A model generated the notes under the pieces. The model had not been told where the DNA came from, made no database searches, and was given only the letters and a program-made list of their open reading frames with translations. From the NCBI GenBank assembly GCA_009668225.1, contig WJYK01000001.1:620001-684000 (forward strand): a stretch of 64,000 nt of DNA, read 5' to 3'. Positions 1 to 64,000 of this stretch are shown one piece after another. The translations under genes and the position numbers were made by a program. This DNA comes from Enterobacteriaceae bacterium RIT693. GTDB lineage: Bacteria > Pseudomonadota > Gammaproteobacteria > Enterobacterales > Enterobacteriaceae. Positions within the stretch are counted from its first letter, which is position 1; each line of letters begins with the position of its first letter.

Positions 1-26
1 TCAACCTGAACATGATGGTTCACTAA
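1..26 (+). CDS. cyoD: Cytochrome bo3 oxidase subunit IV, 3' end (partial)
   Basis: Only the last seven codons and the TAA stop (24-26) are inside the window. They read NLNMMVH, which fits the Met/His-rich C-terminus of CyoD, the small membrane subunit of the cytochrome bo3 quinol oxidase. The stop lies 11 bases before the cyoE start, as expected at the end of a cyoABCDE operon. Identification depends on this short tail plus the neighbour. Confidence 0.8.
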
Positions 27-37
27 GAGCGGCATGT

Positions 38-925
38 ATGATTAAGCAATACCTGCAAGTAACGAAACCAGGAATTATTTTCGGTAATTTAATTTCTGTC
101 ATTGGGGGATTTTTACTGGCCTCGAAGGGCAGCATTAATTACCCGCTGTTCCTCTACACGCTGGTGGGTGTGTCACTGGTCGTCGCATCAGGTTGTGTTT
201 ATAACAACTTTATCGACCGCGACATCGACCAGAAGATGGAGAGGACAAAGAATCGGGTGCTGGTTAAAGGCCTGATTTCACCGAAAATTTCGCTGGTGTA
301 TGCCACCTTGTTGGGTATTGCTGGCTTCATGCTGCTGTGGTTTGGTGCTAATCCACTCGCAATGTGGCTGGCCGTAATGGGCTTTGTGGTATATGTCGGG
401 GTTTATAGCCTCTACATGAAGCGCCACTCGGTCTACGGCACGCTGATTGGCAGCCTGTCCGGTGCGGCTCCTCCGGTTATCGGCTACTGCGCCGTGACCA
501 ACGAGTTCGACACCGGCGCAGCAATCCTGTTAGCTATCTTTAGCCTGTGGCAGATGCCGCACTCGTACGCGATTGCCATCTTCCGCTTTAAAGATTACCA
601 AGCCGCCAACATCCCGGTTCTGCCGGTGGTGAAAGGCATTTCGGTGGCGAAAAACCATATCACGCTGTATATCATCGCCTTTGCTGTGGCGACGCTGATG
701 CTCTCCCTGGGCGGTTATGCCGGATACAAGTATCTGGTGGTTGCCGCTGCGGTCAGCGTCTGGTGGCTGGGCATGGCGCTGCGGGGCTATAAAGTGGAAG
801 ACGATAAAGTCTGGGCACGCAAGCTGTTCATCTTCTCTATCGTTGCCATCACCTCGCTCAGCGTAATGATGTCGGTCGACTTCATGGTACCAGACTCACA
901 TAGTCTGCTGACTTACGTCTGGTAG
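38..925 (+). CDS. cyoE: Protohaem IX farnesyltransferase (haem O synthase)
   Basis: Polytopic inner-membrane prenyltransferase that transfers a farnesyl group to haem B, making haem O for the cytochrome bo3 oxidase. The 295-residue product has the UbiA-family signature NNFIDRDID at residues 56-64 and many hydrophobic helices; E. coli CyoE is about 296 residues and nearly identical through much of its length. The ATG at 38 is preceded by a weak AAGAG. It is the last gene of the cyo operon, and a strong hairpin terminator follows. Confidence 0.97.
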
Positions 926-940
926 GTCATCAAGCACATA

Positions 941-965
941 AAGGGCGCTCAGGCGCCCTTTTTTC
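941..965 (+). terminator. Rho-independent terminator of the cyo operon
   Basis: Perfect stem AAGGGCGC/GCGCCCTT with a short loop followed by a run of T (959-964), 16 bases after the cyoE stop. The configuration is that of an intrinsic terminator reading on the plus strand. Confidence 0.9.
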
Positions 966-1153
966 ATTGATAAGTCCAACAAAATACCTACGTACCCGCT
1001 CACTACTTTGTCAATGCCCTGAAAGAACGCCTTGACCCGCTTTTTTGTTAATATCATCAAGACTTATCTGCTGTAATATCTGTTAAATAACTATCGATTT
1101 ACCCTCCCCTGCCCTCGCACTACACTAAGGCCGACTTTTTATCTGAGGTGGTA

Positions 1154-2515
1154 ATGAACGATTACAAAATGACGCCCGTCGAGCTGCGAGCGACGTGGGG
1201 TTTAGGAACCGTGTTTTCCCTGCGCATGCTGGGTATGTTTATGGTATTGCCGGTTCTAACCACCTGGGGTATGGCGTTACAGGGTGCGAGCGAAGCGCTC
1301 ATTGGCCTGGCAATTGGTATCTACGGCCTGGCCCAGGCCGTCTTTCAGATCCCGTTCGGCCTGCTTTCAGACCGCATTGGCCGCAAACCGCTGATCGTCG
1401 GCGGGCTGGCAATCTTTGTGCTCGGCAGCATTATCGCCGCCCTCACTGACTCTATCTGGGGCGTGATTTTAGGCCGTGCGCTGCAGGGCTCCGGCGCCAT
1501 TGCCGCCGCGGTAATGGCGCTGCTCTCCGACCTGACCCGCGAGCAGAACCGCACCAAAGCCATGGCCTTTATTGGCGTCAGCTTCGGTGTCACCTTCGCC
1601 ATCGCGATGGTGCTGGGGCCAATCATCACACAGGCGCTTGGCCTGCAGGCGCTGTTCTGGATGATTGCCGTCCTGGCAAGCTGCGGTATTCTTATTACCC
1701 TTTGGGTGGTCCCGAATACCGAAACGCACGTGCTAAACCGCGAGTCGGGGATGGTCAAAGGCTGCTTCCGCAAAGTGATGATGGAGCCGAAGCTGCTAAA
1801 ACTGAATTTTGGCATTATGTGCCTGCATATCATGCTGATGTCCACCTTTGTCGCACTGCCGGGTCAGCTTGAACAAGCGGGCTTCCCGGCGGCTCAGCAC
1901 TGGAAAGTTTATCTCTGCACGATGCTGATTTCGTTTGTTTCGGTGGTGCCCTTCATCATTTATGCCGAAGTGAAGCGCCGCATGAAGCACGTGTTCGTTG
2001 GCTGTGTTGCGATACTGCTGATTGCCGAGATCGTACTTTGGGGCGCGGGCCCACATTTCTGGGATCTGATCATCGGCGTTCAGCTGTTCTTCCTCGCGTT
2101 TAACCTGATGGAAGCCATTCTGCCTTCTCTTATCAGTAAAGAATCACCGGCGGGCTATAAAGGCACTGCGATGGGCATCTACTCCACCAGCCAGTTTATC
2201 GGCGTGGCTATCGGCGGGTCGCTCGGCGGCTGGCTGAACGGACTGTTTGATTCGCAAACCGTTTTCCTGGCAGGCGCGCTACTGGCAATGGTTTGGCTGC
2301 TGGTAAGCTGGACCATGCAGGAACCACCTTACGTCAGTAGCCTGCGTATTGAGCTACCGGAAAGCAGCGTGAACGACAAGAATTTGCGGGAAAGGCTGCT
2401 GGCTCAGCCGGGCGTGAGCGAAGCGAATATCATTCCAGAAGAACGCAGCGCGTACGTGAAAATAGACAGCAAGCTGACGAACCGGTATGAGATTGAGCAG
2501 GTGGTGAAGGGCTAA
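1154..2515 (+). CDS. yajR: MFS transporter YajR
   Basis: Major facilitator superfamily proton-driven transporter of the inner membrane; the physiological substrate is unknown. The 453-residue product has 12 predicted membrane helices, motif A (GLLSDRIGRKP, residues 69-79) between helices 2 and 3, and a soluble C-terminal domain from about residue 388 that corresponds to the ferredoxin-like YAM domain of E. coli YajR. I chose the ATG at 1154, behind GAGG at 1145-1148, over an in-frame GTG at 1148, because this matches the E. coli start MNDYKM. It is monocistronic and converges on yajQ. Confidence 0.93.
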   Translation: MNDYKMTPVELRATWGLGTVFSLRMLGMFMVLPVLTTWGMALQGASEALIGLAIGIYGLAQAVFQIPFGLLSDRIGRKPLIVGGLAIFVLGSIIAALTDSIWGVILGRALQGSGAIAAAVMALLSDLTREQNRTKAMAFIGVSFGVTFAIAMVLGPIITQALGLQALFWMIAVLASCGILITLWVVPNTETHVLNRESGMVKGCFRKVMMEPKLLKLNFGIMCLHIMLMSTFVALPGQLEQAGFPAAQHWKVYLCTMLISFVSVVPFIIYAEVKRRMKHVFVGCVAILLIAEIVLWGAGPHFWDLIIGVQLFFLAFNLMEAILPSLISKESPAGYKGTAMGIYSTSQFIGVAIGGSLGGWLNGLFDSQTVFLAGALLAMVWLLVSWTMQEPPYVSSLRIELPESSVNDKNLRERLLAQPGVSEANIIPEERSAYVKIDSKLTNRYEIEQVVKG

Positions 2516-2551
2516 AAAAAACCCTCGCCCTAAAAGGGCGAGGGTTAGGGT
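2513..2551 (-). terminator. Terminator hairpin between yajR and yajQ, also a degenerate dispersed-repeat unit
   Basis: The stem AACCCTCGCCC/GGGCGAGGGTT is followed on the minus strand by a T-run (complement of the A-run 2513-2520), so it terminates yajQ. The tail of the hairpin (GAGGGTTAGGGT) resembles the repeat units seen at 4.7, 24.8, 29.5, 40.1 and 46.8 kb, so this terminator may be a partial copy of that family. Confidence 0.8.
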
Positions 2552-2556
2552 AAAAA

Positions 2557-3048
2557 TCAGTCGCGGAAGTTCTTAAACTGGAACGGCTGCCCCAGATTGC
2601 CGCCACGAATCAGCGCCATTACGGCCTGTAAATCATCGCGAGCTTTACCCGTGACGCGGATCTCTTCGCCCTGGATCTGGGTCTGAACCTTTAGCTTGCT
2701 GTCTTTAATCAGCTTAATGATTTTCTTGGCGACGCTGGCTTCAATCCCCTGCTTCAGCTTCGCTTCCACGCTCCAGGTCTTACCGCTGTGGACAAACTCT
2801 TCCGGCACATCGATAGAACTGCCCTCGATGCCGCGTTTAAGCAGCTTGGCCCGCAGAATATCCAGCAGTTGGTTAACCTGGAAGTCTGATTCGCTGGCGA
2901 CTTTGATGGTCTGATTTTTTTCATTCAGTTCAAAGCTCGCCGGCACGTTACGAAAGTCAAAACGAGTAGCCAGTTCGCGCTCGGCGTTCTCTACCGCGTT
3001 GTTTACTTCCTGAATGTCGATTTCAGAAACGATATCAAAAGATGGCAT
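2557..3048 (-). CDS. yajQ: YajQ-family nucleotide-binding protein
   Basis: Cytoplasmic protein of the YajQ/UPF0234 family with two ferredoxin-like domains. Homologues bind nucleotides, and c-di-GMP in Xanthomonas and Pseudomonas; the role in enterobacteria is unclear. The frame is open for 19 further codons upstream, but the ATG at 3048 is preceded by GGGAGAAAA and gives 163 residues starting MPSFDIVSE, the E. coli length and start. It is divergent from panE and ends at a strong terminator. Confidence 0.95.
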
Positions 3049-3188
3049 ATGTTTTCTCCCTCTCTGGTTTGCGTTGCATAATACCCGCTGAGCGGCGCAA
3101 AACAACCCGTTAAAGAGTCAGAAAGTCGATAACGCTATAATAGAAAGTAAGTTTAGCATTCGCGAAGTCGGCGAATGGGGAGGCAATG

Positions 3189-4106
3189 ATGAAAATCACC
3201 GTGTTGGGTTGCGGTGCGCTGGGTCAGCTATGGCTGGCAGCACTACATAAACAAGGCCATGAGCTTCAGGGCTGGTTGCGGGTTCCGCAGCCATATTGCC
3301 ACGTAAATCTGCTTGATAATACTAACGGTAGCGTCGTTAACGAGTCGTTCACGGCTAACGATCCCGAATTTCTCGCCACCAGCGATCTCTTATTGGTGAC
3401 GCTCAAAGCATGGCAGGTTTCCGATGCCGTGCGCACCTTATCCACACAACTACCTTCGAGCTGCCCTATTTTATTGCTGCATAACGGGATGGGGACGCTG
3501 GATGAGCTGGGCGGTTTGCCTCAGCCTTTGCTGCTCGGGTTAACGACCCAGGCGGCCAAAAGAGACGGTAATGTCATTGTTCATGTGGCCTCAGGCACCA
3601 CCCATATTGGCCCAGGCAACGCCAAAGCCAGCGACTACAGCTTCCTTGCAGATATGCTGCATGCCGCACTGTCGGACGTCGCCTGGCACAACAATATCCA
3701 GCCGGCGAGCTGGAACAAACTTGCGGTAAACTGCGTGATTAACCCGCTGACCGCGCTGTACGGCTGCTCAAACGGCGAACTGAAAAATCACGCTGAAGAG
3801 GTTGCCAGCATCTGTGAAGAAGTGGCGCAGGTGATGGAGCGTGAGGGACACCATACATCACAACAAAGCCTTCTTGATTATGTCGGGCAGGTTATTGATA
3901 GCACGGCAGAAAACACCTCATCGATGCTGCAGGACATCCGCCTGGAGCGCCACACGGAAATTGACTATATCACCGGCTATCTGTTGCGCAGAGCAAGAGC
4001 TCACGGCATCCCCGTACCGGTGAACGCCCGCCTCTACGAGCGGGTTAAACGTAAGGAGAATGAATATGAGCGCACAAGCGCTGGTCTGCCTGGCACCTGG
4101 CACTGA
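3189..4106 (+). CDS. panE: 2-dehydropantoate 2-reductase
   Basis: NADPH-dependent reduction of ketopantoate to pantoate, a cytosolic step of pantothenate/CoA synthesis. An N-terminal Rossmann motif GCGALGQ is at residues 7-13, and the WNKLAVNC segment carries the likely catalytic lysine at 177. Of two adjacent ATGs (3186, 3189) the second gives the E. coli start MKITVLG and better spacing to GGGGAGG at 3177-3183. The 3' end overlaps yajL by 41 bases, so the two genes are probably co-transcribed and translationally linked. Confidence 0.95.
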
Positions 4107-4662
4107 AGAGACCGAAGCGGTCACGACTATCGATCTGCTGGTTCGCGCCGGAATCAAGGTGACGACGGCAAGCGTGGCTACCGACGGCGACCTGAAAATT
4201 GTTTGCTCACGCGGCGTGAAGCTGCTGGCGGACGCGCCGCTGGTTGAGGTTGCCGACGGCGACTTCGACATCATCGTGCTACCCGGCGGCCTTAAGGGCG
4301 CTGAATGCTTCCGCGACAGCCCGTTACTGGTTGAAACCGTTCGCCAGTTCCATCTTTCCAGCCGCATTGTGGCCGCGATTTGTGCGGCGGCGGGTACCGT
4401 CCTGGTACCACATGAGCTATTCCCGATAGGCAATATGACCGGCTTTCCTGGCCTGAAAGACACCATCCCCGAGGGGCAATGGCAGGATAAACGCGTCGTC
4501 TGGGATCCACGCGTCAACCTGCTCACCAGCCAGGGGCCGGGAACGGCGATTGATTTTGCGTTGAAGATTATCGACCTACTGGTGAGCCGCGAAAAGGCGC
4601 ATGAAGTGTCGCAGCAGCTGGTGCTGGCTGCGGGGATTTATAGCTTCAGGGATTATCAGTAA
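4066..4662 (+). CDS. yajL: Protein deglycase/chaperone YajL (DJ-1 family)
   Basis: Class I glutamine amidotransferase-like protein of the DJ-1/PfpI superfamily. E. coli YajL protects proteins from oxidative and glycation stress. The reactive cysteine is Cys106 in AAICAAAG, preceded by the conserved Glu/Gly elbow. The start at 4066 (MSAQALVC) is set by AAGGAG at 4053-4058; an in-frame ATG at 4060 is too close to it. The product is 198 residues. The gene begins inside the 3' end of panE. Confidence 0.93.
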
Positions 4663-4666
4663 TAGC

Positions 4667-4793
4667 CCCTCACCCTAACCCTCTCCCCAAAGGGGCGAGG
4701 GAACCAGAATGGTGTTCTTACTCTCCCCACAGGGGCGAAGAGACTAACCTGAATTCTCCCTCTCCCTTTTAGGGAGAGGGCCGGGGTGAGGGT
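4667..4793. repeat. Dispersed palindromic repeat, copy 1 (two inverted units)
   Basis: Left unit CCCTCACCCTAACCCTCTCC (4667 on) and right unit GGGAGAGGGCCGGGGTGAGGG (ending 4793) are inverted relative to each other, each with its own inner hairpin (CCCC-AAAG-GGGC type). The whole block lies between the convergent genes yajL and thiI and could fold into a long cruciform or act as a bidirectional terminator. Related blocks occur at 24743, 29439, 40085 and 46724. Confidence 0.85.
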
Positions 4794-4800
4794 CAGCCTT

Positions 4801-6249
4801 TTACGGGCGGTATACCTTAATATTCTTAAAGCCCTGCTCGCTCAGGTACAGCGCCTGCAGGCGGCTCATCACGCCACGCTCACACCACAGCAGGTAGGTT
4901 TTGCTCTGGTCGAGGGAGGCAAACTTAGTGCTTAGCTTGTAGAACGGCAGCGCAACAACCTCAACGCCTTCCAGCGCAAAAGGTTTCTCGTCCACTTCAT
5001 CGTTGGAGCGAATGTCCAGCAGCACCTCGTTTGGCCCAAACGCGTTAACCGTTTCGACCTCCTCCACTTCCTGCTGAGTCTGGGTCGCAATATCGCGGAT
5101 ATCGATATTGGTCGCTTCCGCAACCACACGCTCCAGAATAGAGAAGTCGAACTTCTGCTCTTCTTCTTCAATTTTCGCCTTCACCGCTTTCACGGTTGGG
5201 CTTTTCGAGATCACGCCGCAATACTCTGGCATCGTGCGGGCAAAATCAGCGGTACCGATTTCACGCGCCAGATCGATGATGTGCTCTTTATCGTGAGAGA
5301 TCAGCGGACGCAAGATTAGCGTATCGGAGACGTTATCGATCAGACGTAGGTTGGTCAGCGTCTGGCTGGACACCTGGCCTAACGCTTCGCCGGTCACCAG
5401 CGCCTGAACGCCGTAGCGCTCGGCAACCTGAGAGGCCGCACGCACAAACATACGCTTTAACACCACGCCCATCTGGCCGTCTTCGACTTTCTCAAGGATC
5501 TCGCCGACCACTGGCTCAAAGTTTATCGCCACGAAGCGCACGCGGTGAGAGCTGCCGAAGCGGTTCCACAGGTAATGAGCCACCTGCTTAACGCCAATCT
5601 CATGAGCGGCGCCGCCAAGGTTAAAGAAGCAATAATGCACGCGGCAGCCGCGACGCATCAGCATATAGCTGGAAACGCCGGAGTCGAAACCGCCGGAAAT
5701 CAGCGATAGCACGTCTTCCTGGGTGCCGATAGGGAAACCGCCGATACCTTCATAGCGGCCTTTTACCAGCAGCAGGCGATCGTTTTCGATCTCCAGGTTA
5801 ACCGTTACGTCCGGATCGTTAAGCTTCACACGCGCGGATTCGATGTGCTGATTCAGGCCGCCGCCAACGTAGCGCTCAACGTCAATCGAGCTAAATTCGT
5901 GTTTACCGCGACGTTTTACGCGCACGCAGAAGCTCTTACCTTCCAGCTTATCGCGATAAAGTTCCAGCGCCTGCTCAAAGATGTTATGCATATCGGTGTA
6001 CGGCACATCTTCTACTTCAAGGATGTGGTGGATACCCGGAATGCGGGTCAGCGCTTCGCGAATCGCGATACGCTGGCTTTCATCTTTGGCGCGAACTTCG
6101 ATGTTGTCCCAGTGGCGAACGACCGCCAGGCTCTCGTCGTAGTGTTTTAAAACGTTACGAATATTCCCGGTGAGCATCTTAATAAAGCGAATGCGCACAG
6201 ATTGGCTCTTGATGGTGATTTCCGGGAACAATTTAATGATAAACTTCAT
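4801..6249 (-). CDS. thiI: tRNA 4-thiouridine synthase / thiazole sulfurtransferase ThiI
   Basis: Transfers sulfur to tRNA U8 (4-thiouridine) and to ThiS in thiazole synthesis. Domain order: N-terminal ferredoxin-like and THUMP region (to about 165), PP-loop adenylation motif SGGFDS at 185-190, C-terminal rhodanese domain with persulfide Cys456 in LLWCERG. The ATG at 6249 ([10 protein letters not shown]) gives 482 residues, exactly the E. coli length; the frame is open for 30 codons upstream. Divergent from xseB. Confidence 0.97.
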
Positions 6250-6470
6250 GGCGGTAAGGGTTCGTTTAGTCAGCCGGGCTGACTGCGCAGCACGCGGGCA
6301 TAAAAAGAAGTACTTGCAGCGGCGTAATGCCACCTGCATCCGAGGCGCGCAAGTATATCACCATCCCGCAAAGACTGCGCACCTTAACCGACTTGCACGA
6401 GCCTGCTTGATAATCACATTGACTCCGCTACCATGTCGGCGTCGAATTAAAACAGAGTCAGACATTCACT

Positions 6471-6713
6471 ATGCCGAAAAAAACTGAATCCCCGGCCAGC
6501 TTCGAAACCGCGCTGGTCGAACTGGAGCAAATAGTTACTCGTCTGGAAAGCGGCGATCTTGCCCTTGAAGAGGCGTTAAACGAATTTGAACGCGGCGTGC
6601 AGCTGGCTCGCCAGGGGCAAGTGAAACTCCAGCAGGCGGAGCAGCGCGTACAGATTCTACTGAGCGACAGCGAAGAAGCCCCTCTGACTCCTTTTACCCC
6701 GGACGCCGAGTAA
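6471..6713 (+). CDS. xseB: Exodeoxyribonuclease VII small subunit
   Basis: Small helical subunit of exonuclease VII, which degrades single-stranded DNA from both ends together with XseA (encoded elsewhere). The 80-residue product matches E. coli XseB in length and in the core [16 protein letters not shown]. The stop is one base before the ispA ATG, giving a tight xseB-ispA-dxs operon. Confidence 0.96.
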
Positions 6714-6714
6714 C

Positions 6715-7614
6715 ATGGATTTCAATCAACAGCTTCAGGCCCATGTTGTGCGGGTCAATGACGCCATTTCACGCTTTCTGGCACCGCTGCCGTTTCAGAA
6801 CAGTCCACTGGTTGAAGCGATGCACTATGGCTCACTATTGGGCGGTAAGCGCCTGCGCCCCTTTCTGGTGTACGCCACCGGTGAAATGTTTGGCGTAGCG
6901 GACGACGCGCTGGATGCACCGGCCGCCGCCGTGGAATGTATTCACGCGTACTCCCTGATCCACGATGATTTACCGGCGATGGACAACGATGATTTACGTC
7001 GCGGTCAGCCAACCTGCCACATTAAATTTGGCGAAGAGAACGCCATTCTGGCCGGTGACGCCCTGCAAACGCTGGCGTTTTCTATACTGAGTGATGCGCC
7101 AATGCCGGGTGTTGAGATTGCCGATCGCTTAGCTATGATTTCAGAACTGGCAACCGCCAGCGGCGTGGCGGGCATGTGCGGCGGTCAGGCGCTGGATTTG
7201 GCCGCCGAAGGCAAGCAAATTGATCTGGCGGCGCTGGAGCGTATCCATCTGCATAAAACCGGGGCCCTGATTCGCGCGGCGGTTCGCCTGGGCGCATTAA
7301 GTGCCGGAGAGCGAGGGCGCAAAGCCCTGCCGATTCTGGATCGCTATGCCGCAAGTATCGGCCTCGCCTTCCAGGTGCAGGATGATATTCTCGACGTGAT
7401 TGGTGATACCGCTGTCATTGGCAAACGCCAGGGTGCCGATCAACAGCTTGGCAAAAGTACCTACCCGGCGCTGCTGGGGCTTGAACAGGCTCAGGCAAAA
7501 GCGCAGGATCTCTATCAGGAAGCACTGCAGGCTCTGGCCGAGCTTGCTGAGCTGTCGCTGGACACGGCGGCACTGGAAGCGCTGGCAAACTACATTATCC
7601 ACCGTGATAAATAA
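6715..7614 (+). CDS. ispA: Farnesyl diphosphate synthase
   Basis: Condenses IPP with DMAPP and then GPP to give farnesyl diphosphate. Both aspartate-rich prenyltransferase motifs are present: DDLPAMD at 84-90 and DDILD at 223-227, with GGKRLRP upstream at 43-49. 299 residues, the family length. It starts one base after the xseB stop and precedes dxs, placing two steps of isoprenoid supply in one operon. Confidence 0.97.
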
Positions 7615-7643
7615 CGCATAACAACGATGAGTTTAGATTTCTG

Positions 7644-9506
7644 ATGAGTTTTGATATCGCCAAATACCCGACCCTTGCTCTGGTGGATGCCAGCCCGGAT
7701 CTGCGAGTGCTGCCTAAAGAAAGCTTACCTAAGCTTTGCGATGAGCTGCGCCGCTATCTGCTCGACAGCGTAAGCCGTTCCAGCGGGCACTTTGCCTCCG
7801 GACTTGGTACGGTCGAACTGACCGTGGCGCTGCATTACGTCTATAACACGCCGTTCGATCAACTCATATGGGACGTAGGCCACCAGGCCTATCCGCACAA
7901 AATTCTGACCGGCCGCCGCGATAAGATTGGCACCATTCGCCAGAAAGGCGGCCTGCACCCGTTCCCATGGCGTGCAGAGAGCGAGTACGACGTGCTGAGC
8001 GTCGGCCACTCCTCAACCTCCATTAGCGCAGGCATCGGGATAGCCGTTGCCGCAGAAAAAGAAGGTAAAGATCGCAAAACCGTCTGCGTGATCGGCGACG
8101 GCGCCATCACCGCCGGCATGGCCTTCGAAGCGATGAACCACGCGGGGGATATTCGCCCGGACATGCTGGTCGTGCTTAACGATAACGAGATGTCGATTTC
8201 CGAGAACGTGGGCGCGCTGAACAACCACCTGGCACAGCTGCTTTCCGGCAAGCTTTATTCGACGCTGCGCGAAGGCGGCAAGAAAGTCTTCTCTGGCGTA
8301 CCGCCGATTAAAGAGCTGCTGAAGCGCACCGAAGAGCACATCAAAGGCATGGTCGTGCCGGGTACGCTGTTTGAAGAACTCGGCTTTAACTACATCGGCC
8401 CAATCGACGGCCACGATGTGATTGGCCTGGTGAATACGCTGAAGAATATGCGCAGCCTTAAAGGCCCGCAGTTCCTGCACATCATGACTAAGAAAGGGCG
8501 TGGCTACGCGCCTGCGGAAAAAGATCCGATCAGCTTCCACGCCGTACCAAAGTTCGATCCGCAGAGCGGAACGCTGCCGAAAAACACCGGCGGCCTGCCG
8601 AGCTACTCGAAGATTTTCGGCAACTGGCTGTGCGAAACCGCAGCCCACGATGACAGGCTGATGGCCATCACCCCGGCCATGCGTGAAGGCTCCGGCATGG
8701 TGGAGTTTTCGCGCCAGTATCCTGCCCAATATTTTGACGTCGCGATTGCCGAGCAGCACGCGGTTACCTTCGCGGCAGGCTTGGCGATTGGCGGCTATAA
8801 GCCGGTCGTTGCCATCTACTCCACCTTCCTGCAGCGTGCTTACGACCAGGTGATTCACGACGTGGCCATTCAAAAGCTGCCGGTGATGTTCGCCATCGAT
8901 CGCGCCGGGATTGTCGGTGCCGACGGCCAGACGCACCAGGGCGCCTTTGATATCTCCTTCCTGCGCTGCATTCCGGACATGGTTATCATGACCCCGAGCG
9001 ATGAAAACGAATGTCGCCTGATGCTGCATACCGGCTACCACTACAGCGAAGGCCCAAGCGCCGTGCGTTATCCACGTGGCACGGGTACCGGTGCAGAGCT
9101 TGCTCCGCTAACTGAGCTGCCTGTCGGTAAAGGCGTGGTGAAGCGCGAAGGCGAAAAAATTGCGCTACTGAACTTTGGGACTTTGCTGCCAGAAGCCGCC
9201 GCCGCCGCCGAAGCACTCAACGCCACGCTGGTCGATATGCGTTTTGTTAAGCCGCTGGATGAAGCCCTGATTCTGGAGCTTGCAGCAGGCCACGATTCAC
9301 TGGTGACCATTGAAGAAAACGCCATTATGGGCGGAGCTGGCAGCGGCGTGAACGAAGTACTGATGGCGCACCGCAAACCGGTTCCCGTACTCAACCTCGG
9401 CCTGCCTGATTTCTTCATTCCTCAGGGAACTCAGGAAGAAGCGCGCGCCGCGATTGGCCTTGATGCCGCCGGTATTGAAGCTAAGATTCGGGGCTGGGTA
9501 AGTTAA
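7644..9506 (+). CDS. dxs: 1-deoxy-D-xylulose-5-phosphate synthase
   Basis: Thiamine diphosphate enzyme that joins pyruvate and glyceraldehyde-3-phosphate, the first step of the MEP isoprenoid pathway and also a source for thiamine and pyridoxal. The TPP motif [18 protein letters not shown] is at about residue 150, and the transketolase-type glutamate is in [12 protein letters not shown] near 370. 620 residues, as in E. coli. No clear Shine-Dalgarno sequence precedes the ATG; a five-codon mini-ORF (MSLDF, 7627-7644) ends in TGATG on top of the start, so initiation may be coupled. Confidence 0.97.
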
Positions 9507-9688
9507 CTTCATCCGTACACTAAATAATTCAACCCACAGCACGACGGAAAGTGAACATATCCCGATGCGCTTACTCAGGTAAGTGATTCAGGTATGAGAG
9601 CGCCACCAACGCCGCTGTGGTTTGAAGTATGACGTGTACGGCCTGCTATGCTTTTAGGATACCCCTACAACATAGCAGGAGCGACATC

Positions 9689-10663
9689 GTGCAATACACC
9701 CCGTTAGGCACCACCGACCTTAAGGTTTCCCGTCTTTGCCTCGGCTGCATGACCTTTGGTGAACCCGATCGCGGCAGCCACGCCTGGACCCTTCCCGAAG
9801 AAAGCAGCCGGGAAATCATCCGCCACGCGCTGGATAAAGGGATCAACTTCTTCGATACCTCGAATAATTACTCCGACGGCAGCAGCGAAGAGATCCTGGG
9901 CCGTGCGCTGCGTGATTTTGCTCGCCGGAAGGATGTCGTCGTGGCGACTAAGGTTTATAACAAAGTCGGCGATCTCCCACAGGGCCTCTCCCGCCCACAG
10001 ATCCTGCGTTCTATTGACGATAGCCTGAAACGACTCGGCACCGACTATGTCGATCTTCTGCAAATCCACCGCTGGGATTACGACACGCCCATTGAAGAGA
10101 CGCTTGAGGCGCTTAACGACGTGGTTAAGGCCGGTAAAGCACGCTATATCGGCGCTTCTTCAATGCGCAGCGATCAGTTCGCTCAGGCCCTGGCTTTGCA
10201 GTCTGAGGCAGGCTGGGCACGCTTTGTCACCATGCAGGATCACTACAACCTGATTTACCGCGAAGAAGAGCTGGAGATGCTGCCGCTGTGCTACAAAGAA
10301 AAAATCGCGGTGATCCCCTGGAGCCCTCTTGCGCGAGGCAAGCTGACTCGCCCGTGGGGCGATACCACGGCAAGATCTGTTTCAGATGAAGTCGGAAAGT
10401 CGCTGTACCAGACGAATAATGAAAACGATGCTCTCATTGCTGAGCGACTGGCAAACGTCGCGGCCGATAAAGGCGCTTCACGCGCGCAGGTGGCGCTGGC
10501 ATGGCTGCTCAGCAAAACGGGTATCGCCGCGCCTATTATTGGCCCATCAAGGCAGGAACAGCTGGATGATTTATTGGGTGCCGTAGAGTTAACGCTGAAG
10601 CCGCAGGAGATTGCCGAGCTGGAGACGCTTTATCAGCGCCATCCCGTGGTGGGATATAAATAA
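9689..10663 (+). CDS. yajO: Aldo/keto reductase YajO (xylulose reductase-type)
   Basis: NADPH-dependent aldo/keto reductase; E. coli YajO has been linked to ribulose-5-phosphate to DXP conversion. The catalytic tetrad is visible: Asp56, Tyr61, Lys88 and His127. I chose the GTG at 9689, preceded by AGGAG at 9677-9681, giving 324 residues as in E. coli; an in-frame ATG at 9629 would add 20 residues with no family counterpart. In E. coli pgpA follows; here it is replaced by an unrelated convergent pair. Confidence 0.93.
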   Translation: MQYTPLGTTDLKVSRLCLGCMTFGEPDRGSHAWTLPEESSREIIRHALDKGINFFDTSNNYSDGSSEEILGRALRDFARRKDVVVATKVYNKVGDLPQGLSRPQILRSIDDSLKRLGTDYVDLLQIHRWDYDTPIEETLEALNDVVKAGKARYIGASSMRSDQFAQALALQSEAGWARFVTMQDHYNLIYREEELEMLPLCYKEKIAVIPWSPLARGKLTRPWGDTTARSVSDEVGKSLYQTNNENDALIAERLANVAADKGASRAQVALAWLLSKTGIAAPIIGPSRQEQLDDLLGAVELTLKPQEIAELETLYQRHPVVGYK

Positions 10664-10704
10664 TGCCCTCTCCCGGCCTCTCTCTGGAAGCCGGGACGAC
10701 GATA

Positions 10705-11907
10705 TCAAAAGCGGCACTGCTCCAGATAACACCAGGCATATTGAGCATATAACTCTGCACCTGAGACCATCACATCTTCGTCAATATTGAAGCAACCATG
10801 GTGATGCGCCCAAATGCTTCCTTTCTCAGGGTTCCGGCAGCCAACAAGAGCAAAACAGCCAGGGATATCCTCCATGTAAAAGCTAAAATCTTCTCCCCCT
10901 GTCGTTGGTTTTTCCGTTACGAGTACCGCCTGATCGAACGAGGCACAGATAACCGATTGGGCCAGAAGTGCACTACGCTCCTCATTGATAACGGGTTGGG
11001 TGCCATAAGAGTACTCAACCTCAGCTTTTGCACCATAAAGAGCGGCGGTATGCTGTGCATAGCGTTCGATAGCAGCGCGAATACGCTCCCGAGTGACATT
11101 ATCAAAACAGCGAACCGTGCCTTCCAGTAAAGCATTTTCGGCAATGACATTGAAGCGGGTTCCCACTTCCATACGCCCTATCGTGACAACGGCAGATTCG
11201 AGTGCTGATGTTTCCCGCGCCACGATTGCCTGAAGATTCATCACGAAAGAGGAAGCCACCACCACCGCATCGACGCAGGCCTCAGGCATGGAACCATGTC
11301 CACCTCTTCCAGTAAACGTAACCTTCAGTAGATCGGCGGAAGCAAAGCTTGATCCTACATTACAGGAGATTTTTCCCGATGAGAGCGAACTCCAGATATG
11401 CATTCCAAAAACGTTATCAACACCATCAATCGCCCCCTGAGCAATCATGGCTTTCGCACCTTCGGCAATCTCTTCGGCTGGCTGAAAAATCAGCCTGACC
11501 TTTCCACGCAGACTCTTTTTATTTTCCTGTAATGCTTTAGCTGCGGTAAGCAACATAGCGGTATGAGAGTCATGCCCACAGGCATGCATAATCCCATGGT
11601 GACTCGATTTATAGCTTAAGGAATCGTTAAGTTCTTTTACGGGCAGCGCGTCCATATCAGCACGCAGAGCCACGGTTTTTCCTGGCATATCTCCGACAAT
11701 TTCAGCAATCACTCCCGTCGGTTCCGCTTTCCTGCAGGTGATTCCTATACGCTTTAGTTCCTCTAAAATTTTTTCCGTAGTACGGTGCTCCTGCCACGGC
11801 AATTCGGGATGCGCATGAAGATCACGTCGGAAGTCAATCATCGCACTTACGTGCTGACGCACAGACTGAGCAAGTGCTGCGCTGACCGGTAAATTAGTTT
11901 CAGCCAT
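10705..11907 (-). CDS. M20-family (M20D) amidohydrolase
   Basis: Zinc-dependent amidohydrolase/aminoacylase of the M20D group, which includes hippurate hydrolases, N-acetyl-diaminopimelate deacetylases and auxin-conjugate hydrolases. Metal and catalytic positions can be seen: Cys110-Gly-His112 in MHACGHDSHTAM, Glu145-Glu146 in QPAEE, His170, and a C-terminal histidine cluster near 368-370. The 400-residue length is typical, and no signal peptide is seen, so it is probably cytoplasmic. It follows the membrane-protein gene in the same direction (43 bases apart), suggesting uptake and hydrolysis of an N-acyl amino acid or small peptide. The substrate is not predictable from sequence. It occupies the place of pgpA. 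Confidence 0.85.
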   Translation of the reverse strand: MAETNLPVSAALAQSVRQHVSAMIDFRRDLHAHPELPWQEHRTTEKILEELKRIGITCRKAEPTGVIAEIVGDMPGKTVALRADMDALPVKELNDSLSYKSSHHGIMHACGHDSHTAMLLTAAKALQENKKSLRGKVRLIFQPAEEIAEGAKAMIAQGAIDGVDNVFGMHIWSSLSSGKISCNVGSSFASADLLKVTFTGRGGHGSMPEACVDAVVVASSFVMNLQAIVARETSALESAVVTIGRMEVGTRFNVIAENALLEGTVRCFDNVTRERIRAAIERYAQHTAALYGAKAEVEYSYGTQPVINEERSALLAQSVICASFDQAVLVTEKPTTGGEDFSFYMEDIPGCFALVGCRNPEKGSIWAHHHGCFNIDEDVMVSGAELYAQYAWCYLEQCRF

Positions 11908-11950
11908 AACATAAAATCCTTTTCATATAACATCAGGTAATTTGATGTCT

Positions 11951-13171
11951 CTAACCTGTAAATGGAGTGATATACCCAACCATAATTCCTGCTAATACTA
12001 CCGAGACCATCGTCACTGAAATAAATCCTCCGACCAGCATTGGGGCTAACATATGCTGCATAAGCACCTCGCGCTCTTTTGCGTTTTGCGTCAGCGCAGT
12101 CACCGCTTCATTCGTAATAATATAGTCGGCGGGAAACCCATACATGGCCGTCAAAGAGATGGCAAATGCCATTTCCATCGTAACTCCCAATACCTTCCCA
12201 ATCACCCACGAAACAAGAAACATACCAACAATAGCGGTAGTAATAAGCACTAGCATTGGAACGAGCAGACGTAGCAGCATATCCGGCGTTGCCTGATTCA
12301 ACGTATCAAAGATAAACAACATCAGCACCATTATGGTAAAGCCGAAACCATTAGCCTTCTGTAGCGGCTGTTTCTCAAGAAAACCAGCTGATGATGCAAT
12401 AACGCCAAACAGTAAGCAAAGCACAAACGGGCTTACAGCGATCAGTGGCCCCAGCCAGTTCGAGGCCAGATATGCAAGATATCCAACCAATGCCAGGCGG
12501 AAGAATTTGAAGTAACCGGTATTGTAAGAATCCGGGAACATTCTGAATAACCCCGGCATGGCATTTTCATTCTGTGAATCCGCTTTTTTTAAAACAGAGC
12601 CAGTACCGTGCATATCCTCATGCCATTGACCAGAACGGTAAAGTTCAAGCACCCGTCGACCTTCCCGTTGCAACATCAACGTCGTTAACGGGTAGCCCGC
12701 AAACCCCTGCATCACATAAATCAAAATGGCGAAAACGGAGAGATCCACAAGCCCGGCCTCGGCGGCCCCTTTTGACATGATAACGGCCGAAACAATACCG
12801 CCAACCAGCGGCGGCGTTGTCACAATGGCAGTATTGGTATCGAAGAGGAATGCGCAGATACACCAGACTGCCGCCATAATCCCAATGATGCCCGACAGTG
12901 AAATGACAATGGTTTTCCACTGCCGCAACAACTCCGGTATCGATAAAAGCGTTCCCATATTGGTAATGAGTAAATACATTGCCATGATGGCCACGACCGG
13001 CGCTACCCCGGCAATGCTGATAATATCCTTAGGGAAAAAACTCCAATAGCCCAAAAGAAAAAGTACTGCGCAGACAAAAACAGAAGGTATTTTTGCTTTT
13101 GTCCTTACCGAAATAACATCACCAAAGTACAAAACCCCGGTTACAAGCAACAATGCGAGCATTTGTGACAT
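11951..13171 (-). CDS. Polytopic inner-membrane protein, probable transporter
   Basis: 406 residues with about 10-11 hydrophobic helices, two similar-looking halves separated by a hydrophilic loop at roughly residues 170-215, and glycine-rich segments (PPLVGGIVSAVIMSKG). The architecture is reminiscent of GltS-like or other two-repeat secondary carriers, but I do not recognise the family firmly. It is the first gene of a two-gene unit with the M20 amidohydrolase, so a role importing the hydrolase substrate is a reasonable inference. The gene and its upstream region are visibly AT-richer than their neighbours, suggesting acquisition. Confidence 0.7.
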   Translation of the reverse strand: MSQMLALLLVTGVLYFGDVISVRTKAKIPSVFVCAVLFLLGYWSFFPKDIISIAGVAPVVAIMAMYLLITNMGTLLSIPELLRQWKTIVISLSGIIGIMAAVWCICAFLFDTNTAIVTTPPLVGGIVSAVIMSKGAAEAGLVDLSVFAILIYVMQGFAGYPLTTLMLQREGRRVLELYRSGQWHEDMHGTGSVLKKADSQNENAMPGLFRMFPDSYNTGYFKFFRLALVGYLAYLASNWLGPLIAVSPFVLCLLFGVIASSAGFLEKQPLQKANGFGFTIMVLMLFIFDTLNQATPDMLLRLLVPMLVLITTAIVGMFLVSWVIGKVLGVTMEMAFAISLTAMYGFPADYIITNEAVTALTQNAKEREVLMQHMLAPMLVGGFISVTMVSVVLAGIMVGYITPFTG

Positions 13172-13491
13172 GATTAAATTCCATTTTTCTTTATTAAGAT
13201 ATTTCCATTATTTTGATGGCACACAACAATAATATAGAAGAGAAAGGCATCAAAGATAATAAAAATATTATAATAGAAGTGCAAATGGAAGAATGATAAA
13301 ACTTAAACAGGTTTAATTAGAGTGATATAAAATCGGTGAAAATGTTATTATCTAATAACAATAATTCATTACAAGAATGAAATGGCGGGAAGATATTAAA
13401 AAAACAAATAACTTTTCCCCCTTTATCTCTTCACCGCCAGTTGCCATGTGTGATCATAACTGGCGGCATAAGAGAGTAAGGCCAATTCAAA
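13172..13491. other. AT-rich intergenic region between thiL and the transporter gene
   Basis: 320 bases without a gene, very AT-rich from 13200 to 13410, which contrasts with the GC-rich flanks. It must hold the promoter of the transporter/amidohydrolase unit. It contains a perfect 18-base palindrome (13343-13360) and, close to thiL, a 9-bp stem CCGCCAGTT/AACTGGCGG (13434-13466) with no T-run. No trace of pgpA coding sequence was recognised. Confidence 0.7.
13343..13360. promoter_or_regulatory. Perfect palindrome, candidate operator
   Basis: TGTTATTA-TC-TAATAACA, a perfect 8+8 inverted repeat with a two-base centre, 172 bases upstream of the transporter start. The size suits a dimeric repressor or activator. 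The cognate regulator is not evident nearby. Confidence 0.45.
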
Positions 13492-14463
13492 CTACGAAAA
13501 GTGATCGTAGCCTTTCATCTCCAGCGTCACAGGCTTACCTTCGCGGGTAAACTGCAGCCCTTCAGACGCAGAAACAATCTGCCCGATGCAGGTATAAGGC
13601 ACGCCCAGGTTGCCGATAGCCACTTCCAGCGCACCGCGGTTTAACTCTGGCACGGTGAAGCACAGTTCATAATCTTCTCCGCCGGACATCGCCCATTTCA
13701 GCGCTTGTTCCGGTTCAACGTGCTCGAGCATCGCTTCGGAGTAAGGCAGCAAATCGAGATCGATACGCGCCCCGCACTCGCTGGCCTTCAGGATATGGCC
13801 GAGGTCGGAAATCAGGCCATCTGAGAGATCGATAGCGCTGTTTGCCAGATCGCGCAGCGCCTGGCCGTGTAAAACGCGCGGCGTCGGGCGGAGATGCCGT
13901 TTAAGCAGATAATCCGCGTGCTGTGCATTCGCAACCTGTAAACGTTCCTGAAGGATTGCCAGGCCAGCCGCGCTGTCACCCGGCGTTCCGGTGACATAAA
14001 TCCAGTCTCCGGCTTTCGCACCGCTGCGCTTAAGCGCGCGCCCGGCAGGGATCATACCGTGGATCCCCAGCGTCAGAGAAAGTGGGCCACGGGTTGTGTC
14101 ACCGCCAATCAGCTGCATATCGTAATAATCCAGCTGCTCGAACAGGCTATCGCTGAACGCGGCAAGCCACGCTTCATCCACTTCAGGGAGCGTTATTGCA
14201 AGCGTAAGCCAGGCCGGATCTGCACCCATGGCGGCCAGATCGCTTAAATTCACCGCCAGTGCTTTGTAGCCCAAATCGCGTGGATCGATATCCGGCAGGA
14301 AGTGATTGCCGCTGACCAGCGTATCGGTGCTGATCGCCAGCAGCTGTTTTTCGGGTACCGACAGCAACGCACAATCGTCGCCGATACCGGCTTCCACATC
14401 ACGACGGGAACTTGTTACGCGATCGAAGTAACGGGCAATCAGGGAAAACTCACCGCATGCCAT
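13492..14463 (-). CDS. thiL: Thiamine-monophosphate kinase
   Basis: ATP-dependent phosphorylation of thiamine monophosphate to thiamine diphosphate. PurM/AIR synthase-like fold: N-terminal GIGDDCALL motif and the Mg-binding [14 protein letters not shown] segment. The 323 residues match E. coli ThiL (325). Last gene of the nrdR-ribD-ribH-nusB-thiL run, 62 bases after nusB. In E. coli pgpA overlaps its 3' end; here no pgpA follows. Confidence 0.96.
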
Positions 14464-14525
14464 GCGTGATACCTCAAGAATGTCAGTTGCAGAAAAAATG
14501 TGGCCGGGAAAACCCGGCCAGGAGA

Positions 14526-14945
14526 TTACTTCTTGTGGGGACGAATAGCGGGAGCGGCTTTATCAAGTACGCCGTTAACGAACTTGTGGCTATCTTCGGC
14601 ACCGAAGGTTTTTGCCAGTTCAATCGCTTCGTTGATGGCCACTTTGTAGGGCACATCGTCACGTTTGGACAGTTCGAACAGCGCAATGCGCAGTACCGCT
14701 TTTTCCACCTGGCCCAGCTCTTCGAGGAGACGAGACAGGTAAGGCTTCATCAGCCCATCCAGATACGCGCTGTTAGTTGCCACCCCGCTCAGCAGCTCAC
14801 GGAAATAGATAACGTCAACGTCTTTGACGTCCTGTTCCGCCAGGAACTGGTATTCGACATCAGCGATGTCGTTTTTAGACAACTGCCAGGAGTAGAGCGC
14901 CTGGACGGCACACTCACGGGCGCGGCGACGAGCAGCAGGTTTCAC
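14526..14945 (-). CDS. nusB: Transcription antitermination factor NusB
   Basis: Small all-helical RNA-binding protein that joins S10 (NusE) on boxA RNA in rRNA antitermination complexes. 139 residues, identical in length to E. coli NusB, with the Arg-rich N-terminus [19 protein letters not shown]. It follows ribH by 20 bases in the riboflavin/NusB operon. Confidence 0.97.
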
Positions 14946-14965
14946 GGATTTCCCCTTACAAAAAA

Positions 14966-15436
14966 TCAGGCCTTAATGGCTTTCAATACATTAATCATTT
15001 CAAGCGCGGTCAGTGCAGCTTCTGCACCTTTGTTACCGGCTTTGGTGCCAGCGCGTTCGATGGCTTGTTCAATGCTTTCAGTGGTCAGCACGCCGAAGGC
15101 AACGGGAATACCGCTGTCATGGGCAACGCTTAACAGACCGTTGCTGGCACCGCCGGCAACGTATTCGAAGTGCGCAGTACCGCCACGAATCACGGTGCCG
15201 AGCGCGATAACCGCATCGTATTTGCCGGTTTTCGCCAACGCATCGGCGGCCAGCGGCAGCTCGTAAGCACCAGGCACCCAAACCACGGTGATGTTTTCGT
15301 CTTTCACCTGACCAATACGTTTCAGGGCGTCGATAGCACCTTCCAGCAGGCTGTCATTGATGAAGTTGTTAAAACGCGCGATGGTGATGGCGACGCGAGC
15401 GTCAGGAGTAGCAACGGCAGCTTCAATAATGTTCAT
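14966..15436 (-). CDS. ribH: 6,7-dimethyl-8-ribityllumazine synthase
   Basis: Condenses 5-amino-6-ribitylamino-uracil with dihydroxybutanone phosphate in riboflavin synthesis (called ribE in recent E. coli naming). 156 residues; conserved WVPGAYELP and [14 protein letters not shown] segments line the active site, with the histidine of the latter as the probable proton acceptor. Forms an icosahedral 60-mer in relatives. Between ribD and nusB. Confidence 0.97.
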
Positions 15437-15512
15437 AATCTTCCTTTACGGGTTCTGTTTAGCCCCGCAGGGGGGCGGATTTTATCATAATCTTTTCGTG
15501 ACTGCTTACGTT

Positions 15513-16636
15513 TTACTGGCGACCGTAAACGGGCGTCAGGTGCAGGCACAAATCTGGGCCAACCTGCCGGACTTCGCTAAAGCTAAACTCCGGCACATCA
15601 GCAAGTTTTTCAAGGCCAGGAAGCGCACATAAACCACGTGCATCATTACCTAATAATTTTGGCGCGACGTAGACAATAAGCTCATCCACCAGGCCTGCCT
15701 GCAGCAGCGCACCGGCAAGCGTTGCCCCCGCCTCAACCCAGACAGAGTTCACCTGGCGTTTGCCAAGCTGCATCATTAGCACCACCAAATCAAGATGGCC
15801 GTTATGTTCCGGAACCAACAGCTGTTCGACGTTTTCCGGCCAGCTTTGCTCCTCTGCGTGGCTGCGTGCAAGCCAGGTTTGGCCCGGATTAACAATAAGT
15901 TGATGCTGCGGCGTCACGCGGTTTTGGCGGTCAACCACGATACGAATCGGCTGGCGCAAATCCTGTTGAGCATAAATCGCCTGGCTGGCGCTATCCAGCT
16001 CATCCCAGCGTACCGTTAATGACGGGTTGTCCGCCAGCACGGTGGCGCTGCTTGAGAGGATAGCGGCACTTTGTGCGCGCTGACGCTGCACATCGCGACG
16101 CGCCTGAGGAGAAGTAATCCACTGACTCTCCCCGCTTGCCATCGCGGTACGTCCGTCTAGCGAAGCACCGAGTTTAAGCTGGATAAACGGGAAGCCGGTG
16201 CGCATACGTTTCAGGAAGCCACGGTTCAGGGCTTCCGCCTCACTCATCATTAAGCCGTGACTGACTTCGATACCCGCCTGCTGCAGGCGGTAGAGACCAC
16301 GCCCGGCGACCTGCGGGTTGGGGTCCTGCATGGCGGCAACAACGCGGGAGACGCCTGCAGCAATTAAGGCATCACAGCATGGTGGCGTGCGGCCATGGTG
16401 GCTACAAGGTTCGAGCGTGACATAGGCCGTTGCGCCTCGCGCCTGCTCGCCCGCCATACGCAGGGCATGCACTTCCGCGTGAGGTTCACCGGCGCGGAAA
16501 TGGAAACCTTCCCCGACAATTTCGCCGTCTTTGACGATCACGCAGCCGACATTCGGATTCGGTGCTGTGGTAAAACGTCCGCGCTTCGCCAGCTCAAGCG
16601 CACGAGCCATAAACTGTTCATCAAGGGACATCGGCA

Positions 16637-16637
<1 letters not shown>
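15513..16637 (-). CDS. ribD: Bifunctional riboflavin deaminase/reductase RibD
   Basis: Two steps of riboflavin synthesis: zinc-dependent pyrimidine deaminase (N-terminal, motifs HAEVHAL and PCSHHGRTPPC) and NADPH-dependent reductase (C-terminal, about residue 150 on, KLGASLDGRTAM). The ATG at 16637 overlaps the nrdR stop as TAATG and has AGGA at proper spacing, giving 374 residues; a second ATG at 16631 is possible. Translational coupling to nrdR is likely. Confidence 0.95.
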
Positions 16638-17185
<548 letters not shown>

Positions 17186-17240
17186 TCAAGCAACAGGAAC
17201 TACGCTTAAATCAGCAAACGGCAACAAGGAAAAAACAACC

Positions 17241-17801
17241 ATGACAAAGACTTACCTAAGAATTATCCTGGTATCCAGCCTGATGAGTCTGTCCGCCTGC
17301 GCCCAGCAAACCGAAGTGCGTCAGATGCGCAGCCAGATTGGCTCGTTAAATCAGGAGATGACGAAGCTCAGCCAGCAGACGGTAAAACTGACTCAGCAAA
17401 ATGCCCTCAACGCCAAATCAACCACCGGTGTCTACCTGCTCCCGGGTTCGAACACCCCAGCGCGCCTGAATAGCCAGCTCGGTAGCCTTAAAATGTCGCT
17501 GACGCATGTTGCGGCGGAAGCCAACGGCACTCGCGCCACGCTGCTGATTCAAAGCGAGTCTAACGATCCGCTGCCGGCATTTAGCGGCAAGGTTGAATGG
17601 GGCCAGATCCAGGGCACAACGGACAGCTTCCAGGAAGTTAACGTGCAGACGCAGCAAATCGACGCTCCAGCCAGTATTCTGGCGCCAAGCGATGTGTCCA
17701 TTCCTCTGCGCCTGTCCGGCATTACGCCTGAGCAACTTGGCTTTGTGCGCGTTCACGATATTCAGCCGGTTTCTGCCGCACAGCCAGCGCCTGCACAGTA
17801 G
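17241..17801 (+). CDS. yajI: Lipoprotein YajI (DUF3251-type)
   Basis: Small lipoprotein of unknown function. It has a short signal sequence with lipobox LSAC and lipidated Cys20, followed by a predicted coiled coil (QMRSQIGSLNQEMTKLSQQT, about 28-55) and a compact C-terminal domain. The ATG at 17241 follows AAGGAAAA; the open frame upstream to 17052 overlaps nrdR antisense and is not used. 186 residues. The name rests on position between nrdR and tsx and on the lipoprotein character. Confidence 0.75.
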   Translation: MTKTYLRIILVSSLMSLSACAQQTEVRQMRSQIGSLNQEMTKLSQQTVKLTQQNALNAKSTTGVYLLPGSNTPARLNSQLGSLKMSLTHVAAEANGTRATLLIQSESNDPLPAFSGKVEWGQIQGTTDSFQEVNVQTQQIDAPASILAPSDVSIPLRLSGITPEQLGFVRVHDIQPVSAAQPAPAQ

Positions 17802-18163
17802 CTCTCCACTCCCTTGCCAGGCAGGGGAGTTCGTCACACTCTTTCACACTGCCCGCACAATATGTGAAGCAAAGCTCTTCTTTCCTCCCGCCCCATAACG
17901 TGATATGCATCACAGTTATTTGTAACAGCCTGACGCTTGTTTGCGTAATTTGACGAAGCAGGTACAATCACGCCGTTTTTATTATGCGCAAACGTGAACG
18001 CAATCGATTACGCATATGAGAAGAATGTGAAATAGAACATATTTTTGTGAGCAGGGATTTCTATAATAGTCGCGCTGCAAAGGTCCTTCCCCTGAGACCG
18101 GCGGCCATGGATGACATCTCACATCCGCATCGCACCAAAATTACGTAAACAGTGGCTAAAAAT
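17802..18163 (+). promoter_or_regulatory. tsx upstream control region
   Basis: A 362-base intergenic region. A hairpin at 17808-17830 follows yajI. Then come a CRP-like half-palindrome TGATATGCATCACA (17901-17914), a LacI-family/PurR-like operator ACGCAATCGATTACGC (17998-18013) overlapping a CRP-like CGTGA-N6-TCGAT (17993-18008), a second CRP-like site TGTGA-N6-ACATA (18026-18041), and a -10 TATAAT (18062-18067). With a start near 18074 the two CRP-like sites centre near -40 and -74, the spacing known for CRP/CytR control of E. coli tsx. Confidence 0.65.
17998..18013. promoter_or_regulatory. PurR/CytR-type operator upstream of tsx
   Basis: ACGCAATCGATTACGC fits the PurR consensus ANGCAANCGNTTNCNT at all fixed positions except the last. 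Binding by PurR or CytR would tie nucleoside-porin expression to purine and nucleoside status. Inferred from sequence only. Confidence 0.5.
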
Positions 18164-19018
18164 ATGAAAAAAATTATTCTGGCAGCCGGCACCGTTCTGG
18201 CGCTTTCCAGCTCTTTCTCTGCCAGCGCAGAAGAAGCAAAAAACAGCGAATACCTCTCCGACTGGTGGCACCAGAGCGTTAACGTTGTCGGCAGCTACCA
18301 CACCCGTTTCGGGCCGCAGCTGCGTAACGATACCTACCTGGAATACGAAGCGTTCGCCAAAAAAGATTGGTTCGATTTCTACGGCTACGTGGATGCGCCA
18401 GTCTTCTTCGGCGGTAACACCCAGGCGAAAGGGATCTGGAACCACGGTTCCCCACTGTTTATGGAAATCGAACCTCGCTTCTCCATCGATAAGCTGACCG
18501 GCACCGATCTGAGCTTTGGTCCGTTCAAAGAGTGGTACTTCGCGAACAACTATATTTACGACATGGGTCGTAACCAGGCCAACCGCCAGAGCACCTGGTA
18601 TATGGGTCTGGGTACCGACATCGATACCGGCCTGCCGATGAGCCTGTCGATGAACGTGTACGCCAAATACCAGTGGCAGAACTACGGTGCCTCTAACGAA
18701 AACGAGTGGGATGGTTACCGCTTCAAGGTGAAATACTTCGTACCGATTACCTCCCTGTGGGGCGGTAAACTGAGTTACATCGGTTTCACCAACGTTGACT
18801 GGGACTCTGACCTGGGCAACGACCAGTACCGCACCAACAACTCCGTTGCATCCAGCCACATCCTGTCGCTGAACTACGATCACCTGCACTATTCCTTCGT
18901 GGCCCGTTACTTCCATAACGGCGGCCAGTGGAAAGATGGCGATCAGCCGTTCTTCATGAACGAGCGCGTGAAGTCTACCGGCTTCGGCTACTACGTGGTT
19001 GTCGGTTACAACTTCTAA
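18164..19018 (+). CDS. tsx: Nucleoside-specific channel-forming outer-membrane porin Tsx
   Basis: Monomeric 12-stranded beta-barrel admitting nucleosides and deoxynucleosides; receptor for colicin K and T6-like phages in E. coli. Signal peptide of about 22 residues, then [20 protein letters not shown], which is almost invariant in the family, and a C-terminal aromatic barrel end (VVGYNF). The start at ATG 18164 (MKKIILAAG) gives 284 residues; a GTG at 18152 would put extra residues before the signal peptide. The surface loop near residues 225-235 is shorter than in E. coli, plausible for a phage-selected region. Confidence 0.97.
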
Positions 19019-19032
19019 CCGTCACAGCAGAC

Positions 19033-19064
19033 AAAAAAACCGGCCTTCTGGCCGGTTTTTTATT
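19033..19064. terminator. Bidirectional terminator between tsx and the WYL regulator
   Basis: AAAAAAACCGGCC-TTCT-GGCCGGTTTTTT: perfect stem with A and T runs on both sides, so it can stop tsx on the plus strand and the convergent regulator gene on the minus strand. It overlaps the regulator stop codon. Confidence 0.9.
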
Positions 19065-19761
19065 TTCCAGGCAGGTAACCTTTGGCCTTCTGAAGAGCAA
19101 TAAAGGCCTGGAGAGAACGATCGTGGCGCTCCTGATACACACGCCCGGTTAAACGAATATCCCGACAGCGATCCAGCCTGAAGCTGCGGTAATCATCCCG
19201 CGCCTCACACCAGGCGACCAGCAGCCAGACCTCACCCCAGAATGACAGCCCCAGCGGGTGAATATCTCTCTCCGTCGGCTCACCTTTCTCATCCTCGTAC
19301 AGCAGATGGACCACCTGGCATTTGTCGATGGCGGAATGAAACAGATCGAATCGGGCTTTCACCCGTGGGAATTTATTAAAATCCGGCGAGATGATACGAC
19401 TGCGCTCGGCAACACGACGCTTTTCTGGCGTAAGCACGGCGAGGAGTTTTTCATGCACGGATTCTGCAGATTTCGCCAGCGCTTCTCCGCTCCAGGTCTG
19501 CACCATTCTTAACGCGGCAATCACCGCCTCCACTTCTGAGGAAGTCAGCATCAGAGGCGGAAGATCGTAGCCGGCCAGCAGGCGATAGCCGCAGCCCGCC
19601 TCCCCCTCTATCGGCACGCCGGATAAAGAAAGATCCCGAATATCGCGGTAGACAGTGCGCTCAGAGACTTCCAGCCGCTCGGCAAGCTGCGCAGCCGTGG
19701 TCAATCGCCTGCCGCGCAGGATCTGCACTATCTGAAATAATCGATCGGCTCTTCGGCTCAT
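19060..19761 (-). CDS. YafY-family transcriptional regulator (HTH-11 plus WYL domain)
   Basis: 233-residue regulator: N-terminal winged helix (about 1-60, SRRADRLFQIVQILRG, TAAQLAERLEVSERTVYRDI) and a C-terminal WYL effector domain (about 140-225, HPLGLSFWGEVWLLVAWC). The start MSRRADRL at 19761 is the usual family start; the upstream open frame adds 14 unrelated residues. It lies 59 bases downstream of the VOC gene on the same strand with a hairpin between them. The pair occupies the yajD position of E. coli. It probably controls the VOC gene through the palindrome at 20231-20254. Confidence 0.85.
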   Translation of the reverse strand: MSRRADRLFQIVQILRGRRLTTAAQLAERLEVSERTVYRDIRDLSLSGVPIEGEAGCGYRLLAGYDLPPLMLTSSEVEAVIAALRMVQTWSGEALAKSAESVHEKLLAVLTPEKRRVAERSRIISPDFNKFPRVKARFDLFHSAIDKCQVVHLLYEDEKGEPTERDIHPLGLSFWGEVWLLVAWCEARDDYRSFRLDRCRDIRLTGRVYQERHDRSLQAFIALQKAKGYLPGK

Positions 19762-19782
19762 GAGGGTTCCGGGCAAAATTAA

Positions 19783-19801
19783 GCCTGCCAAAATGGCAGG
19801 C
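19783..19801 (-). terminator. Hairpin between the VOC gene and the WYL regulator
   Basis: GCCTGCCA-AAA-TGGCAGGC, followed on the minus strand by TTAATTTT. It could be a partial terminator or attenuator that lowers regulator expression relative to the VOC gene. Confidence 0.6.
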
Positions 19802-19820
19802 ATTAATTAAGTATTGCGGC

Positions 19821-20186
19821 TTAAACCGGCTGGTGCAACCCCACCCGATTGCCCTCACTATCAATCATTAACGCTATCGTGCCGATATCATGGGGCAGCA
19901 CCTGAGGACCAAAGTCCAGACTACCTCCCGCCGCTTCTACCTGCTGCAGCGCCTGGGCGATATCGGGCGTATACAGATAAATCACCGCGCCTTTATCTGA
20001 AGGGATAAACCGATCTCCCTTGACCAAAGCGCCGCCGGTGGCAGGTTGGTCATACGAAAATACAGCATTGTCCACGCCGGCCATCGTCTCGCGGCGAAAT
20101 TCAGCGTTCAGTACTCGTTGGTAAAAGGCTATCGCGCGTTCCATATCGGAAACGGGGATCTCAAACCAGTTGATGATTGTGCTCAT
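19821..20186 (-). CDS. VOC-family (glyoxalase/bleomycin-resistance fold) protein
   Basis: 121-residue protein of the vicinal-oxygen-chelate superfamily with two beta-alpha-beta-beta-beta repeats (INWFEIPVSDMERAIAFYQ at 5-23, the second half from about 65). Members include metal-dependent enzymes and antibiotic-binding proteins; the substrate here is unknown. An AGGAG-like sequence precedes the ATG. First gene of a two-gene unit with the WYL regulator. Confidence 0.85.
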   Translation of the reverse strand: MSTIINWFEIPVSDMERAIAFYQRVLNAEFRRETMAGVDNAVFSYDQPATGGALVKGDRFIPSDKGAVIYLYTPDIAQALQQVEAAGGSLDFGPQVLPHDIGTIALMIDSEGNRVGLHQPV

Positions 20187-20230
20187 TGTTTTTCTCCTGT
20201 GCTGTCAGTAACCACGAGTCTACTGCCCCC

Positions 20231-20254
20231 CTCCTGACAGCATCCTGTCAGGAG
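20231..20254. promoter_or_regulatory. Perfect 10+10 palindrome upstream of the VOC/WYL unit
   Basis: Arms CTCCTGACAG and CTGTCAGGAG with a four-base spacer (CATC), ending 45 bases before the VOC start. This is a good operator candidate for the neighbouring WYL regulator; no T-run follows on the minus strand, which argues against a terminator. Confidence 0.55.
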
Positions 20255-20268
20255 AGAAACGCCTGGCG

Positions 20269-20300
20269 AAAAAAAACCGCAGCACGATGGCTGCGGTTTA
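20269..20300 (-). terminator. Rho-independent terminator of the queA-secF operon
   Basis: AAACCGCAGC-ACGATG-GCTGCGGTTT; on the minus strand the stem is followed by eight T. Located 17 bases past the secF stop. Confidence 0.9.
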
Positions 20301-20316
20301 TCAGGCTAAAGCAGGA

Positions 20317-21288
20317 TTAAGGAAGAATAGACGGCTGATCCGCCCCTTCTTTCTCCACCTTCTGCTGCAGCATATGCTCACGCTTCATACCCAGCTTCAA
20401 CGCCAGCGCAGAGGCGACGTAGATAGAGGACGCGGTACCGATGGACACACCGATAAGCATCGTCAGGGAGAAGCCTTTCAGCAACGCGCCACCGAAAAGA
20501 TACAGCATCAGAATAACCACTAACGTGGTGCCAGAAGTGATCAACGTACGGTGCAGGGTCTGAGTCAAGGAGACGTTAAAGATTTCGTAAGGCGTTCCGC
20601 GGCGGATCTTGCGGAAGTTTTCACGAATACGGTCCGAAACCACGATGCTGTCGTTCAGCGAGTAGCCGATAACCGACATCAATGACGCAACGATAGTCAG
20701 GTCAATTTCGATGTGGAATAGCGACAGCACGCCCAGGGTGATAATCACATCGTGAGCAAGAGAGATAACGACCCCGGCAGCCAGACGCCACTCAAAGCGG
20801 AAACCGACGTACACCAGGATGGAAATCAGCGCAACCAGCAGCGCCATAGCGCCGTTTTGAGCCAGATCGGCACCGACGCTCGGGCCAACAAACTCAATAC
20901 GTTTTACGGCTGCATTTTGGTTGGTTGCTTCGTTAATCACGCTAACAACCTTGCTGCCCAGAATCTGGCCGCCAGCTTCGCCTTTAGCAGGCGGCATGCG
21001 TACCATGATGTCACGGCTGCTACCGAAGTTCTGCACCAGCGGCTCTTCAAAACCCGCTTTCTGCAGCGAAGCACGCATTTCATCAAGATCGGCCGGTTTT
21101 TCCAGCCCGATTTCGATCACCGTTCCCCCAGTAAAATCCAGGCCCCAGTTGAAACCTTTCACGCCGATCATCACGACGGAAAGGATCAGCAGGATACCGG
21201 AGATGCTGAAGGCCCAGTAATCCCAGCGCATAAAGTCATGAACTTTACGGCCGTAGTTCAATTGTTCAACAGTATATTCCTGTGCCAC
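20317..21288 (-). CDS. secF: Protein translocase subunit SecF
   Basis: Inner-membrane partner of SecD in the SecDF-YajC complex, which uses the proton gradient to assist late steps of Sec export. RND-type fold with six membrane helices and a periplasmic P4 domain after helix 1; signature [11 protein letters not shown] near residue 45 and [15 protein letters not shown] near 220. I chose the GTG at 21288, behind GAGGAG, which gives 323 residues starting (M)[10 protein letters not shown] as in E. coli. Ten bases downstream of secD. Confidence 0.97.
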
Positions 21289-21298
21289 AACGCACTCC

Positions 21299-23146
21299 TC
21301 AGATAGACAGCTTGTTGATGCGTTTGCCGCCATACAACAGGTTCACAATGGCACGAGTCCCGACGATTGCAGTAAACATCGAGGTTGCAACACCAATACC
21401 GGTGGTGATCGCAAAACCTTTGATTGCCCCGGTGCCCACGGCATACAGGATGATAACTTTGATAAGCGTAGTGATGTTGGCATCAAAGATGGAGCTGAAC
21501 GCGCCTTTGTAACCTTCATCAATCGCCTGCTGGATAGTACGCCCGTTGCTGATCTCTTCTTTGATACGCTCATTGATCAGTACGTTCGCATCCACCGCTA
21601 CCGCAAGGGTTAAGACAATCCCCGCGATACCCGGCATGGTCAACGTTGCGCCCGGCAGCAGGGACATAATCCCCACAATCAACACCAGGTTAGCCAGCAG
21701 TGCAGAGGTCGCAATCAGGCCAAACTTCTTATAGAAGAACAGCATGAAGATGATGGAGACCACCAGACCGGCCAGACACGCTTCCAGACCCTGCTTGATG
21801 TTTTCCAGACCCAGCGTTGGACCGATGGTGCGCTCTTCAACAATCTGAATCGGCGCAATCAGCGCGCCCGCACGCAGCAGCAAAGACAGCTGGCGAGCTT
21901 CATTCGGATTGCTGATACCGGTGATGCGGAAGCTGTTACCCAGGCGAGACTGAATGTTCGCAACGTTGATAACTTCTTCTTCTTTCACCAGAACAGCACG
22001 ACCATTCGCGTCTTTCTTACCGCTGTCCTTGTACTCCACAAACAGCGTCGCCATCGGCTTGCCGATATTGTCTTTTGTGAAGTTAGACATGATGTTACCG
22101 CCAGCGCTATCCAGGGAAATATTTACCTGAGGCTGGTTGTATTCATCCATGCTGGACGTGGAGTCGGTGATATGGTCACCGGTCAGGATCACGCGTTTGT
22201 ACAGCACAACGGGCTGCCCTTCGCGAGTCTGCTTCACTTCCGAGTCACCCGGGACACGGCCTGCGGCAGCAGCCGAGGAATCAACGTTGGTGTTAACCAG
22301 GCGGAATTCCAGCGTTGCAGTCGCGCCAAGAATTTCTTTAGCACGCGCGGTGTCCTGAATACCCGGAAGTTCAACCACGATACGGTCAGCCCCCTGGCGC
22401 TGTACCAGCGGTTCAGCGACACCAAGCTGGTTTACACGGTTACGCAGGATTGTAATGTTCTGCTGTACCGCATATTCGCGAGCTTCGCTCAGACGGGCGT
22501 CGCTCATCACGGCGCGCAGCGTATTGCTTCCCTGGGTTGAGAACACCAGATCACGATGACGAGAAGAGAGGTAATCTCTTGCAGAGTCACGCGATGCGGC
22601 ATCACGGAAGACAATGTCTACACCGTAATTATCGGCTTTACGCACGTTTGTGTAGGCAATGCCCTTGTCACGCAGGTCACTGCGCAGGCCATCGATGTTT
22701 TGTTCCTGGAGTTTGCCAAGCGCTGTGTCCATATCCACTTCCATCAGGAAGTGAACACCACCGCGCAGGTCAAGACCGAGTTTCATCGGGTTTGCGCTGA
22801 TAGCGGACATCCAGCGAGGGGTGGCAGGAGCAAGGTTAAGCGCCACGACATAGTTGTCGCCCAGCACGCTCATCAGCGCTTCACGCGCACGCAGCTGGGT
22901 ATCAGTAGAGTCGAAGCGAGCGAGAATGGCGCCCTCTTCCAGTGCCACAGATTTAGCGGTGATTTTTTCTTGTTTTAAGGTGTTTTCGACCTGGATCAGC
23001 GTTTGTTCACTGGCGGCGGCACCGCGCACGCCAGTTAACTGAACTGCCGGATCCTCACCATACAGGTTGGGAAGCGCATACAGCAGACCAATCGCAAGTA
23101 CGACGATCAGCATGATGTACTTCCACAAAGGATAACGGTTTAACAC
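21299..23146 (-). CDS. secD: Protein translocase subunit SecD
   Basis: Large RND-type subunit of SecDF-YajC. 615 residues, the E. coli length: helix 1 at about 7-27, large periplasmic P1 domain, then five helices in the C-terminal third with the signatures [13 protein letters not shown] near residue 120 and [15 protein letters not shown] near 515. Encoded between yajC and secF in one operon. Confidence 0.98.
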
Positions 23147-23173
23147 GTGTAGTTCCCTTAGGGAAAACGAAAA

Positions 23174-23506
23174 TTACAGCGCCTTCATGGTGCCTTTCGG
23201 CAGAACGGCAGCTACGAAATCACGCTTGATAACCACTTCGGTGGTGTCGTTCAGCGCGATAACAACATAGCCAGTTTCAGCTACTTTCGTTACGCGACCA
23301 ACCAGACCACCGTTAGTCAGCACTTCGTCTCCTTTAGAGATGGAGTCCATCAGTTTTTTATGCTCTTTGGTGCGCTTTTGCTGCGGACGCAGGATCATAA
23401 AATAGAAAATCAGGCCGAACACCACCAGCATAAGAATCAAAGAGTACGGGCTACCCTGCGCTGGAGCACCTGTTGCAGCTACCGCATCAGAAATGAAAAA
23501 GCTCAT
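23174..23506 (-). CDS. yajC: Sec translocon accessory subunit YajC
   Basis: Single-span inner-membrane protein with a cytoplasmic domain, part of the SecDF-YajC complex. 110 residues from the ATG at 23506 (MSFFISDAVAATG), preceded by GAGGG; a TTG one codon upstream is not needed. Membrane helix at about 20-38, then LRPQQKRTKEHKKLM. Between tgt and secD. Confidence 0.97.
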   Translation of the reverse strand: MSFFISDAVAATGAPAQGSPYSLILMLVVFGLIFYFMILRPQQKRTKEHKKLMDSISKGDEVLTNGGLVGRVTKVAETGYVVIALNDTTEVVIKRDFVAAVLPKGTMKAL

Positions 23507-23527
23507 CAAAATTCCCTCATTATTAAA

Positions 23528-24875
<1,348 letters not shown>

Positions 24876-26063
24876 AGATGACTCCCCCGGGCGCTCGTTA
24901 ATTGCCTGCGGGTTACAGGTAATAAACATCGCATCGCCGTAGCTAAAGAAGCGGTATTCCGCCTTCACCGCCTCGTGATAGGCGTGCATCGTGTTTTTAT
25001 ACCCGGCAAATGCGGAGACCAGCATGATCAACGTAGACTCCGGCAGGTGGAAGTTCGTCACCAGCGCGTCGATAACGTTGTACTGATAGCCAGGATAGAT
25101 AAAGATTTGCGTATCGCCGAAGAAGGGCTCGATGAGGTCATTTTTAGCGGCCTGAGCGGCACTTTCCAGCGAGCGTACCGACGTCGTGCCTACGGCAATA
25201 ACGCGGTTACCGCGCGCCTTACAGGCCGACACCGCGTCGACAACATCCTGCGGTACTTCAGCATACTCAGAGTGCATGATGTGGTCTTCAATGCTGTCCA
25301 CGCGTACCGGCTGGAAGGTCCCTGCGCCCACGTGCAGCGTGACAAACGCCATCTCTATGCCTTTATTACGCAGTTTTTCCAGCAGCGGCTCGTCAAAATG
25401 CAGACCCGCCGTCGGCGCGGCTACGGCACCGGGTTTCTGGCTGTAAACCGTTTGATAAAGCTCACGGTCTGATTCTTCATCAGGGCGATCGATATACGGC
25501 GGCAGCGGCATATGGCCGATGCTGTTCAGGATATCCAGCACGCCGCGTTCGTCGTTAAACTCGACTTCAAACAGCGCGTCGTGGCGAGCAACCATGGTGG
25601 CGTGTACGCTTTCATCATCGCCCAGCAGCAGTGCTGCTCCTGGTTTAGGTGCTTTTGAAGCGCGAATATGTGCCAGAATGCGTTTATCATCAAGCATACG
25701 CTCGACCAACACTTCAATTTTACCGCCGCTGGCTTTACGGCCAAACAGACGAGCCGGGATAACCCGGGTGTTATTGAAGACCAGCAGGTCGCCGGGGTTG
25801 AGCTTGTCGAGCAGATCGGTGAAAGTGCCATGCGTGAGTGCGCCCGTCGGCCCGTCCAAAGACAGCAAACGGCAGCTGCTGCGCTCGGCTTGCGGATAAT
25901 GAGCAATCAGGGATTCAGGCAATTCAAAGGAAAAATCAGCAACACGCATGGTATAGCACTCAGACTTAAAAACAGGCGGCTTAGTCTAGTGGCAGGGGGC
26001 TTTCCCTGCAACACGTTTACCCCGCTCAGGCCGTTTTAAAGCCATAAATGGAATAACTATTCG

Positions 26064-26645
26064 ATGAATTTTCTCGCCCACCTGCATCTTGCTCATCTGG
26101 CCCAAAGTTCACTGCTGGGAAATTTGCTGGCGGATTTCGTGCGCGGCAGCCCGGACGACAGCTTTTCGCCCGAGGTCGTGGCCGGTATTTATATGCACCG
26201 CCGGGTTGATTCTCTGACGGACGGCCTGCCGGAAGTGGCCCTTGCGCGCGGCTGGTTTAGCCCAAAAACGCGGCGCGTTTCGCCCATTTCGCTGGATGTC
26301 ATGTGGGATCACTTTCTGTCCCGCCACTGGGCAACCGTCTGCCCTGATATCGAGCTTGAAGATTTTATCGCCTACGCCCGAGGGCAAATCGAGCCCAGGC
26401 TGGACGACATGCCGCCGCGTTTCATTAACCTTAATAACTATTTATGGCGTGAACGCTGGCTGGAGCGTTACCGTGAGATGAGCTTTATTTCTAATGTTCT
26501 CAACGGCATGGCAAGCCGTAGACCCAAACTCGATGCTTTGCGAGACTCGTGGCACGACCTTGACACTCATTATGACAAGCTGGAGGAGCTATTCTGGCAG
26601 TTTTACCCCCGCATGATGGTGATGGCAGAACAAAAAAATTTGTGA
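26064..26645 (+). CDS. acpH: Acyl carrier protein phosphodiesterase
   Basis: Removes the 4'-phosphopantetheine group from holo-ACP. 193 residues, the E. coli length; divergent HD-type metal site ([35 protein letters not shown]). Divergent from queA across a 114-base spacer. Confidence 0.95.
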
Positions 26646-26730
26646 TCGTTCTCGGTTCACGTTACAACATCTTGCCCTTTTATAAAAAAGGGCTATCTTG
26701 GTTACCGGCATCGCTCTAATCGAGTTTTTG

Positions 26731-26797
26731 ATAGCCAAAACCTATCTGATCGATTGGCAAGATGCCATTGAGCTACATGGAATGGAGCCCCTATACT
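26731..26797 (+). promoter_or_regulatory. OxyR-like site and promoter of the peroxiredoxin gene
   Basis: ATAG-N7-CTAT at 26731-26745 fits one half of the OxyR consensus exactly; after a 7-base spacer the second half (ATTG-N7-GCCA, 26753-26767) is degraded. It directly abuts a -35 TTGAGC (26768-26773), with -10 TATACT (26792-26797) 18 bases later. An activator site touching the -35 is the normal OxyR arrangement. Confidence 0.6.
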
Positions 26798-26845
26798 CCC
26801 CCCGTTGCGTTAACATTCACTTTAACAAAATTAACAGGAGTACAT

Positions 26846-27448
26846 ATGGTCCTGGTTACTCGTCCAGCCCCTGACTTTACCGCTGCTGCCGTTCTGGGCA
26901 ATGGCGAAATCGTTGAAAACTTCAACTTCAAAAAACACACCAACGGTAAAGCCACCGTTGTGTTCTTCTGGCCAATGGACTTCACCTTCGTTTGCCCGTC
27001 TGAACTGATTGCGTTCGACAAGCGTTACGAAGAATTCCAGAAACGTGGCGTAGAAGTCGTTGGTGTATCTTTTGACTCCGAGTTCGTTCACAACGCATGG
27101 CGTAAAACCCCGGTTGATAAAGGCGGCATCGGCGAAGTGAAATACGCGATGGTTGCTGACATCAAACGTGAAATCCAAAAAGCTTACGGTATCGAACATC
27201 CGGACGCTGGCGTTGCGCTGCGCGGCTCCTTCCTGATCGACAAAGCCGGTATCGTTCGCCACCAGGTCGTTAACGACCTGCCGCTGGGCCGTAACATCGA
27301 TGAAATGCTGCGTATGGTTGACGCGCTGCAGTTCCACGAAGAGCACGGCGAAGTGTGCCCGGCTCAGTGGGAAAAAGGGAAAGAAGGCATGAACGCGTCT
27401 CCGGATGGCGTTGCTAAGTACCTGAGCGAGAACGTTGCTAAGCTGTAA
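26846..27448 (+). CDS. tsaA: 2-Cys peroxiredoxin (TsaA/AhpC family)
   Basis: Reduces hydrogen peroxide and organic hydroperoxides. The peroxidatic cysteine is in FTFVCPSE (near residue 50), and the resolving cysteine is in GEVCPAQW near 170; 200 residues from the ATG at 26846, behind CAGGAG. E. coli K-12 lacks a gene here, while Salmonella has tsaA at this position. Upstream OxyR-like sequence suggests peroxide induction. A bidirectional terminator separates it from malZ. Confidence 0.93.
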   Translation: MVLVTRPAPDFTAAAVLGNGEIVENFNFKKHTNGKATVVFFWPMDFTFVCPSELIAFDKRYEEFQKRGVEVVGVSFDSEFVHNAWRKTPVDKGGIGEVKYAMVADIKREIQKAYGIEHPDAGVALRGSFLIDKAGIVRHQVVNDLPLGRNIDEMLRMVDALQFHEEHGEVCPAQWEKGKEGMNASPDGVAKYLSENVAKL

Positions 27449-27467
27449 TCGCTAAGCAAGTTTGAAG

Positions 27468-27500
27468 AAAAGGCCGCGAATGCGGCCTTTTTTGTTTTTT
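27468..27500. terminator. Bidirectional terminator between tsaA and malZ
   Basis: AAAAGGCCGC-GAAT-GCGGCCTTTTTT with A and T runs on both sides, 20 bases after the tsaA stop and just past the malZ stop on the other strand. Confidence 0.88.
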
Positions 27501-27505
27501 GCTGC

Positions 27506-29323
27506 CTACACGCTCCGCCATACGGCAGCAGAAACCGCGGGCAGCGCCAGTTCTCGGCTATCAAGCACGGCTTCGCCTTCGAGCTGCGTCCAGGCCCTGC
27601 CGCTCAGCAGGGCATCCCATGGCAGCGCGACCCTTACTGTACTACCGCGATTTATTGCCACCAGCACGCGCTCGTTTTGATAAACACGAACAAACACCAC
27701 GACATCGTTTTCCGCATAGATAACCCGGCAACCTCCCTGGCGTAGCGCCCGGCTTTGCTTACGCAGTTTGCCAAGCCGTTGATAAAGTGCCAGCAGTTCT
27801 AAATCCTGATCCTGCTTGTTCCACGGGAAGGGCCTGCGGCAGAAAGGATCGTTGTTTCCATCCAGACCGACCTCATCACCATAGTAGATGCACGGAACAC
27901 CGGGCCAGCCATAAAGCCAAATGACAGCCAGCGGCAGCCGCGCAACGTCTTTACCGAGAATCGACTTAAAACGGGCGGTGTCGTGACTGTCGAGCTGGTT
28001 AAACATGCGCAGCTGCTGCTGATGGGAAAGCGCCGAACGATACTCTTCCATCCACGCCATACAGGTTTGCGCATCAATATGCTGAGGATCATAAGAGATA
28101 TCGGTGTTTGCCAAAAAACCCCAAAGCGGGAAAGTAAAACCGCGATAGTTCATTGCGGCATCTTCGGCATCCGCCTGCAGCCACTGGCGAGCATCGCCAA
28201 AATGCTCACCCAGGACGTAAGCATCCGGTTTTGTCTCTTTCGCCGCGCGAGTGATACCGCCGACATGCAGAAGGTTATTTTTTGCTCCGCCGGCTTCGCC
28301 CAGCATATGCACAACGTCCAGCCGCCAGCCGTCAATGCCCCATGGCTCGCGCAGCCAGTAACGCACAATACTTTGCTCGCTGCGGTAAATTTCGTCTACC
28401 AGCGTAGCCGAACGGTAGTCTAGCTTGGGCAAACTTGAATAACCCAGCCAGTCCAGCGCCAACCCCTGGTCCGAGAAGCTGTACCATTCACGCCACGGAG
28501 ACTGTGGGTTATGGCAGGCTCCATTGTCGCTCTGCTGATGTCGGTCAAACCACGCGTGCGTATCACCGCTGTGGTTAAAAACCCCATCCAGCATCAGCTT
28601 CATACCCTGCTTGCGCGTATTTTCTCTTAACCGCAGAAAAGCGGCGTCTCCGCCAAACTGTTCGTCAACCTGGCGGTAGTCCTGAGTATCGTATTTATGC
28701 ACGCTCGGTGCGGTAAAAATCGGGTTCAGGTAAAGCGCGGTAACGCCAAGCTTTGTCAGGTAGGGCAGCTTCTCGCTGATGCCATCCAGATCGCCACCGT
28801 AAAACGTTGATCCTCCGGCTTCACCATTAAGCGGCTCATCCCATGTCCGCCGCACAATCTCGTGTCCTGCCGCATGATGAAAGTAAACACTATCCTGTTC
28901 CGGTCGGCGGTTTTCTCCTCGGGCAAAACGGTCCGGGAAGATCTGGTAAAACACCTGATCCTGCACCCAATCAGGGCCGGTATCCGGCGTATCAAAAGCA
29001 AACTGCTCAAGCCGGGCCGGCGGCGTTGCACGAAATCCCTGGGGCGTGAACCAGCGCTGCCTGTCCAGCCAGAGCAGTTTAAAAGTGTAGCGGCGGCGTG
29101 GCTGGCCTTCAGAAGTGTCAATCGTCCCCTTCCAGGCGACGACGCCCTCGAGAGGAGGAGTCTTCTGCCGCACCATCACCAATGAAATTTCTTCGTTATC
29201 CTTTTCGCCACGCAGAACGACTTTCTCCGGTAACGCCTCGCCCGCAAGCCATAACGTAATGATCAAGCTTTGTTCACGCGTCTGAACAAACGGCGCCACC
29301 GGAAGGTGCCAGGCATTCAACAT
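27506..29323 (-). CDS. malZ: Maltodextrin glucosidase
   Basis: Cytoplasmic GH13 alpha-glucosidase that releases glucose from maltodextrins. An N-terminal beta domain (about 1-120) precedes the TIM barrel; family motifs are [21 protein letters not shown] (nucleophile Asp), GEHFGDAR (acid/base Glu) and [10 protein letters not shown]. The ATG at 29323 (MLNAWHLPV) gives 605 residues, matching the E. coli length; the open frame upstream adds 22 residues without a counterpart. A MalT-box-like GGGGAGGATG lies upstream at 29404-29413. Confidence 0.96.
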
Positions 29324-29403
29324 AGTAACTTTCCCATCGCTTAAAAATGACGCCACCTTGCCATAGCATAAGGGTTTATCACTCATCATTCCGGGTTAAT
29401 TTG

Positions 29404-29413
29404 GGGGAGGATG
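29404..29413 (+). promoter_or_regulatory. MalT-box-like sequence upstream of malZ
   Basis: GGGGAGGATG matches the MalT consensus GGGGAKGAGG at nine of ten positions, 81 bases upstream of malZ. It lies just before a GC-rich repeat, so chance similarity is possible. Confidence 0.35.
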
Positions 29414-29438
29414 GGAGGGGCGGAGATAGGAATAATTT

Positions 29439-29544
29439 GCCCCCTCCCCCCGGCCCTCTCCCCAAAGGGGCGACGGGGAAAAACGAGAGAGAGGATAGCG
29501 CTATTTATCCCCTCTCCCTTTCAGGGAGAGGGTTAGGGTGAGGG
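29439..29544. repeat. Dispersed palindromic repeat, copy 3
   Basis: Left unit CCCCTCCCCCCGGCCCTCTC and right inverted unit AGGGAGAGGGTTAGGGTGAG, with inner hairpins CCCC-AAA-GGGG and CTCCCT-TTC-AGGGAG, filling the space between malZ and proY. Confidence 0.85.
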
Positions 29545-29582
29545 TAAAAATCAGAAGCAACGTTCCGCGACTAAACTGGCAA

Positions 29583-30941
29583 CTACTGCGCGTTAACCCG
29601 GCGCTTAACAATCCAGCCGATAAGCAGCAGCGCAATCCAGCCGCAACCCACGTACAGTGAAATGCGGGTTTCCGGGTGGTAGCCAATCAGCGCAATGATA
29701 AACACGAGGAACACCAGGCCAATCACTGTCGTGATAACGCCGCCGGGAACAGGGAACTTCAGCGCTTTCGCCTCTTCCGGCGACAGGCGGCGACGGAAGG
29801 CAATCTGCGACAGCAGGATCATTATCCACACCCACACGGTGGCAAAGGTCGCCAGCGACGCAATCACCAGGAAGACGTTTTCCGGCATGATGTAGTTGAG
29901 GTAAACCGCCAGCAGCAGCGCACAGGCCATCACGACGACCGTGACCCACGGAATCCCATTGCGAGAGGTTTTAGCAAACACCTTAGGCGCGCTGCCCTGC
30001 TCAGCCATACCATGCAACATACGGCCTACGCCGAACACATCGCTGTTAATTGCCGAGAGAGAAGCGGTGATAACCACAAAGTTCAGAATACCGGCCGCCG
30101 CAGTGATGCCCATATGCTGGAACGTCATCACAAACGGGCTGCCTTCGGTGCCCACGTGGTTCCAAGGATAGATAGACATGATGACAAACAGTGTCCCCAC
30201 ATAGAACACCAAAATACGCAGCGGTACGGAGTTGATGGCGCGTGGAATGGACTTCTGCGGATCTTTCGCTTCCCCCGCGGTGATGCCGATAATCTCAATC
30301 CCACCGTAGGCAAACATCACCATTTGCAGCGACATAATCATACCGAGCCAGCCGTTGCTGAAGAAGCCGCCGTTGCTCCATAGATTATGGATACCGGTCG
30401 CCTGACCACCGTTACCAATGCCCCAGACAATAATGCCGATCCCGGCAATAATCATGATGATAATGGTGGCAACCTTGAAGAAGGAGAACCAGAACTCCAG
30501 CTCGCCGAACACCTTAACGCTCATCAGGTTAATGGCACAGATGATCAGCACCACGCTCAACACCCACACCCAATGTGGCACCGCTGGGAACCAGACGCTC
30601 ATATAAATCCCGAACGCGGTCACGTCGGCAATCGCGACAATCAAAATCTCGAAGCAGTATGTCCAGCCGGTAATGTAGCCGGCCAGCGGCCCAAGGTTGT
30701 CCTGGGCATAACGGGAAAACGAGCTGGCAGCCGGGTTGTGCACCGACATTTCGCCCAGCGCACGCATGATGATATAGGCCGCCACGCCGCCGATAATATA
30801 CGCCAGCAGCACGCTTGGCCCCGCCATCTTAATGGCGTCCGCCGACCCGTAAAACAGTCCGGTGCCAATCGCCGACCCCAGCGCCATAAATCGAATGTGC
30901 CGGGTGCTCAAACCGCGCTTGAGCTTGTTGGTGTTTTCCAT
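29583..30941 (-). CDS. proY: Proline-specific permease ProY (APC family)
   Basis: Cryptic proline transporter of the amino acid-polyamine-organocation superfamily in enterobacteria. The 452-residue product has 12 predicted helices and the helix-1 substrate motif [16 protein letters not shown] near residues 22-37. The ATG at 30941 ([11 protein letters not shown]) follows ACTGGA; the frame extends 21 codons upstream but the E. coli start is at this position. Downstream of brnQ on the same strand. Confidence 0.95.
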
Positions 30942-30963
30942 TAATCCAGTACCACGCTTTACA

Positions 30964-30996
30964 ATAAAAAAACCACGGAGAGCGACTCCGTGGTTA
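30964..30996 (-). terminator. Rho-independent terminator of brnQ
   Basis: AACCACGGAG-AGCGA-CTCCGTGGTT; on the minus strand the stem is followed by seven T. It separates brnQ from proY, so proY probably has its own promoter. Confidence 0.9.
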
Positions 30997-31012
30997 CATA
31001 GCAATCAACACG

Positions 31013-32332
31013 TTAGTGGGCGGCGGAAGTAACCTGGCGCCCTGCTGCACGATCCCAGACAGCGGTAATAACTATCATTGCCACGGTAGGCAGCAGCCAG
31101 GCCAGCCCCTGATCGGCCAGCGGCAGATGCGCGGCCCAAGCTGGCAGCATATCGCTAATTGCAGAAGCCTTGATGCCATCAATAATACCAAACAGCAGGC
31201 TTATCAGCATCGCCGGCGCAATAACGCGGGTGGAATTATGCCACCACGGGCGGGTAAAGCTCAGCACCACCAGTGCGATACAAGGCGGGTAGATTGCCGT
31301 CAGCACCGGGATAGAAATCTGAATCAGATGGCTCAGGCCCAGGTTGGACACCACCATCGAGAACAGGCCGAGGATAAACACCAGAGAGCGATAAGAGAGC
31401 GGCAGATACTGGCTAAAGAACTCCGCACAGGCGCAGGTCAGGCCAACTGCGGTCACCAGGCAGGCCAGGAAAATCAGCGCCGCAAGGAAGAAGCTACCGG
31501 CACCGCCAAAGGTGTGGGCCACATAAGCATGCAGAATAGCCGCGCCGTTTGCATTCTGGCTGACCAGGTTCGCACTGTCGGAACCGAGATGGAACAGCGC
31601 CAGGTAGATAATCGTCAGGCCAATACCGGCAATCAGGCCAGCCCAGATAGTGTAGCGGGTCAGCAGGCGAGACTCCGTCACGCCGCGAGAGCGTGCGGCG
31701 TTAACGATAACAATACCGAACACCAGCGAAGCCAGGGTATCCATCGTCAGGTAGCCGTTAACAAACCCGTTAGAGAAGGCTGCATTCTGGTAAGCCTCGG
31801 TCGCCGTGCTCAGGCCACCGGCTGGCCACAGGAGCGCGCCGGCAGACAGGATCAGCAGCGCGATGATTTTCACCGGCGCCAGTACGTGGCCTACGGTATC
31901 CAGCAGCTTGCCAGGATAAAGAGAGATACCAATCACCAACGCGAAGTACACCAGGCTATAGATAAACAGCGGCATATCACCCATACCGGTCAGCGGGGCA
32001 ATTCCCACTTCAAAGGAGACGGTGGTGGTACGCGGCGTGGCAAACAGCGGCCCAACGGCCAGATAGCAAACGGTCGCCAGCAAGATACCGGCGCGGCGGC
32101 CAATCGGCGAGCTGAGGCTATCAATGCCGCCGCCCACGCGCGCGATCGCCACGATAGTCAGAACGGGTAGACCGACCGCGGTCACCAGGAAGCCAAGCGC
32201 CGCCGTCCAGACGTGTTCGCCAGCCTGTAAGCCAACCATAGGGGGAAAAATAATATTGCCCGCGCCCACAAACAGCGCAAAGGTCATAAAGCCCAATGCG
32301 ATGATGTCACGAGATTTTAAATGATAGGTCAT
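31013..32332 (-). CDS. brnQ: Branched-chain amino acid transporter BrnQ (LIVCS family)
   Basis: Sodium-coupled symporter for leucine, isoleucine and valine. 439 residues, equal to E. coli BrnQ, with 12 predicted helices and the N-terminal signature [18 protein letters not shown] (about 15-32). Followed by its own terminator. Confidence 0.96.
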
Positions 32333-32756
32333 AAAATAATGCAGCCTGTGGATGTGTGGTGTTGAAAAAATTCAAATTTTTCACCGTCAGTTGTTCCAAT
32401 CAACATTCGGTAAAAACGCGGTTATTACCGGTAACGACAGCGGAATATGCTTCTCCAGATCGGTGGCGAAGAATAGTTAGTCGAATTACCACGCAATTTC
32501 AGTCGGTCTGGTAATAACAGGGGGCAATTAAAACGCTTATAGCGTTTGAAGGCAAGAAGGGATCGGGAAACCAGAAAGATATCCTTTTAAAATACGGATA
32601 ACCAGTGAATAAAGTTGATTATGCGCTTTTGTTATGGCTTATCATTCGGACAAAAAAGCATCAATTCGATATTCAGCACTTAACGAGTGGTGGAAATACA
32701 AACAAAAAAGGCCAGAAAACTGGCCTGTGGAAAGTGAAATTGACGGCAGGGGCAAA
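32333..32756. other. Intergenic region between phoR and brnQ
   Basis: 424 bases without a gene. It holds the phoR terminator (32704-32726) and must hold the brnQ promoter and leader. Close to brnQ there is an AT-rich stem GAAAAA/TTTTTC around 32363-32382. No open reading frame with family resemblance was seen. Confidence 0.6.
32704..32728 (-). terminator. Rho-independent terminator of phoBR
   Basis: AGGCCAG-AAAA-CTGGCCT with six T following on the minus strand, 30 bases past the phoR stop. Confidence 0.9.
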
Positions 32757-34064
32757 TTAATGTGCCGCCACCGCAGCATCATGGGCAATTAATCGCTCAG
32801 GGAGGATAAATGAGAACGTTGCCCCCTGCCCCGGCTGGCTTTCAATGTCCAGTCGCGCATCATGATGGCTGAGAGCATGTTTCACAATTGCCAGCCCAAG
32901 CCCGCTTCCTCCCGTTTGGCGTGAGCGGGCTTTGTCCACCCGGTAGAAACGCTCGGTCAGGCGCGGAATATGCTCGGCAGAAATCCCGGTCCCGGTATCT
33001 TTAACGCTAAACGCCGCGCCGTGAGGCAAACGCCTCCAGGTAACGGTGATATGCGTTCCTGCAGGCGTATGGTTTACAGCGTTGTAGACCAGGTTGGAAA
33101 TGGCGCTGCGCAGTTGCTCTTCATTACCGTAAACCTGTAGCCCTGACTCAACGTTAAAAGTGAGCGTATGCTTTTGCTGGCTTAGCGTCTGCGCTTCGCG
33201 CTCAACGACCCGCAGCATAAGCGGGACGTCGATTTTCTCGTTCATTGAAATCGCCGGTGCCGCTTCAATTCTCGACAAGGTTAGCAACTGTTTGACCAGC
33301 CCTTCCATACGTGACGTTTGTTCACGCATGGTATGCAACGCCTTATCCTTGAGCGGCCCTTCCAGCGCCTGATCCTGCATCATTTCCAGATACCCCTGCA
33401 ATACGGTTAGCGGGGTACGCAATTCATGACTGACGTTGGCAAAGAAGTTTCGTCTGGCCCCTTCAAGCTGGTGCATCTGGGTAACATCCCGCGCGACCAT
33501 CAGCCACTGCCCGTCGGCATAAGGCATAACGCGAAATTCAAGGTGGCGCCCGCTGTTCAATACCAGCGTAAGCGGGCGAGTAAACTGCTGCTTTGCGACG
33601 TATTGCGTGAATTCAGGGTAGCGCAGGAGGTTGAGGATATTTTGGCCGTTATCATCCGGCCAGCGCAGGCCAAGCAGCTGCTGAGCCAGGCCGTTACACC
33701 AAAAAATGGTGCCTTCTTCGGTGGTCAACACCACCGCGTCGGGCAGGGATTCCGCTCCACTGCGAAAACGTTTGATCAGATTACCTAACTCTTTACGGCG
33801 CTTTTTATTGCGCAACTGCATCTGGTGCAGCCCGTAAAGCAGCGGTTCCCAGCTCCCGCTCCCCGGAGGAGGCGTCATGCTGCGATCAACCCATAGCCAC
33901 CAGGAGAGACGGAGCAAGTTCCAGAAATGCCAGCTCAACAGGGAAGTCACTGCCGCCAGTAAAAACCACGGCAGATGGCCAAAAATCAATCCGAGAATAG
34001 CCGCCGGTAAACAACAGAGCATGAGCTCCAGTACCAGCCTTTTCCATGACAGCCGTTCCAGCAC
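32757..34064 (-). CDS. phoR: Phosphate-regulon sensor histidine kinase PhoR
   Basis: Phosphorylates PhoB under phosphate limitation and is held off by the Pst/PhoU complex. 435 residues: two N-terminal membrane helices (about 10-55), PAS domain (about 95-190), HisKA with the phosphoacceptor histidine in [15 protein letters not shown] (near 213), and HATPase with N-box [10 protein letters not shown] and G-boxes DTGTGI and [11 protein letters not shown]. Downstream of phoB with 22 bases between. Confidence 0.97.
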
Positions 34065-34086
34065 GCGTCACGCTCCTGTAAGCATC

Positions 34087-34776
34087 TTAAAAACGGGTTG
34101 AAAAACGATAACCCGTGCCGCGAACTGTTTGCACCATTTTGTCATGACCACTTGTTTCCAAAGCTTTGCGCAGGCGGCGAATATGCACGTCTACGGTACG
34201 GTCCTCAACGTAAACGTTAGTCCCCCACACGTTATTAAGTAGCTGTTCACGGCTGTAAACGCGCTCCGGGTGAGTCATAAAGAAGTGTAACAGCTTAAAT
34301 TCGGTTGGCCCCATGTCGAGCGGCTCTTCACCGGTCATCACGCGGTGTGAGGACGGGTCAAGGCTGAGGCCCTGCATCTCTATCACCTCTTCCACCGCCA
34401 TCGGTGAAATACGGCGCATTACCGCTTTAATACGCGCAACCAGCTCCTTTGGCGAAAACGGCTTGGTGATGTAGTCATCGGCACCGACCTCAAGACCGCG
34501 GACGCGATCTTCTTCTTCGCCACGCGCGGTTAACATCATCACCGGGATCTCGCGGGTCAATGCTTCGCGCTTAAGGTGCTTGATGAACTGGATCCCGGAG
34601 CCGCCTGGCAGCATCCAGTCCAGCAGGATCAGATCGGGGAAAGGTTCAATCAGCAGGTTAACCGCGCTGTCATAATCTTCCGCCTCTACCGACTGGAAGC
34701 CATTTTGCTCGAGCACAAAGCTCACCATTTCACGAATCGGAGCTTCATCTTCTACGACTAAAATGCGTCTCGCCAT
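34087..34776 (-). CDS. phoB: Phosphate-regulon response regulator PhoB
   Basis: OmpR-type activator of the Pho regulon. 229 residues: receiver domain with phosphoacceptor Asp54 in [13 protein letters not shown], then a winged-helix DNA-binding domain (from about 125) ending [12 protein letters not shown]. Autoregulated through the Pho box upstream. First gene of phoBR, divergent from sbcDC. Confidence 0.98.
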
Positions 34777-34827
34777 GATTTACCCTGTTGAAAAGAGACC
34801 ATCTCTTATTAATTGTGCGTCAGTATG

Positions 34828-34857
34828 CGTCAGATTTGTGACAGATTTATGAAAAAG
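34828..34857 (-). promoter_or_regulatory. Pho box of phoBR
   Basis: On the minus strand the sequence reads TTTTTCATAAATCTGTCAC followed by AAATCTGACGC: tandem 11-base PhoB repeats (CTGTCA-type) in the correct phase, 52-81 bases upstream of phoB. Nearly the same as the E. coli phoB operator. Confidence 0.85.
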
Positions 34858-34975
34858 ATTACGGCCAGATATTTCACCTTTTTGAATTATGACAGCCACA
34901 GATTTTTGCTGACGGTTACGCTTCTGACTCAATAGCTTATAATCGGTCATTCGCCTCTTTGCCATGGGACAGGTT

Positions 34976-36193
34976 ATGCGCATTCTCCACACATCAGACT
35001 GGCACCTCGGCCAAAACTTCTATACCAAAAGCCGGGCGTCTGAACACCAGGCCTTTCTCGACTGGCTGCTAAACGCCGCGCTTGAGCATCAGGTGGACGC
35101 GATTATTGTCGCGGGGGACATCTTTGATACCGGCTCGCCGCCGAGCTACGCCCGCGAAATGTATAACCGCTTTGTGGTACAGCTGCAGGCCACCGGCTGC
35201 CAGCTTGTGGTGCTGGCGGGTAACCACGATTCCGTTGCCACACTTAACGAATCCCGCGAGCTGCTGGCCTGCCTGAATACCCGGGTGATTGCCAGCGCCC
35301 GCCACCAAAAAGACGAGCAGGCGCTGGTCCTTAATCAAAAAGACGGCACGCCTGGCGCTATCCTGTGCCCTATTCCGTTCCTTCGCCCACGCGACATTCA
35401 AAGCAGCCAGGCCGGGCTGTCCGGCCATGAAAAACAGCGCTCCTTAATGGAAGCCATCAGCGAACATTATCAGCACTGCTATGAGGCTGCCGTTGCCCTG
35501 CGAGGTGACAGACCGCTGCCGATTGTCGCCACCGGGCACCTGACCACCGTTGGCGTAACGAAATCCGACGCGGTTCGCGACATTTATATCGGCACGCTGG
35601 ACGCTTTCCCGGCGCAGCACTTCCCGCCCGCCGACTACATCGCGCTCGGGCATATTCATCGCGCACAGAAAATCGGCGGTAGCGAGCATATTCGCTACAG
35701 CGGCTCGCCGATTCCGCTGAGCTTCGACGAAACCGGCAAAGCAAAAAGCGTGTTTCTCGTCGAGTTTAGCGGCGCTGCGCTGGCCAGCGTCGAACCGCTG
35801 GAGGTCCCCATCAGCCAGCCACTGGCCATCGTCAAAGGCTCGCTGCGCGAAATTGAGCAGAAGCTTGAGCAGTGGCGAAACGCGCCGACTGAACCGAAAG
35901 TCTGGTTGGATATCGAAATCGCCACCGATGAATATCTTCACGATATGCAGCGCCAGGTACAGGCGCTGACCGACGATTTACCGGTTGAAGTCGTCCTGCT
36001 TCGCCGCAGCCGCGAACAGCGCGAACGGGTGATTGCCAGCCAGCATAAAGAGACGCTGAGCGAGTTAAGCGTTGAAGAGGTTTTTGAGCGGCGGCTGAGT
36101 CAGGAAGGAACCAGCGAGGAACGCGCCGCCAGGCTAAGAACGCTGTTTGCCCAAACCCTTTCAGATTTGCACCAGCAGGAGGACCAGGCATGA
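34976..36193 (+). CDS. sbcD: Exonuclease subunit SbcD (Mre11 homologue)
   Basis: Nuclease subunit of SbcCD, which cleaves DNA hairpins and protein-blocked ends. 405 residues; metallophosphoesterase motifs TSDWHLGQ (about 6-13), [22 protein letters not shown] and LGHIHRAQ are all present. The start at ATG 34976 ([10 protein letters not shown]) is preceded by ACAGGTT; an in-frame ATG at 34964 has no ribosome site. Overlaps sbcC by four bases (ATGA). Confidence 0.96.
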
Positions 36194-39100
36194 AGATCTT
36201 AAGCCTGCGGTTAAAAAACATCAACTCCCTGAAAGGCGAGTGGAAAATTGATTTCACCCAGGAGCCTTTCGCCAGCAACGGGCTGTTTGCCATCACCGGC
36301 CCGACGGGCGCGGGAAAAACTACCCTATTGGACGCTATTTGCCTGGCGCTTTACCACAAGACGCCTCGCCTCAGCACCGTTTCGCAGTCGCAAAACGACC
36401 TGATGACCCGGGACACCGCAGAGTGCCTGGCAGAAGTCGAATTTGAAGTCAAAGGCGTTGGCTACCGGGCGTTCTGGAGCCAGAACCGCGCCCGTAACGC
36501 GGCAAACGGCAACCTCCAGGCACCGCGCGTAGAGCTGGCCCAAATCAGCGACGGCCAAATCCTCGCCGATAAAATTAAAGACAAGCTTGAGATTGTCGCC
36601 TCGCTGACCGGGCTGGACTACGATCGCTTCACCCGCTCGATGATGCTCTCCCAGGGGCAGTTTGCCGCCTTTTTAAACGCCGATGCCAACGACCGCGCCT
36701 CGCTGCTTGAAGAGCTGACCGGCACGGAGATTTACGGCACCGTTTCCGCCGCAGTGTTTGAAAATCATAAGCAAATCAAAAGCCGCCTTGAAAACCTGCT
36801 GGCTCAGGCTTCAGGTGTTGCACTATTGAATGAAGAGCAGCAACAGCAGCTTACGGAAAGTTTGCAGGCGCTTACTTTTGAAGAGAAAAAGCTTTCCGGG
36901 GAACACCAACAGCAGCAACAACACCAGCAGTGGCTCACTCAGCTAGCCCGACTTTCTGCCGACAAAGCCCAAAAGCAGCAGGCGCTGGACGCAGCCAATC
37001 AGTCGCTCAAAGCCGCAGAGCCGATGCTGGCGAAACTGACCCGAGCCTTGCCTGCCGAAAAACTTCGCCCTGACTGGCAGCGGTTGCAGGAAAAACAGCA
37101 GACGTTAAGGCAAAACGGCGAAGCCGCAGAGAAAGTGAATACCCGCTTACAGCAGCTTTCCGTCCGCCGGCAGCAAACCCGAATGCTGGCCGCCGAACAG
37201 GCCCAGCGGCTGAAGAGCGAAGCTCAGCAGGTCGAAGACTGGCTCGCGGCCAATGACCGTTATCGACTTTGGTCTGCCGAACTGACGGGCTGGCGCATGG
37301 CGTTCACGCAGCAGCAGCGCGACGAAAAACAGCTGACTGAGCTAAAGCAGGCGCGAGAAGCCAGCCGGCAAAAACTGCAGGCGCTGCCGGAGCCGACGCT
37401 GGGACTATCCCCTGAGGAAGTGAGCGCTCATTTACAAAGGACGCTGGCCGCCCGGCCCGCCCGCCAGACCCTGGCCGCCCTGCAGCCACAGTTCGCCACG
37501 CTGGAGAAACGTAAAGCCGAGCAGCAGCGGGAGATTGCCGAGCTGGATAAACTGATCGCTGAGCGTGATGCTGAACTAAAACAGAAAAGAACCGAGTTCG
37601 CCGCTAAGCGACAGGAATTGTTAGATGTAAAAACAATCTGTGAGCAAGAAAATCATATTATTCGCCTGAATGATGAACGAGAGCGCCTGCAACAAGATCA
37701 ACCTTGCCCGCTGTGCGGCTCAACGTCACATCCAGCAGTTGCAGAATATACGGCTCTGCAACCGGGGGAGAACCAAAAACGGCTGGCTCAAGTTGAAGAG
37801 GATGTTTCCACCCTGTCCAAACTTGGGGCTGCGCTAAAAGCGCAATGGGAATCACTGTGCCAGCAGCGCGAAAAACTGGCACAGTCCAGCGCCGCCATTG
37901 AGGCAGAAGAAACTTCACTGTCCGCCCGCTGGCAGCAGCAGTGCGCAGAACTAGGTATCGCTTTAACGCCGCAGGACGATCTCACCGCCTGGCTTGAAGA
38001 GCAGGAACAGCGTGAACAGCAGCTGCGCCAGCTAGGTGAACGCCAGACGCTGGAGGCGCAATATCAGCGCGACAGCCAGCAACATGAAAAGTTGAACGCA
38101 GACTTTGTGGCGCAGCGCGCTTCGCTACAAGCGGTACTGGAGCAGGCAGGTCTTCAGCGACCTGAGCCGGGCGAAGAGCAAACCTGGCTTGAGACTCGCC
38201 AACAGGAATCTCAGCAATGGCAGCACCAGCAGGACAAACTGCCCCAGCTTCGCCAGCAGCTCTCCGCTCTCGACATGTTGCTCTCAACCCTTGCAGACGA
38301 TGGCTCCACCCCACCGCTGCTGGATGAACACGAGCACCAGGCAGCGCTGCAAAACTGGCAGGCATTGCATAACGATTGCAACCTGCTTGAAGGGCAGCGC
38401 CAGTCCCTGCAAGAGCAGCTGAAGCAAAGTGAAGTCGAGGCCAGGGCTGCGCAGAAGCAGTTCAGCAATGCGCTTTCGGCCAGCCAGTTCAGCGATGAAG
38501 CCGATTTCCGCAGCGCCCTGCTGGAAGAAACCGAGCGCCTTGGGCTGGAACAGCGTAAACAGCATCTGGAGCGCCAGCAGCAACAGCAGGTCACTCTGCT
38601 GGAACAGGCTGAAAGCGCGCTGGCTCAGCATATCTCAGTGCGGCCAGAAACCCTGAGCGAAGAGGCGGAAATCAGCGTACTGGATGAACGTATCGCAGCG
38701 CTTACTCTCCAGCTGCGCGAAAACGCCTCTCGCCAGGGGCAAATCACCCAGCAGCTGCGCCACGACGAGGAAAACCGGGTTCGCCAGCAAACGCTGATGC
38801 TGGAGATAAAAGCCTGTGAAGCGCAGGTGGAAGACTGGGGTTATCTCAACGCGCTTATCGGCTCCAAAGAAGGGGATAAATTCCGTAAGTTCGCCCAAGG
38901 ACTGACGCTGGATAACCTCGTATGGCTGGCAAACAATCAGCTTAATCGCCTGCACGGCCGCTACCTGCTCCAGCGTAAAGATAACGAAGCGCTTGAGTTA
39001 CAGGTGGTTGATACCTGGCAGGCTGACGCGGTGCGGGATACCCGCACGCTCTCCGGCGGCGAAAGCTTCCTGGTAAGCCTGGCGCTGGCGCTGGCGTTGT

Positions 39101-39345
39101 CCGACCTTGTCAGCCACAAAACGCGCATTGACTCGCTGTTTCTTGACGAAGGCTTTGGCACCCTGGACGCACAAACGCTGGATACCGCGCTCGACGCGCT
39201 GGATACGCTGAACGCCAGCGGCAAAACCATCGGCGTCATCAGCCACGTTGAGGCGATGAAAGAGCGGATCCCGGTGCAAATTAAGGTGAAGAAGATCAAC
39301 GGCCTGGGCGTGAGCCGACTGGATAAGGTTTTTGCGGTGGATTGA
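36190..39345 (+). CDS. sbcC: Exonuclease subunit SbcC (Rad50 homologue)
   Basis: SMC-like ATPase partner of SbcD. 1051 residues (E. coli 1047): Walker [14 protein letters not shown] near 35-47, a long glutamine-rich coiled coil with the zinc hook CPLC near 505-508, ABC signature [19 protein letters not shown] and Walker [11 protein letters not shown] near 985. The ATG overlaps the sbcD stop. No gene follows before mak, whereas E. coli has araJ here. Confidence 0.97.
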
Positions 39346-39380
39346 CCTTTATCCTGGCTCACTCCCAGGGAAGTGTCTGG

Positions 39381-40041
39381 TAGTCACATTTTCCTTTCAA
39401 ATCCTCCGAGAGATGTCTTTCGATCCGCAGTTATTCCGTTCACTCGTACATTTGTTTCCCCTGCACGTTCAGATAACGGTGAACGTGTCCGGGGGATCAC
39501 GCCATCCCCCGAACAGCCCCGGCGCCCGGCGAGCTCATCGCCGCTGAAGCGGTAAACCCACCGGCTATCACCCAAACAGTCGGGGTCGTTCGCGATTCGT
39601 TCCCGACGATCGCTCTCTTTCGCTGCTCCCGGCAGCTCAACCCCGCCTGAGTTGGGTCATAACCGGGGGCGATGAGAGCCGGGAACAAGGGCGTGGCTGT
39701 GGGACTCGCAGCGCCAGTGACTTTCAGCGTGGCTGCTGGCTAAAAGCGAGGCTCGGTTCCGGCTTAAATCGCCTCCGTTTTCTCTCCGACTGGCCAGGGT
39801 CCGGACGTCGGGAACGGCCGGAGGCTGAGAGCGTCGGGAACGCATCTCAGCCGACCCAGGACTGGGAGATAAAACGGAGGTCTGCCGCTTCAGCGGTCGA
39901 TTTATTTGGCCGGGAGTCCGGGGTCTCGGGGAAGTGACGGTGACTTCCCCGAGTCGTTCACCGGTTCGGTGGTGACATATGAAACAGGACTGGAAGTGAA
40001 CGGAACCTTAGTCGATCCTTCATAGAACATATTTGTGACTA
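39381..40041. other. Highly structured non-coding element, possible ncRNA or non-autonomous mobile element
   Basis: Bounded by an 8-base terminal inverted repeat, TAGTCACA (39381-39388) and TGTGACTA (40034-40041). Internal stems include CACGTTC/GAACGTG (39464-39487), CGGGGGAT/ATCCCCCG (39490-39511), CCCGGC/GCCGGG (39628-39683), CCTCCGTTTTCTCTCC pairing 15 of 16 with 39865-39880, CTGAGAGCG/CGCATCTCAG (39825-39850) and an 11-bp perfect CTCGGGGAAGT/ACTTCCCCGAG (39925-39953). CCGCTGAAGCGG (39541-39552) is the reverse complement of CCGCTTCAGCGG (39885-39896). Nested long-range and local pairs suggest a folded RNA or DNA. No promoter was assigned. Function unknown; the family identity is not recognised with certainty. 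Confidence 0.6.
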
Positions 40042-40084
40042 AGACCCCCTGAGGTAGAGAAAGAAAACCGCTTCCTCTTTTAAT

Positions 40085-40120
40085 CCCCTCTCCACTTTGG
40101 GGAGAGGGTTAGGGTGAGGG
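40085..40120. repeat. Dispersed palindromic repeat, copy 4 (single unit)
   Basis: CCCCTCTCC-ACTTT-GGGGAGAGGG followed by TTAGGGTGAGGG: one unit of the family, ending four bases before the mak stop. Confidence 0.8.
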
Positions 40121-40124
40121 CGAT

Positions 40125-41036
40125 TTACTTCTCCAGAGGCCACAGCCACGCCGCACCGCGAACGCCGCTCGAATCCCCGTGCACCGCCTTGCGGATAGGG
40201 GTTTCACACTCTCCGCCAAATACCCACGGTTTAATCAGCTGCGGCACCGTTCGATATAAACGTTCCACGTTGCTCATTCCGCCGCCAAGAACGATCGCAT
40301 CCGGATCCAGAATATTCACAATATGGGCAAGCGACTTGGCAAGGCGCATTTCATAACGGCTCAGCGCTAATTCCGCCAGCGGATCCTGCTGTTCAGCGAG
40401 GCTGATAATCTCATTCCCCTTTAGCGTTTTTCCACTCAGGCGCTGGTAATCCGTGCCAAAGCCGGTGCCGGATATAAAGGTTTCGATGCAGCCTTGTTTG
40501 CCACAGTAGCATGGGACTTCGGCACGAAAACGCAGCTCGTCCTCATCCATCCACGGCAGTGGATTATGCCCCCACTCACCCGCCGTGCCGTTACCGCCAA
40601 TCAGGCTACGGCCGTTGATGGCAACGCCCGCTCCGCAGCCGGTTCCGATTATCACCGCAAACACCATCTGCGCGCCGGCAGCCGCACCGTCTATAGCCTC
40701 AGACACCGCAAGGCAGTTAGCGTCGTTTGCCAGCCTGACCTCCCGCTTTAGCGCCGTGCTGAGATCCTTGTCAAACGGCTGCCCGTTAAGCCAGGTTGAG
40801 TTCGCATTTTTCACTACCCGGGTATAAGGGGAAATAGACCCCGGGATGCCGAGCCCCACCGTACCGGTCTCGCCCGTTGCTTCCTCGGCCAGCCGTACCA
40901 GTTCAACAATATTCTTAATGGTGGCCTGGTAATCGTTTTTAGGCGTAGGTAAACGGTGACGATACAGCTGCTTACCGTCATCTGCCAACGCGATTACTTC
41001 TGTTTTTGTACCACCGAGATCGATACCTATGCGCAC
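40125..41036 (-). CDS. mak: Manno(fructo)kinase, ROK family
   Basis: ATP-dependent phosphorylation of fructose/mannose in the cytoplasm. 303 residues: N-terminal phosphate-binding [11 protein letters not shown] (4-14), catalytic Asp in [12 protein letters not shown], and the ROK zinc motif [15 protein letters not shown] near 175-190. A neighbour of rdgC as in E. coli, where the gene is also called yajF. Confidence 0.95.
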
Positions 41037-41161
41037 ATGAACTTCCTCATTTGGTGATAATTATCAATAGTATAAAGTGGCATCAAAGCAAATGCGATGA
41101 AACGAGGCCGTCAATTCGTTATCATGCCCGCTGCGTTTAACTGACAACCTGGGACAGAATC

Positions 41162-42073
41162 ATGCTGTGGTTTAAAAATTTAATGGTTTACCGTTTAAGC
41201 CGTGACATCACGCTGACGGCGGATGCAATGGAAAAACAGTTAGCCGCCTTCACCTTCACCCCTTGCGGTAGCCAGGACATGGCAAAAACCGGTTGGGTGT
41301 CGCCGATGGGCTCGCACAGCGATGCATTAACCCATGTTGCCAACGGGCAGATTGTGATTTGCGCCCGTAAAGAAGAAAAAATTCTGCCGGCTCCGGTCAT
41401 CAAACAGGCTCTCGAAGCCAAAATCAATAAGCTGGAAGCGGAACAGGCCCGCAAGCTGAAAAAGACCGAGAAAGACGCCCTGAAAGACGAAGTCCTGCAC
41501 TCCCTGCTGCCGCGTGCTTTCAGCCGTTTTAGCCAGACGATGATGTGGATAGACACCGTTAACGGTCTGATCATGGTCGACTGCGCCAGCGCCAAAAAAG
41601 CGGAAGATACGCTGGCACTGCTGCGTAAAAGTCTGGGTTCACTGCCTGTCGTGCCGCTGGCGCTGGAAAATCCAATCGAGCTGACGCTGACCGAATGGGT
41701 TCGCTCAGGTGATGTCCCGGCGGGCTTTGCGCTGATGGATGAAGCCGAACTCAAAGCCATTCTTGAAGGTGGCGGCGTGATCCGCTGTAAACAGCAGGAA
41801 CTGGTATGTGATGAAATCGCGGCGCATATCGAAACCGGCAAAGTAGTCACCAGGCTGGCGCTGGACTGGCAAGAGCGTATTCAGTTTGTTCTGGCTGACG
41901 ATGGCTCCGTCAAACGCCTGAAATTTGCCGATACCCTACGTGAGCAAAACGACGATATTGACCGGGAAGACTTTGGTCAGCGTTTCGATGCCGATTTTAT
42001 TCTGATGACCGGCGAACTGGCGGCGTTGATTACAAACCTGGTGGAAGCGTTGGGCGGCGAAGCACAGCGTTAA
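41162..42073 (+). CDS. rdgC: Recombination-associated protein RdgC
   Basis: Nucleoid-associated ring-shaped dimer that binds duplex DNA and limits RecA loading. 303 residues, the E. coli length, beginning [15 protein letters not shown], with the conserved acidic/lysine-rich central segment ([19 protein letters not shown]). Divergent from mak. Confidence 0.96.
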
Positions 42074-42095
42074 GACCGGACGTTGCCATAAGATA

Positions 42096-42123
42096 TAGCC
42101 CCCCATCGCAAGATGAGGGGCTA
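42096..42123. terminator. Hairpin between rdgC and ppnP
   Basis: TAGCCCCCCATC-GCAA-GATGAGGGGCTA, one mismatch, between convergent genes. No long T-run on either side, so its strength as a terminator is uncertain. Confidence 0.6.
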
Positions 42124-42131
42124 AAATTGGG

Positions 42132-42476
<345 letters not shown>

Positions 42477-42507
42477 TCAGGGCTGTCACGCAAATTGTTA
42501 AATCCAT

Positions 42508-43185
42508 TCAGATAAGCAGTTCTGCCGCCAATCTGGCTACCAGCACATTGGATAAAAGTACCGGCACATCAAGCTGCTTTTGCAGAAAATCACGGTGTTT
42601 TTGATGGTAACCGAGGCAGTCCAGAACAAGAACATCCGCCCCCTCTGCCATTAGCTTTCTTCCTGCCTCCAGCAGATCGGCCTCGCTACCGTGTACGGGA
42701 TTGGCGAGAGCATAAAGCGGCGGGTGAGTGAGTTTGCGCCACTTCAGCTCCTGAAACTTAATCAGTTCGGCGACCGGCAGAATGATCCCCACCTGATGGC
42801 CATCAACAATTGAGGCCACCAGCGGCGGAATGATGCGCTCCGGCTCCAGAAGAATAGCGTTACGGGCTTTCAACCCGATAAGCGGCATGGTACTCATTAG
42901 CAGAATGACTTCGTAACCTTCGTTGTCCAGTTGCTCAATAATCCCCTGCATCGCAATAGAGATTTTGTCGCGCCCGACCGAAGTAATGGTGTTGTCCGCC
43001 AGCAAAGTGAGCAGAGACTCTTCACCGGGTGACGGAGAAAACCGGCGGTGAACCTCGTCTGAAGAAAGGTTACCCAGCAGGCTTACCTGCGAGATTTGTT
43101 GTTCAGAGATATGTTCGGTTAAAAATGGCAAAACCTCACTCACAGACACTTTGCCGACGGTGAGAATGGCTACAGTTGGTCTCAT
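42508..43185 (-). CDS. aroM: AroM family protein
   Basis: Cytoplasmic protein of unknown function, co-transcribed with aroL and yaiA in E. coli. 225 residues, the E. coli length. More diverged than its neighbours, but the C-terminal LDCLGYHQKHRDFLQKQLDV block is typical; this resembles Asp/Glu/hydantoin racemase-like folds. Confidence 0.9.
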   Translation of the reverse strand: MRPTVAILTVGKVSVSEVLPFLTEHISEQQISQVSLLGNLSSDEVHRRFSPSPGEESLLTLLADNTITSVGRDKISIAMQGIIEQLDNEGYEVILLMSTMPLIGLKARNAILLEPERIIPPLVASIVDGHQVGIILPVAELIKFQELKWRKLTHPPLYALANPVHGSEADLLEAGRKLMAEGADVLVLDCLGYHQKHRDFLQKQLDVPVLLSNVLVARLAAELLI

Positions 43186-43441
43186 GCTTCGCTCCGCTAT
43201 TACTCAGTCACCGCCCTCTTAGCTGCACTGCTCCACGTCCGCTATGAAATAACTCCGCCGGGGTCGATCGTTTTTTGCTCGCCATAATCCGCAGCATACA
43301 ACCAGAGCGATATCGAAATCCTTAACGAAACATCAACTACTGAGCAACATCTTTAATTAGATATATTTTAGGTAAATTAAAGGGATAAAAGTTTTTCTTA
43401 TGAAAGACGAAGCACCGGCGGCACAGGCCTGCCGGTGGCGT

Positions 43442-43633
43442 TCAGGATTTCTGAGGGTCTTCATAACGCCGTTTTGCATCAAGGGCTTCCTGGCGGGTTT
43501 CATGCTCGCTAATCAGCGTGTCCTGATGGGGATGATCTGCCCGCAGCTGATACCAGGTTACGGCAGAACCTGGTACACCTTTCTGCACTTCGACAAGCCT
43601 TGCTTCTCGGGGATAAGGAGGTTGGGTCGCCAT
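43442..43633 (-). CDS. yaiA: YaiA family protein
   Basis: 63-residue protein of unknown function; KPPYPREA-like start ([14 protein letters not shown]), [10 protein letters not shown] and [12 protein letters not shown] match E. coli YaiA. It follows aroL by 40 bases; 256 bases separate it from aroM. Confidence 0.93.
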
Positions 43634-43673
43634 CGCTCGTCCTTATTTCTGGTGGATGAGCAGTAAGTATAGG

Positions 43674-44198
43674 CTAACTGGCGCGGGCCATTTGCAATGC
43701 GCTGAGGATAGCTTCCACCACCGCATCCGGGGGACGAGTGGCATCAACAATATGACGGGCAACCTGGCGGTACAGCCCTTCGCGGGCGGCAAGCACATCG
43801 ACGATTTCATCGGTGACACCTTTGCCCGTCAGGGTTGGACGCTGTCCTTCTTCCGGCGAGGCAGTCAGCCGCGAAGCCAGAATCTGTGCCGGAGCGTGCA
43901 ACCAAATGGCGATGCCGTTCTCCTGCATAAATTGGCGGTTGCTTTCCGCCAGCACCATACCGCCGCCGGTTGCTACGACGGTCGCCGGGGCCGTCACGCA
44001 CTGAAGTGCATCGGACTCACGTGCGCGGAACCCTGCCCATCCCTCTTCCGCCACAATATCCGCAACGCTCTTGCCGGTGCTGGTCAGCAGAAAGCTATCG
44101 GTATCGACAAATGCATAACCCAGCGTTCTCGCCAGTGCCTGACCGACGGTCGTCTTACCACAGCCGCGAGCGCCGACTAAGAATAGGGGTTGAGTCAT
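43674..44198 (-). CDS. aroL: Shikimate kinase II
   Basis: Phosphorylates shikimate in aromatic amino acid synthesis. 174 residues; P-loop [15 protein letters not shown] (8-22), shikimate-binding DTDSF and GGGMVL segments. The upstream region carries TyrR- and TrpR-like sites, as for E. coli aroL. First gene of aroL-yaiA-aroM. Confidence 0.97.
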
Positions 44199-44547
44199 CA
44201 GAGATAATCCTCGGAAGTGCTGGCCTCAGGCCAGTAGGGACAAATGCAAAAACAGAGAGCGATAATACCATCAAACTAGTACATGAGATAGTGTAAACTT
44301 ATGGTTACATTCATTATCGTTAAAGCGATAAATCCAGTAACAGCAGCCTTAACCGGCCATTAACAAGTGTAAACTAAATCAACCACTCGCTAACAGCGCC
44401 ACAATACTTTAAACGCCAGGCCAATGACAACCCTTAATCTGAGATTCAGTAACACATTTATGGTTAGCTTTACGATTAAGGCGTTTAACCCACGCTGAAG
44501 ATGATCAAGACTCCTTTTAAGACTTCATCATGACAGAGGTATGAACC
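44199..44547 (-). promoter_or_regulatory. aroL control region with TyrR- and TrpR-like sites
   Basis: 349 bases between divergent aroL and the DUF2076-type gene. TGTAAA-CTTATG-GTTACA (44292-44309) is a TyrR box with one mismatch; TGTAAA-CTAAAT-CAACCA (44368-44385) is a weaker one. AACTAGTAC (44274-44282) matches one half of the trp operator and lies between a candidate -10 (minus-strand TATTAT, 44268-44263) and its -35 region. The other half of the interval shows nothing further. Confidence 0.6.
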
Positions 44548-45273
44548 ATGCAATCTGAAGAGCAGCGTCTTATCGACGGGCTTTTTGACCGTCTGAAACA
44601 GGCCGAGAGCCAAAGTTCCACTCGCGATGCGGCCGCAGAACAGCGGATTGCGCAACACCTCAGCCAGCAGCCGGGGGCCGCTTACTACATGGCCCAGACT
44701 ATCCTTATCCAGGAAGCGGCCATAAAGCAGCTGAACGGTAAAATTCAGGAGCGGGAAGCGAAAGTCACCGAGCTTGAGCAAAAATCTCGCCAGCAGCAAA
44801 GCAGCGGCGGTTTTCTGGCCGGTTTGTTCGGCGGCGGCAGTAATAACAACTCTCGCGGTTCCGATCCGATTCCGGGCAGCCAGAACTACGGAGCGTCAGC
44901 GGCACCGGGCTACGGCGCAGCCCCACAGGGCGGCTACGGTGCGCCCCAGGCGGCACCTGCCAGCGCGCCGCGTGCCGGAGGCGGTTTCCTGTCTGGTGCG
45001 CTGCAAACCGCAGCGGGCGTTGCAGGAGGCGTTGTGGTGGCAGAAATGCTGACCAGTATGTTCCACCACAGCCAGCCGGATGAGATCGTCAATATCATCA
45101 ACGAGCCAGCACCGAGCTTCGACAACAGCTCGTTTGACTCCGTCAACGACTACAGCCAGGCTGACGATCGCCAGTTCCTGAACCAGGATTGGCAGTCGCA
45201 GGATAACGGTAGCTTCGGAAACGACGACTTTGGCGGCGACGATTACGGCGACGACGACGACAGTTTTATTTAA
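44548..45273 (+). CDS. DUF2076-type protein, possible periplasmic/surface factor
   Basis: 241 residues with an unusual layout: a charged N-terminal helical domain (1-85) typical of DUF2076, a low-complexity Gly/Ala/Tyr/Pro/Gln segment (about 88-155, [22 protein letters not shown]), a hydrophobic glycine-rich stretch ([21 protein letters not shown], two spans if split) and a very acidic Asn/Asp/Ser tail ending DDDDSFI. Function unknown; found in Klebsiella-like genera but not in E. coli K-12. A GAGG lies upstream. Its TAA overlaps the yaiI stop in a shared TTAA. Confidence 0.85.
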
Positions 45274-45731
45274 GCCTTCTGCGCCCGCGCGACCATCAGC
45301 AGCCATTTTTCCAGCTCATTGGCAAACTGCTGGCGGTCGCGCTGGCTCAGGCTGTCCGGCCCGCCGGTTTGAACACCGCTGGCGCGCAGGGTATCCATAA
45401 AGTCGCGCATCGTCAGGCGTTCACGAATGGTTGCGGGCGTATAAAGCTCACCCCGAGGATTCAGCGCAATAGCCCCTTTCTCCAGTACATCGGCTGCCAG
45501 GGGAATATCAGCCGTGACCACCAGATCGTTTTTCTCACAGCGCCGAACAATTTCGTTGTCTGCAACATCAAACCCTGAGGCAACCTGCAAACTGCGAATA
45601 AAGCGCGACGGCGGCGTTTTAAGCCCCTGATTTGCCACCAGCGTTACCATCACCTGAGCACGTTCAGCCGCACGAAAAAGGACTTCTTTTATGACCTTCG
45701 GACACGCATCGGCATCCACCCAAATTTGCAT
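45270..45731 (-). CDS. yaiI: YaiI/YqxD family protein (UPF0178)
   Basis: Putative PIN-like nuclease-fold protein of unknown function. 153 residues from the ATG at 45731; conserved [16 protein letters not shown] (2-17), [12 protein letters not shown] and [14 protein letters not shown]. The upstream open frame adds 32 unrelated residues. Convergent with the DUF2076-type gene, sharing stop-codon bases. Confidence 0.95.
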
Positions 45732-45902
45732 TATGGCTCCTGATTGTCGGCGGGAATGATGGCGATTTTGCCGTGCTTTTGCAGAATGGCAAAATTTATC
45801 TGCGCCCGCGGCGCCGTTTAAGCGCAAACATAGCCTAAGTGCCGGAAAGCGCGTTAAGCTATCACCATAAGATAACGAAACAAATAACCATGGAGTAACG
45901 CT

Positions 45903-46712
45903 ATGGATAAGAAAATTGGCTTTATTGGCTGCGGCAATATGGGGAAGGCTATCCTCGGCGGCCTGATTTCCAGCGGCCTGGTGCCGGCTGGCAATATCTG
46001 GGTCTATACCCCATCACCGGATAAGGTTCAGGCATTGTGCGATGAATATGGCATTAACCCGGCGCAGAGTGCCCAGGACGTCGCGCAGATAGCCGACATC
46101 GTCTTCGGTGCCGTCAAGCCGAACATCATGCTGAAGGTACTCAGTGAAGTTAATTCCGACCTGAATAAAGACACCGTGATCATCTCCATTGCCGCAGGCA
46201 TTACCCTGGAAACCCTCGCGAAAGTGCTCGGCCACGACCGTAAGATTATCCGCGCAATGCCAAATACCCCGGCGCTGGTCAACGCTGGTATGACGTCGGT
46301 AACGCCAAACGCGCTGGTAACCGCTGAAGATATCGCCGATGCGGTGAGCATTTTCCGCAGCTTTGGTCAGGCGGAAGTGGTAAGCGAAGCTATGATCCAC
46401 CCGGTGGTTGGCGTTAGCGGCTCTGCTCCGGCGTATGTATTTATGTTTATCGAAGCCATGGCGGATGCCGCGGTGCTGGGCGGTATGCCGCGCAAACAGG
46501 CCTATCAGTTTGCCGCTCAGGCGGTGATGGGCTCCGCGAAGATGGTGCTGGAAACCGGTACCCATCCAGGCGAGCTGAAAGATATGGTCTGCTCCCCGGG
46601 CGGTACCACCATTGAGGCGGTAAAAGTGCTGGAAGAGAAAGGGTTCCGCGCCGCAGTGATGGAAGCGATGGTGAAATGTATGGCGAAGTCGGAGCTGCTT
46701 GGGAAGTCCTGA
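45903..46712 (+). CDS. proC: Pyrroline-5-carboxylate reductase
   Basis: Last step of proline synthesis, NAD(P)H-dependent. 269 residues, the E. coli length: N-terminal Rossmann motif [12 protein letters not shown] (5-16) and the C-terminal family signature [18 protein letters not shown]. Ribosome site GGAG at the usual distance. Divergent from yaiI. Confidence 0.97.
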
Positions 46713-46723
46713 TTTTGGAATAA

Positions 46724-46819
46724 CCCCTAACCCTCTCCCCTGTGGGGAGGGGGGACTGAATCGAGCACTCATCTTCGATTTTCCCCCTCTCCCTTCCAGG
46801 GCGAGGGCCGGGGTGAAGG
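46724..46819. repeat. Dispersed palindromic repeat, copy 5
   Basis: CCCCTAACCCTCTCCCC-TGT-GGGGAGGGG, then CCCCTCTCCC-TTCC-AGGGCGAGGG with tail CCGGGGTGAAGG. It lies between convergent proC and psiF, where E. coli carries dgcC (adrA). Confidence 0.85.
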
Positions 46820-46832
46820 TCATTTAAACGGC

Positions 46833-47144
46833 TTATTTTTTCTTAAGACAGTTGCTCATAAAGGTTTTTCTGGCGTCGCCCTTCAGCGATTGCTTCGCGG
46901 CATCCGCATTACAGTCTTTCATCTTTTGTTGCTGTGGCGTCAGGGTTTTTCCGGCAGCTGCCGGTGCTTCCCCTTTCAGGCAACTGCTCATATAGCTCTT
47001 ACGCTGATCCCCTTTCAGAGACTGCGAGGCCGCCTCCTGATTACAGGTCGTCATACGCTGCTGCTGCGGCGTCATCGTTTTCTCAGCCGCCGTTGCAGAC
47101 CCAACCAGCCCTACCAGTAACACCGCTAATAATGAAAATTTCAT
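46833..47144 (-). CDS. psiF: Phosphate starvation-inducible protein PsiF
   Basis: Small secreted protein of unknown function. Signal peptide of about 20 residues (cleavage after SATAA), then two PsiF repeats, each TPQQQ-M-x-x-CN-x(n)-KGD-RK-x-(Y/F)MS-x-CLK with a pair of conserved cysteines (positions 34/55 and 78/99 approximately). 103 residues. Downstream of phoA with a terminator-like hairpin between, so expression may depend on read-through from the Pho promoter. Confidence 0.95.
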   Translation of the reverse strand: MKFSLLAVLLVGLVGSATAAEKTMTPQQQRMTTCNQEAASQSLKGDQRKSYMSSCLKGEAPAAAGKTLTPQQQKMKDCNADAAKQSLKGDARKTFMSNCLKKK

Positions 47145-47189
47145 ACCTTATTCCTTTTTTATAGTGACGCTTAAAGCCTGGCCTAAGGC

Positions 47190-47223
47190 AAAAAAAATGC
47201 GACGTTTCCGCCGCATTTTTTTC
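47190..47223 (-). terminator. Terminator-like hairpin between phoA and psiF
   Basis: AAAAAAATGCG/CGCATTTTTTT with an inner imperfect loop; A-run and T-run on both sides. On the minus strand it follows phoA by about 25 bases. Confidence 0.75.
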
Positions 47224-47246
47224 TCACCGTTTGACCAGAGGGCCCT

Positions 47247-48662
47247 TTACTCCAGCGCCATTGCCGCTTTCATGGTGTAGAACAGGTCAGTCTGGTCAGT
47301 CAGCCCGACGACGTTTGCCGCATGGGGACCATAGGCCGCCACGCGCAATTGGGTGCCGGTATGTTCCTGGGATTCCCCCTCAGAGTTCCCATAGCTGATG
47401 ACCATCACCGCGCCGTCTTTGGTGTTCAGCGCCTGAGTCAGACCCGGTGCTTTGGTGTCCGGCGCCACAATCTGACTGGAGTGAGCATGATCCGCGGTGA
47501 CGATAACCAGGGTGTTCCCGTCCTTACGGGCAAACGCCAGCGCTTTCTGTACGGCTTCATCAAGATCGACCGTCTCGCCAATCTGGCCACACGGGTTAGC
47601 GGCATGATCCTGTTTATCAATAGAAGCGCCTTCTACCTGCAGGAAGAAGCCTTTCTCGTTGCCTTTAAGCAGGTCGATAGCTTTTTCTGTCATCTGCGCC
47701 AGGGTCGGCACGCTGGCATCGCGTTTTGGATTTGGCGTACAGGTCACCGCCGGCTGGTCAATATTGCCGTGGTAGGTCGCCTTCGGGCCTTCCCAGCGTA
47801 CCGGCATATTGCCGTCCGCAAACATGCCAATCAGCGGTTTCTGCTGGTTGGCGACGGTCACACCCGCAAGACCTGCCGCGTTGTCTACCCACTGGTAGCC
47901 GCGGGCATCCGCCTGCTCGCGCAGCGTTTTACCGTTCCATTCTCCGGCTTTCGCCACTTCACTAAACGTCTTTGCCCCGCCGCCAAGCGTGACGTCAGCT
48001 CGGGTATTCAGCAGTTGCTCGGTAATAGAGCCTTTACCGCCATTTTCCAGCGCGTTGGTGGAACACTTTTCACTGGTCGCGCTCGGGCCATAGCATTTAC
48101 GGCCAGTAACATGAGAAACCAACGCTGCAGGCGTCGCGTCCTGAATTTCAGCAGTGGATACGTTTCCGGTCGCCTTACCGGCTGCCTTCGCCAGCTCAAG
48201 GATAGTCACGTGATCTTTCCCGTCGACATCGACACCCAGCGCGCCGTTATAGGTTTTTACTCCGGTGCTCCACGCCGTCGCGGAGGCTGCCGAATCGGTT
48301 ACGTAATCCGGCTTTTTCGTTTTCTTATCGAGGGAATAATGGGTGTATTGCCCGGTCAGCGGCAAAGCATCAATACCCCGGAAGAAACCGCCGGCTCCTT
48401 CGGCATAGTTTCTGGCGGCGGTAATTTCCGAGTCACCCATTCCGTCCCCAATCAGCAGAATAATGTTTTTCGCCGTCTTATTGTTTAAAGAGGCGCGAAT
48501 CGCTTCTGTCCGATCGCCAGTAATACGGCGGGCACCGCCAGGCTGAGTTAAATCCCCCTGTGCAGCACGATTTTCCAGAGATGAGGTCATTTCTTGTGAT
48601 TGTGATGGGGTGCTGACGAACAGCAAAGGCAGCAGGCTGGCGATAATTACGCTCTGTTTCAC
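47247..48662 (-). CDS. phoA: Alkaline phosphatase
   Basis: Periplasmic dimeric zinc phosphomonoesterase. 471 residues as in E. coli: signal peptide [20 protein letters not shown], metal site GDGMGDSE, nucleophile serine in [10 protein letters not shown] (near 123), further ligands in [10 protein letters not shown] and EHTGTQ. A Pho box lies upstream, and iraP and psiF flank it on the same strand as in E. coli. Confidence 0.98.
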
Positions 48663-48710
48663 TTTATTTTCTCCATGTAGTAACTACTGAATATAAATAA
48701 AAACAGAGCG

Positions 48711-48744
48711 AGTATAAAAATGACTTATGACACTAATATGACAA
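48711..48744 (-). promoter_or_regulatory. Pho box and promoter of phoA
   Basis: On the minus strand TTGTCATATTAGTGTCAT (48744-48727) matches the PhoB 18-base box, with TATACT (48716-48711) ten bases downstream as the -10. This is the arrangement of E. coli phoA, where PhoB replaces the -35. Confidence 0.8.
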
Positions 48745-48755
48745 AGAAATTTGAT

Positions 48756-49016
48756 TCAACTACGAGGATGGATAAGCAATTTTTTTAAATATTGACGGAG
48801 TAATTCAGTATCCTGGACTGGCACGACAGTCTTTGGGGTGGCATCTTCTAATGCCCCTTCAATACTGGCGACCAGCGCCGTGCGTTCCCCTTGTTCAAGC
48901 CTTCTCAGCAACGCAGTCACAACTATTTCCAGCGCTTCTACCTGAGCAACTAACTCTTTCGACTCTTCTTCTTTTTCCGCGAGTTTAACCAATAACTCTG
49001 CAATAAGATTTTTCAT
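48756..49016 (-). CDS. iraP: Anti-adaptor protein IraP
   Basis: Stabilises sigma-S during phosphate starvation by blocking RssB. 86 residues, equal to E. coli, from the ATG at 49016 ([20 protein letters not shown]); coiled-coil N-terminal half and [14 protein letters not shown] end. The frame extends 13 codons upstream without a counterpart. The stop lies 94 bases before phoA on the same strand. Confidence 0.95.
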
Positions 49017-49299
49017 TTTCTCAGTCCCTGCGGGGTTAAGACATGACGTTAACACTCAGATCCACCTGAGAGCAATATGCCGTGTTAAATATGTGCGTAA
49101 TAGCAAATAACGGTGATATTAAAACGATTCAGTCTGATAATAATCCCGACAGCAAATCTTTCGCACCACAAAAAAAGAATAATGGAATATTATTCGCTAA
49201 CGATCCTGCTGTCGGCCCAAAGAAAAATAAGTAGAAATCAATCTTCATATTTCACTCACTAATATAGCCGACGAGCTGAAAAGACTCTCCCCCTAAAAT

Positions 49300-50526
49300 T
49301 TAGGTATCACGCGTCTGCTGCCTGGCGTTTTTCCACCTGAAGGCGACCGCAAGCTGCCAGACATTAAGCAGCACAACCAGTGCGGTAGCAGCAAAAACGT
49401 AACGAAAACCGACCATTGCGGATACACCCGCCCCCATCAACGGCCCGGCCACATTCCCCAGATACATAAACGACTGGTTATAACCAAAGATACGTCCGGT
49501 GACCTGATCACTGCAGTATTTCAACAACAGCGTTTGCACCGCTGGCAGCATGGCTCCGTCGGCAAAGCCCAGCATAAAACGCAATATTCCAAGCTGCACC
49601 GGAGAGGTCACAAAGGACATTGCCAGGAATAACACCACCGCGCAGCACAGCGTCGCCATCAAAATACGTTCGGTGCCAATGCGGTCGCCCAGTTTGCCAA
49701 GTTTTGGCGCAGCAAACAGCGCGGAAATCCCCGGCAAGGCGGCGATAAACCCGCTCATAAAAGCGATGTTAAGGCTGTCCGGGGAAAGCTGTTTAATAAA
49801 CAGCGCCAGGATAGGCCCAATCGAGCCGTTGCAGAGCTGAATCACCAGCGTGGTAATAAACAGGCTTAAAATAAGCCAGGGATAAGGCAGCGTGGCAAAC
49901 ACCTCTTTTCCGGTCAGGCGTTCATCCTTGCTGATTTTAGGCCGTGCGCCCTCTTTAATCAGCAACAGCGTCACCAAAAAGCTGACCATCAACAATCCGG
50001 CAGTGGCAAAGAAGACCGGCCTTAACCCCAAATGATCCGCCATAAAACCGCCCAACAGCGGGCCAACAATCACGCCGCTGATTTGCCCGGTAGACAGCGT
50101 GCTGATAGCCCAGCCGCTGCGCTCACGCGGAACCTGCGAAGCAATCAGCGCCATGGCATTGGGGATATAGCCTGAGGTTAAGCCCATCACCGCACGCAGC
50201 AGGAAGAGCTGCCAGACGTTGGTGGCAAAAGCCTGTAGCAGGATCGCCACCGCCATGCCGAAGGAGGCGCGAAGCAGCATCAGCTTGCGTCCCTTGCGGT
50301 CGGCCAGGCTGCCCCACATAGGTGAGACTATCGCCGACACTAAAAAGGTCACGCTGAAGGTCAGTCCTGACCAGAGGGATAACGCTTCGTGGGAGGTGAC
50401 GCCGAGTTGCTCAACGTAGAGCGGAAGAAAGGGCAAAATCTGGCTGATCGCTAGGCCGGTAAAGAAGCAGCCAAACCAGACAGAAATGAGGTTAACCTTC
50501 CAGGACTCCATAGCGCGCTTTTTCAA
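49300..50526 (-). CDS. mdtG: MFS multidrug efflux transporter, MdtG-like
   Basis: Proton-driven drug/H+ antiporter family (DHA1). 408 residues, 12 predicted helices, motif A GSLADRKGRKLMLLR near 72-86 and a repeated motif in the second half (LGKLGDRIGTERILM). Clearly related to E. coli MdtG (fosfomycin/deoxycholate resistance when overproduced) but moderately diverged. It sits between iraP and ddlA, not the E. coli mdtG locus, so it may be a relocated orthologue or a paralogue. Confidence 0.8.
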   Translation of the reverse strand: MKKRAMESWKVNLISVWFGCFFTGLAISQILPFLPLYVEQLGVTSHEALSLWSGLTFSVTFLVSAIVSPMWGSLADRKGRKLMLLRASFGMAVAILLQAFATNVWQLFLLRAVMGLTSGYIPNAMALIASQVPRERSGWAISTLSTGQISGVIVGPLLGGFMADHLGLRPVFFATAGLLMVSFLVTLLLIKEGARPKISKDERLTGKEVFATLPYPWLILSLFITTLVIQLCNGSIGPILALFIKQLSPDSLNIAFMSGFIAALPGISALFAAPKLGKLGDRIGTERILMATLCCAVVLFLAMSFVTSPVQLGILRFMLGFADGAMLPAVQTLLLKYCSDQVTGRIFGYNQSFMYLGNVAGPLMGAGVSAMVGFRYVFAATALVVLLNVWQLAVAFRWKNARQQTRDT

Positions 50527-50742
50527 AGGGGATGCAACCAGAACAGAACGATTTCTGGAAAGCTTATCACACTAATGAATATTGCCGTCAGCGCTCAGGG
50601 CCTGCCATTACGATATCGACATGATTGCTTACTAAAGCACATATCCTGCCCCACCGTGCCTGATGATGCAGGAACCACATGAATCCCCGTAATGAGCGTG
50701 CTATGTTGTCCGCCTTCGTAAAGTTTATGGGTGGATTAAGGC

Positions 50743-51843
50743 ATGGCAAAACTGCGGGTTGGTATCGTGTTTGGTGGAAAATCGGCAGAACACGAGGTGT
50801 CGCTGCAGTCGGCAAAAAATATCGTCGACGCCATTGATAAGTCGAAATTTGATGTAGTGCTGCTGGGTATTGATAAACAGGGCCAGTGGCATATCAACGA
50901 TGCGTCCAGCTACCTGCTGAACGCCAATAATCCGGCGCTTATCGCCCTGAATCGCTCCGAGAAAAACGTCGCGCTGATTCCGGGTCAGACTGAACACCAG
51001 CTGATTGAAACCAGCACCGCGGAACAGCTCTCCCAGATAGACGTGATTTTCCCTATCGTGCACGGCACCTTAGGTGAGGATGGCTCCCTGCAAGGTATGC
51101 TGCGCGTGGCCAACCTGCCGTTCGTCGGTTCAGGCGTACTGGGTTCCGCGGTCAGCATGGATAAAGACGTCGCCAAGCGCCTGCTGCGCGACGCGGGTCT
51201 GAACGTGGCGCCATTCATTACGCTCACGCGCGCAAACCGTGCAAAAATCAGCTTCGCCGACGTGGAAAAACAGCTCGGTCTGCCGCTGTTTGTTAAGCCT
51301 GCCAACCAGGGCTCCTCCGTCGGCGTCAGCAAAGCCAACAACGAAGAGCAGTACCACGCCGCGGTAGCGTTAGCCTTTGAGTTTGATCATAAAGTCGTGG
51401 TGGAAACCGGTATTAAAGGGCGTGAAATCGAGTGTGCCGTACTGGGGAATGACTACCCACAGGCCAGCACCTGCGGTGAGATTGTGGTCAATAGCGAGTT
51501 CTATTCCTACGACACCAAATACATTGATGAGCAGGCTGCACAGGTGGTCGTTCCGGCAGCGCTTGAGGCTGACATTAATGACAAGATACGCAAAATTGCC
51601 GTTCGCGCTTACCAGGCGCTGGAGTGCAGCGGCATGGCCCGTGTCGACGTATTCCTGACGGAAAACAACGACGTGATCATCAACGAGATCAACACGCTGC
51701 CGGGCTTTACCAATATCAGCATGTATCCAAAACTGTGGCAGGCCAGCGGGCTTGGTTACCAGGAGCTTATTACCCGCCTGATTGAGCTTGCCCTGGAACG
51801 CCACCAGCAGGATTGCGCGCTAAAAAGCTCAATCACCGCGTAG
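50743..51843 (+). CDS. ddlA: D-alanine--D-alanine ligase A
   Basis: ATP-grasp enzyme making D-Ala-D-Ala for peptidoglycan. 366 residues: [14 protein letters not shown] near 11-24, [15 protein letters not shown] in the ATP-grasp domain, and the C-terminal [17 protein letters not shown] Mg site. Divergent from the mdtG-like gene. Confidence 0.97.
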
Positions 51844-51846
51844 CGC

Positions 51847-52059
51847 TTAAGGCTCCGCCGTTTCCGGCTCTTCGCGGGGGCGGCGGATAATAAAGCCTGC
51901 AAGCCAAAAGCCAATGACCCACGTCACCAGCCCCACCGCATAATTTTGCCACCCCTGGGTTTCCAGCCCCATCAGGCCAACCACGCCGTTAAGAATAAAA
52001 ATCAGCCCTATCGCCACCGCATAGTAATGCCAGTCACGACGCATCTTCAGGGTTAACAT
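51847..52059 (-). CDS. yaiZ: DUF2754 membrane protein YaiZ
   Basis: 70-residue inner-membrane protein of unknown function with two hydrophobic helices; RRDWHYYAVAIGLIFILNGV and GLVTWVIGFWLAG match E. coli YaiZ. The stop is three bases after the convergent ddlA stop. Confidence 0.93.
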   Translation of the reverse strand: MLTLKMRRDWHYYAVAIGLIFILNGVVGLMGLETQGWQNYAVGLVTWVIGFWLAGFIIRRPREEPETAEP

Positions 52060-52331
52060 AGCCGCCTCACGTAATCAGAAATAAACCTGCCGGCATTGTC
52101 GCACATCAGCGGCAGGGAAACGCGCTGTTGCCGCAGGCTCAGCTAGCATAATGTTAATAAAATTTCCGTTAAGTTACAAAAATGTGAAGTTAAGCAAAAA
52201 ACGCAAAACCAGGAGGATTCTGCCCCACAAATTACCAGCAATCTGATATTGACAACGCTTATGACCTGCCAAAATCCGCGCTATGGGGAGTCACACGTTT
52301 GATTCGCATTGCGATTATACGGGAGGTTATG

Positions 52332-52667
52332 ATGGCGGATATTACTTTGTCGAAAGCTGTTATTCCGGCGACGCGGGTGATAACAACAAAAACAGAAGGG
52401 TCTGTGCCGGGCAACATTGCTTATGCGCTGTTCGTGCTGTTTTGTTTTTGGGTGGCCACCCAAATGCTAAACCTCATCGTTCAGGCTCCCGGCGTGCTGG
52501 AATACCTTGCTCAAAGCAACGACGCCAGCCGCCCGCGCATAGAGATGGGGCTGGCGGTTAGCACCGTGTTTGGGCTTATCCCTTTCCTACTGGGCGCGCT
52601 AACAATGGGTATCGTCGCCCTGACGCTACGCTTGCGCCACCGCCGTCACTCCGCCTGGTTTTACTGA
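52332..52667 (+). CDS. yaiY: DUF2755 membrane protein YaiY
   Basis: 111-residue inner-membrane protein of unknown function, two helices (PGNIAYALFVLFCFWV region and TVFGLIPFLLGALTMGIVA). The start at 52332 (MADITLSK) is preceded by GGGAGG at 52321-52326 and matches the E. coli start; an ATG three bases upstream and a TTG at 52299 are less suited. The N-terminal loop is a few residues longer than in E. coli. Confidence 0.92.
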   Translation: MADITLSKAVIPATRVITTKTEGSVPGNIAYALFVLFCFWVATQMLNLIVQAPGVLEYLAQSNDASRPRIEMGLAVSTVFGLIPFLLGALTMGIVALTLRLRHRRHSAWFY

Positions 52668-52707
52668 ACCCAAAGGCGGCAGTCTTCAGACTCCCGCCCG
52701 CTACGGC

Positions 52708-53826
52708 CTAACGCTGCATACAGCTCGCCCGTCTATCGTCTACCCGTTTAGCAAACCAGGCCGTGGTCAAATTGCGGGTAATTTTCGGGCTTTCAAGCGT
52801 AATGCCGGGCAGCACCTCTTTAGGCAACGGCTGACCTGCCTTTTTCTCCGCTAGCGCAAAGACCTGCTTGTAGAGGGTCGTTTTCTCAAACCCAATGCTG
52901 TCACCTTTTTGCAGCGCCCGACGAATTTCGCTGTCGCTCATATCCAGCTGCGTTGACAGCTTGCGCACCGCCATCTCGGTACTGCTCGGCTTGTCGCTGG
53001 TATAGAGGATCAGATCGCCATCCAGCGCCAGCTTCGTGCCCGTCGCGCGGCTGACCGCGCTCTGGAAGGCGGCGTTTCGGCTGGCGTACCAGCCGGCGTT
53101 ATAGTCAGCAAAGCGATAAAGCGGTTTGGTGTAGTTGGCCGGATAATTCAGCAAGTGATAAGTGCCAAACCACAGCCCACCTCTGCGGGTAAACACTTCC
53201 TGGCGAACCGTTCCGTCCATTTTCCACGGGTAGCCGTCGGTGTGCTTCTCGGCAAAGGCGACGCTAACCTGCATAGTGCCGCCGGTTCGCACCGGGTTAA
53301 AGCTGCCAAACAGCTTCTGCCCCATCGGCACCATCGTCAAAAAATCATCAAAAATGGCGCTGAGCTGCCCTTCGGTTTTGACGTTATCCAACCTTTCGCT
53401 GTAGCTCTTGCCGTTAGGGGAATTAATGCGCAGCGCGGTATGCACCAGCAGCGGTGGAATGTGCATTTTCTCGGCGCGGCGGTCTATCTCTTTCCAGGCG
53501 ATTTTATTCAACCCCGGCACCGCCGGGTCGGCCTGCAGATTGGACTCCTGTAACGCCACGGCCAGTACGGAACAGATGTTCTCTTCGTTCGGCTCAAGGT
53601 TTTGGCTTTTTAAGGTCGTCAGCAGGTCTTTTGCCAGGCCCGCCCTATCCTTCACCCCTTCCGGGATTTTCCGCCGGGCAACGGTTTCGATATCTATTGG
53701 CTTAGCTGCCGCGGTCGTAGTAGAGGCTGGCGGGTTGCCCTTTGTTGTACACCCCGTTAATACCAACAAGCCCCCCAGAGAGAGCGCCATCAATCCATGC
53801 TGCCTGTTCAATAAATCTATCCTCAT
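52708..53826 (-). CDS. yaiW: DUF1615 lipoprotein YaiW
   Basis: Outer-membrane surface lipoprotein; in E. coli it acts with SbmA in uptake of proline-rich and Bac7-type peptides. 372 residues, lipobox LTGC with Cys26, then the conserved PGLNKIAWKEIDRRAEKM and TRRGGLWFGTYHLLNYPA blocks. In E. coli yaiW directly follows sbmA; here 5 kb of other genes separate them and the yaiW ATG overlaps the stop of a LysR gene (ATGA). Confidence 0.95.
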   Translation of the reverse strand: MRIDLLNRQHGLMALSLGGLLVLTGCTTKGNPPASTTTAAAKPIDIETVARRKIPEGVKDRAGLAKDLLTTLKSQNLEPNEENICSVLAVALQESNLQADPAVPGLNKIAWKEIDRRAEKMHIPPLLVHTALRINSPNGKSYSERLDNVKTEGQLSAIFDDFLTMVPMGQKLFGSFNPVRTGGTMQVSVAFAEKHTDGYPWKMDGTVRQEVFTRRGGLWFGTYHLLNYPANYTKPLYRFADYNAGWYASRNAAFQSAVSRATGTKLALDGDLILYTSDKPSSTEMAVRKLSTQLDMSDSEIRRALQKGDSIGFEKTTLYKQVFALAEKKAGQPLPKEVLPGITLESPKITRNLTTAWFAKRVDDRRASCMQR

Positions 53827-54716
53827 GACGTTTCGTTGTGATTATTTTTCAGGGCCAGACGAACCCAGGCCTTCACGGCACCCTGCGTTTCATCGCGACG
53901 GCTTAACAATAGCAATTCAGCCGTCAGTCGCCGATCGGAAATTGGCTGATAAACCAGGTGCGGGATAGCCATGTGGGTAAAAGAATAAGGCAGCAGCGCA
54001 ATACCAAAACCGGATGCCACCATTGCCAGCGCGCCAAGCGTGCTCGATGCCTGATATAGCGGTGCGGGTGCTCCACTGCTCCACCGCTCACGAACCTTCT
54101 CCAGGGCGTCGTCGCCCTCACCTGCAGCGAACTGAATATGAGGAACCTGCGCCAGCATCTCAAGCGTAATCCGCTTTTCAGCCGCCAGCGGGCTCCCTTC
54201 CGCCACCGCGATCATCATCGGCCATTCTGCAATTTTTACCGCCTCAATATCTTCGGCAAGCTCGCCCATCAGCGGCGTGTAAGCCACGTCGATTATCCGC
54301 TGCCTGAGCGCCTCACCCAGCGCGCGCGGGGACATTTCCTGAAGCTGAAGCTCCACCTTCGGCAGAAGCTGGTGAAAAGCGCGAACATCTTTCATTAAGC
54401 ACCCGGAAATCACTGCGTTGCCGGCAAAGCCAATCCTCACCACGCCGGTTTCCCCACGTAGCGCCCTCTGAACGATATTTTTACCGTGCTCGGCCTGTTC
54501 AAGCGTTCGCCTCGCTTCAGGCAGCAGCAATCTTCCTGCTTCCGTTAGTTCGACCTTACGGCTGGTACGCGTAAACAGCGGCCCACCCACTTCGTCTTCC
54601 AGCGTACGAATCTGCATACTTAGCGCGGGCTGGACAATGTGCAGCAGCGCTGCGGCCTGCCCAAAATGACCGGTTTCGGCCAGCGTGACGAAGTAGCGAA
54701 GGTGTCTCAATTCCAT
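53823..54716 (-). CDS. LysR-family transcriptional regulator
   Basis: 297 residues: N-terminal winged helix (HLRYFVTLAETGHFGQAAAL, 4-23; PALSMQIRTLEDEVG) and a C-terminal effector-binding domain from about 90. Divergent from the SnoaL-like gene across 101 bases, which is the usual LysR/target layout. Its stop overlaps the yaiW start, so yaiW is probably translated from the same transcript. Effector unknown. Confidence 0.9.
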   Translation of the reverse strand: MELRHLRYFVTLAETGHFGQAAALLHIVQPALSMQIRTLEDEVGGPLFTRTSRKVELTEAGRLLLPEARRTLEQAEHGKNIVQRALRGETGVVRIGFAGNAVISGCLMKDVRAFHQLLPKVELQLQEMSPRALGEALRQRIIDVAYTPLMGELAEDIEAVKIAEWPMMIAVAEGSPLAAEKRITLEMLAQVPHIQFAAGEGDDALEKVRERWSSGAPAPLYQASSTLGALAMVASGFGIALLPYSFTHMAIPHLVYQPISDRRLTAELLLLSRRDETQGAVKAWVRLALKNNHNETS

Positions 54717-54817
54717 GCACGCACCATCAATATTAATGATTAAACCATCATATCAATATATTTCATTTATCAATAACGCGCTGCAACAATGGCTCTTCAT
54801 CTTCGCAGGAGACGTAT

Positions 54818-55402
54818 ATGAACAGTGACTATTTGCGGGACCGCCTCGCCATCAACGACTTAATCAACGGCTGGATGCACCGGGATCTTGCCCAGTGGGA
54901 CAAGCTATCTGCTCTCTTCCACCCGGAAGGCACTATCGAAGTTACCTGGTTTGAGGGCCTTGCCAGCGAATTTATCAAAGGCTCTATGCGGATGGGCAAG
55001 TCCGACATCAGTACCAAACACCTGATTGGCACGCCGGTGGTCAGCTTCAATAGCGCGCAAGACAAGGCGATTTCTGAAACCAACGCCATGATTATTGGCC
55101 AAAACCACAGGCTGGAAATAGGCGCCACCTGCCATAACCGTTTTTATGACATGCTGGAAAAACGCCAGGGCATCTGGCGAATCCTGCGCCGCCAGGTGGT
55201 TTACGATTTCGGCTCATTCGACTTCCCGTTTGGCCCGGTGGACATTGATAAAGAGGCGGCAAAACGCTACCCGGCTGCCTACGCCCCCCTCGCCTATCTG
55301 CTGGAAAAATCAGGCTTTCCTGTACAGCGCGTGTTTGCAACTCAGGGCTCAGACCTCGAAATAGCGATGAAAAAAGAGGCCCAATCCTGGCTGGCCGACT
55401 GA
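54818..55402 (+). CDS. SnoaL-like / nuclear transport factor 2 family protein
   Basis: 194 residues, NTF2-like fold: RLAINDLINGWMHRDLAQWD (8-27) and FHPEGTIEVTWFEG are typical of bile-acid dehydratase-like/SnoaL_4 hydroxylase relatives. The substrate is unknown. Preceded by GCAGGAGAC. It is the likely target of the divergent LysR gene. Confidence 0.8.
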   Translation: MNSDYLRDRLAINDLINGWMHRDLAQWDKLSALFHPEGTIEVTWFEGLASEFIKGSMRMGKSDISTKHLIGTPVVSFNSAQDKAISETNAMIIGQNHRLEIGATCHNRFYDMLEKRQGIWRILRRQVVYDFGSFDFPFGPVDIDKEAAKRYPAAYAPLAYLLEKSGFPVQRVFATQGSDLEIAMKKEAQSWLAD

Positions 55403-55430
55403 CAAAACGTGCTCTCATCCTGACATAACG

Positions 55431-55481
55431 TTGACAATTAGATGCCTGGTCAGTAATTTCATTTGTAACTACTGACCAGGC
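55431..55481 (+). promoter_or_regulatory. Promoter and palindromic operator of the MarR-EmrAB operon
   Basis: -35 TTGACA (55431-55436), 17 bases, then -10 TAATTT (55454-55459). A perfect 12-bp inverted repeat GCCTGGTCAGTA (55444-55455) / TACTGACCAGGC (55470-55481) with a 14-base spacer covers the -10 and the expected start site. MarR-family regulators commonly repress their own operon from such a site. Confidence 0.7.
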
Positions 55482-55488
55482 AAATACC

Positions 55489-55944
55489 ATGAGTAAGACT
55501 ACGGGTACTCCCTCTTCTAAACTGCACCTTGGCCTGCTGATTCACCTGTCGAACCAGTTCAAAGACCAGCTCATTACCCAGTACTTTTCGCCGATGGGCA
55601 TTACCGGTGCGCAATTTAAAGTATTGATAAGTATCTATAAGGGCTTTAACAGCCCAGTAGAAGTCAGCAAAAACCTGGTGATGGATACCGGCGCCATGAG
55701 CCGCATGCTTGAACGAATGGTGAAGCGAGATCTGATCGTGCGAAACGTGAATCCCGAAGATAAACGCCAGGTGATTCTGGCGCTGACTGAGAAAGGGCAA
55801 CAGCTATGCGAGAGCTTCCAGAATGAAGCCCTTGCATCGATCATCGGCACGCTCACCGAGCGCCTGACGCCCGAAGAATCAAAGCAGCTTAACGAACTGC
55901 TTATCAAAATGCTGCCGGACGAGATAACCGAGCGCCACCTTTAA
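55489..55944 (+). CDS. MarR-family transcriptional regulator
   Basis: 151 residues, winged helix centred on about 50-105 (GITGAQFKVLISIY, LVMDTGAMSRMLERMVKRDL, NPEDKRQVILALTEKG). Not the EmrR of E. coli by sequence. It begins seven bases after a perfect palindrome and precedes emrA- and emrB-type genes, so it probably represses this efflux operon and is released by an aromatic or phenolic ligand. Confidence 0.9.
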   Translation: MSKTTGTPSSKLHLGLLIHLSNQFKDQLITQYFSPMGITGAQFKVLISIYKGFNSPVEVSKNLVMDTGAMSRMLERMVKRDLIVRNVNPEDKRQVILALTEKGQQLCESFQNEALASIIGTLTERLTPEESKQLNELLIKMLPDEITERHL

Positions 55945-55969
55945 GTTTCTGACTAAGGCCACATTAAAA

Positions 55970-57148
55970 ATGCAAACCGCTACCGAGCAGGTTGAACGCG
56001 CGCCGAACAAGCGCAAGCGTAACTTCGCCGTCCTTCTTATCGTTCTGCTGCTTATCGCCGCAGGCTGCCTGGCATGGTACATGCTTTACGCACGTTATTA
56101 CGAAACAACCGACGACGCCTATGTCAACGGCAACCAGGTCACGCTAACCCCACAAATCGGCGGTACCGTAACGCAGGTCAGCGTCGATGAAGGCGACTAT
56201 GTCGAAAAAGGCCAGCCGCTGGTGCAGCTTGACCCAAGCGATACCGAAATTGCGCTTCAGCAGGCGGAAGCCAACCTTGCAAACACCGTACGCCAGGTAC
56301 GCGGGCTTTATAGCACCGCGGATAACTACCGTGCCCAGGTTACCGCGAAGCAGGTTGCGCTGCAAACCGCGCAAAGCGACTACGCTCGTCGCCAGAAAAT
56401 CTTTGCCACCGGCGCCATTGCCGCTGAAGACTTGTCCCACTACCGCGATGCGGTCACCAGCGCGCAGAGCGACCTCGCCGCCGCCCAGCAGGCATTGCGC
56501 ACTAACCTCGCGATGGTCGATGACACGGTTATCGACAGCCATCCGGAAATTAAAAGTGCCGTTGCCACCGTGCGCCAGCGTTTCCTCGACAATGCGCGCA
56601 GCACCATCGTCGCGCCGGTGAGTGGATTTGTCGCTAAGCGTGCCGTTCAGCTGGGAATGCGCGTCGACTCCGGCACCACGCTGCTGGCGATTGTGCCGCT
56701 GGACCAGGTATGGGTCGATGCCAACTTTAAAGAGAGCCAGATGCAGGATATGCGTCTCGGGCAGAAGGTTACGCTGACCGCCGATTTATACGGCGACGAC
56801 GTGGAGTACCAGGGCACCATTGAAAGCCTCGGCATCGGGACCGGCAGCGCCTTCTCGCTGTTACCGGCCCAGAACGCCAGCGGCAACTGGATCAAAATCG
56901 TTCAGCGCCTGCCGGTACGTATCACGCTTGACCCGCATGATATGCAGAAGCACCCGCTTCGTGTTGGGCTGTCGATGTTCGCTCGCGTGGATATTCGCAA
57001 TGCTGACGGTCACCTGCTGCCGCAAAAAACCGTCACCACACCGCGGTTTACTACCGACGTTTACCAGAATGCACTGGATGAAGCCGACAAGCTGGTCACG
57101 AAAATCCTTCATGACAACAGCCAGCCGGTAGCGTCAGGCACCCGCTAA
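55970..57148 (+). CDS. EmrA-family periplasmic adaptor (membrane fusion protein)
   Basis: 392 residues: N-terminal cytoplasmic tail and one membrane helix (about 20-40), then DAYVNGNQVTLTPQIGGTV barrel/lipoyl domain, coiled coil (about 95-185) and a second lipoyl half (APVSGFVAKRAVQLG). Links the EmrB-type pump to an outer-membrane channel, presumably TolC, which is not in the window. 25 bases after the MarR gene, 10 before the pump gene. Confidence 0.92.
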   Translation: MQTATEQVERAPNKRKRNFAVLLIVLLLIAAGCLAWYMLYARYYETTDDAYVNGNQVTLTPQIGGTVTQVSVDEGDYVEKGQPLVQLDPSDTEIALQQAEANLANTVRQVRGLYSTADNYRAQVTAKQVALQTAQSDYARRQKIFATGAIAAEDLSHYRDAVTSAQSDLAAAQQALRTNLAMVDDTVIDSHPEIKSAVATVRQRFLDNARSTIVAPVSGFVAKRAVQLGMRVDSGTTLLAIVPLDQVWVDANFKESQMQDMRLGQKVTLTADLYGDDVEYQGTIESLGIGTGSAFSLLPAQNASGNWIKIVQRLPVRITLDPHDMQKHPLRVGLSMFARVDIRNADGHLLPQKTVTTPRFTTDVYQNALDEADKLVTKILHDNSQPVASGTR

Positions 57149-57158
57149 GAGAGACGTT

Positions 57159-58694
57159 ATGCAAGATAAGGCGGCGTTTACGCCTCCCAGCCTGCTGCTG
57201 GCGACTATCGCGCTGTCGCTGGCCACCTTTATGCAGGTGCTGGACTCCACCATCGCTAACGTGGCGCTGCCGACGATTGCCGGTAACCTCGGCGTCAGCG
57301 CCGATCAGGGCACCTGGGTTATCACTTCGTTCGCAGTGTGTAACGCCATTGCCCTGCCACTGACCGGCTGGTTTACCCGCAGGTTTGGACAGCTCAAGCT
57401 GTTCGTCGGCTCGGTGGCGCTGTTCACCCTCACCTCGTTCTTGTGCGGCTTTGCCCACAGCATGACCGAGCTGATTATCTTCCGCGCGCTGCAGGGCTTT
57501 TTCGCCGGGCCGATGTTCCCGATGTGCCAGACGTTGCTGCTGATTATCTTCCCATCCAGCAAGCGAAGTATGGCGCTGGCGCTGCTGTCGATGGTAACGG
57601 TTGTCGCGCCGATTGTCGGGCCAATTACCGGCGGCTGGATCACCGATAACTATTCGTGGCCGTGGATCTTCTACATCAACGTGCCGATCGGGATCTTTGC
57701 TGCCATCGTGGTATGGACGCAGCTGCGCGAACGTGAAGAGACAACGACCATCGCCCCTATCGACTACATCGGCATCGCGCTGCTGGTGCTCGGCGTCGGG
57801 CTGCTTCAGGTGGTGCTGGATAAGGGGAACGACCTCGACTGGTTCTCCTCGCCGGAGATAATCACCATGTCGGTGATTTCAGCCGTTGCGCTGGTATCGT
57901 TTGTTATCTGGGAGCTGGGGGAGCGCCATCCGATAGTGAACCTGCGCCTGTTCGCCGACCGTAACTTTGCCATCGGTACGCTGTCGCTGACGCTGGGGTA
58001 TGCGGCGTTCTTCGCCATCAACATTATTCTGCCGCAGTGGCTGCAAACCCAGATGGGCTATACCGCTATTTGGGCCGGTCTTGCCGCCGCGCCGATGGGT
58101 GTACTGCCGCTGCTGCTGACGCCGATTGTCGGGCGCTACGCCAACAGAGTAGACATGCGCCTGCTGGCTACGCTGTCGTTCCTGACGATGGGCGCTTCGT
58201 GCCTGCTGCGCGCGCAGTTTAATACCAATGTGGATTTCCGCACTATCGCCGAAGTCCAGCTGTTTATGGGGATTGGCGTGGCGTTCTTCTTTATGCCGAT
58301 AACCACCATTGTGCTGTCGAATCTGAACGGTGTTGAGGTGGCAGAAGGTTCCGGCCTGGCAACCTTCTTCCGCGTGCTGGGCGGGTCATTTGCTTCTTCG
58401 CTGACCACCTGGATTTGGTCACGTCGCGAGGTTTACCACCACGCTAACCTGACGGAGAGCGTGTCGGCTTATAGTCCTTCAGCGGTGGACTATCTGCATA
58501 AGATGGGCGGCGCTACGCAGCAGCACCTCGCGGTAGTGGATAAAACCATTGAGCAACAGGCCTATATGATGTCGACCATCGACTACTTCTGGCTGCTGGG
58601 CTGGGGCTTTATGGCGCTGATTGTAGTGATTTGGTTTGCCCGACCGCCGTTTACCCGCTCCGGAGCACCGTCAGCACCTTCCGCGGGGCACTAA
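57159..58694 (+). CDS. EmrB/QacA-family MFS multidrug transporter (DHA2, 14 TMS)
   Basis: 511 residues, 14 predicted helices, typical of EmrB/EmrY. Helix-1 motif D1 MQVLDSTIANVALPTIAG (22-39) and motif C VVAPIVGPITGGWITDN near 148-164 are present. Forms a tripartite pump with the adjacent EmrA-type protein. This is an accessory copy; the canonical emrRAB of E. coli lies elsewhere. Confidence 0.92.
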   Translation: MQDKAAFTPPSLLLATIALSLATFMQVLDSTIANVALPTIAGNLGVSADQGTWVITSFAVCNAIALPLTGWFTRRFGQLKLFVGSVALFTLTSFLCGFAHSMTELIIFRALQGFFAGPMFPMCQTLLLIIFPSSKRSMALALLSMVTVVAPIVGPITGGWITDNYSWPWIFYINVPIGIFAAIVVWTQLREREETTTIAPIDYIGIALLVLGVGLLQVVLDKGNDLDWFSSPEIITMSVISAVALVSFVIWELGERHPIVNLRLFADRNFAIGTLSLTLGYAAFFAINIILPQWLQTQMGYTAIWAGLAAAPMGVLPLLLTPIVGRYANRVDMRLLATLSFLTMGASCLLRAQFNTNVDFRTIAEVQLFMGIGVAFFFMPITTIVLSNLNGVEVAEGSGLATFFRVLGGSFASSLTTWIWSRREVYHHANLTESVSAYSPSAVDYLHKMGGATQQHLAVVDKTIEQQAYMMSTIDYFWLLGWGFMALIVVIWFARPPFTRSGAPSAPSAGH

Positions 58695-58912
58695 TCCGAC
58701 GGCTTAGCAAAAAGGGATGGCATTGCGCCATCCCTATGCGGTTGCTGACGAAGAGGGAAAAAGCGTGGTTTTTCCCTCTTCGTGGTTATCAGCCGAAAAT
58801 CAATGAATTGATTTTCCTAATTTTTTAACAAGCTGTCTGGTATTTCTTCTATCCCCAGAGTTTGTCACCCGCCTGAAAGGGATGGCATTGCGCCATCCCT
58901 TTTCTTTTTGCC
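58695..58912. terminator. Three hairpins between convergent emrB-type gene and sbmA, two of them identical
   Basis: GGGATGGC-ATTGC-GCCATCCC occurs at 58714-58734 and again at 58879-58899, the second followed by TTTTCTTTTT. Between them a perfect 15-bp stem ACGAAGAGGGAAAAA / TTTTTCCCTCTTCGT (58748-58783) with loop GCGTGG. Together they should insulate the two genes. The direct duplication of one hairpin 165 bases apart suggests a rearrangement. Confidence 0.8.
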
Positions 58913-60130
58913 TTAGACGGCTTCTTCGGTGCCCGGCACCAGCACATCCTGCAGCGTTCGCTCGAAGCTGCGCAGACGTTTGTAGATAGACATCAATTCA
59001 ACCAGCGTGGTCCAGGAACTGATTAGATACTGGAACGAGCCGCGTACCTGGCCAAAGGCGTTGGTTATCTGCTGCATCAGGCCCAGGGTAATCGCACCTG
59101 CGGCGATCGAAGGGAACAGCAGGAACAGGCCAAACACATTGTCTATCTGGAGGTAAAGAATGCGCACGATATTGAAATAGGTGTAGTGGAAATAGAGGCG
59201 GAAGTAGTTATGTCGAACGTCGCCAAACAGCGCTTTTACCGTTGGCGGAGTAGCGCGACTGGCGTCGTCTTCCCCGTAAACCAGCTCTTTACGGTAGGCG
59301 GCCTCCACTTTCTGGTTATTAAACTGCAGCCCCGGCAGCTTTATCCCGACCGCCGCCAGCAGGCCGGTTCCCATCAGCGACCAGATAATCGCCGCAATCA
59401 CCAGGCCATAAGGCACCGCGCCAACAATCGGCAATTCCTTAACGTGCGGTGACAGCGCCACCAGAATAGGCAGGAAAGCAATCAGCGTCATTACCGACTG
59501 CAGCAGGCTCACGCCCATATCCTCAAGCGTCGAGGCAAAGCGCATGGTGTCTTCCTGCACACGCTGGGCCGCCCCTTCGATATGGCGCAGCTTCTGCCAG
59601 TTTTCCATGTAGTAGTCGTTCATCGCGGTACGCCAGCGGAATACGTAGTGGCTAATAAAGAAGCTATTCAGCACGCCGACGGTGACATAAATCAGCGCAA
59701 TCCCAAGGAACACGCCGGTTTCGCTATAGAAGCGTTGCAATGGGACTTTATTCGGGGAGGCTAACGCGGTTTGTATAAGGTCAAAGAACGGGGCATACCA
59801 GGCGTTAATCGCCACGCCCAGCTCAACCATAAACCAGGTCACAAAGACGATCAGCGACGAGCCAAGAATCGACCAGCGCTGCCACGGATGCGGGCTTATC
59901 AACGCCCACACCCCGGCAAACACGCCAACACAAACGGCATAAAAAGCATAGAAAACAAAGGCTTTAAGAGTCCAAAAACGGGCTGCACTAATGGGTACTT
60001 GCTGGCTGGCTCCCACTAGATTTTCTAGCCACAGGCCGCCGCCGAACTGCCAGAATATGACTGCGAGTAGTCCCCATATTGCCGCCGAAATAAAAAACAG
60101 CTTCGGCGACGGGAAGAAAGATTTAAACAT
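58913..60130 (-). CDS. sbmA: Peptide antibiotic transporter SbmA
   Basis: Inner-membrane, proton-driven importer of microcin B17, microcin J25, bleomycin and proline-rich peptides. 405 residues (E. coli 406) with about eight hydrophobic segments; the conserved central [20 protein letters not shown] and C-terminal [20 protein letters not shown] blocks are present. Normally paired with yaiW, which here is 5 kb away. Confidence 0.97.
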
Positions 60131-60240
60131 TACAGCACTCCTGATACGACTTTTTGTTGTTATATCTGCCGGTTATAGCGAACGTTCTACGATAATGCTT
60201 GCAGAATGTTGTATCAAGGAGTGAGAGGGGCTTACAGAAT

Positions 60241-60765
60241 TTATCGCCAGCCGTCGAGAATGGACGCGGTCGTTTTCACTTCCAGGGTGTTGCCCGGAAT
60301 CGACAGGTTGGCCCAAACCTCATTGTGCTGTTGAATAAGCGCCTCAGCGCTCACCGACGAGCGGTCAGCCGTGGTGTGGGCATCGCTGGCAACCGTAATG
60401 GCATAGCCCCGGCTTACGCCATTTTTGACGGTGGTATCCACGCAGTAATCCGTGGCGCAGCCGCACACTACCAGCGCATTGATTTCATTTTTTTTTAACA
60501 AAGGATCCAGCGTCGTACGGTAGAAAGCATCGCAGGCCGTTTTGGTCACATACAGCGCCCCTGCCGGACGATGCAGTTCGGGAATAATGTCGAACGCTTC
60601 GCTGCCTGGCTGCAGTTCCGCTTCGTTGTGCTGGATAAAAATCACTTTTTCCGCCGCATCAATAAGTTGATTAATTCTGGCGGCGGTTTGCTCGCGAGCA
60701 CGGCGGGGGGACGCTAAAACGCCGTTTTGCATATCAATAACCATGACAACGCGGGCTGCAGGCAT
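60241..60765 (-). CDS. Isochorismatase-family cysteine hydrolase
   Basis: 174 residues with the catalytic triad of the family: Asp11 (MVIDMQNG), Lys75 (YVTKTACDAF) and Cys108 (CGCATDYCVDTTV). Members hydrolyse isochorismate, nicotinamide or ureas; the specificity here cannot be read. On the same strand as sbmA, 110 bases upstream of it. Absent from this position in E. coli. Confidence 0.9.
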   Translation of the reverse strand: MPAARVVMVIDMQNGVLASPRRAREQTAARINQLIDAAEKVIFIQHNEAELQPGSEAFDIIPELHRPAGALYVTKTACDAFYRTTLDPLLKKNEINALVVCGCATDYCVDTTVKNGVSRGYAITVASDAHTTADRSSVSAEALIQQHNEVWANLSIPGNTLEVKTTASILDGWR

Positions 60766-60816
60766 GCTGACTCTCCTTATATAAGAAAGAAAAAGCGTAG
60801 CACGCCTGCCTGAGGA

Positions 60817-61743
60817 TTAAATCGTGTAAAGACCGGCATGGCCGAACGGCCGGGTCTTAAAGCGGCGATGCAGCCACAGATACTGCTCCGGCGCGCGCAT
60901 GATTTCATGCTCAATTTTACGGTTCACATAGGCTGCGGCAGCCTGTTCATCTTCGGCCGGGTAATCACAAAACTCGGGCTCAATAACCAGTTGATATCCG
61001 GAGCCAGCGGGCTTGCGGATCAAAACCGTCGTCAGAATGGCGGGTTTTGCCAGGCGAGCAATGGTAAAGGTGCCGTTGGTTGTCGCGGCCTCTTGAACGG
61101 CAAAGAATGGCGCAAAGGAGCTGCCTTTCGGGCCGTAGTCCTGGTCAGGCGCAAACCATACCGCTTCGCCTGACTTCAGCGCTTTCACCATCCCTTTCAG
61201 GTTACGGCGATCCAGCATCGCTTTATTTGAGCGCGAGCGCCCGCGGGTCTGCACGTACTCCATCGCTTTATTATTGTGCGGGCGGTACATCGCCATCATT
61301 GGGCGACACAGCCCCATCACGCGCCCGCCCAGCTCAAGCGACATAAAATGCACGCCAATGACCATCACCCCTTTGCCTTTGTCGCAGGCGGCGGTGATGT
61401 GTTCAAGACCACGCACTTCAAACCATTTACGCACCCTGGCGTCTGACCAGAACCAGGCCATGCCGGTTTCAATCAGGCCCATACCGAGTGAACCAAAGTT
61501 TTTACTGACGATGATTTCGACCTGCTCTTCGCTGTAGTGCGGGAAACAAAGGTGCAGGTTCTGGCGAGCGATGGTGACGCGGCGCTTAAGAAAACGCATG
61601 GAAAAACGCCCAATGAGATCGCCCATCTTCATCAATACCGGATAGGGAAGCTGAACCCACAGCCACAGCACAGCCAGCCCAAACCAGGTCAGCCAATAGC
61701 GAGGATGTAAAAGGCATTTATAAAACAACGGTTTTTTTGACAT
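60817..61743 (-). CDS. lpxP: Kdo2-lipid IVA acyltransferase, LpxP-like
   Basis: Inner-membrane late acyltransferase of lipid A. 308 residues: helix near 15-33 (HPRYWLTWFG), catalytic dyad His132/Glu137 in GVHFMSLELGGR, and the C-terminal APEQYLWLHRRFKTRP. The segment around the dyad is closer to E. coli LpxP (cold-induced palmitoleoyl transferase) than to LpxL. In E. coli lpxP lies elsewhere. The leader carries a 10-bp inverted repeat at 61757-61791. Confidence 0.85.
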   Translation of the reverse strand: MSKKPLFYKCLLHPRYWLTWFGLAVLWLWVQLPYPVLMKMGDLIGRFSMRFLKRRVTIARQNLHLCFPHYSEEQVEIIVSKNFGSLGMGLIETGMAWFWSDARVRKWFEVRGLEHITAACDKGKGVMVIGVHFMSLELGGRVMGLCRPMMAMYRPHNNKAMEYVQTRGRSRSNKAMLDRRNLKGMVKALKSGEAVWFAPDQDYGPKGSSFAPFFAVQEAATTNGTFTIARLAKPAILTTVLIRKPAGSGYQLVIEPEFCDYPAEDEQAAAAYVNRKIEHEIMRAPEQYLWLHRRFKTRPFGHAGLYTI

Positions 61744-62162
61744 GTTTACTTCTTTTCTTTATGCGAGGGGGAGGTTGTGTATCGCATAAAGAACTCAATC
61801 AGTAGCGGTACGCCTGGGGCTAGTACTAAGATGCCGGGGATGGAAAATAGTTTCAGTGAAGCACTAAATTACCCGTAGGATAATACGCACTTTTTGTCAA
61901 AGCAGCGTAAGGAAATTGTCAGTTTTTTTATCCTTTCAGAGCTTTCATTGCGGCCCGTAAGTTTTACACCCAAGACCGATGAATAAATACACAAAATGTG
62001 TATCATTAAGCGTCAGATGACAAACTTTTGTACCGCCACCCGGTGATGTAACGCACGGTTACGCTTTTCATTAACGAATCGCGTAATTGACGCTTTGCAT
62101 AAGCGCGCAGACTAGTATAAATACCTGCTATACCGCTTTATTTTTTGAACTGGATTTTTGCG
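61744..62162. other. Divergent intergenic region between the lpxP-like gene and ampH
   Basis: 419 bases without a gene. Near the acyltransferase lies CTTTATGCGA (61757-61766) / TCGCATAAAG (61782-61791), a perfect 10-bp inverted repeat in its leader. TACACA-AAA-TGTGTA at 61988-62002 is a small palindrome. The half next to ampH (62040-62150) is AT-rich and probably holds its promoter; TATAAA at 62116-62121 is a possible -10. Nothing else was seen. Confidence 0.6.
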
Positions 62163-63320
62163 TTGAAAACTCGTCTCCCTCGTCTTCTTATGCTGGCTGC
62201 AGCCCTGCTGCCGGTACTTAGTTTTGCACAACCGTCACCGGCACCAGAATTTGCCTCTGACGTTGTCGATCGCTATGCCAACCATATTTATTACGGCAGC
62301 GGTGCGACCGGCATGGCTATTGTGGTGATTGATGGCAATCAGCGAGTGTTTCGCAGCTTCGGCGATACCCGACCGGGGAATAACGTTCGTCCACAGCTGG
62401 ATTCTGTTATCCGCATCGCCTCACTGACCAAGCTAATGACCAGCGAAATGTTGGTAAAAATGCTCGACCAGGGAAAAGTTCAGCTCAACGATCCGCTCAG
62501 CAAATATGCGCCGCCAGGCGCGCGCGTGCCGACCTTTAACGGCCAGCCAATTACGCTGATTAATCTGGCAACCCACACCAGTTCTCTGCCACGTGAACAG
62601 CCCGGCGGGGCGGCACACCGCACGGTATTTACCTGGCCGACTCGCGATCAACGCTGGAACTGGCTCTCACAGGCCACGCTGAAAGCCGCACCGGGTACCG
62701 TTGCCGCCTATTCGAACCTTGCATTTGACCTGCTGGCCGACGCGCTGTCACGCGCAAGCGGCAGGCCGTACGCCGACCTGTTCGATGAGCAGATTGCCCG
62801 CCCGCTGGGCATGAAAGACACCACCTTCACCCCCTCGCCCGATCAATGCAAGCGCCTGATGATCGCTGAAAAAGGAGCCAGTCCTTGCGACAACACGCTG
62901 GCGGCGGTTGGCAGCGGCGGCGTCTATTCCACGCCGGGCGATATGATGCGCTGGATGCAGCAATTCCTCTCTTCCGACTTCCATCGCCGCAATAACCAGG
63001 CAGACAGGATGCAAACCCTGATTTATCAGCGCAGCCAGCTGCATAAGGTCATTGGGATGGACGTGCCGGGGAAAGCCGATGCGTTGGGCATGGGCTGGGT
63101 ATGGCTGTCACCAAAAGACGGCCGTCCGGGTATTATTCAGAAGACCGGCGGCGGCGGCGGCTTCATCACCTATATGGCGATGGTGCCGCAAAATAACGTC
63201 GGTGTTTTTGTCGTGGTCACCCGCTCACCGCTGACCCGCTTCGTCAATATGAGCGACGGTGTGAATGATTTAGTCACCGAGTTAAGCGGCAATGCAACGC
63301 CGGTAATACCGGCTTCATAA
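62163..63320 (+). CDS. ampH: D-alanyl-D-alanine carboxypeptidase/endopeptidase AmpH
   Basis: Penicillin-binding protein of class C beta-lactamase fold, acting in peptidoglycan remodelling. The serine motif SLTK is near residue 86, YSN near 180, and the third motif is in KTGGGGGFI near 325. Signal peptide ends around SFAQ. No ATG fits: the TTG at 62163 gives 385 residues, the E. coli length, with a basic N-terminus (MKTRLPRLL); a TTG at 62145 would add six residues. Neither has a strong ribosome site. Confidence 0.93.
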   Translation: MKTRLPRLLMLAAALLPVLSFAQPSPAPEFASDVVDRYANHIYYGSGATGMAIVVIDGNQRVFRSFGDTRPGNNVRPQLDSVIRIASLTKLMTSEMLVKMLDQGKVQLNDPLSKYAPPGARVPTFNGQPITLINLATHTSSLPREQPGGAAHRTVFTWPTRDQRWNWLSQATLKAAPGTVAAYSNLAFDLLADALSRASGRPYADLFDEQIARPLGMKDTTFTPSPDQCKRLMIAEKGASPCDNTLAAVGSGGVYSTPGDMMRWMQQFLSSDFHRRNNQADRMQTLIYQRSQLHKVIGMDVPGKADALGMGWVWLSPKDGRPGIIQKTGGGGGFITYMAMVPQNNVGVFVVVTRSPLTRFVNMSDGVNDLVTELSGNATPVIPAS

Positions 63321-63342
63321 GGCTTGCTCGCGGCGTGGAGTA

Positions 63343-64000
63343 TTAGCTCACCGCCGCGCCGTTTTTACGCCGCTTTTTGTCGACGTACATGAGGGTATCC
63401 GCCTCACGCAGCGCATCATCTGGCGTTGTGGTGGCCGGGTTAATGGCGATAGCGCCAATACTTGGCCCGGCATAGTCAATGACGCAGGATTTCAGCTGAT
63501 ATTCCCCGCTAAGCAGCGCTGACAGTCTGACGCGAAAAGCGGCTGCCGCCCGCAGGGCTTCACCATATTCAGCGGGCCCGGCACCCGCGACAATAAACTC
63601 ATCTCCGCCAACCCGACCCAATACCTCGTCTCCCCTCACGCCCTCTTCAAGCCGTTTACCGATAGCGCAAAGGAAATCGTCCCCGGTTTCATGACCGTGG
63701 ATGTCGTTTATCTGTTTAAACCCATCCAGGTCGGCAAACGCCACCAGCACATAGCGGGCGTCGTCTTTGGCACGAGCGAATAAGCGAGGAAGCTGTTCGA
63801 AGACCGCACGGCGATTAGGTAGCCCGGTGAGGTCATCGGTATAGCTGGCGGTAGTCAGCGCGGTGTTTGCCAGCTGGAGTTTCTTCATCAGCTGCTCATT
63901 CTGAATCTGCTGAGCAATCAGCTGTGAGAACAGCTGCAATACCTGTTCACTGTGATCGGTCAGTACACGCTGCTCAGAGCTGGCGGCACACAGCGTACCG
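63343..64000 (-). CDS. GAF-GGDEF diguanylate cyclase, DgcP (YeaP)-like (partial)
   Basis: The gene runs off the right edge. Reading past the first in-window initiator (TTG, 63939) the frame stays open to 64000 and encodes GTLCAASSEQRVLTDHSEQV, the end of a GAF domain, so the true start is outside. The GGDEF domain is complete, with the active-site motif GRVGGDEFIV intact and YTDDLTGLPNRRA at its start. It should make c-di-GMP. The order GAF-GGDEF and the sequence resemble E. coli DgcP. Confidence 0.88.
   Translation of the reverse strand, partial: GTLCAASSEQRVLTDHSEQVLQLFSQLIAQQIQNEQLMKKLQLANTALTTASYTDDLTGLPNRRAVFEQLPRLFARAKDDARYVLVAFADLDGFKQINDIHGHETGDDFLCAIGKRLEEGVRGDEVLGRVGGDEFIVAGAGPAEYGEALRAAAAFRVRLSALLSGEYQLKSCVIDYAGPSIGAIAINPATTTPDDALREADTLMYVDKKRRKNGAAVS

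Follow-up and report, generated by a model that had tools for sequence, protein, structure and literature searches.

A dispersed, strongly folded repeat between sbcC and mak: very probably an old non-autonomous transposon with Tn5-type ends

Results and discussion

Anatomy of the element downstream of sbcC

In the window (the whole 64,000-nucleotide stretch of DNA analysed here), sbcC is followed by an intergenic block of strongly palindromic sequence, by a REP-type hairpin and, on the opposite strand, by a gene that we take from gene order to be mak (fructokinase). These features are collected in Table 1. The preliminary description had bounded the block at 39381–40041 by an 8-base inverted repeat, TAGTCACA (39381–39388) and TGTGACTA (40034–40041). 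The block and the repeat are both real, but the latter makes up only the inner positions of a 19-bp terminal inverted repeat (TIR), so that the element is slightly longer than had been proposed. Its general plan, as seen in the alignment of copies, is a core of about 572 bp, then an outer segment and then a 19-bp end where this is preserved; the outer segments are of several kinds, and their type differs from copy to copy. In the better-preserved copies the inverted-repeat ends have the form CTGTCTCTTA(GT/TA)CACAWWT, and the intact end form of the element is CTGTCTCTTATACACATTT. The less deleted copies measure about 610–740 bp (677 bp for the window copy and 731 bp for the copy L192), and the GC content of the element is 58.9%, compared with 54.2% for the window.

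As already described, the element encodes no recognisable protein, and it has no transposase gene, judging from the open reading frames of the window and from the core copies. Open frames are at chance: when the longest stop-to-stop frame is taken from each of 63 core copies, the median length is 117 aa, and 200 mononucleotide shuffles of the core in the window give a median of 110 aa. The pairings named in the preliminary description were all found on checking the sequence, namely the two listed with their arms in Table 1 and that between CCGCTGAAGCGG (39541) and CCGCTTCAGCGG (39885).

Table 1. Features of the element and its surroundings in window coordinates
Feature	Position	Strand	Basis or remark
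sbcC (context)	36190–39345	+	Ends 27 bp before the element
Whole element (677 bp)	39373–40049	As in window	TIR-to-TIR span (row L001) and dispersed copies
Left 19-bp TIR, decayed (GTGTCTGGTAGTCACATTT)	39373–39391	+	Differs at 3 positions from the closest of four consensus forms
Conserved core, limits TTCCGTTCAC/GTGAACGGAA	39434–40005	.	Alignment of copies
Hairpin CGGGGGAT-CACGCC-ATCCCCCG	39490–39511	+	
Long-range helix 39772–39787/39865–39880 (15/16 paired)	39772–39880	+	Covariation helix 15: 6/15 pairs changed on both sides
Hairpin GGCTGAGAGCGT...ACGCATCTCAGCC	39823–39852	+	Covariation helix 18: 4/12 pairs changed on both sides
11-bp perfect hairpin 39925–39935/39943–39953, GACGGTG loop	39925–39953	+	Covariation helix 19: 9/11 pairs changed on both sides
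Right 19-bp TIR, decayed	40031–40049	-	4 mismatches
REP-type hairpin CCCCTCTCC...GGAGAGGGTTAGGGTGAG	40085–40118	.	Adjoins the element
Presumed mak, fructokinase (context)	40125–41036	-	Ends 75 bp past the element, opposite strand

Copies in the genome, the genus and the family

The window block belongs to a dispersed repeat with about 45 copies. A blastn search of its own genome (G000; 5.04 Mb in 51 contigs) gave 64 candidates, 40 of which were scored, with identities mostly of 86–96%, and core patterns searched with up to three mismatches gave 46 left-core and 44 right-core matches, compared with none for the reversed control. Copies occur in all seven other genomes of the genus as well (2–22 left-core and 1–26 right-core matches each), and across these eight genomes the counts of core patterns point to strong differences in copy number between species. 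The genus itself is probably Cedecea, judging from the nearest sbcC loci, which are those of Enterobacter sp. Ag1 and Cy-643, Cedecea neteri and C. davisae. In a sample of the family, matches were found in 19 of 295 genomes and 12 of 154 genera. Three genomes (G096, G218 and G279) match over most of the core at 69–71% identity, with two genera outside Cedecea at about 70%; two further genera (G195 and G026) show partial core matches, and the remaining matches outside the genus are short.

In C. davisae, the four examined copies of near full length have no TIRs, and some of them lie in multi-unit arrays. Beside L232, L234 and L235 of this species, which lack 19-bp ends, further partial units are seen, as in such arrays. 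Some contigs, L013, L069 and L211 among them, start or end in or near copies, which suggests that the repeat breaks short-read assemblies. No description of this repeat was found among the open-access PMC matches listed, going by titles and the beginnings of abstracts; the present analysis names an abundant repeat of the genus and connects it with a transposase family and a target that are already known.

Terminal repeats, target-site duplication and an empty site

Taking the best 19-mer, a TIR within six mismatches was recognized on one side in 23 and on the other in 29 of the 50 copies of the own genome, compared with 10 of 500 stretches drawn at random from the window; only 16 of the 50 copies have both, and in many the TIRs are decayed or missing. 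The end pattern CTGTCTCTTA(GT or TA)CACAWWT, allowing two mismatches, is matched 19 times in the own genome (three times by the reversed control), and since the coordinates place all 19 matches at known copies, this genome showed no insertion sequence bounded by ends of this kind.

In the copy L192 the ends are nearly intact, and a perfect 9-bp target-site duplication (TSD), CCCAGAGGG, flanks it inside a REP hairpin. This site is readable in six of the seven other genomes of the genus (the contig of G005 ends in the REP), and in all six (G001, G002, G003, G004, G006 and G007) the element is absent and the flanks are 30–73 bp apart, compared with 746 bp here; in G007 the site is an uninterrupted REP hairpin, CCCTCTCCCAGAGGGAGAGGGGG. 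L192 is the only copy with a perfect TSD, and a 9-bp match is less improbable there than in unique DNA because the REP sequence is repetitive. Over the 27 copies with both ends, matching of the 9-bp flanks is high (a level reached by five of 500 shuffles, and by none of 500 for the 14 best copies) and matching of 11-bp flanks is somewhat high (p of 0.02–0.03). The 9-bp excess has a p of 0.04 when L192 is left out and is not significant (p = 0.13) on 16 independent sites without L192. In another genus, L276 also lies within a REP-type hairpin, between the near-repeats CCCTGAAAGGG and CCCCGAAAGGG. The terminal repeats, the roughly 45 copies and the 9-bp TSD with its matching unoccupied site therefore indicate a non-autonomous, MITE-like transposon, one of the options left by the preliminary description, and the homologue search that it had proposed yielded copies, boundaries and one perfect TSD. 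We thus consider it very probable that the window block is an old copy of such a transposon with Tn5/IS50-type ends.

Relation to Tn5 and to other dispersed repeats

The element shares 19-bp ends and a 9-bp TSD with Tn5/IS50 (IS4 family, IS50 group), the Tn5 mosaic end being of the form CTGTCTCTTATACACA. It differs in having no transposase gene, and beyond its ends it is unlike the three Tn5-related insertion sequences with which it was compared by eye. Elsewhere in the family, TIRs of the same form bound Tn5-like transposase genes at three of the seven loci examined, with the ends CTGTCTCTTATACACAAAT at L253, CTGTCTCTTGATCACAAGT at L252 and CTGTCTCTTCTACACAAAT at L257, the last with a 9-bp TSD, GTTATATAC. 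No such end pair was found at the transposase loci L254, L255 and L256; the ends at L258 are different (CATCSCATTACACACAAGT) and are accompanied by a 9-bp TSD. Tn5 transposase structures are matched over the whole length of the L253 protein (E about 1e-69). This protein also reaches 488 bits with the model NF033590, which matched 22 of the 295 family genomes, seven of them above the cut-off; four of the eight genus genomes had no match to it among the genomes listed. With the L253 protein as a query, no Tn5-like transposase was found in the eight genus genomes, a search that had no positive control within the genus, and Pfam PF02281 (Tn5) gave no match in the genus, although its control matched nowhere at all.

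MITEs tend to be AT-rich and shorter than about 600 bp, which are typical traits rather than a strict definition, and the window copy, by its length and GC content, shows neither. ERIC and REP/BIME repeats of enterobacteria are likewise dispersed extragenic palindromic repeats, but their sequence and size are different, and REP is a target of the element. MITEs as reviewed in PMC10969869 have in common with the element the lack of a transposase gene, TIRs, many intergenic copies and a stable secondary structure. The element is set apart from them by its length of about 610–740 bp, by a GC-rich mosaic palindromic core with many helices, by its several outer-end types and by exchange between copies. 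Its frequent placement between convergent genes, the strong compensatory base-pair change in its core and the inverted interiors at sites that species share are also unusual for a MITE.

Placement between convergent genes and in REP sequences

We called open frames of at least 120 aa as neighbouring genes. Both neighbours could be called in this way for 49 own copies, of which 32 are flanked by convergent genes, 15 by tandem genes and two by divergent genes, compared with a baseline of 13 convergent pairs among the 52 gene pairs of the window (binomial p of about 3e-9). The convergent count was 27 of 49 before frames inside the element were masked, and the gene calls are rough, three of them still overlapping the element (L004, L016 and L195). 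Moreover, a REP heptamer occurs within 80 bp of 11 of the 50 copies, compared with nine of 1000 random draws. The window itself contains REP-type CCTCTCC/GGAGAGG repeats at 4680–4773, 24756–24770, 29455–29525, 40087–40101 and 46732–46786; three of these five REP-bearing spacers are between convergent genes and two between tandem genes.

For REP sequences as targets we draw on the paper of Tobes and Pareja (PMC1525189). According to it, convergent genes often have REPs between them, REPs are entered by an element of the IS4 family, and palindromes with G/C at their ends are frequent targets of Tn5, a target type that the element shares. The same paper describes ISRm22, an IS4-family insertion sequence of Sinorhizobium meliloti whose copies also lie in REP palindromes but which, unlike our element, is not transposase-less and has another host (PMC1525189). 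A Tn5-like transposase supplied in trans would cut the element at its ends, and the excised element would be joined into palindromic REP sequences near the 3' ends of genes, which may account for the bias towards convergent genes. In two copies, L192 (2320–2430; G000:C7) and L194 (G000:C12), REP hairpins replace the variable middle, as if REPs had been inserted into the repeat.

Fold and covariation of the core

The block had been described as structured, and its core is strongly so: the 577-nt fold has an energy of -310.2 kcal/mol with RNA parameters, compared with -237.7 ± 7.5 kcal/mol for 100 dinucleotide shuffles (z of -9.7), the z-score with DNA parameters is -10.1, and none of the 100 shuffles is as stable with either. 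For covariation we used 49 cores, hand-picked from 63 that are near full-length, in which 98.8% of 6,320 cells are paired in the consensus structure. Changes on both sides were found in 32 of its 129 pairs, compared with 11 ± 2 in shuffles and 1–7 in slid-partner controls, and the same structure on all 63 cores again gave 32 such pairs, compared with 11.5 ± 1.8. The covariation check suggested in the preliminary description thus shows that substitutions among copies preserve pairing. Comparison of copies shows that stems are exchanged for other, mostly self-complementary stems while loops stay constant; at the position of the 39490–39511 hairpin, for example, other copies carry different stems, which mostly still pair, around a conserved CGCCAT. 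Core columns are also more conserved than the ends.

In 45 of the 49 copies the + strand gives the better fold, and pairs that show several Watson–Crick types are more numerous on it (32 compared with 21 for the other strand), but G-U and A-C counts favour whichever strand is folded, so that the strand test favours neither RNA nor DNA. The covariation supports the view either that pairing is under selection or that imperfect palindromes are repaired, and is compatible with action at the RNA or the DNA level. The earlier suggestion of a structured non-coding RNA is therefore upheld as regards covarying helices but not by Rfam, where no family was matched at the gathering threshold or at E values up to 1. 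Moreover, no promoter-like match was found in the element, and terminator-like matches are at chance (one found, 1.0 expected).

Shared sites with exchanged and inverted interiors

At 33 sites of the own genome both flanks match a locus of another species, and the core marker is present there at 32; the loci compared were chosen for holding the repeat, and this count says nothing about the share of empty sites. In 50 site–genome comparisons, which are not independent of each other, the orientation is the same in 30 and inverted in 19, and the core marker is missing in one. For 13 orthologous pairs chosen for full cores (one own copy being used twice and one pair depending on a single flank), the orthologue is the nearest core in only two, and in seven it ranks 20th or lower against the paralogues of the own genome. 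L196 and L042 share their left flank and right end around different interiors, and two other pairs, L022/L044 and L036/L045, are clearly inherited, with cores 97–99% identical. At the sbcC–mak site, this genome and C. neteri NBRC 105707, whose contig stops soon afterwards, have the same mutated left end, GTGTCTGGTAGTCACA, followed by opposite interiors; the spacer holds an inverted half-element in two strains and none in C. davisae. In Buttiauxella and relatives (L071, L073, L074, L082 and L096) it contains a different short repeat, like GGATGACGCTGCGCTTATCCGACCTAC.

We infer that gene conversion among copies explains shared sites with differing interiors; for some of these sites, separate insertions into a single REP could be the explanation. 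Copies would thus recombine with one another, inversion would be possible in such an exchange because both ends look alike, and breakage of the hairpins by SbcCD may be what starts it. The bacterial repeats would then be a natural system of palindromes at fixed sites that swap and flip their contents. In our reading the family is a large and unusually structured one of Tn5-type, MITE-like elements evolving by concerted exchange, of which the mobile-element part is well supported and the exchange mechanism is what we infer.

Alternative explanations and a possible role

We may ask whether shared sites reflect inheritance followed by exchange, or whether elements were inserted independently in each species into the same conserved REP hairpins. 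The REP target of L192 and the often unrelated orientation and sequence at shared sites would fit the latter, but several observations make it distinctly unlikely: the common decayed left end before opposite interiors at sbcC–mak, the common flank and right outer end of L196 and L042, the two clearly inherited pairs and, at two shared sites here, base-identical junctions with shared private mutations. A relic of a phage or satellite had also been proposed, and a decayed protein gene may be considered with it, the position between sbcC and mak being that at which E. coli carries araJ. This position is incidental, since the spacing in most relatives is too small for an araJ gene: the mak end lies less than 500 bp from sbcC in 23 of 29 relatives in which mak was located (among 32 of 80 relatives listed), and the gap is only 65 bp in C. 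davisae. An araJ relic was rejected on this ground. Searched alone at blastn sensitivity, the element matches none of 5,426 E. coli genomes, blastn found no match among 50,697 phage records or 72,556 plasmid records, and neither of two exact core patterns occurs in any IMG/VR contig. Together with open frames that do not exceed chance, and above all with the copy number and the TIR/TSD anatomy, this refutes the relic for practical purposes.

A rather unlikely alternative, to our mind, is that the core is a functional element (a 3'-end RNA structure, a bidirectional terminator or a supercoiling insulator) selected between convergent genes, its transposon origin being only history. The excess of pairs changed on both sides, the conservation of the core relative to the ends, the convergent placement and the presence of the core at 32 own sites in at least one other species all argue for it. 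Yet quasi-palindrome correction during replication can yield compensatory changes without selection, the location bias could arise from the preference for REP targets without any further cause, and the promoter and terminator searches, the exchanged and inverted interiors and the strong copy-number differences between species speak against it. The transposon reading may also be extended, speculatively and in our estimate with little likelihood, to a Tn5-type mini-transposon that has been turned into genus-wide structural spacers between convergent genes: the folded core would be under selection, perhaps as a bidirectional 3'-end RNA structure or as a barrier to supercoils or read-through, and the roughly 45 loci would evolve in concert through gene conversion and inversion driven by hairpin breaks. 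If the core is indeed under selection, a transposon would have become chromosome punctuation between convergent genes. In another genus, two related repeats of about 570 bp (L242, 1372–1927, and L246, 1442–2005) match their own reverse complement with 68.8% and 69.8% identity, respectively.
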